This document shows positions 1-64,000 of a stretch of 64,000 nucleotides of DNA, piece by piece (within the stretch, counting starts at the first letter, position 1; each line of letters opens with the position of its first letter). The DNA lies in the NCBI RefSeq assembly GCF_000188155.2, contig NZ_KE124774.1, positions 37,501 through 101,500 on the forward strand. The letters run 5' to 3'. A model generated the notes under the pieces. It saw only the letters and a program-made list of their open reading frames with translations, was not told the origin of the DNA and did not search any database. The translations under genes were made by a program, and so were the position numbers. The DNA is from Methylocystis sp. ATCC 49242. Lineage in GTDB: Bacteria > Pseudomonadota > Alphaproteobacteria > Rhizobiales > Beijerinckiaceae.

Positions 1-1236
1 GGCGTCTCTTGCGAGCGCAAAGGGTTCGCCGTTTTCCCTCAGAATCGTCGCGTAATGAAATTCATGCCCGCGAAGCAGCTGCCCTGCGGCGCCCAGTAAG
101 TGATCCGCGGCAAGTCGAGCCCGGCGATAGCCGAGATGCAGCTTTCGCTTTGCGAAACTGGTTTCGAGGTCGAGGAGGCCTGCCATCGCATGGGCGGCGC
201 CGGCGGCGTCCACCAGCCCGCGCCCCAGGACCATGTAACCGCCGCACTCGCCATGAACTGGGCGAGTGGTGGCGAATTGGCGAAGGCCGCTCAAAAAACG
301 TCCCGCCTGGGCGAGGCGTCCGGCGTGGAGTTCGGGATAACCGCCCGGCAGCCAGCAAAGGTCGCAGTGCTCCGGCGGCGGCTCGTCGGCGAGGGGAGCG
401 AAAAAGAAAAGCTCGGCCCCGGCGGCCCGCCAGGCCTGCGCGAGATGGGGGTAGAAGAAGGAGAAGGCGTCGTCGCGCGCAATCGCAATCCGCTGCGCGG
501 GCGGCTTGAAAATGTACTGAGATCCGCCGGTGGGAAAGGCGCCCTCGCTGCTGCGCGCGGAAGCGGCGACGGCGTCGACGTCCACATGCGCCTCGATGAA
601 ATCCGCCAGCTCGTCGAGCCGGGCGTCGAGGTCCGCGGTCTCGCCGGCCTGGACCAGACCGAGGTGGCGCTCGGGCAGGGCGACGCTCTCGTTGCGCGGG
701 AGAGCGCCGAAGACGGTCAGGTCCAGCGCCGCGGCGCCTTCGCTGACGAGCCGTCGATGGCGTTCGCTACCAACCCGGTTCATCACCACGCCGGCGATTT
801 TCACGCGGGCGTCATGCGTCGCAAGGCCGCGCAACACCGCCGCCGCCGTCTGGGCCTGACCCGAGACGTCGTGAATGAGCAGGACCGGCCAGCCGAGCAG
901 GGCGGCGATATCGGCGCTGGCGCCCACGCCCGCCGCTCCGCCGGGCGCGCCATCGAACAGGCCCATCGCTCCTTCCCCGACGACAATGTCGGCGTCCCTG
1001 GCTGCGCCGCCAGCGAGGCCGGCGATGAGGTCGGCGTCCATGGCCCAGGAATCGAGATTGAGACTTTGACGACCGGTAGCCGCCGCATGGAAGGCTGGAT
1101 CGATATAATCGGGGCCGCATTTCACTGCGCTCACGCGCATGCCGCGCCGGGTCAGCGCCCGCATGAGGCCGAGCGCCAGCGTCGTCTTGCCGGAGCCGGA
1201 GCGCGCCGCGGCGATGATAAGACCGGGCGCGATCAC
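1..1236 (-). CDS. cobB: Cobyrinic/hydrogenobyrinic acid a,c-diamide synthase (partial)
   Basis: Glutamine-dependent amidation of the a and c side chains of the corrin ring, in the cytoplasm. The frame is open from a GTG at 1236 to the left edge, about 412 residues, so the last part is missing. The N-terminus has the ATP-binding loop [13 protein letters not shown], followed by [14 protein letters not shown]-terminal glutamine-amidotransferase domain shows LPGGYPE and the nucleophile motif [11 protein letters not shown] (Cys near residue 330). The GTG start shares four bases (GTGA) with the cobM stop, which is why I chose it. It is the last visible gene of the riboswitch-led operon. In the aerobic pathway implied by cobG and cobN, the substrate would be hydrogenobyrinic acid. 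Confidence 0.93.
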
Positions 1237-1997
1237 ACCCCGCCTCGCGGCCGGAAACGGCGGTCGTAGCCAGCGTCATACAGCGCGCTCTCGCGAAAAT
1301 CCGTCGCGCCGAGCGCCGGGCCAACGAGAATCAGCGCCGTACGCTCCATCGGCGCCTCGGATACGCGCGCCTCTATATCGGAGAGCGCGCCGCGCAAGAT
1401 GCGTTCGTCTGGCCAGGACGCGCGAAAGACGACGGCCACCGGACAATCGGCGCCATAGAAGGGCGTAAGCTCCGCGACGACGCGCGCCAGCACATGAATC
1501 GAGAGGTGGATGGCGAGGGTTGCGCCCGATTGCGCAAAGGTTGCCAGCTTCTCGCGCTCGGGCATGGCCGACGCGCGGCCCGAGGTGCGGGTCAGCACCA
1601 GAGACTGCGCGACCTCCGGCAGAGTCAGCTCGCGCTTCAGCGCCGCGGCCGCAGCGGCGAAAGAGGGCACGCCTGGCGTCATCGTATAAGGGATGTCCAG
1701 CGCGTCGAGCCGCCGCATCTGCTCGCCCACGGCGCTCCAGATGGAGAGATCGCCGGAGTGCAGCCGCGCCACATCGAGGCCGGCGTCATGCGCGGCTTTC
1801 ATCTCCCCAATAATGTCATCGAGGGAGAGTGGCGCCGTGTCGACGATGCAGGCGTCGGGCGGGCAATGCGCCAGCACGCCGGCGGGCACGAGCGACCCCG
1901 CGTAAAGACAGACTGGACAGCGCGCGATAATGTCGCGTCCGCGCAGTGTGAGAAGATCGGCGGCGCCGGGTCCTGCGCCGATGAAATGCACCGTCAT
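1233..1997 (-). CDS. cobM: Precorrin-4 C11-methyltransferase
   Basis: SAM-dependent methyltransferase acting on C11 of precorrin-4 in aerobic B12 synthesis. The 254-residue protein has the tetrapyrrole methylase fold: N-terminal [20 protein letters not shown], then the [14 protein letters not shown] loop (binding region around residues 80-95) and TMTPGVPSF. Length is normal for CobM/CbiF. Its ATG overlaps the cobE stop (ATGA) and its stop overlaps the cobB GTG, so translation is probably coupled on both sides. Confidence 0.95.
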
Positions 1998-2401
1998 TCC
2001 TTATCCTTTGCGCTCTCTTCCGCGCTGATCGCAAGAGCGCAGGCGGCATGAGGCGTCGCAACGCGCCGCGCGATCAATCTGCTGTCGGGCCCGGCGCCGA
2101 CGAGCGCCGCCGTTTCCGCCACGCTGCCGACTCCGAACATGGCCTGCACGCGCGGCGAATGCGTCGGTGCGGCGCTCTTGCGCGCGCGCAGCGCATCGAG
2201 CGGGAGGAAGATGATGTCGACGCCGAGTTGACGCGCGGCCTCCTGAAGGCCCGCTTCTTCCGCCTTGCTCTCCAGCGTGCAGAGCGTGACGCGGCTCATA
2301 TCGACATGGTGCTGGCCGACGATTTGCCGCACGAGATCGACGATCTCCTGCGCATCGACGCCCCGTCGCGCGCCGATGCCGGCCGCGTAGCGCGCAATCA
2401 T
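1994..2401 (-). CDS. cobE: Cobalamin biosynthesis protein CobE (CbiG C-terminal-like)
   Basis: Small protein of the CobE/CbiG-C family, about 135 residues. The motif [15 protein letters not shown] near the N-terminus is typical; the end resembles the family's [11 protein letters not shown] region. In the anaerobic pathway CbiG opens the delta-lactone; the exact role of CobE in the aerobic pathway is less clear. I start it at the ATG at 2401, which overlaps the cobL stop (ATGA) like its operon neighbours; an ATG at 2419 would add six residues. A longer upstream reading exists but would overlap cobL extensively and is unlikely. Confidence 0.82.
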
Positions 2402-3600
2402 GGCTTCGTCGCCCGCCATTGCATCACCGCCATCGCCGGGTCGAGCCCGTGAAAGCGCCCGACCGGACGGGCGCGGGAGATTTGCAGGTGAATGAGTTCG
2501 CCGCCTTTTTCTGCATAGTTTTGTGAGAGGAGCGCCTGCGTTTCGATCGTCACGGCGTTGACGACGATACGGGCGCCGCCGGGCAAGGCGCTCCATGCGC
2601 TTTGCAACATCTGCCCATCAGCGCCGCCGCCGATGAAGATTGCGTCCGGCGGCGCGAGTCCGGCAAGCGCCTGCGGCGCCGCGCCTGTCAAGATCCTGAG
2701 GTCGGGAACGCCGAGCGCGAGCGCATTGAGCGAAATGCGCGCCGCGCGCTCCGCGTCGCGTTCGATTGCAACGGCGCGGTTGGCGGGATCGCGCAGCATC
2801 CATTCGATGGAAATGGAGCCGGAGCCGGCGCCGATGTCCCAAAGCGTCTCGCCCTTGCGTGGCGCAAGCGCAGAGAGTGTAACGGCGCGAATCTCGCGCT
2901 TCGTGAGCTGGCCGTCGTTCTCGAACCAGTCGTCGGGAAGGCCGGGAGCGAGCGGAATGATGCGCGCGCCGGAGTCAGCCTGCACTTCGATCGCGACCGT
3001 ATTGAGCGCCGCGACCTCATTGAAACGGAAATCCTTCGCGCTCGTTTCGCGCATGCGCTCATTGGGTCCGCCCAGATGTTCCAGCACATGTAGCCGCGAG
3101 TCGCCCATGCCGCGCGCGTCGAGATATTCCGCGAGCCGCGCTGGCGTCGTCTCGTCCCAGGATAGCGCGATGATGCGCGCGCGCGGTTGCAGGTAGGGCG
3201 CAATGCGCTCGAAGGCGCGCCCGTGCAGCGAGATGAGCGCGCAATCCTGCTGGCTCCATTTCAGTCGCGCGGCGGCGAGCGAAAAAGCCGATGGACTCGG
3301 AACGCAGAAGATTTCCTCGCTTGTGATATGGCGCGAGAGAAGATCGCCGACGCCATAGAAAAATGGATCGCCGGACGCGAGAACGACTGTCGGCTCGCCG
3401 CGCTGCACGAGAATTTGCGGGATGGCGTCCGACAATGGCGACGGCCATTGCAGGCGCTTTGCGGCGGTATCCCCGATCAGGGCAAGATGGCGCGCTCCGC
3501 CGACGATCAGCGTCGCCTGTTCAAGGAGTGTGCGCGCGGCCGGGGAAAGCGCTGCGAAGCCTTCTTCGCCAACGCCGACAATGGACAGCCAGGGGCGCAT
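2398..3600 (-). CDS. cobL: Precorrin-6Y C5,15-methyltransferase (decarboxylating), CbiE-CbiT fusion
   Basis: Bifunctional enzyme that methylates C5 and C15 and decarboxylates the C12 acetate of precorrin-6Y. About 400 residues: an N-terminal tetrapyrrole methylase (CbiE; LSIVGVGEEG at the start, ASGDPFFYGVG near residue 90) and a C-terminal class I methyltransferase (CbiT; LWDIGAGSGSISIEW and AIERDAERA near residues 255-285). The start at 3600 shares one base with the cobJ stop (TGATG). cobK, which often sits between cobJ and cobL, is absent. Confidence 0.94.
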   Translation of the reverse strand: MRPWLSIVGVGEEGFAALSPAARTLLEQATLIVGGARHLALIGDTAAKRLQWPSPLSDAIPQILVQRGEPTVVLASGDPFFYGVGDLLSRHITSEEIFCVPSPSAFSLAAARLKWSQQDCALISLHGRAFERIAPYLQPRARIIALSWDETTPARLAEYLDARGMGDSRLHVLEHLGGPNERMRETSAKDFRFNEVAALNTVAIEVQADSGARIIPLAPGLPDDWFENDGQLTKREIRAVTLSALAPRKGETLWDIGAGSGSISIEWMLRDPANRAVAIERDAERAARISLNALALGVPDLRILTGAAPQALAGLAPPDAIFIGGGADGQMLQSAWSALPGGARIVVNAVTIETQALLSQNYAEKGGELIHLQISRARPVGRFHGLDPAMAVMQWRATKP

Positions 3601-4352
3601 CAATTGGCCTTCCGCGACGTATAGACCCAATCACGCGCGCCCTCGCGCGCAATTCGCCGCGTGCCGCTCGCGCCGATGAGGACGAGCGTCGACATGTCGA
3701 CCTGCGAGGGATCAACCTTGTCGAGTTGCGTGAGGATCATTTCTTCCCCCTCGCGCCCGACGGATTTCGCGAGGCTCACAAAAGTTTCGCCGGGGAGAAA
3801 GCGCCGCAGCAGCGCAAAGGCGTCAGCGATGCGCGTCGGTCGCGCGCGTGACGCGGGATTGTATAATGCGATGACGAAATCGCCGCGCGCCGCATGCTCC
3901 AGCCGCTTCTCGATCACGTCCCATGGCTTGAGATTGTCCGAGAGCGAGATAGCGCAAAAATCATGTCCGAGCGGCGCGCCGAGCCGCGCGGCCGCGGCCT
4001 GCATCGCTGAAACGCCGGGCATGACTCGAATATCGAGATCGCGCCATTCGCGCGGCCCGTGATCGACCGCCTCGAACACAGCCGCCGCCATGGCGAATAC
4101 GCCCGGATCGCCTCCCGAGACAACCGCAACAATGCGTCCGGCCGATGCGCGCACGAGCGCTTCGCGCGCGCGATCGATCTCAACGCGGTTATCGCTCGAA
4201 AGACGCGTCTGACCTTCACGCTCCGGCACGCGCGCGACATAGGGCGCATAACCGATGACGTCCTGCGCCTCGGCAAGCGCCTGCTGGGCCTCCAGCGTCA
4301 GCCAGCGCGCGTCGGCGGGGCCGAGACCAACGACATAGAGGCGGCCATTCAT
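3600..4352 (-). CDS. cobJ: Precorrin-3B C17-methyltransferase
   Basis: Ring-contracting SAM methyltransferase of the corrin pathway. The 250-residue protein begins MNGRLYVVGLGPADARW, then has VIGYAPYV, VSGGDPGVFAMA (residues ~78-89), VMPGVSAMQAAAARLGAPLG and VIALYNPASRAR, all typical of CobJ/CbiH. The start overlaps the cobI stop by four bases (ATGA) and its stop touches cobL. Confidence 0.95.
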   Translation of the reverse strand: MNGRLYVVGLGPADARWLTLEAQQALAEAQDVIGYAPYVARVPEREGQTRLSSDNRVEIDRAREALVRASAGRIVAVVSGGDPGVFAMAAAVFEAVDHGPREWRDLDIRVMPGVSAMQAAAARLGAPLGHDFCAISLSDNLKPWDVIEKRLEHAARGDFVIALYNPASRARPTRIADAFALLRRFLPGETFVSLAKSVGREGEEMILTQLDKVDPSQVDMSTLVLIGASGTRRIAREGARDWVYTSRKAN

Positions 4353-5113
4353 GGGCGGCGTCCCCTTCCGGGAACGAGCGCCATGGAGAAATAGGGCGCA
4401 ACGTCGTCGCGCTTTTCCGCAAACCGCAAGATCTTTTCGCCAGTCATGGTGCCGCGTTCGACATAGATCGCGCGTTCGGCGACGCCGGCGCGCGCCATGG
4501 CGCGACGCAGCTTGGGAAAGTTGCCGCCGAGCTTCATCACGACAGCCGCATCCGTCGAGGCGAGCCGTTGCGCAAGCGTGTCTTCATCGAGCGTCGCGGG
4601 CATTACGGTAAGAATATCGTCGCCCCATGTCATCGGCTGCCGCGCGGCGGCGAAACAGCCGGACATGCCGGAAACGCCCGCGCAAATATCCACGCGAAAT
4701 CGCTGATCGAGGCGCGTGAACATGTGCATGAAGGAACCGTAGAGCATCGGGTCTCCTTCACACAGCAAGGTCACGTCACGCCCCGATTCCAGCACGGCGC
4801 CGAGACGTTGCGCGCTCTCCTTATAGAAGGACGCGAGCGCGTCGACATATTCGGGCTGCTCGAAAGGAATTTCCGTCGTCACGGGATAAAGGAGCGGCAG
4901 CTCCTCGCAGCCGGGCGAAAAATATCGCTCTGCAATCGTGCGCGCATTGCTCGCGCGTCCGGGCTTGCCGAAATAAGCGATGATCTTCGCTTCTCCAATG
5001 AGACGCGCGGCCTTTACAGTAACGAGTTCGGGATCGCCGGGACCGAGGCCGACGCCGATCAGCGCGCCGAGCGCGACGCCGCTCTCCTGCGATTTCGACG
5101 CAGCCACGTTCAT
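4349..5113 (-). CDS. cobI: Precorrin-2 C20-methyltransferase
   Basis: Adds a methyl group at C20 of precorrin-2. I start it at the ATG at 5113 (254 residues), which overlaps the cobH stop (ATGA); an in-frame extension upstream lies within cobH and has no family features. Motifs: LIGVGLGPGDPELVTVKA, then CEGDPMLYGSFMHM and GVSGMSGCFAAA. The length matches CobI/CbiL. Confidence 0.95.
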   Translation of the reverse strand: MNVAASKSQESGVALGALIGVGLGPGDPELVTVKAARLIGEAKIIAYFGKPGRASNARTIAERYFSPGCEELPLLYPVTTEIPFEQPEYVDALASFYKESAQRLGAVLESGRDVTLLCEGDPMLYGSFMHMFTRLDQRFRVDICAGVSGMSGCFAAARQPMTWGDDILTVMPATLDEDTLAQRLASTDAAVVMKLGGNFPKLRRAMARAGVAERAIYVERGTMTGEKILRFAEKRDDVAPYFSMALVPGRGRRP

Positions 5114-5742
5114 TCCGCCTCGCTCGCGAGCGCGTTGATCGCTGCCGCCGCCATGGCGCTGCCGCCCTTTCTGCCTTTGACGATGGCGAAAGGCGCGCGC
5201 CCGTCGGCGGCAAGCGCCTCTTTCGACTCGGCAGCGCCGACGAAACCAACGGGCATGCCTATGACCGCGGCCGGACGCGCGACGCCCTCGTCGAACATTT
5301 CGAGCAAGCGAAACAGGGCGGTGGGCGCATTGCCGATGGCGACGATGGCGCCGTCGAGCCGATTGCGCCAAAGCTCCAGCGCGGCGGCGCTGCGCGTGTT
5401 CTTGATTTCCGCGGCAATCGTCGCGACAGCGGGCTCGGCGAGCGTGCAGACGACCGGGTTGTTCGCGGGCAAACGCGCGCGCGTCACGCCATGCGCGACC
5501 ATGTTGGCGTCGCAGAGGATCGGCGCGCCCCTGCGAAGCGCCTCCTTTGCAGCCGACACGAAGGTCGGTGAAAATTCGATGTCGTCGGCAAGCTCCACCA
5601 TGCCGCAGGCGTGGATCATGCGCACGGCGACTTTCTCCTGCTCGGGCGTGAAGCGAGAGAGATTCGCCTCCGCGCGAATGATCGCAAAGGAGCGCGTATA
5701 GATCGCGGCGCCGTCGCGGATGTAATTCATGGCGTCTGACAT
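5110..5742 (-). CDS. cobH: Precorrin-8X methylmutase
   Basis: Moves the methyl group from C11 to C12, giving hydrogenobyrinate. The protein of about 210 residues begins MSDAMNYIRDGAAIYTRSF and carries the conserved IHACGMVE (catalytic His of the family), CDANMVAHG and GMPVGFVGAAESKEAL. The ATG at 5742 has an AAAGGAA ribosome-binding site about 8 bases upstream. An alternative ATG at 5730 would give the ATGA overlap with cobG seen elsewhere in the operon. Confidence 0.95.
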   Translation of the reverse strand: MSDAMNYIRDGAAIYTRSFAIIRAEANLSRFTPEQEKVAVRMIHACGMVELADDIEFSPTFVSAAKEALRRGAPILCDANMVAHGVTRARLPANNPVVCTLAEPAVATIAAEIKNTRSAAALELWRNRLDGAIVAIGNAPTALFRLLEMFDEGVARPAAVIGMPVGFVGAAESKEALAADGRAPFAIVKGRKGGSAMAAAAINALASEAE

Positions 5743-7016
5743 GATTGTTCCTTTGCGCGAATTGTCAGCGCGCGTTCGACGTCGTCGATCGACAATCCCG
5801 CCATTCGCGGCGCAGCCGATGCGTCGCCATTCTCGACAAGATCGAACAGGCCGCCGTTTGCGACGAGCGTAACCGGCGCGCGGCCGGGATGTGCGCAACC
5901 TTTGGCGCAGCCGGAGACATGCAGGCCGACGCCGTGTATTCCCGCAAACTTTTGCGCCAGCGGCGCCAGCAACGCAAGGGCGTTGCGCGTTTCACCCTGC
6001 GCCTGCGGACATTCCGGCGCGCCGGGGCAGGCGACGACCGCGAGGCGTGGATCGTCGGCGGAGGTCACAAGGCCGCGCGCATGTGCGGCGTCGACAACGC
6101 GTTGCGCCGCTTCGCGTGATGGCGTTGGAACCAGAAGCGCGCGCAAGCTCGTGAGACGTATCTCGCCGACGCCCTCGTCTATCGCGAGCATTGCGAGCGT
6201 TGAGAGATCGTCGGCGCGCCAGCGGCCGAAGGGCGCCGCGGCGCCGGCGTAATTGACCCCATGCGTCTGTTGTGCGCCGAACGCGGCGGCGAGCTGGGGA
6301 TGGGAGCGCCTCTCGCAAGGCTGCGCCTTCAGCCCTGCTTCGCGCAGCAGGGCCTCTAAGCCGCGAGCCGCAACGACATAGCGCATACGCCGCAATTCGA
6401 ATGCGCGATCGCCGCGAAGCGCGAGAAAGGCGCGGGTCATTCGGAGCGCAGTCGCCACAGCGTCGCGTCTGTCAACGAGGACGGCGCGGTCATCTGCGCC
6501 GGCGACAAAAAGCGCCACTCTGCCCACGTCATGCGCCTCAATTCGAATATCTGCGGAGACATCGGTGAGCGACAGAGCGCCGCCGTCGTCGACCGAAAAG
6601 AGGAACTTCGCGGGAAGGGCGTGGAGCGCAACGTCGCGCCGCGCCGCCTCGGCGAGCGCGAATGCGAGCGCATTCGCGTCGAAAAGCGCATCGGCGTCCA
6701 GACCGGCGAGGGGGGAGGCGACAATATTCATCACGCGCTCCGCATCGGCGTCGGGCGCAAGCAGCCCCTGCGCATCCATACGACGCAACGCTTCTGCAAG
6801 CGTCGACTCGCTAACTCCGCGTATCTGCAATTGCGCGCGCTGCGAAAGATCGACGAGGCCGTTGCCGCAATCCGCCGCGATCTCCGCAATCGCGCGCAGT
6901 TGCGCGGCGGTGACGCGCGAGCCGACGATCTTGGCGCGGATCAGCAAGCCGTCATTGCTCGCCATCGGCCTGTGCGCGCCGGGGCACCAGCCTTTGATTT
7001 CAGGCGTCGGCCGCAT
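5727..7016 (-). CDS. cobG: Precorrin-3B synthase (oxygen-dependent)
   Basis: Iron-sulfur protein of the sulfite/nitrite reductase superfamily that uses oxygen to convert precorrin-3A to precorrin-3B. About 429 residues, with an N-terminal ferredoxin-like half (GWCPGAHRPM) and the C-terminal cluster motif VACPGAPECPQ plus GCAKGCAHPG supplying the four cysteines. The start at 7016 gives a 17-base overlap with cobN. Its presence marks the pathway as aerobic. Confidence 0.93.
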   Translation of the reverse strand: MRPTPEIKGWCPGAHRPMASNDGLLIRAKIVGSRVTAAQLRAIAEIAADCGNGLVDLSQRAQLQIRGVSESTLAEALRRMDAQGLLAPDADAERVMNIVASPLAGLDADALFDANALAFALAEAARRDVALHALPAKFLFSVDDGGALSLTDVSADIRIEAHDVGRVALFVAGADDRAVLVDRRDAVATALRMTRAFLALRGDRAFELRRMRYVVAARGLEALLREAGLKAQPCERRSHPQLAAAFGAQQTHGVNYAGAAAPFGRWRADDLSTLAMLAIDEGVGEIRLTSLRALLVPTPSREAAQRVVDAAHARGLVTSADDPRLAVVACPGAPECPQAQGETRNALALLAPLAQKFAGIHGVGLHVSGCAKGCAHPGRAPVTLVANGGLFDLVENGDASAAPRMAGLSIDDVERALTIRAKEQSCQTP

Positions 7017-10000
7017 GTTGCTCTCCGACGCTCGACAAGACGGCAAGGACGCTGTTACGCCGCGTACGCCACAGATCGCGCGACAGCGCTTCGTTGAAGA
7101 CCCGCGCGACAGCCTGCAACGCGCGTGGATTTTCCTTCCTCAGAAAATCGCGCACGGCGTCGTCGCCGAGCGTCGCAGAAAAAGCGAGGTCGAATTGCGC
7201 GTCGCTGACAAGGCCGCCCGTCGCCGCGAAAGCAAAGAGATTGTCGACGCTCTCCGCTATCTCGCCGGCGCCGCGATGGCCGTGACGCATCTGTCCCGCG
7301 AGCCAGCGCGGATTGGCGAGGCGCATGCGCAGCGCGCGGGCGATTTCATCCTGCAGCGGGCGCGCGCGCAATTGCTCGGGGCGAGTGGCGTCCAGATGGA
7401 CAAAATCCGCATCGCCGCCCAGCATTTTATTTGCGGCGGCGAATCCGCCTTCAAAATCGACGAAGGCCGGGCCGGTGAGCACATCGACTTCCGCCATGTC
7501 CTGCACATGCACGTGGGCGTCGGCGCGCGCGACCTGCGCGGTGAAACGCTCATGCGCGGGCGCGGTCTCTCCCGCGCGGTTGAGCGCATGGCCGCCAGCG
7601 GAAAGATAGGCGCGCGCAAGATCCTCGCGCGTCGTCCATTCGCCCCGCACGATGCGATCGCTTACGCCGAGGCCGTATGTTCCTTGAGCGGCTCCGAAAA
7701 TGCGCGTCAGATCATCCGCGTCCTTCAGCGGATTGAAGTCGCTGTCTTCGTCGAGCGCGGCGACGGCGCGCACGGCGTCGTCGAAGAGCGCAACGAGATT
7801 GGGGAACATGTCGCGGAACAGACCTGACACTTGCAGCGTCACATCGACTCGTGGGAATTCGAGACGCGCCTGCGGCAGAATCTCGAAGCCGATGACGCGC
7901 GCGCTCGCCGCATCCCAGCGCGGCGCCGCGCCGAGCAGCGCAAGCGCCTGCCCGAAATCCTCTCCGCCCGTGCGGATCGTCGCGCTGCCCCACAGGTCGA
8001 GCATGATATGGCGCGGATATTCGCCATGGTTCTGCGCATGGCGCGTCATCACTTCCTGCGCGGCGCGCCGGCCGATGTCATATGCCGTCTGCGTAGGGGC
8101 GTGACGCGGGTCGATACAATAAAGATTGCGGCCCGTGGGCATCACGTCGGCGCGGCCGCGCGAGGGCGCGCCGGCGGGACCAGGCTCGATGAAACGGCCT
8201 GCAAGGGCGGCGATCAGCGCGCGGCGTTCGCTTGTCGCGCAAGCGTTGCGCTCCGGGTTGTCATCCGCGCGGCCGAAGACATGCAGCCCGTCGCCGATGC
8301 GCATTTCCTTCAGATCGCACATCCAGGCGTCGAGGCGTGTGAGCGTTTCGGCAATGTCGCTCTCGCGCGACACGCCACATTCGGCGGCGAGTCCGCTGCG
8401 CTCCGCTTCGTCGAGGATGGCGCCCGCGATGACGCGCGCGCGACGCGGGTCGAGAGACGCGGCCGTGGAATATTCGTCCAGAAGCGTTTCTATTTTTGCC
8501 GCCGCGTCGAAGAGTTCGGCGTCGATGAGCGGCGGGGTGAGATGGCCGATCGTCACGGCGGCGGCGCGGCGTTTCGCCTGTGCGGCTTCGCCCGGATCGT
8601 TGACGATAAAAGGATAGATGAGCGGCGTCGGGCCGAGCACCGCTTCCGGCGCGCAGGACCGGGACAGCATCGCCGACTTGCCCGGCAGCCACTCCAGTGT
8701 GCCATGGGCCCCGAGATGGATCAGCGCGTCGATTTTTCGTATGTGACGGAGCCAGAGATAAAAGGCGACATAGGCGTGTCGCGGCGCCCGCTGCACGTCG
8801 TGATAGGTTTCGTAACGATCGACGCGCGCGCCGCGATCGGGTTGCAGCGCCACTGCGAGATTGCCGCTGACGATGCAGGAGAAACGGAAAGCGTCTTCGA
8901 CGGCAGCAGGATCGTCCTGCGGCGCGCCCCATGATTCATTGACGCTGGCGACGAAATCGGGGGGAAGCATCGCGAGCAGGCGAAGATAGTCGTCGATCGA
9001 ATAGTCGATAGTGTAAACGCTATCTTCGAGCGCCCGCATCAAGGAGGGCGCGCGTTCCACGGCATGGCTGACGCTGTATCCCGCTTCACGCATCGCTTCG
9101 ACGATCTCGGCGACGCTCGCCTCCGCATCCAGACCAATCGCATATCCGCCGCGTCCGCGCCGCGCGGGATAGTCCGAGAGGATCAGCGCCAGACTCTTTT
9201 CGGCATTGGATTTGCGGCGCAGTCGGGCCCAATTCGTCGCGAGATCGGCGACAAAAGAAACACGCGACGTCTCGGGCGCGTGGCGCATTTCGGCGAGTTC
9301 GGCGACGCCGCGCGCGGTTTCTTCCTTGAAAGAAATAGCGCGGGTGAAAATGCGGCCATCGACTTCGGGCAGCACGATATTCATTGCGAGATCGGCGCCA
9401 TTGGCGCCGCGCGCCGAACCTTCCCAAGCCTCCCGCGTGCAGGTCGCGAGCGCCACCTGAAGCACCGGCGCGTCTGCGCGGTCGAGAACGGCGCCGGATT
9501 CGCGCCTTGCGGAAAATGCCGTGGCGTTGAGAATGACGTCGGGAAAGAAAGCGTCGAGCGCCCGCGCGACGAAGGCTTCGCTCTCCGGATCTTTCAGGCT
9601 CGCGACGTATAGCGCCTCCACCGCGAACCCGCGCTCGTACAGCGCGTCGGCGAGCGCAATGATGGGCGCGACATCGTCCGCGAGATACATCGACCGATAG
9701 AAGACAATGGTCGCACGCGGTGCGTCGACCTGCGCCGCACGGCAGGCGGCGTCGAAACGTCCGGCGTTGGCGACGGCGACGCTTTCCCGCCACTCGGCGG
9801 GAAGACCCGCGAGAGTCGATGCGTAACCGAGAAACGAGCGCAGATTGTCGGGGCCGCCGTCCTGAAAGAAGGACCAGATGCGATGCAGCGCTTGCGCATC
9901 GAGTGTGGACGCCTGAGCAAGGCGCATGTCGTCGACCGTGTCGCCCGGCACGATGGCGAGCGCAATATCTTGCGTGCGCGCCAGCGCCTCCAGTTGGTCG

Positions 10001-10290
10001 ACGCCATAGGCCCAATATTCCTTGCCGCCGAGCAGTCGCACGACGACGACTTGCGCGTGGCGAACGACGTTGTCGAGATAGAGATCGACGGAGTAGGGGT
10101 GTTTCAGATGCGCGAGCGACGCGCAGCGCAGGCTCGGCAGGACGCCACGGTCTTTCTCGTGCTGTTGCGCAAGCAGGCGCAGTTCCGAATCGGAGAAAGA
10201 CAGAAAGACGATTGTTCCCGGCGTCTGGCCAAGGTCCGTCGCCGCGCCGGCGTCGTCGAGACTATGGAGATCGCGCGGGAGGAGGTGCAT
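7000..10290 (-). CDS. cobN: Aerobic cobaltochelatase, large subunit CobN
   Basis: Mg-chelatase-H-like subunit that holds hydrogenobyrinic acid a,c-diamide while cobalt is inserted with CobS and CobT-type ATPase subunits, which are not in this window. 1096 residues, shorter than the roughly 1270-residue Pseudomonas denitrificans protein as I recall it, but with a family-like N-terminus (MHLLPRDLHSL; PGTIVFLSFSDSEL) and recognisable blocks such as LIHLGAHGTLEWLPGK (near residue 525), DPRHAPTQTAYDIGRRAA and the C-terminal FAFAATGGLVSDAQFD. It begins 6 bases after the cobW stop. Confidence 0.95.
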   Translation of the reverse strand: MHLLPRDLHSLDDAGAATDLGQTPGTIVFLSFSDSELRLLAQQHEKDRGVLPSLRCASLAHLKHPYSVDLYLDNVVRHAQVVVVRLLGGKEYWAYGVDQLEALARTQDIALAIVPGDTVDDMRLAQASTLDAQALHRIWSFFQDGGPDNLRSFLGYASTLAGLPAEWRESVAVANAGRFDAACRAAQVDAPRATIVFYRSMYLADDVAPIIALADALYERGFAVEALYVASLKDPESEAFVARALDAFFPDVILNATAFSARRESGAVLDRADAPVLQVALATCTREAWEGSARGANGADLAMNIVLPEVDGRIFTRAISFKEETARGVAELAEMRHAPETSRVSFVADLATNWARLRRKSNAEKSLALILSDYPARRGRGGYAIGLDAEASVAEIVEAMREAGYSVSHAVERAPSLMRALEDSVYTIDYSIDDYLRLLAMLPPDFVASVNESWGAPQDDPAAVEDAFRFSCIVSGNLAVALQPDRGARVDRYETYHDVQRAPRHAYVAFYLWLRHIRKIDALIHLGAHGTLEWLPGKSAMLSRSCAPEAVLGPTPLIYPFIVNDPGEAAQAKRRAAAVTIGHLTPPLIDAELFDAAAKIETLLDEYSTAASLDPRRARVIAGAILDEAERSGLAAECGVSRESDIAETLTRLDAWMCDLKEMRIGDGLHVFGRADDNPERNACATSERRALIAALAGRFIEPGPAGAPSRGRADVMPTGRNLYCIDPRHAPTQTAYDIGRRAAQEVMTRHAQNHGEYPRHIMLDLWGSATIRTGGEDFGQALALLGAAPRWDAASARVIGFEILPQARLEFPRVDVTLQVSGLFRDMFPNLVALFDDAVRAVAALDEDSDFNPLKDADDLTRIFGAAQGTYGLGVSDRIVRGEWTTREDLARAYLSAGGHALNRAGETAPAHERFTAQVARADAHVHVQDMAEVDVLTGPAFVDFEGGFAAANKMLGGDADFVHLDATRPEQLRARPLQDEIARALRMRLANPRWLAGQMRHGHRGAGEIAESVDNLFAFAATGGLVSDAQFDLAFSATLGDDAVRDFLRKENPRALQAVARVFNEALSRDLWRTRRNSVLAVLSSVGEQHAADA

Positions 10291-10296
10291 GGCGCG

Positions 10297-11334
10297 TCAC
10301 GGCTGCGCCAGCATGGCGGTTATCGAATCGCGGTCGAGGCCCTTTTCGCCGATGACGACGAGACGGCTGGCGCGGGCTTCGTTCGGTTTCCATGGGCGAT
10401 CGAAATGGTGCTGGATGCGCGCGCCGACGCCCTGCACCAGAAGCCGCATCGGCTTGCCGGCGACTTCGACAAATCCTTTCACGCGCAGCACGTCATGCGC
10501 GCGCGCAATGTCCGCGAGTTTCGCGACGAGGGCGGCGGGGTCCGTGACCGCCGGCAGGCTGACGACGAAACTGTCGAAGTCGTCGTGATCGTGATCCGGC
10601 TCGGCGTCATGGTGGGAGGGGCGGCTGGCGAGATCGTCTTCCGCCGCCGCGGCGAGACCGAGCAGCACGAGCGGATCGACCCGGCCGTCCCGCGCGCGCA
10701 CCACCTTCACAGTATCGCGGGCGCCTTGTGAAAGCTGCTCGGCGACGCGAAGCTCCTCATCGGCGTCCAGAAGATCGGTCTTGTTGAGAATCACGAGATC
10801 GGCGCAAGCGAGTTGGTCCTCGAAGACTTCCTCGAGCGGATTGTCGTGGTCGATCGTCTCGGTATCCGCACGTTCCTGCGCGACGGCGTCGAGATCGTCG
10901 GCGAAGCGGCCTTCTGCGACCGCCTTTCCGTCGATGACGGCGATGACGCCGTCGACAGTAAGCTTGGAGCGGATCGCCGGCCAGTCGAAGGCTTTCACGA
11001 GGGGCTTCGGCAGCGCGAGGCCCGACGTCTCGATGATGATATGGTCCGGCCGCTTTTCATGCGCGAGCAGCGCCTCGATCGCGGGCACGAAGTCGTCGGC
11101 GACCGTGCAGCAGAGACAGCCGTTGGCGAGTTCGACTATATTTTCTTCCGGACAGTTCTCGACGCCGCAGGCGCGCAGGATTTCGCCGTCGACGCCGACG
11201 TCGCCGAATTCATTGATGACCAGCGCGAGACGGCGGTCGCGCGCATTCTCCAGCACGTTGCGGATGAGAGTCGTCTTGCCGGCGCCGAGGAAGCCGGTGA
11301 CGATGGTCGCGGGGATTTTTGCTTGTGTCGTCAT
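10297..11334 (-). CDS. cobW: CobW-family GTP-binding metallochaperone
   Basis: GTPase of the COG0523 family, thought to deliver cobalt for corrin synthesis. About 345 residues: Walker A GFLGAGKTTLI near residue 14, the metal-binding motif GCLCC near residue 73, G4-like NKTD, then a His/Asp-rich stretch (HHDAEPDHDHDD, near residue 243) before the CobW C-terminal domain. The ATG at 11334 overlaps the cbtA stop (ATGA). Operon position between the cobalt transporter and the cobalt chelatase fits a cobalt chaperone. Confidence 0.93.
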   Translation of the reverse strand: MTTQAKIPATIVTGFLGAGKTTLIRNVLENARDRRLALVINEFGDVGVDGEILRACGVENCPEENIVELANGCLCCTVADDFVPAIEALLAHEKRPDHIIIETSGLALPKPLVKAFDWPAIRSKLTVDGVIAVIDGKAVAEGRFADDLDAVAQERADTETIDHDNPLEEVFEDQLACADLVILNKTDLLDADEELRVAEQLSQGARDTVKVVRARDGRVDPLVLLGLAAAAEDDLASRPSHHDAEPDHDHDDFDSFVVSLPAVTDPAALVAKLADIARAHDVLRVKGFVEVAGKPMRLLVQGVGARIQHHFDRPWKPNEARASRLVVIGEKGLDRDSITAMLAQP

Positions 11335-12002
11335 GCGGTCTGCGTCTCGTCTTGCGAGATGAGCCGCCACACGAGGCCGACAAGCGCGCCGGCGAGCACC
11401 CAGCTCATGGCTTGTACAGCGAGCGACGAGGCGGCGAATTGCGCCGCCAGCTCCGCGGGCGCCGTGCTTTCCGGCGCGGCGGGCGTCGGCGTGAAGAAAT
11501 GCGGCGCGACGATCAACACGGCGCCCGCGACTTGCGCGATCCATGCGTCGAGCCGCAACAGCGCGTAAAGCCCGGCGCCGGTCGAAACCGCGGCGGCGAC
11601 CCACCAGATCTGGCGTCCGGCGAGATCGGTTTCTGCGGCCCCGGGTAGTTGGGGGGCAAGCCCGAGACTCGTTGCAAGCCCGGTCGCGGCAAAGGCGCAG
11701 GCGCCCCAGAGCGCGGCGCGGCGCGGGCCGATCGGATCGCCGGAGACGAGCATTCCGGCGAGCAGAATCAGCGCGTAACCAATCGAGACGGCGACGGTTG
11801 CGAGGCTGGTGGCGGCCGTGCGCCGCAGACCCTCGAAAGCGGGCGCGGCATGCTCAGCCGCGACGTCATGAGCGTGCTGCGCCGTCTCATAAACCTCGGC
11901 GGCGAGGATGAGCGGAGTCGTGGTGACATGCTGCAGGGCCGCGACGGCGAGCCCCGCAACGACGCCGGCGATGAGACCGGCCGCCAATGTTCGCGCGATC
12001 AC
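11331..12002 (-). CDS. cbtA: Predicted cobalt transporter subunit CbtA
   Basis: Inner-membrane protein of about 223 residues with roughly five hydrophobic segments, starting VIARTLAAGLIAGVVAGL and containing the Glu/His-bearing stretch QHVTTTPLILAAEVYE. I chose a GTG at 12002, 19 bases after cbtB; no good ribosome-binding site is visible, so coupling to cbtB is likely. A longer reading would run through cbtB coding sequence. The pairing with CbtB under a B12 riboswitch is the standard basis for the cobalt-uptake prediction. Confidence 0.85.
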   Translation of the reverse strand: MIARTLAAGLIAGVVAGLAVAALQHVTTTPLILAAEVYETAQHAHDVAAEHAAPAFEGLRRTAATSLATVAVSIGYALILLAGMLVSGDPIGPRRAALWGACAFAATGLATSLGLAPQLPGAAETDLAGRQIWWVAAAVSTGAGLYALLRLDAWIAQVAGAVLIVAPHFFTPTPAAPESTAPAELAAQFAASSLAVQAMSWVLAGALVGLVWRLISQDETQTA

Positions 12003-12021
12003 GGGTCGCGTGTCGTGGCGG

Positions 12022-12207
12022 CTAGTGACAGGGGAAGGAGAGGGCGTGGCGCGAATCGTGGGCCGCGTCGTGCACGGTCTCGGGATTCGCGAAACCCGCG
12101 ACATAGACGAGGCTCGCGCCGAGGAACAGCGCGATGAAGGCGGCCTTCAGCGCTTCTACCTTCGAGCGCGCGAGAGACCCGGACCGGGCGGCGAAAAAAG
12201 CGTTCAT
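12022..12207 (-). CDS. cbtB: Predicted cobalt transporter subunit CbtB
   Basis: 61-residue membrane protein with one hydrophobic helix (about residues 20-42, ALKAAFIALFLGASLVYVAG) and a His-rich tail ending HDAAHDSRHALSFPCH, the hallmark of CbtB. The ATG at 12207 follows AGGAGAAC. It is the first gene after the riboswitch. Confidence 0.88.
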   Translation of the reverse strand: MNAFFAARSGSLARSKVEALKAAFIALFLGASLVYVAGFANPETVHDAAHDSRHALSFPCH

Positions 12208-12261
12208 GGTGTTCTCCTGCCGCCCCACCGGCGGCGTTTTTCATGCGAGAGGCGATCGAGG

Positions 12262-12425
12262 GATCGCCGCGACGGCAGGTCTCCTGGCTTCCGGGTCCAT
12301 GGTCCGCGCCGCCTTCCCAAGCTGATTGCTCAGTGGCGGATGGCGCGGGCCTTACCGGTTACAGTTGCGGGGGCAGCCGTGGATTTGGGCAAGGCCCGCA
12401 CCGCGTTCCCTTTTCGCCTTCTTGC
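12262..12425 (-). promoter_or_regulatory. Cobalamin riboswitch
   Basis: Read on the minus strand, the RNA contains the B12 box GCCAGGAGACCTGCC (12288-12274), the conserved GGCTGCCCCCGCAACTGTAA (12378-12359), GGGAAGG (12318-12312) and an upstream GGTGCGGG. These occur in the consensus order and spacing of adenosylcobalamin riboswitches. Downstream, a GCCGCC/GGCGGC hairpin (about 12214-12235) ends directly before the AGGAG of cbtB, so translation may be controlled by access to that site. It should turn off the cbtB-cobB operon when B12 is plentiful. Confidence 0.95.
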
Positions 12426-12489
12426 GAAGGACCGTCGCTTTCAGTCATATGCGCGTGACATCATTCCGTCAAATGGCGAGGGCTGCATT

Positions 12490-13107
12490 TTGACAATCGG
12501 GCAGGAGGACGACGAAGCGCGCCGCCATCGCTTGAAGATGGAGAAGCGGAAGGCCGTTCAGGACGCCGAGGTGGCCGGCAAGACCATCGCGCAGAAGGGC
12601 CTGCTGATGGTCCACACCGGGCCTGGCAAGGGGAAGTCCACCGCCGCTTTCGGGCTCGCCCTGCGCGCGCTCGGTCATGGCTGGAAGGTCGGCGTCGTCC
12701 AATTCGGCAAGGGCGCCTGGCGAACCGGCGAGCGCGACATGCTCGAAAAACTTGGACAGGTCTCCTGGCATACGCTCGGCGAGGGCTTCACCTGGGAGAC
12801 GCAGGATCGCGCCCGCGACGAGGCCGCGGCGCGGCGCGCCTGGGAAAAAGCCTGCGAATTGATGGCGGACCCCGAAATCCGTCTGCTGGTGCTGGACGAG
12901 CTGAATATTACGCTGCGTTACGAGCATCTGCCGCTGGCCGAGGTTCTCGCGGCGCTCACGGCGCGTCGCAACGATCTGCATGTCGTGGTGACAGGCCGGA
13001 ACGCCAAGCAGGAGCTGGTCGAAATCGCCGATCTCGTCACCGAAATGACGCTGGTGAAGCACCATTTTGCGGCCGGCGTGAAGGCTCAGGAGGGCATAGA
13101 GTTCTAA
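12490..13107 (+). CDS. cobO: Cob(I)yrinic acid a,c-diamide adenosyltransferase
   Basis: ATP:corrinoid adenosyltransferase of the CobA/CobO/BtuR type, which makes adenosylcobyrinic acid diamide. The protein of about 205 residues has the Walker A GPGKGKSTAAFGLALRALGHG, then VVQFGKGAWRTGERDML, VLDELNITLRYEHLP and VVVTGRNAKQEL. I use the TTG at 12490, seven bases after GAGG, because the preceding HRLKM block is conserved in the family; the first ATG (12538) would remove it. It diverges from the riboswitch-led operon, with about 65 bases for both promoters. Confidence 0.92.
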   Translation: MTIGQEDDEARRHRLKMEKRKAVQDAEVAGKTIAQKGLLMVHTGPGKGKSTAAFGLALRALGHGWKVGVVQFGKGAWRTGERDMLEKLGQVSWHTLGEGFTWETQDRARDEAAARRAWEKACELMADPEIRLLVLDELNITLRYEHLPLAEVLAALTARRNDLHVVVTGRNAKQELVEIADLVTEMTLVKHHFAAGVKAQEGIEF

Positions 13108-13316
13108 ATCGGGTCGCCGATTCGGCAAAAGGCGCGCCGATGAGCCGGGGCGAGGCCTTGGCAAGGCCCAGTAGAGAGAATACGCTTTCCGGGCAGTTAG
13201 TTCGAGCAGCTCATGAGGTCGGACGCAGCCCAAACCGACGCTGGAACTGGACAGCCATTTTCAGGCGGCGAGGTCCCGGCCGACCTCTCGAAAACCATCC
13301 GGACAAGAAGCTTTCG

Positions 13317-14354
13317 ATGGACCTGTACACCGCGATCCGCTTTTCCCTGGCGAGAATATCGAACGAACTGTTTTCATTTGGCTCGATTTTTTCAATCTAT
13401 TCGCTGGCAACGACATTTGGCCTGGCCGTTTTCGCATTGGCTTATCGTCAGAAAAGCCGTCGAGGGCGCGCCAATTTGAGGGCCATCGCCCGCGCCATTT
13501 TCACAAAGAAAATCTTGGTGCATGAATCCTTTGCCGCCGACGTGAAACTCTTCGTGCTGAGCGTCGTTTTCATGCCGGTAATCGTGGTTTCCCTCGTGGT
13601 TTCCGCAAATACTGTCGCAATCGCCGTCAAATCCATGCTCACAGGCGCCTTTGGCGCGATGGGGTCCGCCGATTGCTGTGATCTCTCTATAAAACTGGTC
13701 TCCACAGTCGTTCTGTTTCTGGCGTATGAGATAGGATATTGGGTTGACCACTACCTCAAACACAGGGTCTCGTTTTTGTGGGAACTCCACAAGGTGCATC
13801 ACACGGCTGAGGTTCTTACGCCACTGACGAACTTCAGAAATCACCCTGTCGACAATATATTTTTCGGGTACATGCTCTCAATGTTCATCGGCAGCGCCTC
13901 CGGACTGCTGGCGTGGTTGTTCGGTCGAAATACGGAAGCGTTCACGGTTGACGGCAAAAACATAATTTTCATCTTTTTTCTCTGGACAATCGGGCATCTG
14001 CAGCATTCGCAGTTCTGGATCCCGTTCCGGGGCGTTTGGGGGCGGATCATCCTGAGCCCCGCGCATCATCAGATCCATCACTCGAACGACCCCCGGCATT
14101 TCAATCGCAACCTCGGCAGCGTTCTCGCCGTCTGGGACTGGATGTTCGGCACGCTCGAAATTCCATCAACGAAGAACCCGCGCCTCGTATATGGCGTCAA
14201 CGAAGAAGGCCGGCGCCCACACTCCTCGACAGGAATGCTGTTGACGCCGATTGTCATGGCGACGAGCGCGCTCTGGCATGAGGTTGTCTCAATCCGAAAA
14301 TCCTTCCCCAATGCTGCGTTTGCATTGTGGGCAAAAAGAAATCGGATTTCGTGA
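13317..14354 (+). CDS. Sterol desaturase / fatty acid hydroxylase superfamily membrane protein (copy 1)
   Basis: 345-residue integral membrane di-iron enzyme of the fatty-acid-hydroxylase superfamily; the substrate is unknown. The His clusters are DHYLKH (near residue 145), HKVHH (near 159), HLQHSQFW and HHQIHH with HFNRN (about residues 225-265). Several hydrophobic segments precede and separate them. The ATG at 13317 was chosen because the in-frame upstream 59 codons look non-coding. It is clearly paralogous to the gene at 47053-48057. The sequence looks less GC-rich than its neighbours and sits beside an IS element, so horizontal transfer is possible. Confidence 0.8.
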   Translation: MDLYTAIRFSLARISNELFSFGSIFSIYSLATTFGLAVFALAYRQKSRRGRANLRAIARAIFTKKILVHESFAADVKLFVLSVVFMPVIVVSLVVSANTVAIAVKSMLTGAFGAMGSADCCDLSIKLVSTVVLFLAYEIGYWVDHYLKHRVSFLWELHKVHHTAEVLTPLTNFRNHPVDNIFFGYMLSMFIGSASGLLAWLFGRNTEAFTVDGKNIIFIFFLWTIGHLQHSQFWIPFRGVWGRIILSPAHHQIHHSNDPRHFNRNLGSVLAVWDWMFGTLEIPSTKNPRLVYGVNEEGRRPHSSTGMLLTPIVMATSALWHEVVSIRKSFPNAAFALWAKRNRIS

Positions 14355-14518
14355 CGGAAATTGCTTGCGTTCTGTTTTTTGCTGGTTGCGAGTGTTTTCG
14401 CCGCCATTTCACGAAAAAGGGGCCTTGTCCCGGCGCCTGACAAGCCCGGCCGCCCCTGACCGCAAGCTGGTTTCGTGTGGCGTATTTTTCGTCGAGCCCT
14501 GAACCGCCGCGCAGATTA

Positions 14519-15564
14519 GAGCATTTCCCTGTTTTTCTGAATCGGGAGGGATTCCTGTTTTAGCAGGAGTGTGGTTCAAGATGCTGGCTGGGCGGAGGCC
14601 AGCATCCAATGGTTCGACCTCTCTCCAATGATCTTCGAGAGCGTGTGGTTGCGTCGGTTTTGGCTGGCGAGAGTTGCCGCGCCGTGGCGTTGCGCTTTGG
14701 CGTGGCCGTGTCATCGGTCGTGAAGTGGTCGCAGCGCCAGCGCGAGACGGGCTCGGTCGCGCCGGCGAAAATGGGCGGCTATCGCAAGCGCGTGCTGGAG
14801 CCGCATCGCGCTTTCATTGTCGAGCGTCTGGCGCAGACGCCGCATTTGACGTTGCATGGCCTCAAGGACGAGCTGCTGGCGCGCGGGGTCAAGGTTTCGC
14901 ACAACGCCATTTGGATGTTCCTGCGCCGCGAGGGGCTGCGGTTCAAAAAAAACGCTGCTGGCGCTCGAACAAGGCCGCGCTGACATTGCGCGACGGCGCA
15001 AGCGCTGGCAATCGCTGCAAGCGCGCCTCGATCCCAGGCGGCTGGTCTTCATCGACGAGACCTGGATCAAGACGAACATGACGCCGCTGCGTGGCTGGGG
15101 CCCCAAGGGCAAGCGCTTGCGCGGCTTCGCGCCGCACGGCCATTGGCGCACGCTGACCTTTCTCGGCGCGCTGCGCTGCGATCGTCTCGACGCGCCCTGC
15201 GTCTTCGACGGGCCAATCAACGGCGCGTGTTTCCGCGCCTATGTCGAACAACAACTCGTCCCCGCGCTCAGGCAGGGCGATATTGTCATTATGGACAATC
15301 TCGGCAGTCACAAGGGCGAGGCGGTGCGACGCGCGATCCGCGCCGCCGGAGCCAGACTGTGGTTTCTGCCGCCCTATTCGCCCGACCTCAATCCAATCGA
15401 ACAGACCTTTTCCAAACTCAAACACTGGATGCGACAGGCGCAGCAGCGAACCATCGATGAAACCTGGCGACAGATCGGACGCCTCGCAAAAGACATCCAA
15501 CCACAAGAATGCAGCAACTACTTCACAAACGCAGGATATGCTTCCGTCAAAATATGAAACGCTC
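14519..15564 (+). mobile_element. IS630-family insertion sequence, copy 1
   Basis: A 1046-bp element with TA on both sides (14517-14518 and 15565-15566), the IS630/Tc1-type target duplication. The ends are imperfect inverted repeats: the left end reads GAGCATTTCC and the right end, reversed, GAGCGTTTCA. A second copy of the same length lies at 51780-52825 in the same orientation; by eye they differ at roughly a dozen positions. It is inserted between the desaturase gene and the small membrane protein gene, and no interrupted gene is evident. Confidence 0.92.
14609..15557 (+). CDS. IS630-family transposase (frameshifted, copy 1)
   Basis: Cut-and-paste DDE transposase in two frames. The first part (14609-14983) has the N-terminal helix-turn-helix ([25 protein letters not shown]). 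The second frame carries the catalytic part: VFIDETWIK (first Asp), [12 protein letters not shown] (second Asp) and [16 protein letters not shown] (Glu). The frames meet at a run of eight A (14945-14952); skipping one A joins them. The same arrangement in both copies suggests programmed slippage rather than decay. Confidence 0.88.
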
Positions 15565-15566
15565 TA

Positions 15567-15812
15567 AAGGGGCGCTCAATCTCTGCAGAAAGTTGCGTTG
15601 AAGCACGCTTCGCCGAAAAACCGGGTATGCTTCCACACGCTTACGCCTGTGAAAACCTCTTGAAAAAAGCGCCGCCAAAAAGGCGGAAGCCGACGCTCGA
15701 ACTAGTCGAGAACGTCGGCTCCAAACCGATCTACGCCGTTAACGACGCAGATCACCCTTCTATCAGACAAGGCCGGGAGCCTGAACTCCCGGCAAGTCCG
15801 TAGGCAGGGGTA
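15567..15812. other. Intergenic region with two stem-loops
   Basis: No gene is evident between the IS and the small membrane protein gene. It contains a short hairpin CCGCC/GGCGG (15672-15686) and a longer imperfect one bounded by AGCCGACG and CGTCGGCT (15688-15720), in addition to the terminator at 15773-15792. Confidence 0.5.
15773..15792 (-). terminator. Probable terminator of the 64-residue protein gene
   Basis: Stem CCGGGAG/CTCCCGG with a 6-base loop, 20 bases after the stop of the minus-strand gene at 15813. On the minus strand it is followed by CCTTGTCT, a weak T-tract. Confidence 0.55.
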
Positions 15813-16007
15813 TTACTGGATCATGCGGGCGGTCGAACCGACGCCGGCCGAGCCGAGCGCTTCACGGTTGTTGCCGGTGCCGTTCGTGCCCTCGGGGGAG
15901 ATCCAGTCCGGAACCCAGGTAAGAGCGACGATGACGAAACCCAAGAAGGCGGCGACCCAGATGAGGGTCTTGCCGATTTCAGCTCCGCTGTGAACGTTAA
16001 CGGCCAT
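15813..16007 (-). CDS. Small single-pass membrane protein, unidentified
   Basis: I do not recognise this 64-residue protein. It begins MAVNVHSGAEIGKTLIWVAA, has one hydrophobic helix (about residues 14-32) ending VPDW, and a Gly/Asn/Ser-rich tail (EGTNGTGNNREALG). A strong ribosome-binding site (AGGGGGAAAACAC before the ATG) and a hairpin just after the stop suggest a real, well-expressed single-gene unit. Its leader is AT-rich for this genome. Expression may be high, but function is unknown. Confidence 0.65.
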   Translation of the reverse strand: MAVNVHSGAEIGKTLIWVAAFLGFVIVALTWVPDWISPEGTNGTGNNREALGSAGVGSTARMIQ

Positions 16008-16467
16008 GTGTTTTCCCCCTGTTGTTTTTTGTAACCAGTATTACTGCCGCATCAAAGGTAGCCTAGCTCGATTCAAAACCGTTGGCAATGCACGTCTTTC
16101 ACGAATTTCAAACTCTTCAAAAATGGGGTTTGTTATTATAAATCAGATATTTGATGTGCGACAACACGTCGCGGGCGATTTGATTTTTGCAGTGCAAAAA
16201 TCCGTGTCTCGCGCATTTCGCGGTCAGCCACGCGCTGCAAAAAAATCGTTCTGGCGACGACCGCAGGGCGCAAACGGCATGCGTCCACGTCCAGTCGAGT
16301 TGCAGCTGCGCGCAGGAGCCTATTGCCCCGGGCGGGCGGTTCCCCTATAAGCGCGCGCATTCCACAGGCGAAGGTATTACGGCGTCTGATTCAAGGCGTC
16401 GTTTCCGGTGGCCGGTCTCCGGCCTCTAAATCCTTGCTTTCGCCGAGGCTCAACCGGAGAAAAAACT
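16008..16467. other. Intergenic region upstream of rpsB
   Basis: About 460 bases, divergent between the 64-residue protein gene and rpsB. It is AT-richer near 16030-16200. It contains the predicted rpsB promoter (16323-16351) and a perfect GGCCGG/CCGGCC hairpin with a 3-base loop at 16410-16424 in the rpsB leader. No convincing gene seen. Confidence 0.5.
16323..16351 (+). promoter_or_regulatory. Predicted sigma-70-type promoter of rpsB
   Basis: TTGCCC (16323-16328), a 17-base spacer and TATAAG (16346-16351), about 116 bases upstream of the rpsB start. Spacing is ideal; the call rests on consensus match only. Confidence 0.55.
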
Positions 16468-17484
16468 ATGGCGCTTCCCGACTTCACCATGCGCGGCCTT
16501 CTCGAGGCCGGCGCCCACTTCGGCCATCAGGCGCATCGCTGGAACCCGAAGATGGCTCCCTATATCTTCGGCGCCCGTAACAACATCCACATCATCGACC
16601 TCGCGCAGACGGTTCCGCTGCTGCATCAGGCGTTGAAGACCGTTTCCGACACGGTGGCCAAGGGCGGCCGCGTGCTCTTTGTCGGCACCAAGCGCCAGGC
16701 GCAGGACCAGATCGCCGACGCCGCCAAGCGCAGCGCGCAATATTACATCAACTCCCGTTGGCTGGGCGGCACGCTCACCAACTGGAAGACGATTTCGGGC
16801 TCGATCAACCGTCTCCGCAAGCTGGACGAAATGCTGTCGGCCGGCGCCTCGGGCGTGACCAAGAAAGAGCGCCTCCTGCTGACCCGCGAGCGCGACAAGC
16901 TCGAAAAGGCGCTCGGCGGCATCCGCGACATGGGCGGCACGCCGGACCTGATCTTCGTCATCGACACCAACAAGGAGCAGCTCGCGATCAAGGAGGCGAA
17001 TCGCCTCAAGATCCCGGTCGTGGCGGTGCTCGACACCAACTGTGATCCGGACGGCGTCACGCATCCGATCCCCGGCAATGACGACGCTGGCCGTGCGATT
17101 GCTCTCTACTGCGATCTCATCGCCAGGGCGGCGATCGACGGCATCTCCCGCAGCCAGGGCTCGCTCGGCGTGGACCTCGGCGCGGCCGAGGAGCCGGTGG
17201 CGGAGGCTGCGGTCGCGGCGAGCGACGCCGGCGAAGCCTATGTTTCCGCCGAGGTGTTCGAGCTCCTTGCCGCCCCGCGCGGCGCCCCCGACGATCTGGC
17301 CAAGCTGAACGGCGTCGGCCCGCAGCTCGTCAAGAAGCTCAATGACGCCGGCATCTTCCATTACTGGCAGCTCGCCGCGATGACGCCGGCCGATGTCGAG
17401 AAGGTCGACGCCGATCTCAAGCTCAATGGCCGCATCGCCCGTGACGGCTGGATCGATCAGGCGCGTACGCTTCTGTCCGCCTGA
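16468..17484 (+). CDS. rpsB: 30S ribosomal protein S2 with C-terminal extension
   Basis: Ribosomal protein S2 of the small subunit. Residues 1-230 match S2 ([52 protein letters not shown]). The protein is 338 residues, about 90-100 more than the E. coli form. The extra C-terminus holds an Ala/Glu-rich linker and a helix-hairpin-helix-like domain ([20 protein letters not shown], about residues 278-297). Such extensions are known in Rhizobiales S2 proteins. Start at 16468 follows GGAG. It heads rpsB-tsf. Confidence 0.96.
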
Positions 17485-17517
17485 CGCGTTCGTTCGTCAC
17501 CCGCAGTCTTCAAGCTA

Positions 17518-17550
17518 TCGGGCGCCGGCTCCACCAGAGCCGGCGCCCGA
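17518..17550 (+). other. Strong stem-loop between rpsB and tsf
   Basis: Perfect 14-bp stem TCGGGCGCCGGCTC/GAGCCGGCGCCCGA with a 5-base loop. There is no T-tract after it, so it may be an attenuator, a processing site or an mRNA-stabilising hairpin that sets the rpsB:tsf ratio rather than a full terminator. Confidence 0.6.
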
Positions 17551-17631
17551 CGCAATATCGCCCCAGGCCGGCAAGCCGCGTGTTTGCGCGGCTGCGAAAC
17601 GGCCCGACCTCGAAAAGAAGGAATTTCGACC

Positions 17632-18558
17632 ATGGCAACGATTACCGCCGCCCTCGTGAAGGAACTGCGCGAAAGCACCGGCGCCGGCATGATGGACTGC
17701 AAGGCCGCGCTGACCGCGACCGACGGCGAGTTCGAGGCGGCGGTCGACTGGCTGCGCAAGAAGGGCCTCTCCAAGGCCGCCAAGAAGGCTGACCGCGTCG
17801 CGGCCGAAGGCCTCGTCGCCGCGCTGACCGCCGGCGCCAGTGGCGTCGTCGTGGAGGTGAACTCCGAAACCGACTTTGTCTCGCGCAACGCGGACTTCCA
17901 GACGCTGGTGAAGAATATCGCCGAGGTGGCCCTGAAGACCGGCAAGACCGACGCCGCGGAGCTCGGCGCGCAGGCCTACCCGGGCGGCGGCACGGTCGCC
18001 GAGAACATCACCAGCGCCATCGCGACCATCGGCGAGAACCTCACGCTGCGCCGCGCCGCCTCGCTCGCCGTGGCCGACGGGGTTGTCGGCCGCTACGTGC
18101 ATGGCCAGGTCGTCGACGGCCAGGGCAAGATCGCCGTCATCGTCGCGCTGGAGTCGAAGGGCGACAAGGAAGTGCTCGCCACGCTGGCCCGCCAGCTCGC
18201 CATGCATGTCGCTTCGGCCAATCCGCAGGCCCTCGACGCCTCCGGCCTCGACCCGGCGATCGTCGAGCGCGAGAAGAAGCTGCTCGCCGAGAAGAACGCC
18301 GGCAAGCCGGCCAATGTGCTGGAGAAGATCATCGATTCGGGCATCAAGACCTTCGCCAAGGAAGTCTGCATGCTCGATCAGGTTTCGAACCACCCCGACC
18401 ATAACGGCAAGACCGTCGCGCAGGCGGTGAAGGAGCTCGAGGGCAAGGCCGGCGCGCCGATCGCCATCAAGGGGTTCCTGCGTTATGCGCTGGGCGAAGG
18501 CATCGAGAAGCAGACTAGCGACTTCGCCGCGGAAGTGGCGGCGGCCGCGAAGGGCTGA
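17632..18558 (+). CDS. tsf: Translation elongation factor Ts
   Basis: Nucleotide exchange factor for EF-Tu. 308 residues beginning [20 protein letters not shown], followed by MDCKAAL and the TDF core motif [14 protein letters not shown], ending in the dimerisation and C-terminal module ([16 protein letters not shown]). The ATG at 17632 follows AAGGAATTT. It is co-directional with rpsB and followed by a strong terminator. Confidence 0.97.
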
Positions 18559-18583
18559 TTCCCCTTCGATTTCGAGATCGAGG

Positions 18584-18613
18584 CCCGGGCTGCGCGAGCG
18601 GCCCGGGTTTTTT
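18584..18613 (+). terminator. Intrinsic terminator after tsf
   Basis: Stem CCCGGGC/GCCCGGG with a 10-base loop followed immediately by six T, starting 26 bases after the tsf stop. A classic Rho-independent terminator that closes the rpsB-tsf unit. Confidence 0.9.
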
Positions 18614-18727
18614 GATGCGTCCTTGCGGGAGGGCCGTTCATGCGGATCGTGACGCCGGTCACTTGCGGGCGCGGCGCGCCGTTCGTATGAAGGAAGCGCC
18701 CCGTTCCAGCCAGCGAGATTTAGAGAC

Positions 18728-19456
18728 ATGCGCGATCACGCCCCGACGCGAAGCTTCAGACGCGTGGTCGTCAAATTGTCCGGCGAAGCGCTGCAGGGGC
18801 AGGCGGCTCACGGGCTCGACGCGCCGACGCTGGCGCGCGTGGCGAGCGATCTCGCCGCCGCCGCCGAAAATGGCCATCAAATCGCGGTCGTCGTCGGCGG
18901 GGGGAATTTCTTCCGGGGCATCAAAGGCGCGGATAGCGGCATCGAACGCGCCCGCGCCGATTCGATCGGGATGCTGGCCACCGTCATGAACGGCCTGGCG
19001 CTGGAGCAGGCGATAGAGATGCAGGGGCGCCAGGCGCGCTGCCTCTCCGCCGTGCCCATGCCCGCCGTTTGCGAGTCCTTCTCGCGCCGGGCCGCTCTCC
19101 ATCATCTCGACAAGGGCCGCGTCGTCATCGCCGCAGGCGGCACCGGCAATCCTTTCTTCACCACGGATACGGGCGCCGTGCTGCGCGCGGCCGAACTTTC
19201 CGCCGACGCCGTGCTGAAGGCGACCCAGGTCGACGGCGTCTACACCGCCGACCCGAAGCGCGATCCGAGCGCGACGCGCTACGAAAGGCTCACCCATGAC
19301 GAGGCGATCGCCCAAAATCTCGCGGTGATGGACACCGCCGCTTTCGCGCTCGCGCGCGAGAACAAGATCCCGATCATCGTGTTTTCGATCGGCGACCCCG
19401 GCGCCATCGCCTCGGTGCTCGCCGGCGGCGGGCGCTCGACGCTGGTCGCGCCGTAA
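18728..19456 (+). CDS. pyrH: Uridylate kinase (UMP kinase)
   Basis: Phosphorylates UMP to UDP in the cytoplasm. 242 residues with the amino-acid-kinase fold: [10 protein letters not shown] near residue 13, [11 protein letters not shown], the family motif [14 protein letters not shown] (about residues 139-152) and [15 protein letters not shown]. Start ATG at 18728. It begins a new transcription unit after the tsf terminator. Confidence 0.97.
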
Positions 19457-19637
19457 ATCTCGACTTTCCGCGCGCGGCGGAAAAAAACATGTAATAAGGG
19501 GCTCCCCGGCAAGCGGACGGCTGGCGCGCGTCATTGTCCAGCGGGGCGCGTTGCGGGAAAATCGCCGTTTGGCGGGATTAACACGACGGCGGGCCGTTCT
19601 TGACCCCGCCGGCGACCAAAGACAGGTTGTGGAGATC

Positions 19638-20198
19638 ATGACGGAGAAATTCGATCTCGCGGATTTGAAGCGCCGGATGCAAGGCGCGATCGCGACGCTC
19701 AAGCACGAGTTCGGCGGGCTGCGCACGGGCCGCGCTTCTGCGAGCCTGCTCGAGCCGGTGCATGTCGACGCCTATGGCCAGCATTCGCCGCTCAATCAGG
19801 TCGCGACGATCAGCGTCCCGGAGCCGCGGATGCTCTCCGTGCAGGTGTGGGACAAGGCGCTGGTGATCGCCGTCGACAAGGCGATTCGCGAGGCCAATCT
19901 CGGCCTGCAGCCGACCGTCGAAGGGCAGATGCTGCGCATCCGCATGCCCGAACTGAACGAGCAGCGCCGCAAGGAGCTCGTGAAAGTGGCCCACAAATAT
20001 GCCGAGGACGCGCGCGTCGCCGTGCGCCACGTGCGCCGCGACGGGCTCGACATCCTCAAGAAATTACTGAAGGATCACGCCATTCCCGAGGATGACGAGA
20101 AAAGGCACGAAACCGAGGTCCAGAAGGCGACCGACGAGGCGGTAAAGGAGATCGACGCCGCTCTGGCCGCCAAGGAAAAGGAAATCATGCAAGTCTGA
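19638..20198 (+). CDS. frr: Ribosome recycling factor
   Basis: Splits post-termination ribosomes with EF-G. 186 residues from the ATG at 19638, which follows GGAGATC; an in-frame extension upstream has no family similarity. Typical blocks: [36 protein letters not shown], and the C-terminal helix with [14 protein letters not shown]. The 181-base gap after pyrH holds no other gene. Confidence 0.97.
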
Positions 20199-20253
20199 AG
20201 CGTGGCAATACGCCATCCTTTGCTAAGATCGGACGGCGATTCGGAACGCAACG

Positions 20254-21030
20254 ATGGCGGAAAGTGATTTTTTGGAGATGGCGACGACCGCCCCGGAAAT
20301 CGGGGCGGCGCCTCGGCATGTCGCTCTCATCATGGACGGTAACGGCCGCTGGGCGGCGGCGCGCGGCCTGCCGCGCTTCGAGGGTCACCGCCGCGGCGTC
20401 GAGGCGTTGCGCCGCGCCGTGCGCGGGGCGATCGACCTCAAGATCTCCTATCTCACCGTCTATTCCTTCTCGGCCGAGAACTGGGCGCGTCCCCGAGAAG
20501 AGGTGCAGAGCCTGCTTGGCCTGCTGCACCGCTTCATCCGCAACGATCTCGCCGAACTCCATGGCAATAATGTCCGCGTGCGCGTCATCGGCGCGCGGGC
20601 CGACCTCGCGCCGGAGATCGCCGACCTGTTGCGCGAGGCGGAGCAGGTGACGCAGGCCAACACCGGCCTTACGCTCGTCGTCGCCTTCAATTACGGCGCG
20701 CGGCAGGAGATCGCGGCGGCGGCGCGCGCTCTGGCGGAAATGGTGGCCGAAGGGCGGCTCGACCCTGAAAAGATCGACGCCGACGCGATTGCGGCCCGTC
20801 TCGACACGGCGGACATTCCCGACCCGGACCTCATCATCCGCACCTCGGGTGAGCAGCGCCTGTCGAACTTTCTTCTGTGGCAGGCGGCGTACGCGGAGTT
20901 CGTGTTCCTGCCGATCCTCTGGCCGGATTTCGACCACGCAGCGCTTGTCGCCGCTATTGCCGAATACAAGCATCGCGACCGGCGCTTCGGCCGCGTCCAA
21001 CCCGCGCGCAGCGCGACGACCGCGTCATGA
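20254..21030 (+). CDS. uppS: Undecaprenyl diphosphate synthase (cis-prenyltransferase)
   Basis: Makes the C55 lipid carrier for cell-wall and surface polysaccharides from FPP and IPP. 258 residues with [13 protein letters not shown] (catalytic Asp near residue 28), [21 protein letters not shown], and the C-terminal [17 protein letters not shown] and FLPILWPDF. The stop overlaps the cdsA start (ATGA), so the two are probably coupled. Confidence 0.97.
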
Positions 21031-21881
21031 CGCCCCCCTCGAGCAGCGCGCCTGCGCCGCGCGGCGGCTTCGCCGACCTCGGACCGCGCGTCGCCTCGGC
21101 CGTGGTGCTGGTGGCCGCAGCGGCCTTCACCCTGTATGCCGGCGGCGATGTTTTCGCCCTGTTCTGGCTGGCCGCCGCTCTGGCGATCAACTGGGAATGG
21201 CAGGGACTGATCGGCGGAGAACGGCGTCTGGCGCGGGTCGTGGCGGGCGGCGCGGCCGCCGCGGCCGCGGCCGCGTTTGGGCGCGTTGGAATGGCGGGCG
21301 TAGCCGCCGCCGAGATCGCGCTCTTCGCGCTTGTCGCGGCCATTCTGGCAGGGCCGGAGCGGCGCGTCTGGGCCGGGGCAGGGGTGGTCTACGCCGGGGC
21401 GCTGGCTTTTTCCGTCTGTCTCCTCCGCGAGTCGCCCGACTTCGGGCTGCTTTCCATCGCTTTCCTTTTCGCGGTGGTGTGGGGCACCGATATTTTCGCC
21501 TATTTTGGCGGGCGGCTGATCGGCGGGCCGAAGCTCTGGCCGCGCGTATCAGCCGGCAAGACCTGGTCGGGCACGATAACGGGCGTGCTGAGCGGCGCGG
21601 CGCTCGGCCTCGCCACGGCCTATTTCGTCGGCGGTCCGGCGCTCGCGAGCGTCCAGACCTTCCTTGTCGGCCTCGTCGCGGCCGCCGTTTCGCAGATCGG
21701 CGACCTTTTCGAATCATCGGTCAAGCGCCGCTTCGGGGTGAAGGACTCGAGCCAGCTCATCCCTGGCCATGGCGGGGTGATGGACCGGCTCGACGGATTC
21801 ATTTTCGCCAGCGTCTTCGCGGCCGCTCTCGGCTTGTTGCGGGGCGACCCGTCGGCGGCCGCCGGCCTGTTCTTCTGGTAA
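21027..21881 (+). CDS. cdsA: Phosphatidate cytidylyltransferase
   Basis: Inner-membrane enzyme making CDP-diacylglycerol for phospholipid synthesis. 284 residues from the ATG at 21027, with about seven to eight hydrophobic segments. The C-terminal signature [25 protein letters not shown], and [26 protein letters not shown] is the CdsA family motif with its conserved acidic residues. Ala-rich N-terminal region. Confidence 0.95.
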
Positions 21882-21892
21882 GCGAGTAAAAG

Positions 21893-23122
21893 ATGGCTTT
21901 GGGCAACGGACATTCCGACATGAGCGCGCGCGCGCCGCGCCGCATCGTTCTCCTCGGCGCTACCGGCTCGATCGGACGCTCGACGGTCGACCTTCTCGAA
22001 CGTGATCCCGAAGGCTTTTCGGTCGTGGCGGTCGCCGGCGGCGCCAACGCCGCCGAACTCGCGCGCGTCGCTCGCGTGACAAAGGCCGAATTCGCCGCGA
22101 TCCGCGACGAAAGCGCCTATGCGGAGCTCAAGGAGGCGCTGTCCGACACCAATACGCAGGTCGCAGCCGGCCGCGAGGCGGTGATAGAGGCGGCGGTGCG
22201 CGAATGCGATCTGGTCGTTTCGGCGATCGTCGGGGCGGCGGGGGTCGAGCCGACCTATGCGGCGCTTTCCGCAGGCCGCGACGTTGCGCTCGCCAACAAG
22301 GAATGTCTCGTCTGCGCCGGCGTTCCCTTCATGCGCATGGCGAAAAAGATGAAGGTCCGGCTGCTGCCGGTCGACAGCGAGCACAACGCCATTTTCCAGG
22401 CGCTGGGCGGGGAGGATCCCGCGCGCATCGAGCGCATGATCGTCACGGCGTCCGGCGGTCCCTTCCGGACCTGGAGCAGGGAGCGCATCGCCGCCGCGTC
22501 GGTGGAGGAGGCGCTCAACCACCCCAACTGGGCGATGGGGCCGAAAGTCACGATCGACTCGGCGGGTCTGATGAACAAGGGCCTCGAGCTGATCGAGGCG
22601 CACCACCTATTCGACGTTCCGGCTGAGAAGCTCGAGGTTGTCGTGCACCCTCAGTCGATCGTACACGGCCTCGTTGCCTTCACCGACGGCTCGGTGACGG
22701 CCGGCATGGCCCCGCCGGACATGCGCGTGCCGATCGCTCACTGTCTCGGTTATCCCGATCGCCTGACCACGCCCGCGCCGCGGCTCGATTTCGCGAAGAT
22801 CGCCGCGCTCACCTTCGAAGCCCCTGATTTTGAACGTTTTCCGGCCCTGCGTCTGGCGCTCGACGCCCTCGCCAATGGCGGCGGCCTGCCCACCGTGCTC
22901 AACGCAGCCAATGAGATTGCGGTCGAGGCCTTCCTCGACCGGCGCATCCCTTTCGCCGGAATCGCCGGGCATGTCGCGGAAGCCTGCGAGGCGGCGCTGC
23001 GCGACGGCACGGCCCGCGAGCCGGCAAGTGTGGAAGATGCGCTCGCCATTGACCATATTGTTAGAGAAAGGTCGCGGACGGTCTTGGCCGTGGCCGCGGC
23101 TTCAGGCATGTTAACGCTTTAG
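21893..23122 (+). CDS. dxr: 1-deoxy-D-xylulose 5-phosphate reductoisomerase
   Basis: Second step of the MEP isoprenoid pathway (NADPH- and metal-dependent), feeding uppS. 409 residues: NADPH-binding VLLGATGSIGRSTVDLL, LANKECLVCAG, metal/substrate motif LPVDSEHNAIFQ (about residues 160-171), TASGGPF, and NHPNWAMGPKVTIDSA. Start at 21893; an internal ATG at residue 10 is possible. It begins 11 bases after cdsA. Confidence 0.97.
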   Translation: MALGNGHSDMSARAPRRIVLLGATGSIGRSTVDLLERDPEGFSVVAVAGGANAAELARVARVTKAEFAAIRDESAYAELKEALSDTNTQVAAGREAVIEAAVRECDLVVSAIVGAAGVEPTYAALSAGRDVALANKECLVCAGVPFMRMAKKMKVRLLPVDSEHNAIFQALGGEDPARIERMIVTASGGPFRTWSRERIAAASVEEALNHPNWAMGPKVTIDSAGLMNKGLELIEAHHLFDVPAEKLEVVVHPQSIVHGLVAFTDGSVTAGMAPPDMRVPIAHCLGYPDRLTTPAPRLDFAKIAALTFEAPDFERFPALRLALDALANGGGLPTVLNAANEIAVEAFLDRRIPFAGIAGHVAEACEAALRDGTAREPASVEDALAIDHIVRERSRTVLAVAAASGMLTL

Positions 23123-23185
23123 TAACCAATCCACGCCGAGCGCCGGCGAGGGTTTGGCCCAAGCGAGAGCGTTCGGAGGCGAGAC

Positions 23186-24340
23186 GTGCTGGACCTGTTG
23201 ATGACTTTCGTGACCTACGTCGTCCCCTTCGTCCTCGTGCTCAGCGTGGTCGTCTTCATTCATGAATACGGCCATTTCATCGTCGGGCGATGGTGCGGCG
23301 TGCAGGTCGACGCCTTTTCGATCGGCTTCGGGCCGGAGCTCTGGTCGCGCGTCGACCGTCTCGGCACGCGGTGGCGGATCGCGGCCATACCGCTCGGCGG
23401 TTATGTGAAATTCCACGGTGACGCCAATGGCGCCAGCGTGCCGGACCCGGAAGCCGTGAACGCCATGCCCGCGGCCGAGAGGGCGGTGACCTTCGCCGCA
23501 CAGCCGGTCTGGAAGCGTTCGGCAATCGTCTTCGCTGGCCCGTTCGCGAATTTCCTGCTGGCGATCGCGATTTTCGCGGCGTTGTTCGGGTTTTATGGCC
23601 GTACGGTGCTCGCGCCGCGCGTCGGCTCCGTCGTCGCCGGCGGGGCGGGGCAGGCGGCAGGCTTCCAGCCGGGCGACCTGGTCGTGTCGATCGACGGGAC
23701 GCCGATCGACAGTTTTGGCAAGATGCAGGAGATCGTCTCCGTCTCCGCCGACAGGAAGCTGATTTTCGTTATTCGCCGCAACGGCGCGGAGCTGACGTTC
23801 CCGGCGATCCCCGCCTGGCGTGAAATCGACAGCGCGGTAGGCAAGGTCCGCATCGGCATGCTTGGCCTGCAGGCCTCGACCGCGGCCGCCGACGTGCGCG
23901 AGGAGCGGTATGGGCCGCTCCAGTCGCTGGCGATGGCCGTCGACGAGACCTGGCAGGTCGTGCATCGCACAGGCGTCTATGTCGGCGGGCTGATCACGGG
24001 GCGCGAGAGCGCCGACCAATTGTCGGGCCCGATCGGCATCGCGCAGATGTCGGGTCAGATGGCGAAGGCTGCCACCAAGGTCGGCATTGCGCCGTTCATG
24101 AACCTCATCGCGATCCTCTCTGTCTCGATCGGCCTGCTCAATCTGATGCCAGTGCCGCTGCTGGACGGAGGGCATCTGCTGTTCTTCGGCATAGAGGCGG
24201 TGCGCGGCAGGGCGCTGAACGAGCGCGCGCAGGAGTTCGCCTTCCGGGTCGGCCTCGCGATGGTCGGCGCATTGATGATCTTCTCGACCTATAATGACAT
24301 CGCGCGCCTCATCCACAGGCTGGCCGGCGGCGCGTCATAA
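23186..24340 (+). CDS. rseP: Site-2 intramembrane metalloprotease RseP
   Basis: Zinc metalloprotease that cleaves membrane-anchored regulators. 384 residues with the zinc motif HEYGH at residues 26-30 in the first membrane helix, one clear PDZ domain (about residues 150-210, QAAGFQPGDLVVSIDG) and the C-terminal NLMPVPLLDGGHLL, whose Asp completes the zinc site. Position between dxr and bamA matches proteobacterial order. Confidence 0.95.
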   Translation: MLDLLMTFVTYVVPFVLVLSVVVFIHEYGHFIVGRWCGVQVDAFSIGFGPELWSRVDRLGTRWRIAAIPLGGYVKFHGDANGASVPDPEAVNAMPAAERAVTFAAQPVWKRSAIVFAGPFANFLLAIAIFAALFGFYGRTVLAPRVGSVVAGGAGQAAGFQPGDLVVSIDGTPIDSFGKMQEIVSVSADRKLIFVIRRNGAELTFPAIPAWREIDSAVGKVRIGMLGLQASTAAADVREERYGPLQSLAMAVDETWQVVHRTGVYVGGLITGRESADQLSGPIGIAQMSGQMAKAATKVGIAPFMNLIAILSVSIGLLNLMPVPLLDGGHLLFFGIEAVRGRALNERAQEFAFRVGLAMVGALMIFSTYNDIARLIHRLAGGAS

Positions 24341-24377
24341 CCGTCTTTCCGCCACTTTTCGACGCAAATACTGTCTG

Positions 24378-24404
24378 GCCGCGCCTTTCGGGGCGCGGCT
24401 TTTC
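24378..24404 (+). terminator. Intrinsic terminator after rseP
   Basis: Stem GCCGCGCC/GGCGCGGC followed by TTTTCT, 37 bases after the rseP stop. It separates the uppS-cdsA-dxr-rseP unit from bamA; the remaining 235 bases before bamA presumably hold its promoter, which I could not place with confidence. Confidence 0.75.
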
Positions 24405-24639
24405 TGCGTTTTCGACGCACGAGAGATCGGTTGTTAACCAGGTGCTGACCATGAATCGTGGCTTTGGCGTCACGCCTTCGACAAATTGCTAAAACACCAT
24501 TTATTCTGGATTTGCAGGGTTGGTTAAACCCTGTAGAAGATTCGACGGACCAGTAGGAGCGCGGCTCGCCAGCGCGCCAAAACAGTGGAACATCGCGCCG
24601 CGCCATGGGCGGCGGTCGTTGCGACGAGGACCGGCTTTT

Positions 24640-27132
24640 ATGCAATCCATCAGCGGCATTTGGAAATCTTCGTCAATTTTGATCGCGGCGTTCGCGGTCC
24701 TGCTCGCCTGCGCCGCTCCCGCCGCCGCGGCGCCGGAAATTGTCGTGCAGGGCAATACGCGCGCTGACGCTGAAATGATTCGTTCTTACTTCACCGGAAC
24801 AAGCCCCGCCGAGATCGATCAGGGCCTCGAGGCGCTGCGCGCGAGCGGGCGTTTTTCGAGCGTTTCCGCCAGCCGCCAGGGCGGCAAGGTCGTGGTGCGC
24901 GTTTCCGAAGGCAATATGATCAACCGCGTCGCTCTCGAGGGCAACAGCAAGGTCAAGACCGAGAATCTTCTGCCTGAGTTGCGCACGCGCGCCCGCACCG
25001 CGTTCAGCCCCGCGACCGCGGAGTCGGACGTTGCGCGTCTGACGGAAATCTACCGCCGCTCGGGTCGCGCGGCCGCGAAAGTCTCCTATCGCACTGTCGA
25101 TCTGCCGAATGGCCGCATCGATGTCGTCTTCACCATCGTCGAGGGCGACAAGACCGGCGTCAAGGAGATCAAGTTCGTCGGCAACAACGTCTACTCCACG
25201 CGCCGGCTCGTCGGCATGATGGAGACGACGGAAATGAACTTCCTGTCGTTCCTGAAGTCCAGCGACGTCTATGATCCCGATCGCATCGCGTCGGATCTCG
25301 AACTCGTCCGCCGCTTCTATCTCAAGAACGGCTACGCCGACTTCCGCGTGGTGAGCTCCGACGCGCAGTTTGATCCCGCGCAGGGCGGCTACATCATCAC
25401 CATCGTTGTCGAGGAAGGCCCGCAATATCGCGTGTCGTCGGTCGATGTCGAATCGCACCTGCCCGACGTGGACGCCGCCTCGCTGAACGACGTGCTCCGC
25501 ATCTCCGCCGGCGACGTCTACAATGGCGACGCAGTCGAGAAGTCGGTCGAGGCGCTGACCCGCGAAATCGCCAAGAAGGGGTACGCCTTCACTCAGGCGC
25601 GTCCGCGCGGCGAGCGCAATCCGGCCGCCCAGACCGTCGCGATCCGCTTCGTTCTCGATGAGGGTCCGCGCGTCTACATCGAGCGCATCAACATCCGCGG
25701 CAACACCCGCACGCGCGACTATGTCATTCGCCGCGAATTCGAGATCGGCGAGGGCGACGCCTATAATCGCGTGCTGATCGACCGCGCCGAGCGCCGCCTC
25801 AACGGCCTCGGCTACTTCAAGAAGGTCAAGATCACCAATGAGCCGGGCTCGTCGCCCGACCGCGTGATTGTGAATGTCGACGTGGAAGATCAGCCGACGG
25901 GCAACTTCGGCGTCTCCGGCGGCTATTCGACGACTCAGGGCTTCATCGCCGAAGTGTCGGTCTCCGAAAGCAACTTCATGGGCCGCGGCCAGGCCGTGCG
26001 CATGTCCGTGCAGGCGGGTCAGCTGTCGCGCGGCGTGACCTTCAGCTTCACCGAGCCTTACTTCCTTGACCAGCGCATCGCGGCGGGTTTCGACGTCTTC
26101 GCCAAGCGCATGGACGCCTACAACTACTCGATCTACAGCTCGACCTCGGTCGGCGGCACGATCCGCTTCGGCGTTCCGATCACGGACGAGCTGACCTTCT
26201 CGCCCCATTATTCGATCTATCAGACGACGATCTCGATCCCGAATAACTGGAGCCGTCCCTATAACGACTGTTGGTCGCCGGTCCCGGGTCTGACGCCTGG
26301 CTTCTCGCCCTTCTTCCCGGAGCCGAGCCTCTTCATCAACTGTCAGACGAACGGAGAAGCGTCGCTGGCGATCAAGGAATCGCAGGGCACGTTGCTGACG
26401 TCGCTGGTCGGCTATTCGCTGACCTTCGACAATGTCGACAACTTCAAGAACCCGCACAACGGCTGGCATGCGACCCTGTCGCAGGACGTGGCCGGCGTCG
26501 GCGGCGATTCGCGTTACCTGCGCACCACGGGCGACATCCGCTACTTCCACGAGATTCCCTATCTCGACGACGTTGTCGGCATTGCCCGCGTCCAGGGCGG
26601 CGACCTCTCGACCTTCGGCGGATATACGCCGCGCATTCAAGACAACTTCAATCTCGGCCCGAGCCTCGTTCGCGGCTTCGCGCCGGGCGGCATTGGTCCG
26701 CGCGACTCGAATATCTTCACCAGCTTCAACAATAACCGGGGCAACTCCCTCGGCGGCTCCGATTACTTCGGCGGCTCGCTCGAAGTGCAGTTCCCGCTGT
26801 GGGGCCTGCCGAAGGATCTTGGTCTGAGAGGCGCGCTGTTCGCCGACGCTGGCACGCTCTGGAACTTCCAGGGGCGCACCAACTACAGCAACAATCTGCC
26901 GACCATTCCGGGCGTCACCTGCCTTGCGCCTTATTCGGCGCAGGCCGCCTTCGGCGTCGGAACCTGTGTGATCCCCGTATCCGACTCGATGAAGCTTCGT
27001 TCGTCGGTCGGCGCGTCGCTGTTGTGGAATTCTCCGATGGGCCCGATCCGCTTCGACTATGCGGTCGTGACGTCGAAGGTCTATGGCGACATCACGCAGA
27101 ACTTCCGCTTCACTGGCGGCACGAACTTCTGA
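24640..27132 (+). CDS. bamA: Outer-membrane protein assembly factor BamA
   Basis: Central Omp85 protein that folds beta-barrels into the outer membrane. 830 residues from the ATG at 24640: a signal peptide (hydrophobic core [17 protein letters not shown]), five POTRA domains (about residues 32-420; [29 protein letters not shown]-like repeats) and a C-terminal barrel ending in the assembly signal FRFTGGTNF with the terminal Phe. [13 protein letters not shown] in loop 6 is the conserved VRGF motif. The long Asn/Pro-rich loop ([13 protein letters not shown]) is unusual in detail but within family variation. Confidence 0.96.
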
Positions 27133-27265
27133 TGCTCAGCAAAGCTCGTCGGGCCAAAAGCGCCCGGCGAGCGGTTTGCCTTGCGCAGCCGCCCGCCGGC
27201 GCATGCGCCAATCTTATCTCCGCGCCTGCGATTGCCTCCGGCGCCGCCCCAAAAGAGCGGCGCGC

Positions 27266-28315
27266 ATGAGCGCCGTCGCCTTCTTCCAATTGTCCCGTCC
27301 GTTCACGCTCGCCGAAATTGCCGAAGCGACGGAGGCGGAAATCCGCAACGCCGACCAGTCGCCCGCATCGACCGTCGTCACAGGCGTGGCTCCGCTGGAG
27401 GCGGCTCGCGCCGGCGATCTGTGTTTCTTCGATTCGTCACGCTACGCCGAGGCGCTTTCCTGCTGTCGCGCCACCGCCTGTTTTCTGCGTGAACGGCATC
27501 TTCCGCTTCTGCCTGAGGGCGTCATCGGCCTCGTTGTCGAGCAGCCATACCGGGCCATGACGCGCGCGACGGCGCTGCTCTTTCCGCAGGCGTTGCGCCC
27601 CGGCTCGCTGTTTGCCGCCAGCGGCGTGTCGCCCGGCGCCGTCGTTCATCCGGAGGCGCGGCTGGAGCCTGGCGTCACTGTCGATCCCGGCGCTTTCATC
27701 GGCCCGCGCGCGGAAATCGGGTCCGGCACGACTATCGGACCACATGCGGTCGTCGGGCCGGACGTGCGTATCGGCCGCGACTGCTCCATCGGGGCGCACG
27801 CCAGTCTCATTTGCGCGCTCGTCGGCAATCGCGTCATCATTCATCCCGGCGCGCGGCTCGGGCAGGACGGCTTCGGTTTTGCGCCGACGCAAAAAGGCTA
27901 TCTAAAGACGCCGCAACTGGGGCGCGTCATCGTCCAGGACGACGTCGAAATCGGCGCCAACACAACGATCGACCGCGGCGCGACGCGCGACACGATCATC
28001 GGCGAGGGCACGAAGATCGATAATCTCGTGCAGATTGGCCACAATGTCGTGATCGGCCGTTTCTGCGCCATCGTCGCGCAGACGGGCATAGCGGGCTCCT
28101 GCGAGATCGGCGATTTTGTCGCGCTGGGCGGCCAATCCGCGATCGCCGGCCACTTGACGATCGGTGAGGGCGCCGCCATTGCGGCGAAATCCGGCGTCAT
28201 GCGCGACGTCCCGCCCGGCGCGCGCTTTGGCGGCTCCCCCGCCCGGCCTTTGCGCCGGCATTTGCGCGCGGAAGCCATGCTCGACAAAATGGCGCGGCGG
28301 GACAGACCGATGTAA
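27266..28315 (+). CDS. lpxD: UDP-3-O-(3-hydroxyacyl)glucosamine N-acyltransferase
   Basis: Third step of lipid A synthesis. 349 residues from the ATG at 27266. N-terminal uridine-binding domain ([22 protein letters not shown]) then a left-handed beta-helix of hexapeptide repeats (about residues 115-320) with catalytic-region motif [12 protein letters not shown] and [15 protein letters not shown]-terminal helical tail. Its position after bamA and before fabZ-lpxA is standard. Confidence 0.96.
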
Positions 28316-28368
28316 TACAACCGGCAAGGGCGCGGCAGTCGCCCGCGGTTTCATCGGGGAGGAAAAAT

Positions 28369-28833
28369 ATGACTGAGACAGCCGCCGGCGCGACGCTGGA
28401 GAGTGCCGACATATCGCAGATCATGCGCTGTCTGCCGCACCGTTATCCGTTTCTGCTGGTCGATCGCATCGTCGACATTCGCGGCGACGAATCCTGCGTG
28501 GGCGTCAAGAACATCACCATCAATGAGCCGCAGTTCATGGGCCATTTCCCCGAGCGGCCGGTGATGCCGGGTGTGCTGCTCATCGAGGCGATGGCGCAGA
28601 CGGCCGGCGTCATCGTCATGCGCGCGCAGGGCGAGATGGAGAAGCCGAAGCTCGTCTATTTCATGACGATCGACAATGCGAAGTTCCGCAAGCCCGTGAC
28701 GCCGGGCGACCGTGTCGAATTCCACATGACCAAGACGGCGCAGAAGCGAAACATCTGGTGGTATCAGGGTCGCGCGATGGTCGATGGCGCGCTCGTTGCC
28801 GAAGCGACCATCAGCGCCATGATGGGGGTCTGA
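28369..28833 (+). CDS. fabZ: 3-hydroxyacyl-ACP dehydratase FabZ
   Basis: Dehydrates 3-hydroxyacyl-ACP in fatty acid synthesis; shares its substrate pool with LpxA/LpxD. 154 residues, hot-dog fold: [13 protein letters not shown] (catalytic His near residue 24), [22 protein letters not shown] (Glu), then [12 protein letters not shown]. Start ATG at 28369 follows GGGAGGAAAA. Confidence 0.97.
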
Positions 28834-28856
28834 AGCGCGCGGCGCATCAGGGAAGA

Positions 28857-29660
28857 ATGAGCGCGACGCTCCATCCCACCGCAATCGTCGAGGACGGCGC
28901 CCGCCTGCATGACGGCGTCGTCATCGGGCCTTTCTGTCATATTGGCGCGAGCGTCGAGATCGGCGCCGGCGCCGTTCTCCAATCCCATGTCGTGATTTCG
29001 GGGCGCACGCGCATCGGCGCGGGCGCGCGTATCTTTCCATTCGTTTCGATCGGAACGCCGTCGCAGGATCTCAAGGCCGCGCTGGCCGAGGGCGCGGTGA
29101 CGATCGGCGATGACTGTGTTGTGCGCGAGGGCGTGACGATCAACGCCGGCGTTGGCGCAGGCACGCTGGTCGGCGCGCGCTGCGTCTTCCTCGCCTATTC
29201 GCATGTCGCGCATGATTGCCGGCTCGGGGAGGGCGTCGTGCTGTCGAACCAGGCGTTGCTCGGCGGCCATGTCGAGATTGGCGACCATGCGATGATCGGC
29301 GGCGGGACCGCCGTGCATCAGAATGTGCGCATCGGCGCGCATGTTTTCATCGGCGGGCTGGCGGGCGTCGAGGGCGACGTGATTCCTTTCGGTCTCGCGG
29401 GCGGCAATCGCGCGCATCTCTTCGGCGTCAATCTGGTCGGCGTTCGACGGCGCGGTTTTTCGAATGAGCGCATCGCCCGTCTGCGTGAAGCCTATCGCCG
29501 GCTCTTTGCGAGAGACGATGCGCGGGCGCTCACCGAGCGCATCGACGAGGTCGCCGCAGCCTTCGCGGGCGACGCCGACGTCGCGCAGATCATCGATTTT
29601 CTGCGGGCTCCGTCTACGCGCCCGCTTTGCGCGCCACGCGCGCGCGGCGACGACGCGTGA
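28857..29660 (+). CDS. lpxA: UDP-N-acetylglucosamine acyltransferase
   Basis: First step of lipid A synthesis. 267 residues with hexapeptide-repeat beta-helix (HPTAIVEDGARLHDGV; FCHIGASVEIGAG), the catalytic region AYSHVAHDC (His near residue 123) and the helical C-terminus (LVGVRRRGFSNERIARLREAYR). The ATG at 28857 follows GGAAGA. The stop overlaps the lpxB GTG by four bases. Confidence 0.96.
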   Translation: MSATLHPTAIVEDGARLHDGVVIGPFCHIGASVEIGAGAVLQSHVVISGRTRIGAGARIFPFVSIGTPSQDLKAALAEGAVTIGDDCVVREGVTINAGVGAGTLVGARCVFLAYSHVAHDCRLGEGVVLSNQALLGGHVEIGDHAMIGGGTAVHQNVRIGAHVFIGGLAGVEGDVIPFGLAGGNRAHLFGVNLVGVRRRGFSNERIARLREAYRRLFARDDARALTERIDEVAAAFAGDADVAQIIDFLRAPSTRPLCAPRARGDDA

Positions 29661-30844
29661 AAGCTCCGCGCATTTTTCTCATCGCGGGCGAAGCCTCCGG
29701 CGACGCGCTCGGCGCGGCTTTGATGCGCGCGCTTCGCCTCGCGCGGCCTGACGCGAGCTTCATTGGCGTAGGCGGCGAGGCGATGGCGCGAGAGGGGCTC
29801 GTTTCCCTCTTTCCGCTTGCCGATATTGCTGTGATGGGTCTCGCGCCCGTGATCCGGCGCCTCCCTAAACTCATCGCGCGCATCAATGAAACGGCGCGCG
29901 CGGTCATAGCCGCGCAGGCGGACTGTCTCGTTCTCATCGACGCGCCTGATTTCACCCATCGCGTCGCGCGCAAGGTTCGCCGCGAGAGGCCACGCATGCC
30001 GATCGTCGATTACGTCAGCCCAACCGTCTGGGCCTGGCGCCCCGGCCGCGCGAAGGCGATGCGCGCCTATGTCGATTGCGTGCTGGCCCTGATGCCTTTC
30101 GAGCCCGAGGCGCATGAACGGCTCGGCGGCCCGCGCTGCGTCTATGTCGGTCATCCGCTGGTCGAGCGGCTCGATGAACTGACGCGCTACGCTCCGCTTG
30201 AAGGAAACGAAAGCGGGGAGCCGGGCGACGCCTCGCGGCGCGATCGGCCATTGCTCCTCGTCCTTCCGGGTTCGCGCGTTGCGGAAGTCCAGCGCATGAC
30301 GCCGCTTTACGGCGAGACGCTCAAGCTTCTGATGCGCGAACGTCCCGATCTCGAAGTCGCCATTCCCGTGGCGCCGAATATGGAGAGGACGTTGCGCGAC
30401 GCGCTACGCGACTGGCCACTCGCACCCCGCCTGATCACGCAGCAGGAGAAATTCGCGGCCTTTCGCAATGCGCGCGCGGCGCTCGTCACCTCGGGCGCCG
30501 CAACGCTGGAGCTTGCGCTCGCCGGCACGCCGATGGCCGTCGCTTACAAGGTCTCGCCAGCCGAGTCGCTGTTGCGTTTTCTGATCGAGGTAGATTCGAT
30601 CGTGCTGCCCAATCTCGTCATCGGCGAAAACGCGATTCCGGAGTTTCTTCAGGAGGCGGCGACGCCGCGTGCGGTGGCCGACGCGATCGCGTCGCTGCTC
30701 GAAGACGGCGCCGCACGCGCGAGGCAGCTTTCCGCCTTTGCGCGAGTGCGCGAACGCCTCAGCGAGGCCGGCGACAACCCCAGCGCCCGCGCGGCGCAGA
30801 TCGTGCTGCAATATGTCGACGGACGGGAGTCCGCCGCGGGTTGA
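29657..30844 (+). CDS. lpxB: Lipid-A-disaccharide synthase
   Basis: Inner-membrane-associated glycosyltransferase joining UDP-diacylglucosamine and lipid X. 395 residues from the GTG at 29657 (GTGA overlap with lpxA): IFLIAGEASGDALGAALM, FIGVGGEAMAREGL, DAPDFTHRVARKVR, YVSPTVWAW, LLVLPGSRVAEV and TSGAATLELALAGTPM. An upstream TTG in frame lies inside lpxA and is unlikely. In many alphaproteobacteria lpxI lies between lpxA and lpxB; here it does not. Confidence 0.95.
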   Translation: MKAPRIFLIAGEASGDALGAALMRALRLARPDASFIGVGGEAMAREGLVSLFPLADIAVMGLAPVIRRLPKLIARINETARAVIAAQADCLVLIDAPDFTHRVARKVRRERPRMPIVDYVSPTVWAWRPGRAKAMRAYVDCVLALMPFEPEAHERLGGPRCVYVGHPLVERLDELTRYAPLEGNESGEPGDASRRDRPLLLVLPGSRVAEVQRMTPLYGETLKLLMRERPDLEVAIPVAPNMERTLRDALRDWPLAPRLITQQEKFAAFRNARAALVTSGAATLELALAGTPMAVAYKVSPAESLLRFLIEVDSIVLPNLVIGENAIPEFLQEAATPRAVADAIASLLEDGAARARQLSAFARVRERLSEAGDNPSARAAQIVLQYVDGRESAAG

Positions 30845-30979
30845 CCGCTTGCGTCGGCGCATAGCCGGACTAGACCTTTTCCGCTTGTATCTTTCGGCGC
30901 CGCAACCATAATCGGCGCGAGTTCACTCCCGTGGCGCGAAACGATAATTGCGCCGCGCATTTGCGAAAGGGCGACGGCC

Positions 30980-32440
30980 TTGTCCGAAGTCGCGCGAAAA
31001 AACTATCTGACGCGGAAATCGCTGGAAGCGATCATTGCGGAAAACGACGCAGAACGTGAGGGCGGCGGTCTCAAGCGCGCGCTTGGCTGGGGGTCGCTGA
31101 TGGCGCTCGGCATCGGCGGCATCATCGGCGCCGGCATTTTCGTGCTCACCGGCACGGCGGCGGCGAAGTTCGCCGGCCCCGGCGTCACGGTCTCCTTCCT
31201 GCTGTCCGGCCTCGCCTGCGCCTTCGTTGCGCTGTGCTATGCGGAGCTCGCCGCGCTCATTCCGGTGGCGGGAAGCACCTACACCTACACTTACGTGACG
31301 CTCGGCGAGATCTTCGCCTGGATCATCGGCTGGAATCTCGTGCTGGAATACGCCGCCGGCGCCGCGACCGTCGCGGTAGGCTGGGCCGGCTATTTCAATC
31401 GCGTGCTGCAGGGCTTTGGCATAAATCTGCCGCCCGAGTTCACCACCGCCTATTTCGCCCATGCAAGCGCGCATGCGCCACCGGAGACCGTGCATGGCGT
31501 ATTCAACGTGCCGGCGGCGGCGATCATCTTCCTCCTGACGATGATCCTCGTGCGCGGTACGACGGAGTCCTCGACCTTCAACAACATCATCGTCGCCATA
31601 AAGGTCACCGTCGTGCTGCTGGTGATCTTTTTTGGCGCGGCGCATGTCAATTTCGCCAACTGGACGCCGCTCGTGCCCGAGAACAATGGCGAATTCGGCA
31701 TATTCGGCTGGAGCGGCGTGGTGCGCGGCGCCTCCGTCGTCTTCTTCGCCTATATCGGGTTCGACGCCGTCTCGACGGCCGCGCAGGAGGCTCATACGCC
31801 TCAGCGCGACGTGCCGATCGGCATTCTCGGCTCGCTCGTCATCTGCACGGTTCTCTACGTCGCCGTCGCGGCCGTCGCGACGGGCGTCGTGAACTACAAG
31901 GAGCTCGGCGTTCCCGATCCGATTGCGCTGGCGATGGATCGCACCGGCCAGACCTGGATTTCATGGGTCGTGAAATTCGGTGCGCTCGCCGGTCTAACGA
32001 CGGCGATCCTCGTGCTGCTCTTCGGACAGACGCGCGTCTTCTACGCCATGGCGCAGGACGGTCTGTTGCCGCCCGTCTTCGCGAAACTGCATGATCGCTT
32101 CCGCACGCCGGCGGTGAGCCAGATCATGATCGGCTTCTTCGTCGCGCTGGCCGCGGGTCTGTTGCCGATCGACATTCTCGACGAAATGGTCAGCATCGGC
32201 ACGCTTGCGGCTTTCTGCCTCGTCTGCATGGCCGTCATTCATTTGCGCCGCGCGCATCCCGAAATGCATCGTCCCTTCCGCGCGCCGGGCATTCCGTTCA
32301 TGCCGATCCTCGGCATCGGCTCCTGCCTCGCGCTGATGGTCGCCCTGCCTCTCGAAACATGGCTGCGGCTGCTGATCTGGACCGGAATCGGTCTCGCGAT
32401 CTACATGTTCTACGGCATCAGTCACGCGAAGCGGGGGTGA
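30980..32440 (+). CDS. APC-superfamily amino acid permease
   Basis: Inner-membrane amino acid transporter of the cationic-amino-acid-type APC branch. 486 residues, about 12 membrane helices. Conserved helix-1 motif GIGGIIGAGIFVLTG, then YAELAALIPVAGSTYTY, FFAYIGFDAVST and FGQTRVFYAMAQDGLLP. The start is a TTG at 30980 with GAAAGG about 10 bases upstream; no better ATG is near. The substrate cannot be set from sequence. Confidence 0.88.
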   Translation: MSEVARKNYLTRKSLEAIIAENDAEREGGGLKRALGWGSLMALGIGGIIGAGIFVLTGTAAAKFAGPGVTVSFLLSGLACAFVALCYAELAALIPVAGSTYTYTYVTLGEIFAWIIGWNLVLEYAAGAATVAVGWAGYFNRVLQGFGINLPPEFTTAYFAHASAHAPPETVHGVFNVPAAAIIFLLTMILVRGTTESSTFNNIIVAIKVTVVLLVIFFGAAHVNFANWTPLVPENNGEFGIFGWSGVVRGASVVFFAYIGFDAVSTAAQEAHTPQRDVPIGILGSLVICTVLYVAVAAVATGVVNYKELGVPDPIALAMDRTGQTWISWVVKFGALAGLTTAILVLLFGQTRVFYAMAQDGLLPPVFAKLHDRFRTPAVSQIMIGFFVALAAGLLPIDILDEMVSIGTLAAFCLVCMAVIHLRRAHPEMHRPFRAPGIPFMPILGIGSCLALMVALPLETWLRLLIWTGIGLAIYMFYGISHAKRG

Positions 32441-32448
32441 GCGCATTA

Positions 32449-33867
32449 ATGAGCGCGCCCGCTGTCGTCTGGTTTCGCAATGACCTGCGTCTTGCAGACA
32501 ATCCGGCGCTGACGGCGGCGGCGCGCTCGGGCGCGCCGATTATTGCGCTTTACGTGCTCGACGATGAAAGCGCCGGCGAATGGCGCATGGGCTCGGCGAG
32601 CCGCTGGTGGCTGCATCATTCGCTGACGGCGCTTGCGCACGACCTTGCGCGACTGGGCGTCACGCTCACACTGAGACGCGGGCGCGCGGAATTCGTGCTC
32701 GAAAATATCGTGGCCGACGCCGGCGCCGGCGCCGTCTACTGGAACAGGCTTTACGAGCCATGGGCGATGCGTCGCGACAGCGAAATCAAGTCGCAGTTGC
32801 GCGCGCGCGGTGTGATGGTCGAAAGCTTCAACGGCTCGCTGCTTTTCGAGCCGGGCGGCTTGCGCAACAAGCAGGGCGAGCCCTTCCGCGTTTTCACCCC
32901 TTTCTGGCGCGCCTGTCTTGCGGCGGAGGCGCCGGACGCGCCATTGCCGGCTCCGAAGAAACTGACCGCCGCGCCGCCGCCGGCGAGCGACGCGCTGGCC
33001 GATTGGCGTCTATTGCCGACGAAACCCGATTGGGCGGGCGGCCTGCGCGAAACCTGGCGGGCCGGGGAACACGCAGCGCTCGAGCGGCTTGCCGAATTCG
33101 CGAAGAAGCGCGTGCGCGACTACAAGATCGACCGCGACTTCATGGCCCGCGAGGGCGTCTCGCGCATGTCGCCCCATCTGCATTTCGGCGAAGTTTCGCC
33201 GCGGCGGATATGGGCGGAGATAACGGAAGCCGCAGGCGACGCAGGCGCGGCCTATTTGCGCGAAATCGGCTGGCGCGAGTTCTGCCATCATCTGCTCGTC
33301 GCAAATCCGCAGATGCCCGAGCGCGCGCTCGACGAGCGGTTTCGCGATTTTCCCTGGCGCGAGGACGCCGCGGCGCTGGAGGCGTGGCGCAGAGGCCAGA
33401 CGGGCTATCCGCTGGTCGACGCCGCGATGCGCGAATTATGGATCACAGGCAACATGCACAATCGGGCGCGCATGGTCGCCGCGAGCTTTCTCGTCAAGCA
33501 TCTGCTGATCCCCTGGCAGGAGGGTGAGCGCTGGTTCTGGGACACGCTCGTCGACGCCGATCTCGCCAACAATAGCGGCGGCTGGCAATGGGTCGCCGGC
33601 TGCGGCGCCGACGCCGCGCCTTATTTTCGCGTGTTCAATCCCGTTCTGCAGGGCGAGAAATTCGATCCCGAGGGCGATTACTTGCGCCGTTATGTTCCCG
33701 AACTCGCAAGGCTCGATGCGCGCCACATCCATTGCCCGTGGGAGGCGCCGGAGGAGGTCTTGCGCGCGGCGGGCGTGCGACTGGGCGAGACCTATCCACG
33801 CCCGATCGTGGACCATGCGAAGGCGCGTGATCGGGCGTTGAAGGCGTTCGAGGCGACGCGAGGATAG
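32449..33867 (+). CDS. phrB: Deoxyribodipyrimidine photolyase (class I CPD)
   Basis: Light-driven repair of UV pyrimidine dimers. 472 residues from the ATG at 32449, eight bases after the permease stop. N-terminal antenna domain (VVWFRNDLRLADNPAL) and C-terminal FAD domain: SRMSPHLHFGEVSPRRIW, REIGWREFCHHLL, GQTGYPLVDAAMREL, NMHNRARMVAASFLVKHLL, DADLANNSGGWQWVAGCG. These match photolyase rather than plant cryptochrome; the antenna cofactor is not determined. Confidence 0.95.
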   Translation: MSAPAVVWFRNDLRLADNPALTAAARSGAPIIALYVLDDESAGEWRMGSASRWWLHHSLTALAHDLARLGVTLTLRRGRAEFVLENIVADAGAGAVYWNRLYEPWAMRRDSEIKSQLRARGVMVESFNGSLLFEPGGLRNKQGEPFRVFTPFWRACLAAEAPDAPLPAPKKLTAAPPPASDALADWRLLPTKPDWAGGLRETWRAGEHAALERLAEFAKKRVRDYKIDRDFMAREGVSRMSPHLHFGEVSPRRIWAEITEAAGDAGAAYLREIGWREFCHHLLVANPQMPERALDERFRDFPWREDAAALEAWRRGQTGYPLVDAAMRELWITGNMHNRARMVAASFLVKHLLIPWQEGERWFWDTLVDADLANNSGGWQWVAGCGADAAPYFRVFNPVLQGEKFDPEGDYLRRYVPELARLDARHIHCPWEAPEEVLRAAGVRLGETYPRPIVDHAKARDRALKAFEATRG

Positions 33868-33930
33868 CGACGCTCGCAAATCCTCCTGAAACCCATTAAG
33901 GCATGGTCTCTCTTCCCAATTCGAGAAACC

Positions 33931-34953
33931 ATGCACGCCGACATCCGCCCCTTCGAAGAAATCCGCATGCTTTTCGCCAATCTTCCGACGCCGAGCGAAG
34001 AGAGCGTCGCGGCCGTTCGCGCGCGTGACGCGCAACTCACCAAGCCGCCGGGGGCGCTTGGACGGCTGGAGGAGATCATCGAGTGGCTCGCGGCGTGGCA
34101 GGGCAGGGCGGAGCCCGCGATCGAGCGTCCGCTCGTCGCTGTCTTCGCCGCAAACCATGGCGTCGTCGCGCAAGGCGTCTCCGCCTTTCCGGCGAGCGTC
34201 ACGGAGCAGATGGTGGCGAATTTCACCGGCGGCGGCGCGGCGATCAACCAGATTTGCAAGGCCCACGGCGTCGGGCTGAAGGTTTATGAACTCGCGCTGG
34301 AGCGCCCGACACAGGATTTCACCCAAGCGCCCGCGATGGATGAGCGCGAGGCCGCCGCGACCTTCGCCTATGGCACGGCGGCGATAGAGGATGGCGTCGA
34401 CCTTCTCGCGCCCGGCGAGATGGGAATCGGCAACACAACCGTCGCGGCGGCGATCTATACGGCGCTCTATGGCGGGCCGGCCTCGCGCTGGACGGGGCGC
34501 GGAACGGGCGTCGATGACACGGGTCTTGCGCGCAAGAACGCCGCCATCGAGGCGGCGCTGAAGCTGCACGGGCCGCATCTTTCCGACCCCTTCGAGATCA
34601 TGCGGCGTCTCGGCGGGCGGGAAATTGCGGCGATGATGGGCGCGATCACCGCCGCGCGGCTCAACCGCATTCCGGTCGTGCTCGACGGCTATGTCGTCTG
34701 CGCGGCGGCGGCGCTGCTGCATGCGATCACGCCCGACGCTATTGCGCATTGCGTCGCCGGTCATGTGTCGGCGGAGGGCGCGCATGCCGATGTCCTGGAG
34801 CGTCTCGGCAAGAAGCCGCTGCTCGATCTCGGTATGCGTCTGGGCGAGGGCTCCGGCGCCGGCCTCGCCATCGCGATCATCAAGACAGCGCTCGCCTGCC
34901 ATCGCGACATGGCGACATTCGAGAGCGCGGGAGTGAGCGGAAAGGCGAGTTGA
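33931..34953 (+). CDS. cobT: Nicotinate-nucleotide-dimethylbenzimidazole phosphoribosyltransferase
   Basis: Activates the lower base of cobalamin (alpha-ribazole phosphate). 340 residues: KPPGALGRLEEI, the helix with VFAANHGVVAQGVSAFP, EQMVANFTGGGAAINQI, EMGIGNTTVAAAI (substrate loop) and the C-terminal LDLGMRLGEGSGAGLAIAIIK with the catalytic Glu region. Start at 33931; an ATG at residue 13 (MLFANLP) is an alternative. It lies 20 kb from the corrin operon with no riboswitch visible nearby. In Pseudomonas denitrificans nomenclature this is CobU. Confidence 0.95.
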   Translation: MHADIRPFEEIRMLFANLPTPSEESVAAVRARDAQLTKPPGALGRLEEIIEWLAAWQGRAEPAIERPLVAVFAANHGVVAQGVSAFPASVTEQMVANFTGGGAAINQICKAHGVGLKVYELALERPTQDFTQAPAMDEREAAATFAYGTAAIEDGVDLLAPGEMGIGNTTVAAAIYTALYGGPASRWTGRGTGVDDTGLARKNAAIEAALKLHGPHLSDPFEIMRRLGGREIAAMMGAITAARLNRIPVVLDGYVVCAAAALLHAITPDAIAHCVAGHVSAEGAHADVLERLGKKPLLDLGMRLGEGSGAGLAIAIIKTALACHRDMATFESAGVSGKAS

Positions 34954-34962
34954 ATCGCCGCG

Positions 34963-35550
34963 TCAGCGCGGCGTGATCAGTTCCCGCTCGGTCATCAGAT
35001 AATCGAGCCGCTGGTCGTGCGGCTCGGTCGGCACGTGGTCGGCCTCCTGGCAGGAATAGGCGACGCCGACGGCGACGACCTTTTTCTTCGGCCGCAGTTC
35101 GGCGAGCGTCGCATCATAGATCCCGCCGCCATATCCGAGCCGGAAACCTCGGCGGTCGAAAGCCGCGAGCGGCGAGAAAATGATGTCCGGGTCGCGTGCG
35201 ATCTTGTCGTCGGCGGGTTCGGACAGGCCGAACGGCCCTTTCACGAGATCGTCGCCGGGCGCGAAGTCGCGGAAGACGAGGGGATGACGAACCTTGTGCA
35301 TCACCGGCAGCACGACCTGATAGCCGTCGCCGGCAAGCGCCTCGATCAGCGGGCGCGTGTTGAGTTCGCTGCGGATCGGCCAGTAGACCGAGACGACGGG
35401 CGCCGTGGAGCCGGCTTGGCTCGCGATCTCCCTCACGAGCGCAAGGCCGCGCTTCGCGACGGCGGCGGCCGCCTCATGCGCCTCCTGCGGCGACACGAGG
35501 TCACGGCGCGCGAGCGAATGCCGGCGCAGATCGGTTTTCACGTCGGTCAT
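34963..35550 (-). CDS. fau: 5-formyltetrahydrofolate cyclo-ligase
   Basis: ATP-dependent conversion of 5-formyl-THF to 5,10-methenyl-THF (also called ygfA/MTHFS). 195 residues with VYWPIRSELNTRPLI, VLPVMHKVRHPLVFR, and the active-site block DIIFSPLAAFDRRGFRLGYGGGIYD. It converges on cobT with 9 bases between stops, within a CGCCGCG/CGCGGCG hairpin (34956-34973). The region just upstream encodes a probable 6S RNA, as in many proteobacteria. Confidence 0.94.
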   Translation of the reverse strand: MTDVKTDLRRHSLARRDLVSPQEAHEAAAAVAKRGLALVREIASQAGSTAPVVSVYWPIRSELNTRPLIEALAGDGYQVVLPVMHKVRHPLVFRDFAPGDDLVKGPFGLSEPADDKIARDPDIIFSPLAAFDRRGFRLGYGGGIYDATLAELRPKKKVVAVGVAYSCQEADHVPTEPHDQRLDYLMTERELITPR

Positions 35551-35569
35551 GGCGGTCGGGCGTCTGATC

Positions 35570-35710
35570 GTCGAAGAAAGAGAAAGCGCGGGCCACGTGA
35601 GCCGTGGGACATCGATCCCGGGAACCTACAACGTAGGTGGGCGCCATATGACCAAGCCCACGGGCAAGGCCAGGGACAGCTCCCATAAGGATCGATAAGG
35701 CCCCGGGGAA
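35570..35710 (-). ncRNA. ssrS: Probable 6S RNA
   Basis: On the minus strand, immediately upstream of fau, sequence without a coding frame can fold into a long rod. GGGGCC (35706-35701 area) pairs with GGCCC near the 3' end (35593-35587), ATCGATCC with GGATCGAT, and GTGGGC with GCCCAC near the apical end, leaving an internal loop as in 6S RNA. A CCTACG-TTGTAGG hairpin sits on the 3' arm. 6S RNA binds sigma-70 RNA polymerase, and its linkage to ygfA/fau is well known. The ends are approximate; I did not run a covariance model. Confidence 0.72.
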
Positions 35711-35783
35711 TAATAGTCCTGCACGAACCCCGCAGCGCCGCTCTGCTAATCTAGCGACGACCGGGGCTTTGCGCCAGTGGGCT

Positions 35784-36506
35784 TCAGGCGTATTCCAGCT
35801 CGGCGGGCTCCGGCGCCGTCTCCGTTGCGGGCTCCACCTGCAGGCGCTGGATGCGAACCAGCGTGAAAAGGCCAAAGGGCGCGAGCAGGCGGCGTTCGAC
35901 GAGGGTCATGTCGTCGCGCTGATCGATCCAGTCGCCGATCGTCGACCACGGAAACTGCGGTCTCCAGCCGAGCTTCGGAGCGACGTGCCGGTCGAGGAAC
36001 GTCTCCAGCACAGCGAGCGGATCGTCCTTGCGGCTCACATGGTTGACCAGCACGATCTCCCCGCCCCGGCGCACCACGCGGGCGAGTTCGTCGAGCATCG
36101 CCTCGGGCTCCGGCGCGACGGTGAGGACGTAAGGCGCGACGACGCAGGCGAAGCTCGAGTCGGCGAAAGCCATTCGCGTCGCGTCCATCTTGGCGAGTCC
36201 GTGAACATTGGTCAGCCGCTCGCGCGCGACGCGATGGGCGGCGCGGCGCAGCATCGGCTCGGACAGGTCGACGCCATAGATTTGCGTGTCGCGGTCGAAC
36301 ATCGGCAGTTCGAGACCGGTGCCGACGCCCACGTCGAGAATCGGACCGTCGGCCTTCGAGGCCGCGGCGGCGGCGGCGCGGCGGCCGGGGCGCAGCAGCG
36401 CCGTAAAGGTCAGGTCGTAGATCGGCGCCCAGCGCGCATAGGCGGCCTCGACGTCGCAATTGTCGAGCGCGTCGGCTTCGCGATAAATATTTCGTGCTTC
36501 GCTCAT
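35784..36506 (-). CDS. SAM-dependent methyltransferase, phosphatidylethanolamine N-methyltransferase (PmtA)-like
   Basis: 240-residue class I methyltransferase. The N-terminus [27 protein letters not shown] is typical of bacterial PmtA of the Rhodobacter type, which methylates PE to phosphatidylcholine. SAM motif [12 protein letters not shown] (residues ~56-67), VDLSEPML, then [13 protein letters not shown] and [11 protein letters not shown] Glu-rich tail ends the protein. The ATG overlaps the mnmA stop (ATGA). The substrate is inferred; other lipid or quinone methyltransferases share the fold. Confidence 0.75.
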
Positions 36507-37741
36507 CTTGGCGCCCCTTGCGCAGTTGCGGCGCGCCGCGGCGGCGCCATGGGTGCAATTGTCGTACGTGCCGGCTCCACAGCGGCGATGAAACCGCCGC
36601 CGAGCACGCGCGCCGCATCGTCGGCGCGATCATAGAAAACACAGGCCTGGCCCGGCGATACGCCGAATTCGCTGGCGGCGAAAACCACAGTCGCGGACGA
36701 GTCCTCGCGGGCGATCAGTCGGGCGGGGACAGGTGGGCGCGTCGAGCGCACGCGTGCCATGATGTCGATTCCCTGTGGCGGCATATCGTTAAACTCGCCA
36801 GAACCGATCCAGTTCACGTCGCGTAGCGCAACGGCGCGGGTTTCCAGCGCCTCGCGCGGCCCGACCACGACCTCGGCCCTGGCGGCGTCGAGGCGCACGA
36901 CGAACAGCGGCTCGGCGTCGCGGCCGGCGACGGAGGCGCCAAGGCCGAGCCCGCGGCGCTGGCCGATCGTGTAATGCACAACCCCGGCGTGTCGGCCAAG
37001 CACGCGGCCGTCGACATGCACGATGTCGCCGGGAACCACGGCGTCGGGCGCCAGGCGCTCGACAACGTCGGTGTAGCGGCCGCTCGGCACGAAGCAGATG
37101 TCCTGGCTGTCCGGCTTGTCCGCGACCTCGAGTCCGTAGTTGCGGGCCATTTCGCGCACTTCGGCCTTCGTGTAGTCGCCGAGCGGAAAGCGCAGCATGC
37201 GCAGTTGCTCACGCGTCGTGGCGAAGAGGAAGTAGCTCTGGTCGCGAGAGGCGTCTTTCGCCCGGTAGAGCGCGCGCCCGCCTTCGCCATCGTCGCGCGA
37301 AGAGATGTAGTGGCCCGTCGCGAGCACATGGGCGCCGAGATCCTTCGCGGTTTCGAAGAGATCGGCGAATTTGATGAACTGGTTGCAGGCGACGCAGGGG
37401 ACCGGCGTTTCGCCGCTGGCGTAGGAGGCGGCGAATTCGTCGATCACCTTCTCACGGAAGCGGCGCTCGTAGTCGAGCACGAAATGCGGAATGCCCAGCC
37501 GCGCCGCCACCGCGCGCGCGTCCTGAATGTCCTGTCCGGCGCAGCAGGCTCCCTTGCGGTGGGTCGCCTCGCCATGGTCGTAAAGCTGTAGCGTGACGCC
37601 TACGACGTCATAGCCCTGTTCCTTGAGCAGCGCGGCCACGACGCTGGAATCCACCCCGCCCGACATGGCGACGACCACGCGCGTGTCGCCGGGCGACGCC
37701 GGCAGGATCAGGGGATCCGAAACGCTGGAACAAACCGTCAT
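36503..37741 (-). CDS. mnmA: tRNA-specific 2-thiouridylase MnmA
   Basis: Thiolates U34 of tRNA Glu/Gln/Lys. 412 residues from the ATG at 37741: PP-loop [15 protein letters not shown], the catalytic-cysteine motif [10 protein letters not shown], second cysteine in [11 protein letters not shown], and [10 protein letters not shown]. The C-terminal beta-barrel follows, with an extra Arg/Pro-rich tail. A GACCC-rich region separates it from the divergent prs. It is probably co-transcribed with the PmtA-like gene. Confidence 0.94.
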
Positions 37742-37908
37742 ATTCGAGAGCGCCTGCAAATCCGGGGTTGAGTGTGGCCCGCGCCACGGTCCGGACCCGG
37801 TAGAAGGGTGTCGCGACCGTCGGCAAACTGACATTTAGAACATTACCCGTCCGTGACGCAATCATGAGCGGCGGACCCCACGCGACCCGGCGCCACGGAA
37901 ACGTCATA

Positions 37909-37937
37909 TTGTTCGCGACGGCCGCGGCTGCTAATAC
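37909..37937 (+). promoter_or_regulatory. Predicted sigma-70-type promoter of prs
   Basis: TTGTTC (37909-37914), a 17-base spacer and TAATAC (37932-37937), 33 bases upstream of the prs ATG, which has GGAAGAG as a ribosome-binding site. Confidence 0.55.
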
Positions 37938-37970
37938 GCCGCGGTGTTTCAAAGGGGTGAGGAAGAGTCG

Positions 37971-38912
37971 ATGGCGGCGATGAAACTTCTGGCGGGCAAC
38001 TCGAACCGGGCGCTCGCGGAGGCGATTGCGGCGCATCTCAATATTCCCCTGTGCCGCGCCCAGGTGCGGCGCTTCGCCGATCAGGAAATCTGGGTCGAGA
38101 TTCTCGAGAACGTCCGCGGCCAGGACACTTTCGTGATCCAGTCCACGTCCTTTCCGGCGAACGACCATCTGATGGAACTGCTGATCATGATCGACGCGCT
38201 GCGCCGCGCCTCCGCGCGCCGCATCACGGCGGTCATTCCCTATTTCGGCTACGCCCGGCAGGATCGCAAACAGGGTCCGCGCACGCCGATCTCGGCCAAG
38301 CTCGTCAGCAATCTGATCACCCGCGCCGGCGCCGACCGCGTGCTGACGGTCGATCTTCACGCCGGTCAGGTGCAGGGCTTTTTCGATATCCCGACCGACA
38401 ATCTCTTCGCCGCGCCGGTCATGGTCGCGGACATCAAGTCGCATGCGTTGCTGAAGAACACGATGGTGATTTCGCCCGACGTCGGCGGCGTGGTGCGCGC
38501 CCGCGCGCTCGCCAAGCGCATCGACGCCCCGCTCGCCATCGTCGACAAGCGTCGCGAGCGCGCCGGCGAGTCGGAAGTCATGAACATCATCGGCGACGTG
38601 GCGGGGCACAATTGCATCCTCGTCGACGACATCGTCGATTCGGGCGGCACGCTGTGCAACGCCGCCGAAGCGTTGCTCGCCGCCGGCGCCGAGTCGGTGC
38701 ACGCATACATCACGCATGGCGTGCTTTCCGGCGCGGCGGCGGAGCGCATCGCGGCCTCGAAGCTCAAGGAACTCGTCATCACCGACACGATCCGCGCGAC
38801 AGACGCGATCAACGGCGCGCATAATATTCGCGTCATTCCGATCGGGCCTCTGATCGGCGAGGCCATCGCCCGCACGGCGAAGGAAGAAAGCGTGTCGAGC
38901 CTGTTCGACTGA
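37971..38912 (+). CDS. prs: Ribose-phosphate pyrophosphokinase
   Basis: Makes PRPP from ribose 5-phosphate and ATP. 313 residues: [50 protein letters not shown], the metal-binding [18 protein letters not shown] and the PRPP-loop [18 protein letters not shown]. Start at 37971; a second ATG three codons on is also possible. The stop shares one base with the next start (TGATG). Confidence 0.96.
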
Positions 38913-40423
38913 TGCGCGAGCCCGTTCCGCCCCGCTTCAACCTCGCCCGCTATTGCCTCGCCGACAACGCCCGGCTGCGGCCGGACGCGACCGCCATCAC
39001 GGTGGTCGGCGACGACCATGTGCTGCGCTGGACGCATGCGGAACTGGATCTCAGGGTGCGGCGTCTGGCCGCAGGGCTGCAATCCCTCGGCCTCGCGCCG
39101 GGCGCGCGGGTGATGATCCGCATGGGCAATGAGGCCAACGCGGCGCTGGCCTATTTCGGCGCCATCGCCGCGGGCTATGTGGCGCTGCTCGCCTCTTCGC
39201 AGCTCACCTTCGAGGAAGCCGATTTTCTTCTGCGCGACTGCGGCGCCTCGGTTCTGGCGCTGGGCGCGGCCTTCGAGGAGGAAGCGCATGACGCGCCGGG
39301 CGTCACCGTCCTACGCGGGGCCGATCTCGGGCGCCTCGCCGAAAGCGCGCCGCTTCCCGGCTACGCCGACACCGCTGCGGACGATCCCGCCTATCTCGTC
39401 TACACCTCAGGCACCACGAGCCGGCCCAAGGGCGTGTTGCACGCCCACCGCGCCGCCTGGGGCCGCCGGCCGATGCGAGAGCACTGGACAGGGCTCGGCC
39501 CCGGCGACGTGATGCTCCACGCCGGCGCGATCAACTGGACCTATACGCTCGGCGTCGGCATCGTTGACCCGCTTTCGGCCGGCGGGTCCGCCGTGCTCTA
39601 TAACGGCCATCCCGACCCGGCGGTCTGGCCGCGTCTGATCGAGGAGCATCGCGCAACGGTCTTCGCCGCCGTACCGGGCGTCTATCGCCAGATGCTCAAA
39701 TACGCCGCGCCCGAGAAAGCCGATCTTTCCAGCCTGCGTCATGGACTTTCCGCCGGCGCCGCGCTCGCGCCGAGCCTGCTCGCCGACTGGCGCGCGCGCA
39801 CCGGCAAGGAGATTTATGAAGCCTTCGGCATGAGCGAATGCTCGACTTTCATTTCCAGCGGACCGACCACGCCCGTGCATCCCGGTTCGCCCGGGCGGCC
39901 GCAGCCGGGGCGGGTGGTCGCGGCGCTGCCGCAGGAGGGCGGCGAGACGCCGCTGCCGTCCGGGGAAACCGGCGTGCTCGCCGTGCGGCGCGATGATCCG
40001 GGCCTGATGCTGGGCTACTGGAACCGTCCCGAGGAGGAGCGCGAGGCGTTCCGCGGCGCGTGGTTCGTCTCCGGCGATCTCGTCGAGTTCGACGCCGAAG
40101 GCTACATGCACCATCACGGCCGCGCTGATGAAGTGATGAACGCCGGCGGCTTCCGGGTGTCGCCGGCGGAAGTCGAGAAATGCCTGCTCGCCTTCGACCA
40201 TGTGGCCGAGGCCGCGGCCGCCGAGCGTCCCGGCCGCGACGCCGACGCGACGATCATCAGGGCCTATGTAGTGATGCGCGACGGCGCGCCGCGCGACGAG
40301 GCCGCGATCCTCGCGCATTGCCATGAGCATCTCGCCGCCTACAAGCGCCCGCGCTCCGTGACTTTTCTCGACGCTTTGCCGCGCAACGCCAACGGCAAGT
40401 TGAACCGGAAGCTTCTGCCTTAA
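38912..40423 (+). CDS. Acyl-CoA synthetase (AMP-forming, ANL superfamily)
   Basis: 503 residues with the ATP-binding loop YTSGTTSRPKGVLHAHRA (near residues 163-180), YEAFGMSEC, the Y-G-R/hinge motif SGDLVEFDAEGYMHHHGRADEVMNAGGFRVSP and the catalytic Lys in NANGKLNRKLLP at the end. It activates a carboxylic acid; the acid is not identifiable, though similarity to short-chain (acetyl/propionyl/benzoate-type) ligases is plausible. Translationally coupled to prs. Confidence 0.88.
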   Translation: MREPVPPRFNLARYCLADNARLRPDATAITVVGDDHVLRWTHAELDLRVRRLAAGLQSLGLAPGARVMIRMGNEANAALAYFGAIAAGYVALLASSQLTFEEADFLLRDCGASVLALGAAFEEEAHDAPGVTVLRGADLGRLAESAPLPGYADTAADDPAYLVYTSGTTSRPKGVLHAHRAAWGRRPMREHWTGLGPGDVMLHAGAINWTYTLGVGIVDPLSAGGSAVLYNGHPDPAVWPRLIEEHRATVFAAVPGVYRQMLKYAAPEKADLSSLRHGLSAGAALAPSLLADWRARTGKEIYEAFGMSECSTFISSGPTTPVHPGSPGRPQPGRVVAALPQEGGETPLPSGETGVLAVRRDDPGLMLGYWNRPEEEREAFRGAWFVSGDLVEFDAEGYMHHHGRADEVMNAGGFRVSPAEVEKCLLAFDHVAEAAAAERPGRDADATIIRAYVVMRDGAPRDEAAILAHCHEHLAAYKRPRSVTFLDALPRNANGKLNRKLLP

Positions 40424-40429
40424 AGAAAC

Positions 40430-40471
40430 GGGCCCGATCGCGCGGAGGGGCATGTATGCGCGATCGGGCCC
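40430..40471. terminator. Bidirectional stem-loop between convergent genes
   Basis: Perfect 14-bp stem GGGCCCGATCGCGC/GCGCGATCGGGCCC with a 14-base loop, between the acyl-CoA synthetase stop (40423) and the ihfA stop (40504). No clear T-tract, but the position between convergent genes argues for a terminator. Confidence 0.65.
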
Positions 40472-40503
40472 TTGCGTCCGTTGCGCGGGGCAAGCGAACG
40501 GAC

Positions 40504-40977
40504 TTATTCGGCGAGCGTGTCGCCCAAAGCTATTGCGTCGCTCTTCTGACGCGCCGTGATCGTCTCGTTTTTTCGCGACGGCCGGCGTTTCTCGGGCGTT
40601 TTGTCGCGCGGAGCCGGCGGCTCGCCATTCACCGTCGCCTTCATGTTCGGCGAAGCCTTGAAGACGACGACGCGGCGAGCCTCGATCGGCACCGGCGCGC
40701 CGGTGCGCGGGTTGCGCCCCGAGCGCTCTTCTTTTTCGCGCACCAGGAACGATCCAAAATCATGCAGTTTGAGCGATTCGCCTGAGACCAGCGTCGACAC
40801 CATTTCATCGATGACGCAATCGACTATCCGCTTCGCCTCGCGGCGGGAGACGCCCTCGATGCGCCTGTGGATCGCCAGCGCGATATCCTGACGGGTCAGC
40901 GCGCCGCGCGATGTTTCACGGTCGTCGTCCTCCGGGAAATCGGATTGCATTCCATTCAACTTATCGGCGGTCGTCAT
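40504..40977 (-). CDS. ihfA: Integration host factor alpha subunit-like protein, extended
   Basis: DNA-bending protein of the HU/IHF family. The core (about residues 26-118) has LTRQDIALAIHRRI, GSFLVREKEERSGRNPRTGAPVPIEARRVVVFKAS with the beta-arm motif RNPRTG, which matches IHF-alpha. The protein is 157 residues, about 50 longer than usual: a 25-residue acidic N-terminus (FPEDDDRET) and a basic tail of about 40 residues (RDKTPEKRRPSRKNE). An internal ATG (MQSDF) would trim nine residues. HU-type cannot be fully excluded. Confidence 0.85.
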   Translation of the reverse strand: MTTADKLNGMQSDFPEDDDRETSRGALTRQDIALAIHRRIEGVSRREAKRIVDCVIDEMVSTLVSGESLKLHDFGSFLVREKEERSGRNPRTGAPVPIEARRVVVFKASPNMKATVNGEPPAPRDKTPEKRRPSRKNETITARQKSDAIALGDTLAE

Positions 40978-41210
40978 GTTTACAGCTCGGAGTCCATTCT
41001 GTTCTGGCGCGCAGCGTGTTCAGTAAGCGCTTATGGGGCCGGAACATTGCGCGAAATTGCGCGCTCAGGGCCAAGGTTGACAGTGCTGATGGTCACCTCC
41101 CGGGCGTGACATTGGTCACAATTCGTAACCGCACGCCTCGTCATTGCGCGGCGCAGGTGCTAGAAGGGCTTGAGCGTAGCTATAATTTTTGCGTCCGAGG
41201 GTGTGGCGTC
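40978..41210. promoter_or_regulatory. Divergent promoter region, ihfA / GTPase module
   Basis: 233 bases without a gene. On the plus strand there is a perfect TATAAT (41181-41186), 25 bases before the 41211 start, without a good -35 hexamer; a consensus TTGACA lies at 41077-41082 with no matched -10. A GAGGG ribosome-binding site lies at 41196-41201. Confidence 0.4.
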
Positions 41211-41528
41211 ATGACGCGGAGCACGGATGAGGGGGATGTGTCGATCGGAACGGAACGCGGCGCGCCTCCCGATCCCATCGATCAGGTTCGGGAACTCCTG
41301 TTCGGCGCGACCAAGCGCGAAACCGACAACCAGCTGAGCGTCATCGAGACCAGGCTGGAAGAAATGCGGACGGATTTTCTCGCCCGCTTCTCGGCGCTGG
41401 AGGGCCAGCTCGCCGATCTCGCGCGCGAGACCGAGAATAGCCAGGCGGAGGCAATCGAGGCCATCGGCGGCGCGATCGCGCAATTGGGCGCGACGATCCA
41501 GAACATGAGCGCGAGGCGGAAGGGCTGA
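41211..41528 (+). CDS. Small coiled-coil protein of the GTPase/OmpA module
   Basis: 105 residues, cytoplasmic by prediction (no signal or membrane segment). After a disordered N-terminus, residues about 25-100 form a helical, coiled-coil-like stretch (VRELLFGATKRETDNQLSVI, then a charged heptad-rich helix). The segment ELLFG...TRLEEMR resembles the N-terminus of the next protein (KQLLLDETTRRLDV...), suggesting a shared interaction motif. It lies 1 base before the next gene and is surely co-transcribed. Function unknown; an adaptor role is inference. Confidence 0.75.
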   Translation: MTRSTDEGDVSIGTERGAPPDPIDQVRELLFGATKRETDNQLSVIETRLEEMRTDFLARFSALEGQLADLARETENSQAEAIEAIGGAIAQLGATIQNMSARRKG

Positions 41529-41529
41529 A

Positions 41530-43209
41530 ATGTCCGCATCCGGCGGCGGCGAGGCGTTCGAAAGGCTCAAGCAGCTATTGCTCGACGAGACGACTCGCCG
41601 TCTCGACGTGACGACAGAACGCGTCGAGAAGATCGACGCGCGCTTCGGCGACAGCAGAAAATTCGCAGCCGCCACCGGCGACATTCTCGTCGAGGCGCTG
41701 CAGCGCGCGGAAGAGAAGCGGCATCCCGAACTTTCTCGCGCCGTCGCGCCGCTGGTGATTTCGGCCATCCGCTCGGAAATCAAGAACTCCAAGGAGATGC
41801 TGGTCGAGGCGCTCTATCCGATCATGGGACGCCTCGTCACCGCGGCGGTCGCCGGCGCCTTTCGCGAACTTGTCGAAACGCTGAACGAGCGAATCGACGC
41901 GCTGGTCTCCGCCAATTCCTGGCGGCTGCGGATGCGGGCCATGGCCACCGGCAGGACCATGGCGGAAGTTGCGCTCGCCGAAGCCGACGCCGGCCGGCTG
42001 AAGCGCGCGCTCCTGCTCGAACGCGGCAGCGGCCGTGTCCTGGCGAAATGGCCTCTGGCGGAGGAGGGCGACGCGCGGGTCGACGCGAATGTCGATCTCG
42101 AAAGCGGGATGATCGCGGCGATCACGGAATTCGCGACCAACGTCTACGCCGACAAGGGCGGCGAGTTGCGCATGCTCGATCTCGGCGCGAGCCATGTTTT
42201 CTTGCGCGCCTCGCACCGCGTCATCATCGCGGCGGAATTTGGCGGCGATCTGTCGCGCCATCGCGAAAGCCGGCTCGACGAGGCTTTTCTGTCGATCGTC
42301 GAACGTCACGAGAAGGACGAAGTGTCCTGTACGGGCGAGATGGTTGGCCGCCTGCTGAACGACGCGCTGGCGGAGGAGCCTGCGAAGCCGAAAAGCAGGA
42401 AGCCGGTGATGATCTTCGCCGCCGTAGCGGCGGCGCTCGCCATATGGGCCGCATGGGGGCCGGCGACGCGCGCCATTCGCGATTGGCGAATCGGCGCAGC
42501 GGCGCGCGCTGCGATGGCGGCGCATCCAGTGCTTGCGCAATTCCCGCTGCGCATCGAGGTCGAACACGATGCCGGCCGCGTGGTGGTGCGCGGTCTCGCC
42601 GCCAATGAAGCCGAACCGCTGGCAGTTGCGGATGCGCTGGTCGAAGCGGCTTCGCCCTATCGCGTCGAGCGCGAGGTCTCGATCGTGGCGTTGGCGTCGC
42701 AGACGCAGGAGATGCGCGCGGGCGAGACTCGCGCCGCAGCGACCCTGCAGGAGGCGCAGGCGCAGATCGAGACCCTGCGCGCGGAGTTGAAGGAAACCCG
42801 CGCGTCTCTCGACCGATATCTGGCGCAGGACGAAGCGCCACACGTGAAGCTGCGGCGCTTCGTCGAGACTTTCGCCGTGTTCTTCACGGAACTGGACACG
42901 CTTTCAAATCCTGCGGCGACGGCGAAGGGACTGGATGAACTGGCGGGGTTGATGAAGGCGAGCGGCGCAAATCTTCGCGTCGTGGGTTATGCGGACGAGG
43001 TCGGCTCCGCGACCCTGAACCGCGCCGCTTCGCGCAAGCGCGCCGACAAGATCGTCTCCATGCTCGTCGAGCGCGGCGTGCCGCGTCAGCGGCTGGCGCT
43101 CGTTCCGCGGTCGACTCTCGACCCGATCGCGGACACCGAATTCGACGCCATCCGGAGCCGCCGCGTCGCTTTCGAGCTTCCCTTCGCCGGCGAGTTCGAG
43201 GTGCGATGA
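41530..43209 (+). CDS. Bitopic membrane protein: cytoplasmic alpha/beta domain, TM, BON-like, OmpA domain
   Basis: 559 residues. 1-130: helical region (ELSRAVAPLVISAIRSEI; VEALYPIMGRLVTAAVAGAF). About 155-262: an alpha/beta segment (RALLLERGSGRVLAKW; DLESGMIAAITEFATNVY; GELRMLDLGASHVFLRAS; RVIIAAEFGGD) whose order of strands and helices resembles Roadblock/longin domains, which partner small GTPases. 291-311: single membrane helix preceded by KSRK, implying cytoplasmic N-terminus. 320-390: BON-like; 392-432: coiled coil; 445-552: OmpA peptidoglycan-binding fold (GYADEVGSATLNRAASRKRA). Overlaps the GTPase gene by 4 bases. The Roadblock-like call is from pattern only. Confidence 0.85.
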   Translation: MSASGGGEAFERLKQLLLDETTRRLDVTTERVEKIDARFGDSRKFAAATGDILVEALQRAEEKRHPELSRAVAPLVISAIRSEIKNSKEMLVEALYPIMGRLVTAAVAGAFRELVETLNERIDALVSANSWRLRMRAMATGRTMAEVALAEADAGRLKRALLLERGSGRVLAKWPLAEEGDARVDANVDLESGMIAAITEFATNVYADKGGELRMLDLGASHVFLRASHRVIIAAEFGGDLSRHRESRLDEAFLSIVERHEKDEVSCTGEMVGRLLNDALAEEPAKPKSRKPVMIFAAVAAALAIWAAWGPATRAIRDWRIGAAARAAMAAHPVLAQFPLRIEVEHDAGRVVVRGLAANEAEPLAVADALVEAASPYRVEREVSIVALASQTQEMRAGETRAAATLQEAQAQIETLRAELKETRASLDRYLAQDEAPHVKLRRFVETFAVFFTELDTLSNPAATAKGLDELAGLMKASGANLRVVGYADEVGSATLNRAASRKRADKIVSMLVERGVPRQRLALVPRSTLDPIADTEFDAIRSRRVAFELPFAGEFEVR

Positions 43210-43700
43210 TCTCCGCGAAAGTCATGTTGCTCGGCGACATCGGCGTCGGCAAATCCTCCCTCGCCCGCCGCTTCGTCTTCAATCGCTTCGAGAGCGAGTA
43301 CAAGACCACGATCGGCGTCGACGTGCTCACCCACGACGTCGATCTCGGCGCGGAGTGCAATAATGACAAGTTGCGTTTTGTCCTGTGGGACACGGACGGC
43401 GATTTCGGAAGCCGTATTTTCGAGACGGTTTATCTCGCAGGCGCCTCGGCCGCGATCGTCGTCGCCGACGCGACGCGTCCCGCGACTCTGGTGAAGATGT
43501 CGGCGCTCGCGTCGCGTTTCGAGGAGAGTTTTCCCGGGCGGCCGGTGTCGGCGATCGTCAACAAGATAGACCTTGCGCCGGAGCTTCCCGATGTCGGCGA
43601 TTCCTGCATCAAGGCTGTTTACACGAGCGCGAGGACCGGCGAGGGGGTGGAGGAAATGTTTCTCGGCCTCGGCCGCGCAATCTGGCGTCGCGCAATTTAG
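43206..43700 (+). CDS. Ras/Rab-like small GTPase
   Basis: 164 residues, a single GTPase domain. G1 GDIGVGKSS (residues 10-18), switch I with YKTTIGVD (Thr 34/35), G3 WDTDGDF (61-67) where Ras/Rab proteins have WDTAGQE, G4 NKID (119-122), G5 TSA (140-142). No lipidation Cys at the C-terminus. The missing Gln at the catalytic position suggests slow intrinsic hydrolysis or dependence on a partner. The start overlaps the stop of the OmpA-domain gene (ATGA), which implies coupled synthesis and a complex. Confidence 0.9.
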   Translation: MISAKVMLLGDIGVGKSSLARRFVFNRFESEYKTTIGVDVLTHDVDLGAECNNDKLRFVLWDTDGDFGSRIFETVYLAGASAAIVVADATRPATLVKMSALASRFEESFPGRPVSAIVNKIDLAPELPDVGDSCIKAVYTSARTGEGVEEMFLGLGRAIWRRAI

Positions 43701-43709
43701 CGATCGGCT

Positions 43710-44372
43710 TCATCGGTTCGAGAGTGCGCGGATCGCAAGCTCCGTGCGGCTGCGCAGATGGAGTTTGGCCAGGATCGTCGAGACGTGATTTTTCACCGTG
43801 CCTTCGGCAAGGCCCATCTCCCGGGCGATTTCGCGATTGCCCTTGCCTGCGGCGACATGCGCGAGCACGGCCTTTTCGCGGTCGGTGAGCGGCTCTTCGT
43901 CCTCGGCCGACGGCGACGCGGCGCGCTGCGGGCTTTTCACGCGGCGGAACTCCGCGAGGATCTTCGCGGCGACGCTCGGCGAAAGGCGCGGTTCGCCTTT
44001 GGCGACGGCCCGAATTGCCGCAAGGATTTCGCTCTCTTCCGAATCCTTCAATAAATACGCCTGCGCGCCGGCCGTTATGGCGTCATAGACGAGTTCTTCA
44101 TTGTCGAAGGTCGTCAGCATGATCACGCGCGTCCGAGGATTGTCGGAAAGAATCATGCGCGTCGCCGCGACGCCGTCCATACGCGGCATTTTCGCATCCA
44201 TCAGAATGACGTCGGGTGAATAGGCGCGCGCGGCGCTTACCGCCTGTTCGCCATCGGCGGCGGTTGCGACGACGTCGATATCCGCCTCGAGCGCCAGCAG
44301 CGCCGCGAGCGCCTTTCGGATCACGGTCTGATCCTCGGCGATCATGATGCGGATGGGCTGGTGTTCCGTCAC
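43710..44372 (-). CDS. NarL/FixJ-family response regulator
   Basis: 220 residues: receiver domain with acidic pocket AEDQ, phospho-Asp in VILMDAKMPRMDG (residue 59), MLTTFDNEE and LLKDSEESE (Lys near 109), then a LuxR-type HTH at the C-terminus (LTDREKAVLAHVAAGKGNREIAREMGLAEGTVKNHVSTIL). No histidine kinase is adjacent, so it is an orphan here. It converges on the GTPase gene with 9 bases between stops. Confidence 0.93.
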   Translation of the reverse strand: MTEHQPIRIMIAEDQTVIRKALAALLALEADIDVVATAADGEQAVSAARAYSPDVILMDAKMPRMDGVAATRMILSDNPRTRVIMLTTFDNEELVYDAITAGAQAYLLKDSEESEILAAIRAVAKGEPRLSPSVAAKILAEFRRVKSPQRAASPSAEDEEPLTDREKAVLAHVAAGKGNREIAREMGLAEGTVKNHVSTILAKLHLRSRTELAIRALSNR

Positions 44373-44424
44373 TTGGCCTTCCTCTCGCTCCTTACGGGGG
44401 GCGGGACGTCAGCATAGGCTCAAC

Positions 44425-44440
44425 TTTGCGGCTACGCAAA
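44425..44440. repeat. Short inverted repeat, possible operator
   Basis: TTTGCG-gcta-CGCAAA, 53 bases upstream of the response regulator start and near the 5' side of the plus-strand transcript discussed at 44454-44705. It could be a regulator site for either; no regulator is known. Confidence 0.35.
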
Positions 44441-44453
44441 AGCTGTATGGGAG

Positions 44454-44672
44454 ATGAACGACGCGGACATGTCCTGTTCAGGAGGGACGAGTCATATTGC
44501 GTCACATGAGGCCGCATCGGCTGCGGTCCCATCAGTCTTCAGGAAGAGTATCCAGGGGGATGTTGTCCCCGGCCTGAAGACAAGTTCGAGAATAAGCGCC
44601 GAGTATGAAAAGCCAAGCGCTTACGCGATCCTTCGCCGCACCCCCGCCCCTCTCGCGCGGCGTTGGACGTAG
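44454..44672 (+). CDS. Doubtful 72-codon ORF or small-RNA locus
   Basis: A plus-strand frame from ATG (44454) to a TAG that ends two bases before a strong terminator. The translation (MNDADMSCSGGTSHIASHEA...) has no features I recognise and no clear ribosome-binding site, so the locus may equally be a small RNA of about 200-270 nt. A GGGGGA-tgtt-GTCCCC hairpin lies at about 44555-44570. Confidence 0.3.
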   Translation: MNDADMSCSGGTSHIASHEAASAAVPSVFRKSIQGDVVPGLKTSSRISAEYEKPSAYAILRRTPAPLARRWT

Positions 44673-44673
44673 A

Positions 44674-44705
44674 GCCTCCCGGAGAAATCCGGGAGGCTTT
44701 CTTTT
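44674..44705 (+). terminator. Strong intrinsic terminator on the plus strand
   Basis: Perfect 10-bp stem GCCTCCCGGA/TCCGGGAGGC with a GAAA-type tetraloop followed by TTTCTTTT. The T-tract is on the plus strand although the flanking annotated genes on both sides (43710-44372 and 44721-45101) are minus-strand, so it ends an otherwise unannotated plus-strand transcript. Confidence 0.8.
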
Positions 44706-44720
44706 ATGGGCCGGCCCGCG

Positions 44721-45101
44721 CTACATCGGCTTCAGGCCCAGCGCCTTGCCTTCCTTGGCGTCGCGACGCCAGACGCCGTTGCTGTCGCGCTCGAAATGCG
44801 CCTTGTGGCCTTTGCGGGCGGTGAGCACGAGCCGGCCGTGATCGACCGTCCAGCCGACGGGATCGAAGATGACTACGCCATTGTCGCGGCAGGCCGGCGC
44901 GAGCTGCGCCTTGTTGCCGCCGGGACCGCGGGCGCGCGTGTCCAGGGTCAGCATGCAGCCGGTGTCCTTGTCCTCGTCGCGCAGGATCGAGTAGCGGCCG
45001 CCGACGTCGCCGGCCGCCAAAGCCGCCGCCGAAAAGGCCGCGAACGCCGCCGCCAGGCCGAAGCGCTGCAGCTTGCGCGCGCGCCGGGAGTTTTTCGACA
45101 T
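44721..45101 (-). CDS. AprI/Inh-family metalloprotease inhibitor-like secreted protein
   Basis: 126 residues from the ATG at 45101. Signal peptide (basic start NSRRARKL, hydrophobic core FGLAAAFAAFSAAALAAG). The mature part looks like the small beta-barrel of AprI/Inh inhibitors: GRYSILRDEDKDTGCMLTL, then PACRDN, with two cysteines placed for the family disulfide, and WRRDAKEGKALGL near the end. It would act in the periplasm against a secreted zinc protease or as a structural lipocalin-like protein. No protease is adjacent. Confidence 0.72.
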   Translation of the reverse strand: MSKNSRRARKLQRFGLAAAFAAFSAAALAAGDVGGRYSILRDEDKDTGCMLTLDTRARGPGGNKAQLAPACRDNGVVIFDPVGWTVDHGRLVLTARKGHKAHFERDSNGVWRRDAKEGKALGLKPM

Positions 45102-45296
45102 CGTTCCTCGCTCCAACACTTAAGGGAATCGCCAACATTGTGCCTTTTTCGCGCGCGAGGGCCAAGCCCGTTTTGTCAAGCTTCACCCGGACAGGGCGCG
45201 ATAATGTGTAGCAGCGGGAGTTTTTGCGCCGCGTTCCGCCGCGCGCTATTCTTGATTTATGTAAGGGCCGCGCCGCGGCCCCACGGAATCCGACAG

Positions 45297-46643
45297 ATGG
45301 ACCCTGCCGCCCTCGCGCTGGCCGAACGCTCGGCGCCGCGTTACACGAGCTATCCGACAGCGCCGCATTTTTCCAAGGAAATCGGCGACGCGGAAATGCG
45401 CGCCTGGCTCGCTGCACTCGACGAGGGCGCGTCGCTTTCACTCTATTTTCATGTGCCCTTCTGCACCGCGATCTGCTCCTACTGCGGCTGCCACACCAAG
45501 GCGCTGCGTCAGGAGGCGCCGCTCACCGCATACAAAGAGACGCTGCTGCGCGAGCTGGAGCTGACGGCGCAGACGACCCGCGCGCGGCGCGTGACGAGCA
45601 TCCATTGGGGCGGCGGCACGCCGAGCATTCTGGGGCCCTCGCGTTTCGGGGAAATCGCCGAGCGCGTGCGCGACCTCTTTGCCGTCTCCGACGAAACGGA
45701 ACATTCCATCGAACTCGACCCGCGCATTCTCGACGCGGCGCTCGTCGAGGCGCTGGCGCGCGCGGGCGTCAATCGCGCCTCGCTCGGGGTTCAGGATCTC
45801 AATCCGCATGTGCAGGAGGCTTCCGGCCGCATACAGCCTTACGAGATTGTGGAGCGGGCCGTCGGGTTGCTGCGCGCGGGCGGGATCGAGGCGATCAACC
45901 TCGATCTGATGTATGGCCTGCCGCGCCAGAGCGTCGCGGATGTGGAGCGCACCACCTCGCTTGCGGCGGGGCTCGATCCGACGCGCCTCGCCGTTTTTGG
46001 TTACGCTCATGTGCCCTGGTTCAAGACGCATCAGAAGCTGATCGACGCCGCAGCGCTTCCCGGCGCCGCCGAGCGCCTCGCGCAGGCGGCGGCCGTGCGC
46101 GCGACGCTGGAGCGCGCGGGCTATGAGGCGATCGGCCTCGACCATTTCGCGCGGCCGACCGACCCACTCGCGATTGCGGCGAAGAATGGTCATATGCGGC
46201 GCAATTTTCAGGGCTACACGATCGATCAGGCGGACGCTCTTCTGCCTTTCGGCGTCTCCTCCATCGGCCGTTTGCCGCAGGGCTATGTCGGCAACGCCAC
46301 CGATCTCGCTGGCTGGCGCCGCGCGGTGGAGGCGGATCGCTTCGCCGTCACGCGCGGTCTCGCCTTCACGCGCGAGGACCGCGCGCGCGGCGAGATCATC
46401 GAGCGGCTGATGTGCGACTTCGCCGTCGACTACGGCGCAATGGCGCTGGCGCATGGCTTTGCGGAGGACGCCTTCGACGCCGCGCGGGTCCCGCTCTCGG
46501 CGCTCGCCGCCGACGGCGTCGTGACCGTCGAGGGGCGGAGCGTGACGGTCACGCCGCGCGGCCAGCCCTTCATGCGCCTTGCCGCCGCGGCCTTCGACGC
46601 CTATCTCGAAACGAGCGCCGCGCGGCATACGGTGGCGGTGTAA
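45297..46643 (+). CDS. hemN: Oxygen-independent coproporphyrinogen III oxidase
   Basis: Radical-SAM enzyme of haem synthesis under low oxygen. 448 residues from the ATG at 45297 (RYTSYPTAPHF typical N-terminus). Cluster motif FCTAICSYCGCH (CxxxCxxCxC), then HWGGGTPSIL, GVNRASLGVQD, NLDLMYGLPRQ, GLDHFARP and GYTIDQADALLPFGVSSIG. These mark true HemN rather than HemW. An upstream TTGATTTATGTAA (45251-45263) only partly fits an Fnr/FixK box. Confidence 0.95.
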   Translation: MDPAALALAERSAPRYTSYPTAPHFSKEIGDAEMRAWLAALDEGASLSLYFHVPFCTAICSYCGCHTKALRQEAPLTAYKETLLRELELTAQTTRARRVTSIHWGGGTPSILGPSRFGEIAERVRDLFAVSDETEHSIELDPRILDAALVEALARAGVNRASLGVQDLNPHVQEASGRIQPYEIVERAVGLLRAGGIEAINLDLMYGLPRQSVADVERTTSLAAGLDPTRLAVFGYAHVPWFKTHQKLIDAAALPGAAERLAQAAAVRATLERAGYEAIGLDHFARPTDPLAIAAKNGHMRRNFQGYTIDQADALLPFGVSSIGRLPQGYVGNATDLAGWRRAVEADRFAVTRGLAFTREDRARGEIIERLMCDFAVDYGAMALAHGFAEDAFDAARVPLSALAADGVVTVEGRSVTVTPRGQPFMRLAAAAFDAYLETSAARHTVAV

Positions 46644-46670
46644 GGGGCGGGGCGTTACAGGGAGGCGTTA

Positions 46671-47063
46671 ATGACGCCGCTGACGCTCTATCTCGCCAAA
46701 CTCATCGGCGCGACCATGCTGGCCGTCTCGCTCTGGATGGCCGCGAAGAAGCCGCTCGTGCTCGCGCTGGCGAAGCGCGTCATCGGCGATGAAGTCTTCA
46801 CCGCCTACATAGGCGTTCTGCGGACCTGCCTGGGTCTGGCGATGGTGCTGGGCCACGACGTATGGAGCGGCGGCGCGCTGCCGGTGATCATCACGCTCAT
46901 CGGCTGGCTAGAACTGCTGCGCGGCCTTCTCATCCTTTTCCTTCCGCACGACAGGCTGGTCGCGATTTTCGAGTCGATGCGGCTCGAAAAACACTACGCC
47001 GCCTATGCCGGCGGCGTGTGCCTCGTCGGCGTCTATCTCCTGATCGCCGGCTTTATCGGCTGA
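46671..47063 (+). CDS. Small integral membrane protein, uncharacterised
   Basis: 130 residues with about four hydrophobic segments (LIGATMLAVSLWMAA; LRTCLGLAMVLGHDVW; LPVIITLIGWLELLRGLLILF; GGVCLVGVYLLIAGFIG). The ATG at 46671 follows GGAGG. Downstream of hemN by 27 bases. It overlaps the end of the convergent desaturase gene by 11 bases. No function can be assigned. Confidence 0.75.
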   Translation: MTPLTLYLAKLIGATMLAVSLWMAAKKPLVLALAKRVIGDEVFTAYIGVLRTCLGLAMVLGHDVWSGGALPVIITLIGWLELLRGLLILFLPHDRLVAIFESMRLEKHYAAYAGGVCLVGVYLLIAGFIG

Positions 47064-48057
47064 GTTCCGCCCGCTTTTCCAGCGCCTCCTGCGCCGGCGC
47101 CTGCGGCAGCAGCGCCACGGTGACGTCGCGGAACGGCGTGAGCAGCAGTTCCGTGACGCTGTGGGGGTCGACGCCCGGCTCCTCGACGCCGAAGGCGAGG
47201 CGGGGACTCTCCTTTTGCGGAACGACCAGCGTGCCGAACATCCAGTCCCAGATCGCGAGCGCATTGCCCATGTTGCTGTTGTAATGCGCCGGATCGATCG
47301 AATGATGGATCTGGTGATGTGCGGGGCTCATCAGCAGACGGCCGAGCGCGCCGGTGAAAGGAATCCAGATTTGCGAATGCTGGAGATGCACATAGGCGAA
47401 GAAGAACAGCACAAGAAAGGCGTTGGTGCCATCGACCGCGTAGGCCGCAAAGCGCACGCCGAAGGCGAAGGCCGTCACGCCGATCGCAAGGCCGACACAG
47501 AGCGCCACGACATTGGTGAAGACGAGCGAATCCAGCGGATGCACGCGCCACACTGTCCATGGCGTGAGACGCTCGGCGGTGTGATGGGTCTTGTGCGTCT
47601 CCCACAGGAAAGGGATGCGGTGCTTGAGATAATGGTCGAGCCAGTAGCCGAATTCGTAAGCCAGGAACGCGACGACGGTCACGACTGTACGGGAGACGAG
47701 TTCCGGCGCTTGGGATGGCGCGCGGGCGCCGAAGCGATCCGTCAGCAGCGCCTGCACGAATTCCGAAACTTCCTTCACGCCGAGGCAGAACCAGCCGATG
47801 AAGAGACCGGTAACGAATATATTTACGAAGAAATAAAAGAGGTCGGCGCGCGTCGAGCGATGGAACATCAGCTCTCGCGAAAAGAAGGCCCGCGAGAGCG
47901 CCGCGAGCCGCACATGGCCGCGCCGGCGCCATTGACGAAAGGCGAGATAGCCGAAACCGACACAAAAGGCGCCCGCGAGGGAGAAGAGCGAGAAATGCGA
48001 TCCCGGCGACATGAGGACGGGGTGAAGCCTTTCGGTCAGGTTCGCCAGAATGCTCAT
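47053..48057 (-). CDS. Sterol desaturase / fatty acid hydroxylase superfamily membrane protein (copy 2)
   Basis: 334 residues, paralogue of the gene at 13317-14354. His motifs DHYLKH, HKTHH, HLQHSQIW, HHQIHH with HYNSN are the same set; aligned segments such as FLAYEFGYWLDHYLKHR and AIWDWMFGTL are nearly shared by both copies. Multiple membrane segments. Substrate unknown (sterol, hopanoid, carotenoid or fatty-acyl are possibilities). Its codon use looks like the surrounding genome, unlike copy 1. Confidence 0.85.
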   Translation of the reverse strand: MSILANLTERLHPVLMSPGSHFSLFSLAGAFCVGFGYLAFRQWRRRGHVRLAALSRAFFSRELMFHRSTRADLFYFFVNIFVTGLFIGWFCLGVKEVSEFVQALLTDRFGARAPSQAPELVSRTVVTVVAFLAYEFGYWLDHYLKHRIPFLWETHKTHHTAERLTPWTVWRVHPLDSLVFTNVVALCVGLAIGVTAFAFGVRFAAYAVDGTNAFLVLFFFAYVHLQHSQIWIPFTGALGRLLMSPAHHQIHHSIDPAHYNSNMGNALAIWDWMFGTLVVPQKESPRLAFGVEEPGVDPHSVTELLLTPFRDVTVALLPQAPAQEALEKRAELSR

Positions 48058-48189
48058 TTTGCCCGCTCTTCGTCGGATTTTCGTCTGTCCGAACGCTAGA
48101 GCGCGGCGGTAAAGGACTTCTCAATGGGCGGCTTTGCGCCATATGCGCCATGGGCGTCAAAAGGACGCAGCGCGGCCGGGGAGGGAGAG

Positions 48190-48318
48190 ATGTCCGATCA
48201 AGAACTGATCAAGAATCCGAAATTCTGGGCCGTGTGGGTCGCAATCTGGCTCGGGCTGCTGCTCGCAATCGAGAACATCATCACGAAGATCAATCTGTTG
48301 ATGCAACTCGGCGAATAA
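48190..48318 (+). CDS. Small 42-residue single-pass membrane protein
   Basis: MSDQELIKNPKFWAVW... with one hydrophobic helix (about residues 12-31) and a short LLMQLGE tail. The ATG at 48190 follows GGGAGGGAGAG, an excellent ribosome-binding site. Not recognised. It lies 74 bases before the RecD-like helicase. Confidence 0.6.
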   Translation: MSDQELIKNPKFWAVWVAIWLGLLLAIENIITKINLLMQLGE

Positions 48319-48391
48319 ATCTCCGCGGCTTGTCCCGCGCGGCGGGCTCCGGCATCGTGACTGTTCCCGATTCGATCTTGCCTGCGGAAAC

Positions 48392-49489
48392 ATGCCGGTC
48401 TGGACGCCTGAACAGGATCAAGCGCTCGGCGCTGTCGCCCGCTGGCTGGAAACGCCGCGCGGGCCCCAGGTTTTTCGTCTCTTCGGCTACGCCGGAACGG
48501 GCAAGTCGACGCTTGCCCGCCATCTTGCCGAACATGTCGACGGCGACGTCGCCTTCGCGGCCTTTACCGGCAAGGCGGCGCTGGTCATGCGCTCCAAGGG
48601 CTGCAAGGACGCGCGCACTATCCATAGCCTGATCTATCGCGCCACCGACACGGAGACGGAGGAGCCCTCCTTCGTGCTCAATGACGAAAGCGACGCGGCT
48701 CACGCAAAGCTGATCGTCATCGACGAATGTTCGATGGTCGATGAAGAGTTGGGGCGGGATCTTCTCTCCTTCGGCAAGAAAGTGCTCGTGCTGGGCGATC
48801 CGGCCCAATTGCCGCCGGTGAAGGGCGGCGGCTTTTTTACAGAGGCGGAGCCCGACGTGATGCTGACCGAAGTGCATCGTCAGGCGGCGGACAATCCGAT
48901 CATTCGCCTGTCGATGACCATTCGCGAGGGCGGAACGCTTACGCGCGGCGAATTCGGCGACACGCGCATCGTCTCGCGCGACCAACTCGATCCCGCCCTC
49001 GTCACTGGCGCGGATCAGGTGCTCGTCGGCATGAACAAGACGCGCCGGGCCTATAATGGCCGGCTGCGCCAGCTTCGCGGCTTCACGGGCGAATTGCCGC
49101 AATCGGGCGAGAAGCTCGTCTGCCTGCGCAACAATCGCAAGAAGGGGCTGCTCAACGGCGCGCTGTTCACCGTGAAAAGCGCCGGCGCGCTGCGGCGGGG
49201 CAAGGTGCGGATGCTCGTCATTCCCGAAGATGGGGAGGCCGGAAAGTTCCAGCGCGTCGCGGTCATTCCGCAATTCTTCGAGGGCGGGGAGGGTGAAATC
49301 CCGTTCGCGCTGCGGAAGGATTCCGACGAATTCGATTTCGGCTATGCGCTCACCGTGCACAAGGCGCAGGGCTCGCAATGGGACGACGTGACCCTCTTCG
49401 ACGAGTCATACGCCTTCCGCGAACATCGCGCGCGCTGGCTCTATACCGGCGTCACGCGCGCGGCGAAGAAGCTGACGCTGGTGATGTGA
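48392..49489 (+). CDS. RecD/Dda-like superfamily 1 DNA helicase
   Basis: 365 residues, a compact SF1B-type helicase. Walker A GYAGTGKST (about residues 31-39), motif II VIDECSMVDEE, motif III LGDPAQLPPV, and C-terminal UvrD-like motif ALTVHKAQGSQWDDV with the final YTGVTRAAKK. No RecB/RecC partners, so it acts alone like phage Dda or bacterial RecD2-like enzymes. Ten bases precede the next gene, so they may be an operon. Confidence 0.88.
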   Translation: MPVWTPEQDQALGAVARWLETPRGPQVFRLFGYAGTGKSTLARHLAEHVDGDVAFAAFTGKAALVMRSKGCKDARTIHSLIYRATDTETEEPSFVLNDESDAAHAKLIVIDECSMVDEELGRDLLSFGKKVLVLGDPAQLPPVKGGGFFTEAEPDVMLTEVHRQAADNPIIRLSMTIREGGTLTRGEFGDTRIVSRDQLDPALVTGADQVLVGMNKTRRAYNGRLRQLRGFTGELPQSGEKLVCLRNNRKKGLLNGALFTVKSAGALRRGKVRMLVIPEDGEAGKFQRVAVIPQFFEGGEGEIPFALRKDSDEFDFGYALTVHKAQGSQWDDVTLFDESYAFREHRARWLYTGVTRAAKKLTLVM

Positions 49490-49499
49490 GGGAGTCGCG

Positions 49500-49790
49500 A
49501 TGGGCAAGGAAAGCGCGATCGAGATGCGCCGCATGAAAGACGGGGCGGTCTATCGTTTCGTCGCGGCGCCGACCACGGAGGGCGCGCCGCGTTATCGTCG
49601 GGAAGACAAGGACGTCTGGATCATGCGCGACCCGGCCTTCGGCTGGATCGTCTGGGACAGGGAGAACAAGGCGCTCATGGGCCGGCCATGGGACGTCGCG
49701 CCCTCGGAACAGGGCGATCTTCCGCCCGCCTGCGAATGGGTCAGCAAGCGCGGCGGAGACTCATTCGTCTACCAGCTGGTCTTCGTCTGA
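49500..49790 (+). CDS. Uncharacterised 96-residue protein
   Basis: Soluble, Trp-rich (WIMRDPAFGWIVWDREN). Not recognised. Probably co-transcribed with the helicase gene; GAGGG lies a few bases before the ATG. It converges on the next gene with 6 bases between stops. Confidence 0.7.
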   Translation: MGKESAIEMRRMKDGAVYRFVAAPTTEGAPRYRREDKDVWIMRDPAFGWIVWDRENKALMGRPWDVAPSEQGDLPPACEWVSKRGGDSFVYQLVFV

Positions 49791-49796
49791 GGACTA

Positions 49797-51038
49797 CTAC
49801 CGGCCCCAGGCGTCGATCGCGTCGGCGAAGACGCGCTCGCCTGTTGCGCCTTTTTCCATGTTGATCGTCGCGGCGCGACCGTCGTTGAATTGCATCGGCA
49901 GGTCGAGCAGTGGCAGCGAGCGCAGAAGGGTGACGTTTCGCTGCTCGCGATCGCCGCGCATCAGGCCGATGAGGAAATTATTTTCCGTGATCGGCACGGG
50001 AATGCCCGCGACCTTCTCGCCCGACTGCGCGTCCACACGCCGCATTTGGATGGGGCCGATGGCCTTCACACCGCCCACAGGGCTGCCGGGCGCGGGCGTG
50101 AAGGTGACGTTGATCGTGTGAGAAGCCGAAAGCGCTGTGTCGGTGTTCTTGCGGAACAGCAGCGTCAGTTTCAGCTTGGCGTCGGGTATGTCGACGTCGC
50201 CGCGAATGGCCGAACCCACGGGCTCCCCCGGCCCGCCGCCGACATTCTCGAGGCGCCAGACGACATTGGCGTTATAGATCTTGTCGACCTTGGCGGGCTC
50301 CTGAAGCGAGGCCACCCACATTTCGGCTCTCTGCGCGACCGGAAGGTTCGATGCGCGCTTGCCCGAAGCGGCGGGAGCCGCCGATTTCGCGCCGCCGTCG
50401 ACGCGATCGTCGAACTTGCCGGCCTCCGCGTTTTCGGCGGTCTTGGTTTCTTCGGGCTTGAGTTTCGCGAGATCCTCGGGCCGCTCGCGCAGCTGCCAGG
50501 CGAGCACGCCGACGACGCCGATCAGCGCGACGAGCACCGCCGAAACGGCGATGATGCGGCGAGAGGCCAGCTGCGGGGCGGGTGGCAGGGGCAGGGGCGC
50601 CGCAGGGCGCTGCGGCTCGCGCGGATGCGAATCGTTTTCGATGGGCGCTTTTTCGGCAGCCGCGAGCGTCTCGCGCCAGGCGGCGTTTTCGTCGCGCGGG
50701 GGCGCGGGCGCCTTGGGCGGCTCCGGGGGGCGGGCCGGAGCGGCGGGCGGAGGCGTGGCTTCCCGCTTCATCGACGGGGCGGGCTGCGGGCTTGGCTGGG
50801 CGCCGGGCGACAGCGCTTGCGCTCCCTTGGCCGCAGTCTCGATCTCCAGCCTCGTGATCGCTTCTTCCAGCGCGCGGCCTTCTGCGGCGATGTCGGCTTC
50901 CGCCACAGGCGGCTGGATGTTGCGCAGCTGGTTGACCAGCGCCTTCCGCGCACGCTCGTAGACGGCTTGTCTCGCCTCGGTCGTCGGCTGGGGGAGCGCG
51001 GAGATCGCTCTGGAGATCAAGGAATAATAATCAGCCAT
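49797..51038 (-). CDS. Uncharacterised bitopic membrane protein with Pro-rich linker
   Basis: 413 residues. An N-terminal helical segment (MADYYSLISRAISALPQPTTEARQAVYERARKAL, about 1-70) typical of a family seen in Rhizobiales, a long Pro/Ala-rich linker (about 75-155), one membrane helix near 160-182 (ISRRIIAVSAVLVALIGV-like) and a periplasmic C-terminal domain with VWRLENVGGGPGEP and beta-rich sequence. The cytoplasmic N-terminus is inferred from the basic residues before the helix. Function unknown. Confidence 0.78.
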   Translation of the reverse strand: MADYYSLISRAISALPQPTTEARQAVYERARKALVNQLRNIQPPVAEADIAAEGRALEEAITRLEIETAAKGAQALSPGAQPSPQPAPSMKREATPPPAAPARPPEPPKAPAPPRDENAAWRETLAAAEKAPIENDSHPREPQRPAAPLPLPPAPQLASRRIIAVSAVLVALIGVVGVLAWQLRERPEDLAKLKPEETKTAENAEAGKFDDRVDGGAKSAAPAASGKRASNLPVAQRAEMWVASLQEPAKVDKIYNANVVWRLENVGGGPGEPVGSAIRGDVDIPDAKLKLTLLFRKNTDTALSASHTINVTFTPAPGSPVGGVKAIGPIQMRRVDAQSGEKVAGIPVPITENNFLIGLMRGDREQRNVTLLRSLPLLDLPMQFNDGRAATINMEKGATGERVFADAIDAWGR

Positions 51039-51170
51039 GTTTGGTTAAGAGCACTTCCCGCCGGAGGCGTCAATCCTGACCCCCTTGCCAATGCGAGAAA
51101 AACCGGGGATTTCCATGCATCGAGAGGCGCCGGCGAAAAATCGCGCGGCGCTCGCGTCTGGAGATTGTGC

Positions 51171-51824
51171 ATGTCCCTGTCCGGCCAATTGCTGCGCGCA
51201 ATATGTCCCGCGCTGCTCGTCCTGTTCCTCGCCTGTCCGCGCGCGGAGGCGATCAGCATGGACAAGAGCTCAACCATCAGGGACCAGTGCGAGTTTTCGG
51301 TCGGCCCCGACCTCGTCGAGGTCGTCGCCTATATGCCGGATCGTTCACGCGACCGGTTTTGTGCGGACTTTCCCGCGACCGGACGCATCATCATGACGAT
51401 CGACCTCATCGCAGCTCGGCTGCGTGATCTTCCGATCGAGGTGCGCGTGGTGAAAGAGCCCGCCGGCCCACTGACCGAGGAAGACGATCTCGCGCCGCTG
51501 ACCGTGGCCTTCATGGAGCCGCGCGTCTATCCCGGCGGGGCGGTGGTCGTCGATCACACTTTTGCGGAAAGCGGCAATTACGCGGCCTTCATCACCGTGA
51601 TCGAGTCCTCCGGCGCGCGCCGCACGACGCGATTCGGCTTCACGGTCGGCGGATCGCTTCTGTTCTACGCGCCGGCGATCCTCGGCGGCGTGTTCCTGAC
51701 GGGGCTCCTTCTCGCTTACTGGAGCTACGGAGCCCAGCGCGGCGAGCGGACCGGCAAGAACCGCAAGCGCCTATCCTTAGAGCATTTCCCTGTATTTCTG
51801 AATCGGGAGGGATTCCTGTTTTAG
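51171..51824 (+). CDS. Uncharacterised exported protein with C-terminal TM; 3' end altered by IS
   Basis: 217 residues from the ATG at 51171. Signal peptide (MSLSGQLLRAICPALLVLFL...AEA), periplasmic domain with two Cys (DQCEFSV; RFCADFP) and beta-sandwich-like sequence, and a C-terminal membrane helix (LLFYAPAILGGVFLTGLLLAYW) with a basic tail. The last 14 residues (EHFPVFLNREGFLF) are read from the IS630 left end; without the IS the frame would end RLSLGG-stop. I do not recognise the family. Confidence 0.75.
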   Translation: MSLSGQLLRAICPALLVLFLACPRAEAISMDKSSTIRDQCEFSVGPDLVEVVAYMPDRSRDRFCADFPATGRIIMTIDLIAARLRDLPIEVRVVKEPAGPLTEEDDLAPLTVAFMEPRVYPGGAVVVDHTFAESGNYAAFITVIESSGARRTTRFGFTVGGSLLFYAPAILGGVFLTGLLLAYWSYGAQRGERTGKNRKRLSLEHFPVFLNREGFLF

Positions 51825-52825
51825 CAGGAGTGTGATTCAAGATGCTGGCTGGGCGGAGGCCAGCATCCAATGGTTCGACCTCTCTCCAATGATCTTCGAG
51901 AGCGTGTGGTTGCGTCGGTTTTGGCTGGCGAGAGTTGCCGCGCCGTGGCTTTGCGCTTTGGCGTGGCCGTGTCATCGGTCGTGAAGTGGTCGCAGCGCCA
52001 GCGCGAGACGGGCTCGGTCGCGCCGGCGAAAATGGGCGGCTATCGCAAGCGCGTGCTGGAGCCGCATCGCGCTTTCATTGTCGAGCGTCTGGCGCAGACG
52101 CCGCATTTGACGTTGCATGGCCTCAAGGACGAGCTGCTGGCGCGCGGGGTCAAGGTTTCGCACAACGCCATTTGGATGTTCCTGCGCCGCGAGGGGCTGC
52201 GGTTCAAAAAAAACGCTGCTGGCGCTCGAACAAGGCCGCGCTGACATTGCGCGACGGCGCAAGCGCTGGCAATCGCTGCAAGCGCGCCTCGATCCCAGGC
52301 GGCTGGTCTTCATCGACGAGACCTGGATCAAGACGAACATGACGCCGCTGCGCGGCTGGGGCCCCAAGGGCAAGCGCTTGCGCGGCCTCGCGCCGCACGG
52401 CCATTGGCGCACGTTGACCTTTCTCGGCGCGCTGCGCTGCGATCGTCTCGACGCGCCCTGCGTCTTCGACGGGCCAATCAACGGCGCGTGTTTCCGCGCC
52501 TATGTCGAACAACAACTCGTCCCCGCGCTTAAGCAGGGCGATATTGTCATTATGGACAATCTCGGCAGTCACAAGGGCGAGGCGGTGCGACGCGCGATCC
52601 GCTCCGCCGGAGCCAGACTGTGGTTTCTGCCACCCTATTCGCCCGACCTCAATCCAATCGAACAGACCTTTTCCAAGCTCAAACACTGGATGCGACAGGC
52701 GCAGCAGCGAACCATCGATGAAACCTGGCGACAGATCGGACGCCTCGCAAAAGACATCCAACCACAAGAATGCAGCAACTACTTCACAAACGCAGGATAC
52801 GCTTCCGTCAAAATATGAAACGCTC
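51780..52825 (+). mobile_element. IS630-family insertion sequence, copy 2
   Basis: 1046 bp, same length and orientation as the copy at 14519-15564, flanked by TA at 51778-51779 and 52826-52827. Terminal GAGCATTTCC and reversed GAGCGTTTCA as in copy 1. The insertion point is within the final codons of the 51171 gene. Confidence 0.92.
51870..52818 (+). CDS. IS630-family transposase (frameshifted, copy 2)
   Basis: As copy 1: the helix-turn-helix part in 51870-52244 and the DDE part in the other frame, joined at the eight-A run at 52206-52213. A few residue changes (for example RGLAPHG for RGFAPHG, and ALKQGD for ALRQGD) leave the catalytic motifs [16 protein letters not shown] and NPIEQTF intact, so both copies may be active. 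Confidence 0.88.
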
Positions 52826-52980
52826 TAGGGGGCTGACAGAGCGCGGGAACGAGGATCAGTTTCGCGACGCGCCGGGAGTTCGTTTCCGTTATCGAGCGCC
52901 TCCCTGCCGAGAGTGGACGCCGTGGGCGGCCCGTGTCCGCGGCTTCGTCGCGGGCGTCGCCCGCCTATTTCGAAGGCCGG

Positions 52981-53490
52981 TCAAACCGGTCCTTGCGGGC
53001 GCGGAGCGATCGCCGTATCTCGCTGGCGCGGGCCGGCGATCAGCCAGTAGATCGCGCCTGTCACCGCGCCGGTCAGGAAAAACAGCAGCGCGATTCGGCC
53101 CTCCAGAGCGCTGACGCTCTGTGCGCGCTCCAGCCCCTTGGCCGCGCGGGCGATCCAGGGCGACGCGCCGGCGAGGACGCCGCTCACTCCCGAATACCAG
53201 ACAATCGAGCGCACGCCGGCCGCCTCGCCGACGAGCGCCGCAATCGCGAGCGGGGCGACGCAGGTGGCGACGACCACGGCCCAGATCACGAAACCGAAAG
53301 CGGCGAGCGCGTCCTCCGGCGCGCCGGTGCGCAATGTCTCATCGATGATCGCGAATATCCCCGCCATGGTCACCGAGAGGCCGGCCTCCATGGTCGCGGG
53401 ATCGAAAAGCGCGGAGACGACGAGGAAAATCGCGCCAACGCCGGAGGCGATGGCGAATCCGAAAATCATGACGATGAGCCGACGAAGCAT
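52981..53490 (-). CDS. Uncharacterised polytopic membrane protein
   Basis: 169 residues with about four hydrophobic segments (LIVMIFGFAIASGVGAIFLV; FGFVIWAVVVATCVAPLAIAALV; SIVWYSGVSGVLAG; IALLFFLTGAVTGAIYWLIAG). No known domain recognised. It starts 24 bases after the HNH endonuclease stop and is probably in its operon. Confidence 0.75.
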   Translation of the reverse strand: MLRRLIVMIFGFAIASGVGAIFLVVSALFDPATMEAGLSVTMAGIFAIIDETLRTGAPEDALAAFGFVIWAVVVATCVAPLAIAALVGEAAGVRSIVWYSGVSGVLAGASPWIARAAKGLERAQSVSALEGRIALLFFLTGAVTGAIYWLIAGPRQRDTAIAPRPQGPV

Positions 53491-53514
53491 CGGGAATCCC
53501 GTGGGGGCGGCGCG

Positions 53515-54087
53515 TCAGGGTTCGAGCACCGAATCCCAATAGAGATAATCCATCCAGCTTTCGTGCAGGTAATTGGGCGGGAACAGGCGGCCGTTGCGAT
53601 GCAGATCGGAAACGCTCGGCTGAAAGGGCGCCTGCGCGGGCGACATGTGGACCTCGTGCGGCAGCCGGTCGCCCTTGCGCAGGTTGCAGGGCGAGCACGC
53701 CGCCACGACATTTTCCCATGTCGTCGCTCCGCCCTTGGAGCGGGGGATGACATGATCGAAGGTCAATTCGTCATGCGCGCCGCAATATTGGCAGGTGAAG
53801 CGGTCCCGCAGAAACACGTTGAATCGCGTGAATGCCGGCTGGCGCGTCGGCCGCACATATTCCTTCAGCGAGACGACGGATGGCAGCCTGATCTCGAAGC
53901 TCGGGCTTTTGACTGTCTTGTCATATTCGGAGACGATGTTCACGCGGTCCAGAAACACCGCCTTTATCGCGTCCTGCCAGCCCCATAGTGAAAGCGGATA
54001 ATAGCTCAGCGGCCGGTAGTCTGCGTTGAGCACGAGGGCGGGACAGGCCTGCGGCGAGACGGTCTGCTGACGGAAGTAAACGGTCAC
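53515..54087 (-). CDS. HNH endonuclease
   Basis: 190 residues. HNH core: FTCQYCGAHDELTFDHVIPRSKGGATTWENVVAACSPCN, with the two CxxC zinc pairs and the DH...N catalytic set (about residues 97-135). N-terminal extension ALVLNADYRPLSYYPLSLW is typical of the widespread chromosomal HNH family found in alphaproteobacteria. The start is a GTG at 54087. Function in the cell is not established for this family. Confidence 0.88.
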   Translation of the reverse strand: MTVYFRQQTVSPQACPALVLNADYRPLSYYPLSLWGWQDAIKAVFLDRVNIVSEYDKTVKSPSFEIRLPSVVSLKEYVRPTRQPAFTRFNVFLRDRFTCQYCGAHDELTFDHVIPRSKGGATTWENVVAACSPCNLRKGDRLPHEVHMSPAQAPFQPSVSDLHRNGRLFPPNYLHESWMDYLYWDSVLEP

Positions 54088-54431
54088 GCTGCCTGCCTCT
54101 CTTTTTTGAGAAGGGCCTTCCGGACCGCGCCAAGGTCCCTATGGCCTTTTGCGACTATGGACAGTCTACAGGGAGGATGACGCGATTGTGAAGGCGCCTC
54201 TCTAAAGGCGCGCGCCAGCGTCTTGCGCGGGCGGAGACGCAAAGTAATAAGCTCATATTTTCTGGCGACTTGCAGTAATGGCGCGGCGATATGCGCCCGG
54301 AGCCGCGCGCGATCCATGATTAACTGAAGGCGTTCAGAGGCTTGAGCCTTGCAGCCGAAAGGCTGCTCGGGTTCCAGCGACCTGAAACTGTGCCGATTCG
54401 GAACACGAGCGTTCAAAATGGAGAACGCGTC
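54088..54431. other. Intergenic region between HNH gene and sugar transferase gene
   Basis: 344 bases, divergent promoters expected. No gene or clear regulatory motif seen; a short GGCGCC...GGCGC repeat occurs near 54190-54212. If the sugar transferase starts at the upstream in-frame TTG (54342), 90 bases of this are coding. Confidence 0.4.
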
Positions 54432-55931
54432 TTGTCCCAGCAGGCCGAGTATCGGCGCTCAAAATCCCGTTTCAACGCGTCGGGCGGCGCATCGGAGCGG
54501 TTTCAGCCGCGGCGAAGCCGAAGCTGGTCCGAGCGGATGCCGCAGCGCAACACCGCGCTGGTGCGAGCGTCCTTTTCGGCCATGGCCGCGTCTTTCGACC
54601 TTCTGACGATCGTTGGCGTCGCGGTCGCCATCGAGACGACCTATTACTCGATTTTCTATGGCTGGAGCGGCCTCAGCGCCACGAACCTGCAAATGTGCCT
54701 GTTCGCGGCGGCGTCCTTCGTGGTCGCCAATGCGATGCGCAACGAATATTCCTTCGCGAATTATTTGCAGTTGCGCGGCCACGGCTGGCGCAGTTTCAGC
54801 CTTTGGAGCCTTGTCTGCCTCTGCGCCATCGCCGTCGGATTCCTCACCAAGGCGACCGAGGAGACGTCGCGCGCGGCCTTCGTGCTTGTCTACGCCGTCG
54901 GATTCTTCGCGATTTACGCGCAGCGCGCGACGCTCGCACATTTCGTGCGCTCCAGCGCGGCGGCGGGCGGCGTCTCGGCGCGGCGCCTGTTTCTCGTCGG
55001 CTTCGAGAAGGATGTCGAAGCCTTTACCTATCGCTACAAGCCCTGGACCTGCGGCATGCATGTCGTCGCCGCGGTGGTGCTGCGAGAGACGGAGAGCACG
55101 CTCGACGATGATCTGGCTCTCGCCGCCGCATCCGCGCGCATGCTGCGCCCCGACGACGTCTTCATCCTCGCGCCCTGGTCGCGCACGGATGTCATCGACG
55201 CCTGCGTGACGGCCTTCCTGCGCGTGCCGGCGCGCATCCATCTGGGGCCGGAGCGCGTGCTCGACCGCTTCGTCGACGCCCATATCGACAAGGTCGGCGC
55301 CATTTCGAGCCTGAGCCTGTCGGGCCATCCGCTCAATCTGATGGAGGTGGCGGGCAAGCGGATCTTCGACGTCGCAGTCTCGTTGCTCGCACTGATCCTT
55401 CTCTCGCCGCTGTTGCTCGTTTGCGCCCTGCTCATCAAGCTGGACTCGCCGGGGCCGGCGCTGTTTCTGCAGCGCCGATACGGCTTCAACCGGGAGACCT
55501 TCCGCATCGTCAAATTTCGCACCATGACGACGATGGACGACGGCAGACACATCAAACAGGCGACGGCGAACGACTCTCGCGTCACTCGCGTCGGCCGCTT
55601 CATGCGCCGCTACAACATCGACGAGCTTCCGCAACTTTTCAACGTTCTGCGCGGCGACATGTCGCTCGTCGGCCCCCGTCCGCACGCGCTGGCGCATGAC
55701 CAGCTCTTCGAGCGGCGCATTGCGCTTTACGCGCGCCGCCACAACGTCAAGCCGGGCATCACAGGCTGGGCGCAAGTCAACGGCCTTCGTGGCGAAATAG
55801 ATTCGCCCGAAAAGATCCGGATGCGTATTGAGCACGACCTTTATTACATAGATAATTGGTCGCTCATCTTCGACGTCTGGATCATTTTTCTTACGATCTT
55901 TTCTCGAAAGGCGTATCGCAACGCGATTTGA
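54432..55931 (+). CDS. Polyprenyl-phosphate sugar-1-phosphate transferase (exopolysaccharide type)
   Basis: Initiating glycosyltransferase that loads a sugar 1-phosphate onto the lipid carrier made via uppS. About 499 residues. Four N-terminal membrane helices (around residues 50-180), a Rossmann-like middle domain, a fifth helix (VAVSLLALILLSPLLLVCALLI) and the catalytic domain: DSPGPALFLQRRYGFN, FRIVKFRTM, DELPQLFNVLRGDMSLVGPRP, KPGITGWAQVNGLRGE. I use a TTG at 54432 because GGAG lies eight bases upstream; ATG 54537 or TTG 54342 are alternatives. Confidence 0.9.
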   Translation: MSQQAEYRRSKSRFNASGGASERFQPRRSRSWSERMPQRNTALVRASFSAMAASFDLLTIVGVAVAIETTYYSIFYGWSGLSATNLQMCLFAAASFVVANAMRNEYSFANYLQLRGHGWRSFSLWSLVCLCAIAVGFLTKATEETSRAAFVLVYAVGFFAIYAQRATLAHFVRSSAAAGGVSARRLFLVGFEKDVEAFTYRYKPWTCGMHVVAAVVLRETESTLDDDLALAAASARMLRPDDVFILAPWSRTDVIDACVTAFLRVPARIHLGPERVLDRFVDAHIDKVGAISSLSLSGHPLNLMEVAGKRIFDVAVSLLALILLSPLLLVCALLIKLDSPGPALFLQRRYGFNRETFRIVKFRTMTTMDDGRHIKQATANDSRVTRVGRFMRRYNIDELPQLFNVLRGDMSLVGPRPHALAHDQLFERRIALYARRHNVKPGITGWAQVNGLRGEIDSPEKIRMRIEHDLYYIDNWSLIFDVWIIFLTIFSRKAYRNAI

Positions 55932-56018
55932 CGCCTGGGGGGCGGCGGCGGGCGACGGACAGGGGCGTAGCGTATATCCTTGCCTAACGCCCGCCGCTTG
56001 CGGCTTACTGCCGCCAAC

Positions 56019-57239
56019 GTGATTCGACTTCTCCACACCGCCGACTGGCACCTGGGCGCTGCGCTGCAAGGCTGGCCGCGCGAGACCGAGCACCGCGCCG
56101 CGCTGGCGCAGCTCGTCGCCGTCGCCAGAGATCGCGCGGTCGACGCGATAGTCGTCGCCGGCGATATTTTCGACAGCCTCAACCCCTCCGCCGAGGCCCA
56201 GCGACTTTTATACGACACGCTGCGCGACCTGCGCGCCGCCTGTCCCCGCGCGGCGATCGTCCTGGTCGCCGGAAACCACGACCCCGCCGGCCGACTGGAG
56301 GCGCCGCGCGCCCTTTTCGAGATTGCCGGCGTCGCCTCGGTCGGCGTCGTCGACCGACGCGAGCGGGCGCTCGATCTCGCGGCCCATCTTTCGCCGATCA
56401 TGGACGCCACGGGCCGCGTCGGCGCGCATCTCCTTGCGCTGCCCTATCCGCGCGCGGCCGACCTTCCGCTCGCGGGGCCGGAGGTCACGGGCTCGCCCGT
56501 CGTCTGGGGCGTGCGGGAGCTTTATCGTGAGGCCGTCGCCGCCGCGCGTGCGCAGATTGGCGATGCGCCCCTGATCCTTACCGGGCACCTGCACATCGCG
56601 GGCGGGCTGGAATCCGAAGGAGCCGAGCGGCGCATTCTCGTCGGCGGCGAACATGCCGCGCCGCCGGAGATTTTTCCCACCGACGTCGCCTATGTGGCGC
56701 TCGGCCATCTGCACCGCCCGCAAGCCGTCGGCCGCGATACAATCCGCTATTCGGGTTCGCTCATCCCGATGTCGAAGACCGAAATCGACTATGACCATGG
56801 CGTCAGCATCGTCGACATCGACGACGCGGGCGGCGCGAAAATCGAACATGTCTCCTTCGCCCGCGCCGTCGCGCATCTGCGCATTCCCACCAGAGGGGCG
56901 TTGTCGCCGGGGGAAATCGAAGGCGTGCTCGTGGCGCTCGATGTGGATACGCAATCCGCGCCGGACTTGCGGCCCTTCGTTCACCTCGCCGTGAAGGTCG
57001 ACGCTCCCGCCGTCGGGCTGAAAGCGGAGATCGACGCGATCTGCGAGAAATTCCCGATCCGTCTCGTGTCGCTCAGCGTCGAGCGTCCTCAATATCAGGC
57101 GTCGCCGCAGGCCGCTCCCGTGCGTCTCGCCGAGCGTCAGCCGCTCGAACTGTTCCGCGAGGCTTTCGAACGCGCGCATGGCGTCGCGCCATCGACCGAG
57201 CATCTGCGCTGCTTCGAGCGCCTCTCGCAGGAGTCGTAG
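56019..57239 (+). CDS. sbcD: DNA repair exonuclease subunit SbcD (Mre11-like)
   Basis: Mn-dependent nuclease of the SbcCD complex, which cuts DNA hairpins and protein-blocked ends. 406 residues from the GTG at 56019: LLHTADWHLG, VVAGDIFDSLNPS, VLVAGNHDPAGRL, LTGHLHIAGG, and ALGHLHRPQ, the phosphodiesterase motifs. C-terminal capping domain follows. sbcC begins directly after the stop. Confidence 0.95.
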   Translation: MIRLLHTADWHLGAALQGWPRETEHRAALAQLVAVARDRAVDAIVVAGDIFDSLNPSAEAQRLLYDTLRDLRAACPRAAIVLVAGNHDPAGRLEAPRALFEIAGVASVGVVDRRERALDLAAHLSPIMDATGRVGAHLLALPYPRAADLPLAGPEVTGSPVVWGVRELYREAVAAARAQIGDAPLILTGHLHIAGGLESEGAERRILVGGEHAAPPEIFPTDVAYVALGHLHRPQAVGRDTIRYSGSLIPMSKTEIDYDHGVSIVDIDDAGGAKIEHVSFARAVAHLRIPTRGALSPGEIEGVLVALDVDTQSAPDLRPFVHLAVKVDAPAVGLKAEIDAICEKFPIRLVSLSVERPQYQASPQAAPVRLAERQPLELFREAFERAHGVAPSTEHLRCFERLSQES

Positions 57240-60200
57240 TTGCGAATCCTTGCGATCAGGGGCGAAAATCTCGCGAGCCTCGGCGAAAGATTTTCGATCG
57301 AACTGGAGCAGGAGCCGCTTCGTTCCGCGGGACTTTTTGCGATCACCGGCGAGACCGGCGCGGGAAAGTCGACGATCCTCGACGCGCTTTGTCTCGCCCT
57401 GTACGACGATTTTCCTCGCGCGGGCTCCCACAATCCCAAGGAGCGCGTTCTCGACGCCTCCGGAGACGCCATTCTGGCGAAGGACCCCGGAAACATTCTG
57501 CGGCGCGGCGCAGGCCGCGGTCATGCCGAAGTGGACTTCGTAGCGCGCGACGGACTCCGTTACCGCGCGCGTTGTGAACTGCGGCGCGCGCGCAACAAGG
57601 CAAGCGGCGCTTTGCAAAATCGCGGACGTAGCCTGTGGCGCATCGACGAAGACGGCGCTGTCGTCGCGACGCTCGAATCCGGCGTCGAGCCCGTCAATCG
57701 CCGCATCGTCGAACTCACGGATCTCACATTCGATCAGTTCCGCCGCACGGCGCTTCTCGCTCAGGGCGATTTCGACGCCTTTCTGCGCGCCGACGCCAAG
57801 GAGCGGGCCGAGCTTCTCGAAAAAATCACCGGCGCTGAAATCTATGGGCGCCTCTCGAAGCGCGCCTTCGATTTCGCGCGGGAGGCGCAGCAGCAGCTCG
57901 CGACGCTTGAGCAGCGCCGCGCCGACATCGGCGTCATGCCGGAGGAGGAGCGCGCGGCGACAGCCGAAGAAGCGGAGCGCGTGACGGAGCAGCGCGCTGC
58001 GCTCGCTACGGAGCGCGAAGCGACCAACGCAGCGCTGCGCCGCCACGACGTGCTCGCGCAGGCGCTGGCGAAGCTCGCGCAGGCCGAAAGCGATTGCGCT
58101 GCGGCCGCCGCGGCGTATGAGGCGGTGGGGCCGCAGCGCGCCACGCTCGCCGATCTTGCGCGCGCCGAGCCCTTGCGCGCGCCGCGCGACGATGTCGAGC
58201 GCGCTGCGAAAGCGCTCGCAGAAAAGCGCGAGGAAGCGGCGCGCGCCCTTGCGCAGGCGCATCAGGCGCAGCAGGCGCTCGACGACGCGCAGGCGCGCGA
58301 GCGCGCCGCCGGCGAGGCGCTTGCTCTGATTGAAGCGGAAATCGAGCGGCTCTCGCCAATATGGGCGCAGGCGAGCGAACTCGATTTACGCATCGCCGCG
58401 CTTGCGCAAGAGGAAGAGAAGGCGCGTCGTCTCGCACAGGAAGCGGCCGCGCGCGCAAAAGAGAAGCAGGACGAGGCGGCCAGGATTCTTGCACAAAAGG
58501 CGGAAACCGAGCGCGAGAGAGAAAAGGCGGACGCCGAATTCGCGCGCTTCGCATCCGCGCAGGCGCTGAGCGAGCGCTGGAGCGAGATCGACGAATGGCT
58601 CGGCAAACGCGCCGAAATCGCCAAAGCAAAAACTGTCGCAGGCGAACGACTGCGTGCCGCGCTTTCGGAACTGAAACGCAGCGAGGAAATGCGCGCCGCT
58701 TTCGACGCCGCGGACGAGGCCGACTGCGCCGCGCGCGATGCGCTGTTCGCGCAACTGGCCGAGCGCGGCGCGGCGCTCGGCGCGCTCGACGAGGCCGACG
58801 CGCAGCAGCGCGCGGAAGCGCTCACGCGCGCGCATGATCTGCTGCAGGCGTTGAGCGGTTGCGCGCGCGAGCATGACCGGGCAAGGGCGCAGGCGGCCGC
58901 CTCAGGCGTGGAGGTCGCGCGCTTTTCGCAGGAGACGGAAGCGCTCGCGCAACAATTGGAAAACTTGCGCCAGACGCGGGATGCGAACGCGAAGCAGAGC
59001 GAGGAGGCCGCGCGACTTGGCGAGCTCGCCGACGCGGCCGCCGATCAACATGCGCTGCGCTTGCGTGCGGCGCTGGAGGTTGGCGCGCCATGCCCCGTTT
59101 GCGGCGGGCTGGAGCATCCATTCGCGCAGGCGCAGGATGCGGCGCAGAAACTCGTTGCGGAATTGCGCGCGCGGCGCGACGCCGCGCGGCGTGCGTTGAC
59201 GCAGACGGATGCGGAAATTGCGGCGGCCTCGGCGCAGGAGGCGAAGGCGCGCGCGCTTCATGGCGACGCCGCGCGCCGTCATGCGGAGGCGGAGGCCGCG
59301 GCGGTGCGCGCGGAGCAGGATTACGGCGCGCTTCTCGCCCGGCAGCCGCATGACGCGGCGCCGTCATCGATAGAGGGCGCGTTGTCGCAGCTTGTCGCGC
59401 TCATCGAAAAAACGTCGGCCGAACGCGAAGAGATCGCGCAGAAGCTCACCGCGGCGCGTCGCCTGCGCGGCGAGCTGGATCGGCTGCGCGCGCAATATGA
59501 CGAGAAGCGCAATGCTATCGAGGCGCGCCGCGTCGATCGCGATGCTGCCGTCGCGCTCGCCCGAAACGCCGGGGAAGAGCGCGCGCGGTTTGAATCTGCA
59601 ATCTCCGGCCATGGCGAACGCATCGAGTCTCTCGATCGCTCGCTCGCGCCCTTCCTGAAGCTTTGCGATCTCGCAAGCGTCGATCTCGACCGCGATTTCG
59701 CCGGCGCGCGAGGGCGACTGGAAAAAGCCGGCGCGCATTACCGTGCGGCGAAGGACGCGCTCGAGGTTTTGGCGGCGAAGTCGTCAACTCTCGCCTTGCG
59801 CGCGGCGACTCTGGAGGCCGAAGCGCGCGGGGCGGCGGCGAGCGAGGCCGAAGCCAGGATTGCGCATGAGGAGCGCCGGCATGATCTCGCCGCGATGCGG
59901 GCCGAACGCGCACAGCTCCTCGGCGGCGAGGAGACGGCGGCTCATCGGGCGCGCTGCGAGGACCGCAATCGTTCGGCCGTAGCGGCGCGCGAGACTGCGC
60001 GTGAGGCCATGACCGAGGCCGGCAAGACGAAAGCGGCGTGCGACGAGCGCAATGGGCGTTGCGGTGACGATGTCGTGGCTGCGGAAGCCGCGCTTTCGAA
60101 AGCGCGCACGGCCTTCGCCCGAGCGCTCGAACAGACGGGTTTCGATGCGCCGGCAGCCGCGTCATTGCTCGCGCTCACGCCGGAGCAGACCGCGGCGATG

Positions 60201-60992
60201 CGAGGCGAGGTCGAGGCTGCGCTGCAAGCCCTCGCCAACTCGCAGGCCGCTGTCGCCGCAAGGCGCAAGGATGTCGAGGAAGCGCAAGCCGCCGGGCCGC
60301 CGGAGACGCCGCGCGAAGAACTTGCCGCGCATGAGGCGGCGCTCGCGCAGCAACTCGACGCGCTCGCGACCCGACTGGGCGTATTGCAGGAGAAGCTGAC
60401 GCAGGACGACAAGGCGCGCGCCCAGGCGCAGGCGCTTTGGAATGAAATCGAGGCGGCGCGGACGACGCGCAGGCTTTGGGATGAAATCAATGAAGCGATC
60501 GGCTCGGCGACGGGCGACAAGTTCCGCCGCTTTGCCCAAAGCGTGACTCTGGAGCAACTCGTCGCGCTCGCCAACCAGCGCCTCGCGCTGCTTGCTCCGC
60601 GTTACGCGCTGGAGCGTTCGGGCGACGTTGGCGCCCTCGGGTTGCAGATCGTCGACCGGGATCTTGGCGACGAGCGCCGCTCCACGCGCTCGCTCTCGGG
60701 CGGAGAGCGCTTTCTGGCGTCGCTCGCCCTGGCGTTGGCGCTGGCGGGGCTGGAGGGGCGCGACTCCTTCGTCGACACGCTCTTCATCGACGAAGGATTC
60801 GGCGCGCTGGATTCGGCGACGCTCGACGTCGCCGTCGACGCGCTGGAGAATCTGCAAGGGCAGGGACGCAAGGTCGGCGTCATCAGCCATGTCGAATCAA
60901 TGCACCAGCGGATCGCGACGAAGATCTGCGTCGAGCGACGCGGTGGCGGCGTCTCCGTCGTGCGGCTGCGCGCGCCCGGTTACGGAGCCTGA
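57240..60992 (+). CDS. sbcC: DNA repair ATPase SbcC (Rad50-like)
   Basis: 1250-residue SMC-like ATPase partner of SbcD. N-terminal Walker A TGETGAGKSTILDALCLALY, Q-loop LLAQGDFDAFLRA, long coiled coils (about 190-1050) rich in Ala/Arg/Glu, zinc hook CPVC at residues 618-621, and C-terminal signature RSLSGGERFLASLALALALAG with Walker B LFIDEGFGALD. The start is a TTG immediately after the sbcD stop, so translation is coupled. Convergent overlap of 13 bases with the MFS gene. Confidence 0.95.
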   Translation: MRILAIRGENLASLGERFSIELEQEPLRSAGLFAITGETGAGKSTILDALCLALYDDFPRAGSHNPKERVLDASGDAILAKDPGNILRRGAGRGHAEVDFVARDGLRYRARCELRRARNKASGALQNRGRSLWRIDEDGAVVATLESGVEPVNRRIVELTDLTFDQFRRTALLAQGDFDAFLRADAKERAELLEKITGAEIYGRLSKRAFDFAREAQQQLATLEQRRADIGVMPEEERAATAEEAERVTEQRAALATEREATNAALRRHDVLAQALAKLAQAESDCAAAAAAYEAVGPQRATLADLARAEPLRAPRDDVERAAKALAEKREEAARALAQAHQAQQALDDAQARERAAGEALALIEAEIERLSPIWAQASELDLRIAALAQEEEKARRLAQEAAARAKEKQDEAARILAQKAETEREREKADAEFARFASAQALSERWSEIDEWLGKRAEIAKAKTVAGERLRAALSELKRSEEMRAAFDAADEADCAARDALFAQLAERGAALGALDEADAQQRAEALTRAHDLLQALSGCAREHDRARAQAAASGVEVARFSQETEALAQQLENLRQTRDANAKQSEEAARLGELADAAADQHALRLRAALEVGAPCPVCGGLEHPFAQAQDAAQKLVAELRARRDAARRALTQTDAEIAAASAQEAKARALHGDAARRHAEAEAAAVRAEQDYGALLARQPHDAAPSSIEGALSQLVALIEKTSAEREEIAQKLTAARRLRGELDRLRAQYDEKRNAIEARRVDRDAAVALARNAGEERARFESAISGHGERIESLDRSLAPFLKLCDLASVDLDRDFAGARGRLEKAGAHYRAAKDALEVLAAKSSTLALRAATLEAEARGAAASEAEARIAHEERRHDLAAMRAERAQLLGGEETAAHRARCEDRNRSAVAARETAREAMTEAGKTKAACDERNGRCGDDVVAAEAALSKARTAFARALEQTGFDAPAAASLLALTPEQTAAMRGEVEAALQALANSQAAVAARRKDVEEAQAAGPPETPREELAAHEAALAQQLDALATRLGVLQEKLTQDDKARAQAQALWNEIEAARTTRRLWDEINEAIGSATGDKFRRFAQSVTLEQLVALANQRLALLAPRYALERSGDVGALGLQIVDRDLGDERRSTRSLSGGERFLASLALALALAGLEGRDSFVDTLFIDEGFGALDSATLDVAVDALENLQGQGRKVGVISHVESMHQRIATKICVERRGGGVSVVRLRAPGYGA

Positions 60993-62209
60993 ACGGTCGA
61001 CCGCTTTATCGCCGCCCGCGCGATCATCAGGCTGGCGACGAGGAGCAGCGCGGCGATGAAATAGCCGGCGCCGGGGAAGGCGCCGAAATAGATCGACCCC
61101 GCGAAAATTTGCGTGAAGAACAGCGGCCCCACCATTCCGGAAACGCCGCGCAGGCTGCCGAGCGCGCCTTGCAGACGCCCTTGCTCGGAGGCGCCGGCGA
61201 AGCGCGTCGCGAGACCCTGAAAGGACGGGTTCGCCATGCCCCACATGGCGATCAGCGGGGGCGCAGCCATGAAGATCGCGCCCGTCGGCGCGAAGGCGTA
61301 GGCCGCGAATCCCAGCGCGCCGCTGACGAGCGCAATGGCGAGCGTCTTCTTTTCGCCCAGACGCGCGACGGCGGGACGCACCAGGCCCCCGGAGACCACG
61401 GTCTGCGAAACGCCCACGATCGCCAGCGCCCAGCCGGTCGTGCCGGGATCCCAATTGTAGCGATACTGGGTGTAGAGCACGAAGAGCGCCGGCAGCGACT
61501 CATGCGCGAGATAGGAGAGGAACAGGGCGCCCGCGATCATCGCTAGCGCCGGCTGGCTGCGCAGGAAATGGAGCGAACCGAGCACATTGGCGCTGCGCCA
61601 GACGATCTTCGGCGTGCGCTTTTCGGGCGCCAGCGACTCCGGCAGGATGAAAAAGCCATAGAGCGCATTCGCGAGACTGAAAGCCGCCGCGGCCCAGAAG
61701 GGCAGGCGCAAGCCATAATCGCCGAGAACCCCGCCGATCGCCGGTCCAAGAATGAAGCCGACGCCGAATGCCGCGCCGATCAGGCCGAAACGGCCGGCGC
61801 GTTTCTCTGGCGGCGTGATGTCGGTGATGTAGGCGTTGGCGGTCGCCACGCTTGCGGCGGTTATTCCCGAAATGAGCCGGCCGAGGAAGAGGAAGCCGAG
61901 CGAGGGCGCCAGCGCCATGAAGATATAATCGAGGCCGAGCCCGAGATTCGACAGCAGCACCACGGGGCGCCGGCCGTAGCGGTCCGAGAGTGCGCCGAGC
62001 ACGGGCTGGAAGAGGAACTGCATCAGCGCCCAGGAGAAGCCGAAGACGCCGGTGACCGTCGCCGCCGAGCGCAAGTCGCCGCCCTCGAACTCGGCGATGA
62101 GCTTCGGCAGGACGGGGATCATCACGCCGAGCGCCAGCATGTCCAGCGCAACGGTGATGAGGATGAAGACGAACGCCGCTTCGCGCGGGCGCTTCGGCGC
62201 AAAGTTCAT
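60980..62209 (-). CDS. MFS transporter, TetA/DHA1-like drug exporter
   Basis: 409 residues from the ATG at 62209, about 12 membrane helices. Loop 2-3 motif [16 protein letters not shown] (DHA1 motif A), then helix-5 motif [18 protein letters not shown] (motif C of exporters). TetA-like by overall pattern; the substrate could be a drug or a metabolite. An in-frame upstream extension has no features and was not used. Confidence 0.88.
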
Positions 62210-62440
62210 ATGTCTGCCTTCCGACGAATGGTGGAGCTTTCCGAGTAACAGGGAACCCGCGCGGCCGGCAAGCGGAGGCGGAATTACAATCGGAGATCGC
62301 CTTTGTTTATGCATATCGGGCGCGAAAAACATGATTTCTGTTGCTGAAATGCCACCCGAATCAGAGGTATAGAAGAGAAACTGTGTCCTTGGCGCCACAT
62401 GCGCCGCCGATCGGCAGTCATAATCTATCCGAGGCAAAAA

Positions 62441-62458
62441 CTGTCACGCGTCTGTCAT
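62441..62458 (+). promoter_or_regulatory. PHO box upstream of the porin gene
   Basis: CTGTCAC-GCGT-CTGTCAT: two 7-mers spaced 11 bases apart, 13 of 14 positions matching the PhoB consensus CTGTCAT-N4-CTGTCAT, 48 bases before the porin ATG. The rest of the 297-base gap (62210-62506) holds no gene. It predicts induction of the porin in phosphate starvation. Confidence 0.85.
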
Positions 62459-62506
62459 CCAGCGTCTGTTTCTCTCGCTCCCGAGGTTTAACGGAGTCAA
62501 AAAAAC

Positions 62507-64000
62507 ATGAGGCTTGGAGTTGCACATTTCGCGCTCGCTATCGGGGCGTTTGGGCTGTTCTCGGCGACTGCGGCGACCCCCGCCGCCGCTGACACCGCCT
62601 CTGAAATCCGTGCGCTGAAGGCGCGCCTGTTGAAGCTGGAAGCCGAGGAAGCGCGCGCGAGGCGGGAGGCGAAGGCGCAGGAGAAGGCCGCTGCGGCGGC
62701 AGCGGTCGCCCAGGCGACGCGCGGCCGTTATTCGGGCGGTTCGGCGCCGGACCCGACCCAATCGCTGCAGCACTGGTACGACCGCCTCAGCCTTCGCGGC
62801 TATTCGCAGATGCGATACAACGACATTCTGAGCGGCGGGCCGTTTTACAACGACATCTCCACGCCCGGCGACAAGTCGGTCGGCCCGCGCCAGAATTTCT
62901 TCATCCGCCGCGCCCGCATCATCCTGAGCGGCGACGTCTCCGAGCATCTCTACCTCTATTTCCAGAACGACTTCGCGAGCTCGCCGTCGGGCACTTTCTC
63001 GAACTCTCCGACCTTCAATCCTCCCGGCAACTTTGCCGCGCAGCAGGTCTATTATTATTACAATCAGCCGTTCGGTCTCTTCGCCTATCCGGGCTGGAAC
63101 CAGCAGGGCAACTACAGCTCCGCGCCGGGCAATTTCGGTCAGATCCGCGACCTTTATGCGGACATCTATTTTGACAAGGACAAGGAATTCCGCGTCCGCG
63201 CCGGCCAGTCGAAGATCCCCTACGGCTTCGAAAACATGCAGTCGTCGCAGAACCGCCTCGCGCTCGACCGCGCCGACGCAATCAACAGCTGCTGCAAGGA
63301 CGAGCGCGACCTCGGTCTGTTCTTCTACTACACGCCCAAGGAAATGCGTCATCTCTTCCGGGATCTCGTGAAGAACAACCTGAAGGGCTCCGGCGACTAC
63401 GGCATGGTTGGCTTCGGCGTCTACAACGGTCAGGGCGCAAATCGCATCGAGCTCAACAAAAACACCCATCTCGTCGCGCGCTTCACTTATCCTTACGTCT
63501 TCGAAAACGGCCAGATCGTCGAAGCCAGCGTTCAGGGCTACACCGGCAAATTCGTGCCCTATACGACCGGCATCCGTCCGTCTCTCGGCATGGGAACGAA
63601 CTGGGCAGGCTTTATCCCGAGCGGTTCGCCCCTCGCGGACATCGGTTCGGGCTTTACGCCCTATGTCGATGGTTCGGGCTGGAATAATCTCGGCAATTAC
63701 AACCTCAGCTCCTGGGGAGCGAGGAACGGCTGGGGGCCCGTCGTCGCGAACGGCGGCACCGGCATTCAGGACTCTCGCGTCGCCGTCACCGGTGTGATCT
63801 ATCCGCAGCCGTTCGGCATCAGGGCGGAATGGAACTGGGGCGTCGGGCCGCAGCTGAACGAAACCCAGACCGCGATCACGAAGCGGACGCTCAACGGCGG
63901 CTATGTCGAAGCCACCTACAAATATGAGGACAAGGAGTTCGGGACGGGCACCTGGTTCCCCTTCGTGAAGTGGCAATATTATAATGGCGGCGCCAAGTTC
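62507..64000 (+). CDS. Phosphate-selective porin O/P family (partial)
   Basis: Outer-membrane trimeric porin for phosphate or pyrophosphate. 498 codons are visible and the frame is open at the right edge. Signal peptide (MRLGVAHFALAIGAF...AA), then a coiled-coil-like N-terminus (EIRALKARLLKLEAEEARAR) typical of OprP-like proteins, and barrel strands with FFIRRARIILSGDV, DIYFDKDKEFRVRAGQSKIPYGFEN and LGLFFYYTP. The ATG at 62507 follows ACGGAGTCAA. The PHO box upstream supports the role. Confidence 0.88.
   Translation, partial: MRLGVAHFALAIGAFGLFSATAATPAAADTASEIRALKARLLKLEAEEARARREAKAQEKAAAAAAVAQATRGRYSGGSAPDPTQSLQHWYDRLSLRGYSQMRYNDILSGGPFYNDISTPGDKSVGPRQNFFIRRARIILSGDVSEHLYLYFQNDFASSPSGTFSNSPTFNPPGNFAAQQVYYYYNQPFGLFAYPGWNQQGNYSSAPGNFGQIRDLYADIYFDKDKEFRVRAGQSKIPYGFENMQSSQNRLALDRADAINSCCKDERDLGLFFYYTPKEMRHLFRDLVKNNLKGSGDYGMVGFGVYNGQGANRIELNKNTHLVARFTYPYVFENGQIVEASVQGYTGKFVPYTTGIRPSLGMGTNWAGFIPSGSPLADIGSGFTPYVDGSGWNNLGNYNLSSWGARNGWGPVVANGGTGIQDSRVAVTGVIYPQPFGIRAEWNWGVGPQLNETQTAITKRTLNGGYVEATYKYEDKEFGTGTWFPFVKWQYYNGGAKF

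What the first reader, a model, noticed from the sequence alone, without database searches (positions are those of the whole stretch)
41211..43700. Three-gene module joining a Ras-like GTPase to a peptidoglycan-binding membrane protein
Seen: a coiled-coil protein, a single-pass membrane protein and a small GTPase in one strand with 1-base and 4-base junctions. The membrane protein has a cytoplasmic alpha/beta region (about 155-262) before one TM helix and BON-like plus OmpA domains after it. Known: OmpA domains bind peptidoglycan; Roadblock/longin domains often partner small GTPases in bacteria. Related proteins with this OmpA-containing architecture exist in other proteobacteria as I recall, but I know of no described function. 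Inference: a trans-envelope GTPase switch anchored to the cell wall, perhaps for polarity, division or envelope sensing.
Basis: partly seen in the sequence, partly recalled or inferred. Interest (0 to 1): 0.78.

Follow-up and report, generated by a model that had tools for sequence, protein, structure and literature searches.

The report
Wall-anchored bacterial Rab-like GTPase switch
Three adjacent bacterial genes encode a small GTPase resembling those that steer membrane traffic in our own cells, a membrane protein that can grip the cell wall and carries a predicted GTPase-partner domain, and a helper protein; the trio was catalogued in 2014, but its partner domain was left unidentified there.

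Summary
In detail: 41211-41528 (coiled coil), 41530-43209 (559 aa, one TM, OmpA) and 43206-43700 (Ras-like GTPase) are real; all three occur in order in 70 of 80 scanned loci. The module is not new: Wuichet and Sogaard-Andersen 2014 (PMC4316618, section read) described it as the 'Group 1 Rup' neighbourhood, with a fourth signalling gene. Added here: (1) their 'domain of unknown function' is predicted to have a longin/Roadblock fold, the fold of GTPase partners such as Mon1-Ccz1, TRAPP and MglB; that paper counted no Rup gene coupled to MglB. (2) The fourth gene is not beside the window module; a matching histidine kinase lies alone 2.77 Mb away on the contig, while the NarL-type regulator that is its usual neighbour elsewhere remains beside the GTPase (43710-44372). 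(3) The kinase's N-terminal domain is predicted as PAS and was found almost only in genomes with the module, though not every module genome has it. Most likely: the wall-bound longin protein sets the GTPase, which controls kinase and regulator. No interaction or activity was tested.

The parts
41211..41528 (+). Cytoplasmic coiled-coil protein, 105 aa, conserved motif IDQVRELLFG near the N-terminus
   Evidence: family matched in 79 of 84 sources; column consensus
41530..43209 (+). Single-pass inner-membrane protein, 559 aa: helical stalk, predicted longin/Roadblock-fold domain, TM, periplasmic OmpA domain
41545..41949 (+). Residues 6-140: long predicted helices with the family signature EI(R/K)NS(R/K)(D/E)M..ALYP
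   Evidence: AF2 model; patterns; invariant and near-invariant columns in 64 rows
41989..42378 (+). Residues 154-283: predicted longin/Roadblock-fold domain, with a longin-type C-terminal helix (269-280)
   Evidence: hairpin motif RGSG, alignment
42406..42462 (+). Residues 293-311: transmembrane helix
   Evidence: hydropathy
42913..43152 (+). Residues 462-541: OmpA domain; Asp489 and Arg504 conserved
   Evidence: Pfam 1.9e-9; Asp in 74 of 78, Arg in 77 of 78 ungapped rows (5 more rows gapped)
43206..43700 (+). Rab/Ras-like small GTPase (Group 1 Rup type), G3 motif DTDGD without the Ras Gln61
43710..44372 (-). NarL/LuxR-type response regulator, convergent, 9 bases from the GTPase stop; ortholog of the regulator that pairs with the Rup-type kinase elsewhere
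   Evidence: Pfam; neighbour cluster of 30 sources; best own-genome match to the L063 regulator, 56% against 34% for the next

Best explanation
The locus is a Group 1 Rup system of the kind listed in 2014, in which the membrane partner carries a longin-type GTPase-partner domain. Proposed working: the OmpA domain holds the protein on peptidoglycan; the longin domain on the cytoplasmic side, with the coiled-coil protein as scaffold, docks the Rab-like GTPase, which shows no C-terminal cysteine for a lipid anchor; a change in the envelope alters docking and so the GTP/GDP state; the GTPase then acts on the PAS domain of a dedicated histidine kinase, which phosphorylates the NarL-type regulator encoded next to the GTPase. 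In this genome the kinase gene has become separated from the module while the regulator has not. Shown by computation: gene order, predicted folds, conservation, co-occurrence, orthology of the regulator. Inferred: every physical interaction, the nature of the envelope signal, the direction of signalling, and whether the longin domain works as exchange factor, GAP or docking platform.
Against: The longin assignment rests on a predicted model: only one Foldseek row is under E 0.001, pTM is 0.56, a short helix 144-153 in the Roadblock-like place is also present, one of 64 members hits Fuz_longin_1 (0.003) and Robl_LC7 is not among the 25 of 60 families shown, and the domain profile finds no longin in PDB sequences. 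No complex was predicted or measured. The kinase is not obligatory: 4 of 8 class genomes and 3 of 13 family genomes with the longin-OmpA region had no HK_N match; 9 of 13 further genomes without an adjacent HK_N had none anywhere; G703 has HK_N without the region. Those searches score only a limited number of candidates per genome, and the Fisher tests treat related genomes as independent. The invariant Gln reported for the fourth gene's N-terminus appears to be Glu in this lineage.
Confidence: 0.6

Rival explanations
1. The longin-OmpA protein and the coiled-coil protein form a structural tether of inner membrane to cell wall, whose assembly or position is controlled by the GTPase (polarity or division); the two-component proteins are incidental neighbours.
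For: OmpA anchor and long helical stalk; MglA/MglB, a GTPase with a Roadblock partner, oscillates cell polarity in Myxococcus (PMC10933270 passages). Three of 13 longin-OmpA genomes in the family search lack HK_N: G070 (100% complete), G696 (94%), G732 (86%).
Against: The fourth gene is a signalling enzyme across lineages: HK_N kinase in the flanks of 60 of 80 loci; in 13 other loci (L163-L175) cyclase in 8, GGDEF-EAL in 3, kinase in 1, none seen in 1 (7 of these 12 proteins scanned with Pfam). HK_N genomes almost always have the module even where unlinked.
Confidence: 0.2
2. The longin-like domain is only a dimerisation or PAS-like sensor fold; the GTPase talks to the kinase directly and not to the membrane protein.
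For: Longins belong to a wider PAS-like fold (PMC3521125 passages), and no GTPase interface could be tested.
Against: Internal control: the kinase's N-terminal domain, folded and searched the same way, returned PAS-type proteins and no longins in the 50 rows shown of each search, so the longin match is not just the shared superfold. The GTPase and longin-OmpA genes overlap by exactly 4 bases in 44 of 76 junctions.
Confidence: 0.15
3. The adjacent response regulator and the distant kinase are unrelated to the module and to each other.
For: The kinase is 2.77 Mb away (1.55 Mb the other way if the contig is a circle) and only 40% identical to the linked kinase used as query.
Against: It spans the linked kinase including the module-restricted N-terminal domain; the regulator is by far the best own-genome match to a linked regulator (56% against 34%); Rhodoblastus keeps the orthologous pair together.
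Confidence: 0.12

Closest known systems
Group 1 Rup GTPase systems (Wuichet and Sogaard-Andersen 2014, PMC4316618)
   Same: Coiled-coil gene, [unknown domain]-TM-OmpA gene, Rup GTPase lacking the G3 Gln, and a fourth signalling gene; an alphaproteobacterial member in Mesorhizobium loti is named.
   Different: Fourth gene not adjacent here; a HisKA_3 kinase elsewhere in the genome fits it, with a NarL-type regulator left at the locus; Glu where, if my column is right, the paper reports an invariant Gln; the unknown domain is predicted here as longin/Roadblock fold.
MglA-MglB (Roadblock GAP) systems
   Same: Bacterial small GTPase encoded with a Roadblock/longin-fold partner.
   Different: GTPase keeps the G3 Asp and matches Rabs best; the partner is membrane- and wall-anchored with a longin-type C-terminal helix; no Robl_LC7 match in the genome at E up to 10.
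Actinobacterial conservons (CvnA-D; mfp)
   Same: Kinase, Roadblock-type protein, extra protein and small GTPase encoded together (PMC4316618 section 18; abstracts in listings).
   Different: MglA-type GTPase, separate Roadblock protein, no OmpA anchor mentioned, no response regulator in the conservon.
Eukaryotic Rab with longin GEFs (Mon1-Ccz1, TRAPP, Fuzzy-Inturned)
   Same: Rab-like GTPase and longin-fold partner.
   Different: No sequence-level match of the longin domains; no C-terminal cysteine on the GTPase; cell-wall anchor on the partner.

Membership tests
Group 1 Rup system | Small Ras-superfamily GTPase of 150-240 aa with G3 Asp (not MglA) | tested here: met
   164 aa; WDTDG, Asp invariant in 30 of 30 aligned
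Group 1 Rup system | No Gln at the G3 (Ras61) position | tested here: met
   0 Gln in 74 scorable of 75 GTPases (window and scan loci, one truncated) and 0 in 17 further ones, 3 of them probable duplicates
Group 1 Rup system | Coiled-coil gene and domain-TM-OmpA gene beside the GTPase | tested here: met
Group 1 Rup system | Fourth signalling gene in the neighbourhood | tested here: not met
   No HK_N kinase adjacent; a response regulator is, and the kinase is 2.77 Mb away. 'Highly conserved' in the paper, not stated as obligatory
Group 1 Rup system | Invariant Gln in the N-terminal region of the fourth protein | tested here: inconclusive
   Gln kept in A7 (9 of 9) and A8 (3 of 3), Glu in the kinase lineage of this genome; the paper's logo could not be seen, so the column is my guess
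MglA/MglB | Roadblock (Robl_LC7) gene in the genome | tested here: not met
   No match at E up to 10
Longin/Roadblock fold | Beta-beta-alpha-beta-beta-beta-alpha core, longins with an extra C-terminal helix | tested here: met
   Predicted model only: strands 156-164, 170-174, helix 182-205, strands 215-217, 221-227, 231-238, helices 243-263, 269-280; fold matches
Longin/Roadblock fold | Detectable sequence-profile similarity | tested here: inconclusive
OmpA peptidoglycan-binding domain | OmpA profile with conserved Asp and Arg | tested here: met
   the role of the two residues is recalled
Longin/Roadblock GTPase partner | Direct binding to the GTPase | not testable with these tools
   no co-folding or experiment available

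The most novel reading that the evidence does not exclude
Bacteria hold a true Rab-longin pair: a Rab-like GTPase whose cognate partner is a longin-topology domain built into a cell-wall-anchored membrane protein, encoded side by side across Pseudomonadota. If so, Rab-longin recognition is not an archaeal/eukaryotic invention, and the 'Rup' GTPases, reported without MglB-type partners, have had one all along, hidden in the OmpA protein. Through a PAS domain the switch drives interchangeable outputs (kinase, cyclase, perhaps c-di-GMP enzyme), a bacterial counterpart of Ras effectors.
Probability: 0.4. Interest if true: 0.85.

Novelty: new variant of a known kind. Interest (0 to 1): 0.62.

Why it matters
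The 2014 study calls Group 1 Rup GTPases very similar to Rab/Ran/Ras/Rho and says that no Rup member had been characterised by experiment (one Nostoc gene was known to be transcribed); searches found no later work in the held library. Predicting that their partner is a longin/Roadblock domain supplies a candidate regulator, makes the system testable (bind, exchange, hydrolyse), and bears on where the Rab-longin pairing came from. The kinase and regulator give a concrete output to measure.

Tried and rejected
Considered and rejected: MglA-type GTPase (G3 Asp present; no Robl_LC7 in the genome). That the fourth gene is simply lost: rejected. That coiled-coil and longin-OmpA N-termini are homologous: the profile hit 5 domains in 4 of 79 coiled-coil proteins, and BLAST gave nothing significant. 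Homology of the GGDEF-EAL N-terminus with the kinase PAS domain was not detected (hhalign prob 0.5 and 2.7, only 3 sequences), whereas the cyclase-type N-termini matched (prob 92.4, E 5e-7 for a single comparison), although the HK_N profile itself did not hit them at E 0.01. Absence of longins from the lists for the kinase domain is only an absence from the rows shown. Rows dropped before counts: 17 of 80 near-identical (over 88%) cytoplasmic regions before A3; 9 of 60 kinase domains before A6; A9 used 48 of 64 regions. The genome scan kept 80 of 91 relatives. L069 and L072 have a clustered kinase ORF nearby in which no HK_N was recognised. Papers: PMC4316618 passages, outline and section 18; PMC3521125, PMC10933270, PMC4917890 passages only; all others seen only in listings. 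That the longin assignment is not in print rests on searches in the held open-access library only.

Full report
What is there. Three genes on the + strand at 41211-43700 are real: a 105-aa coiled-coil protein, a 559-aa membrane protein with a C-terminal OmpA domain, and a 164-aa Ras-like GTPase; the junctions are a 1-base gap and a 4-base overlap. A NarL/LuxR-type response regulator (43710-44372, - strand) converges on the GTPase gene. The BON domain is below Pfam's cut-off. By hydropathy the window protein has one TM segment; of 77 family ORFs 55 have one, 20 two and 2 none at the same threshold.

Already described. Wuichet and Sogaard-Andersen 2014 (PMC4316618; passages, section 18 in full) define Rup GTPases and report that Group 1 rup genes sit with a coiled-coil gene, a gene for a domain of unknown function often followed by a TM helix and OmpA, and a fourth signalling gene (typically GGDEF/EAL or histidine kinase) whose N-terminal region has an invariant Gln. 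They name a Mesorhizobium loti member, and their Table 1 has no Rup gene coupled to MglB. The window is such a locus. Searches for later work on these systems found none in the held library.

Conservation. A scan of the species-genome collection with an alignment of the membrane protein kept 80 loci of 91 relatives. All three families are present in 71 and correctly ordered by my rule in 70. Of 18 further loci, near and far within Pseudomonadota, 17 have all three; three of them are probably repeats of scan loci (equal contig lengths), leaving 14 of 15. In a sample of 398 phylum genomes 49 have the cytoplasmic region, in 289 class genomes 8; the samples overlap. OmpA Asp489 is Asp in 74 of 78 and Arg504 Arg in 77 of 78 ungapped rows.

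The GTPase. Its profile matches 715 PDB sequences at E up to 1e-10; the 60 shown are all Rab family by name (Ypt and Sec4 counted as Rabs from recall). G3 is DTDGD in 42 of 74 scorable window and scan members; none of the 74 nor of 17 further ones has the catalytic Gln. It has no C-terminal cysteine, so membrane location must come from a partner.

The missing fourth gene. Neighbour clustering shows a histidine kinase in most loci, either directly after the GTPase or as a HisKA_3 kinase plus NarL-type regulator pair nearby (Pfam on seven kinases). The N-terminal domain (HK_N) of the window genome's kinase and of most others has no Pfam family, is predicted as a PAS fold, and lies within the fetched flanks of 60 of 80 loci. 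The window has the regulator but no kinase. The genome encodes one near-full-length match, 40% identical, alone at C6:2849341-2850417 between genes on the other strand. The genomes of L032-L034 also have it elsewhere, with no regulator of this type in the 10-11 kb taken around it; four Rhodoblastus genomes have kinase and regulator together away from the module; a congener, G725, has module and kinase 0.95 Mb apart. Of 13 other genomes without an adjacent HK_N, 4 have it elsewhere or on another contig and 9 do not. HK_N marks module genomes: 4 of 4 HK_N genomes among 289 and 10 of 11 among 99 (exception G703) have the longin-OmpA region. The reverse is looser: 4 of 8 and 10 of 13 genomes with the region have HK_N. 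In 13 other loci (L163-L175) the next gene is a class III cyclase in 8, GGDEF-EAL in 3, a HisKA kinase with receiver in 1, and none seen in 1 (7 proteins checked with Pfam). The cyclase-type N-termini are related to HK_N; the GGDEF-EAL ones could not be shown to be.

Reading. The most economical view is a modular envelope-to-cytoplasm switch: wall-anchored longin protein, Rab-like GTPase, PAS-bearing output enzyme. In this lineage the output would be transcriptional. Steps shown by computation: parts, predicted folds, linkage, co-occurrence. Steps inferred: binding, nucleotide control, signal, direction. The 2014 idea that a Gln of the fourth protein may complete the GTPase active site would not fit the Glu seen here, if I have the right column.

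Verdict. Known kind, a variant member, with a predicted GTPase-partner domain that changes how the family should be read.

Noticed in passing
window 40504-40977 (-): HU/IHF-like DNA-binding protein with a C-terminal tail of about 40 residues (Pfam Bac_DNA_binding covers 27-117 of 157), divergent from the module.
   Followed up: no
L037:9248-10396 (-); look-alikes at L040:4108-5196 (-) and L099:9214-10329 (-): A 363-383 aa protein between the GTPase and the regulator-kinase pair in three loci, alike by eye; the L037 protein, the only one scanned, has no Pfam match.
   Followed up: partly
L106:225-2879 and 3435-5105 (+): Two longin-OmpA genes flank the coiled-coil gene: a duplicated module.
   Followed up: no
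L168-L175: The GTPase gene is followed by a class III adenylate/guanylate cyclase (Pfam in the 4 proteins scanned, likeness by eye in the other 4), an arrangement reminiscent of Ras-controlled adenylate cyclase.
   Followed up: partly
L047:6283-6975 (+): The Rhodoblastus coiled-coil protein shows short tandem repeats of the type LDQRQAQ by eye.
   Followed up: no
window 37944-40423 (+): A CoA-ligase-like ORF (38912-40423) whose start overlaps the stop of a ribose-phosphate diphosphokinase-like ORF (37944-38912); names recalled from the sequence, not searched.
   Followed up: no
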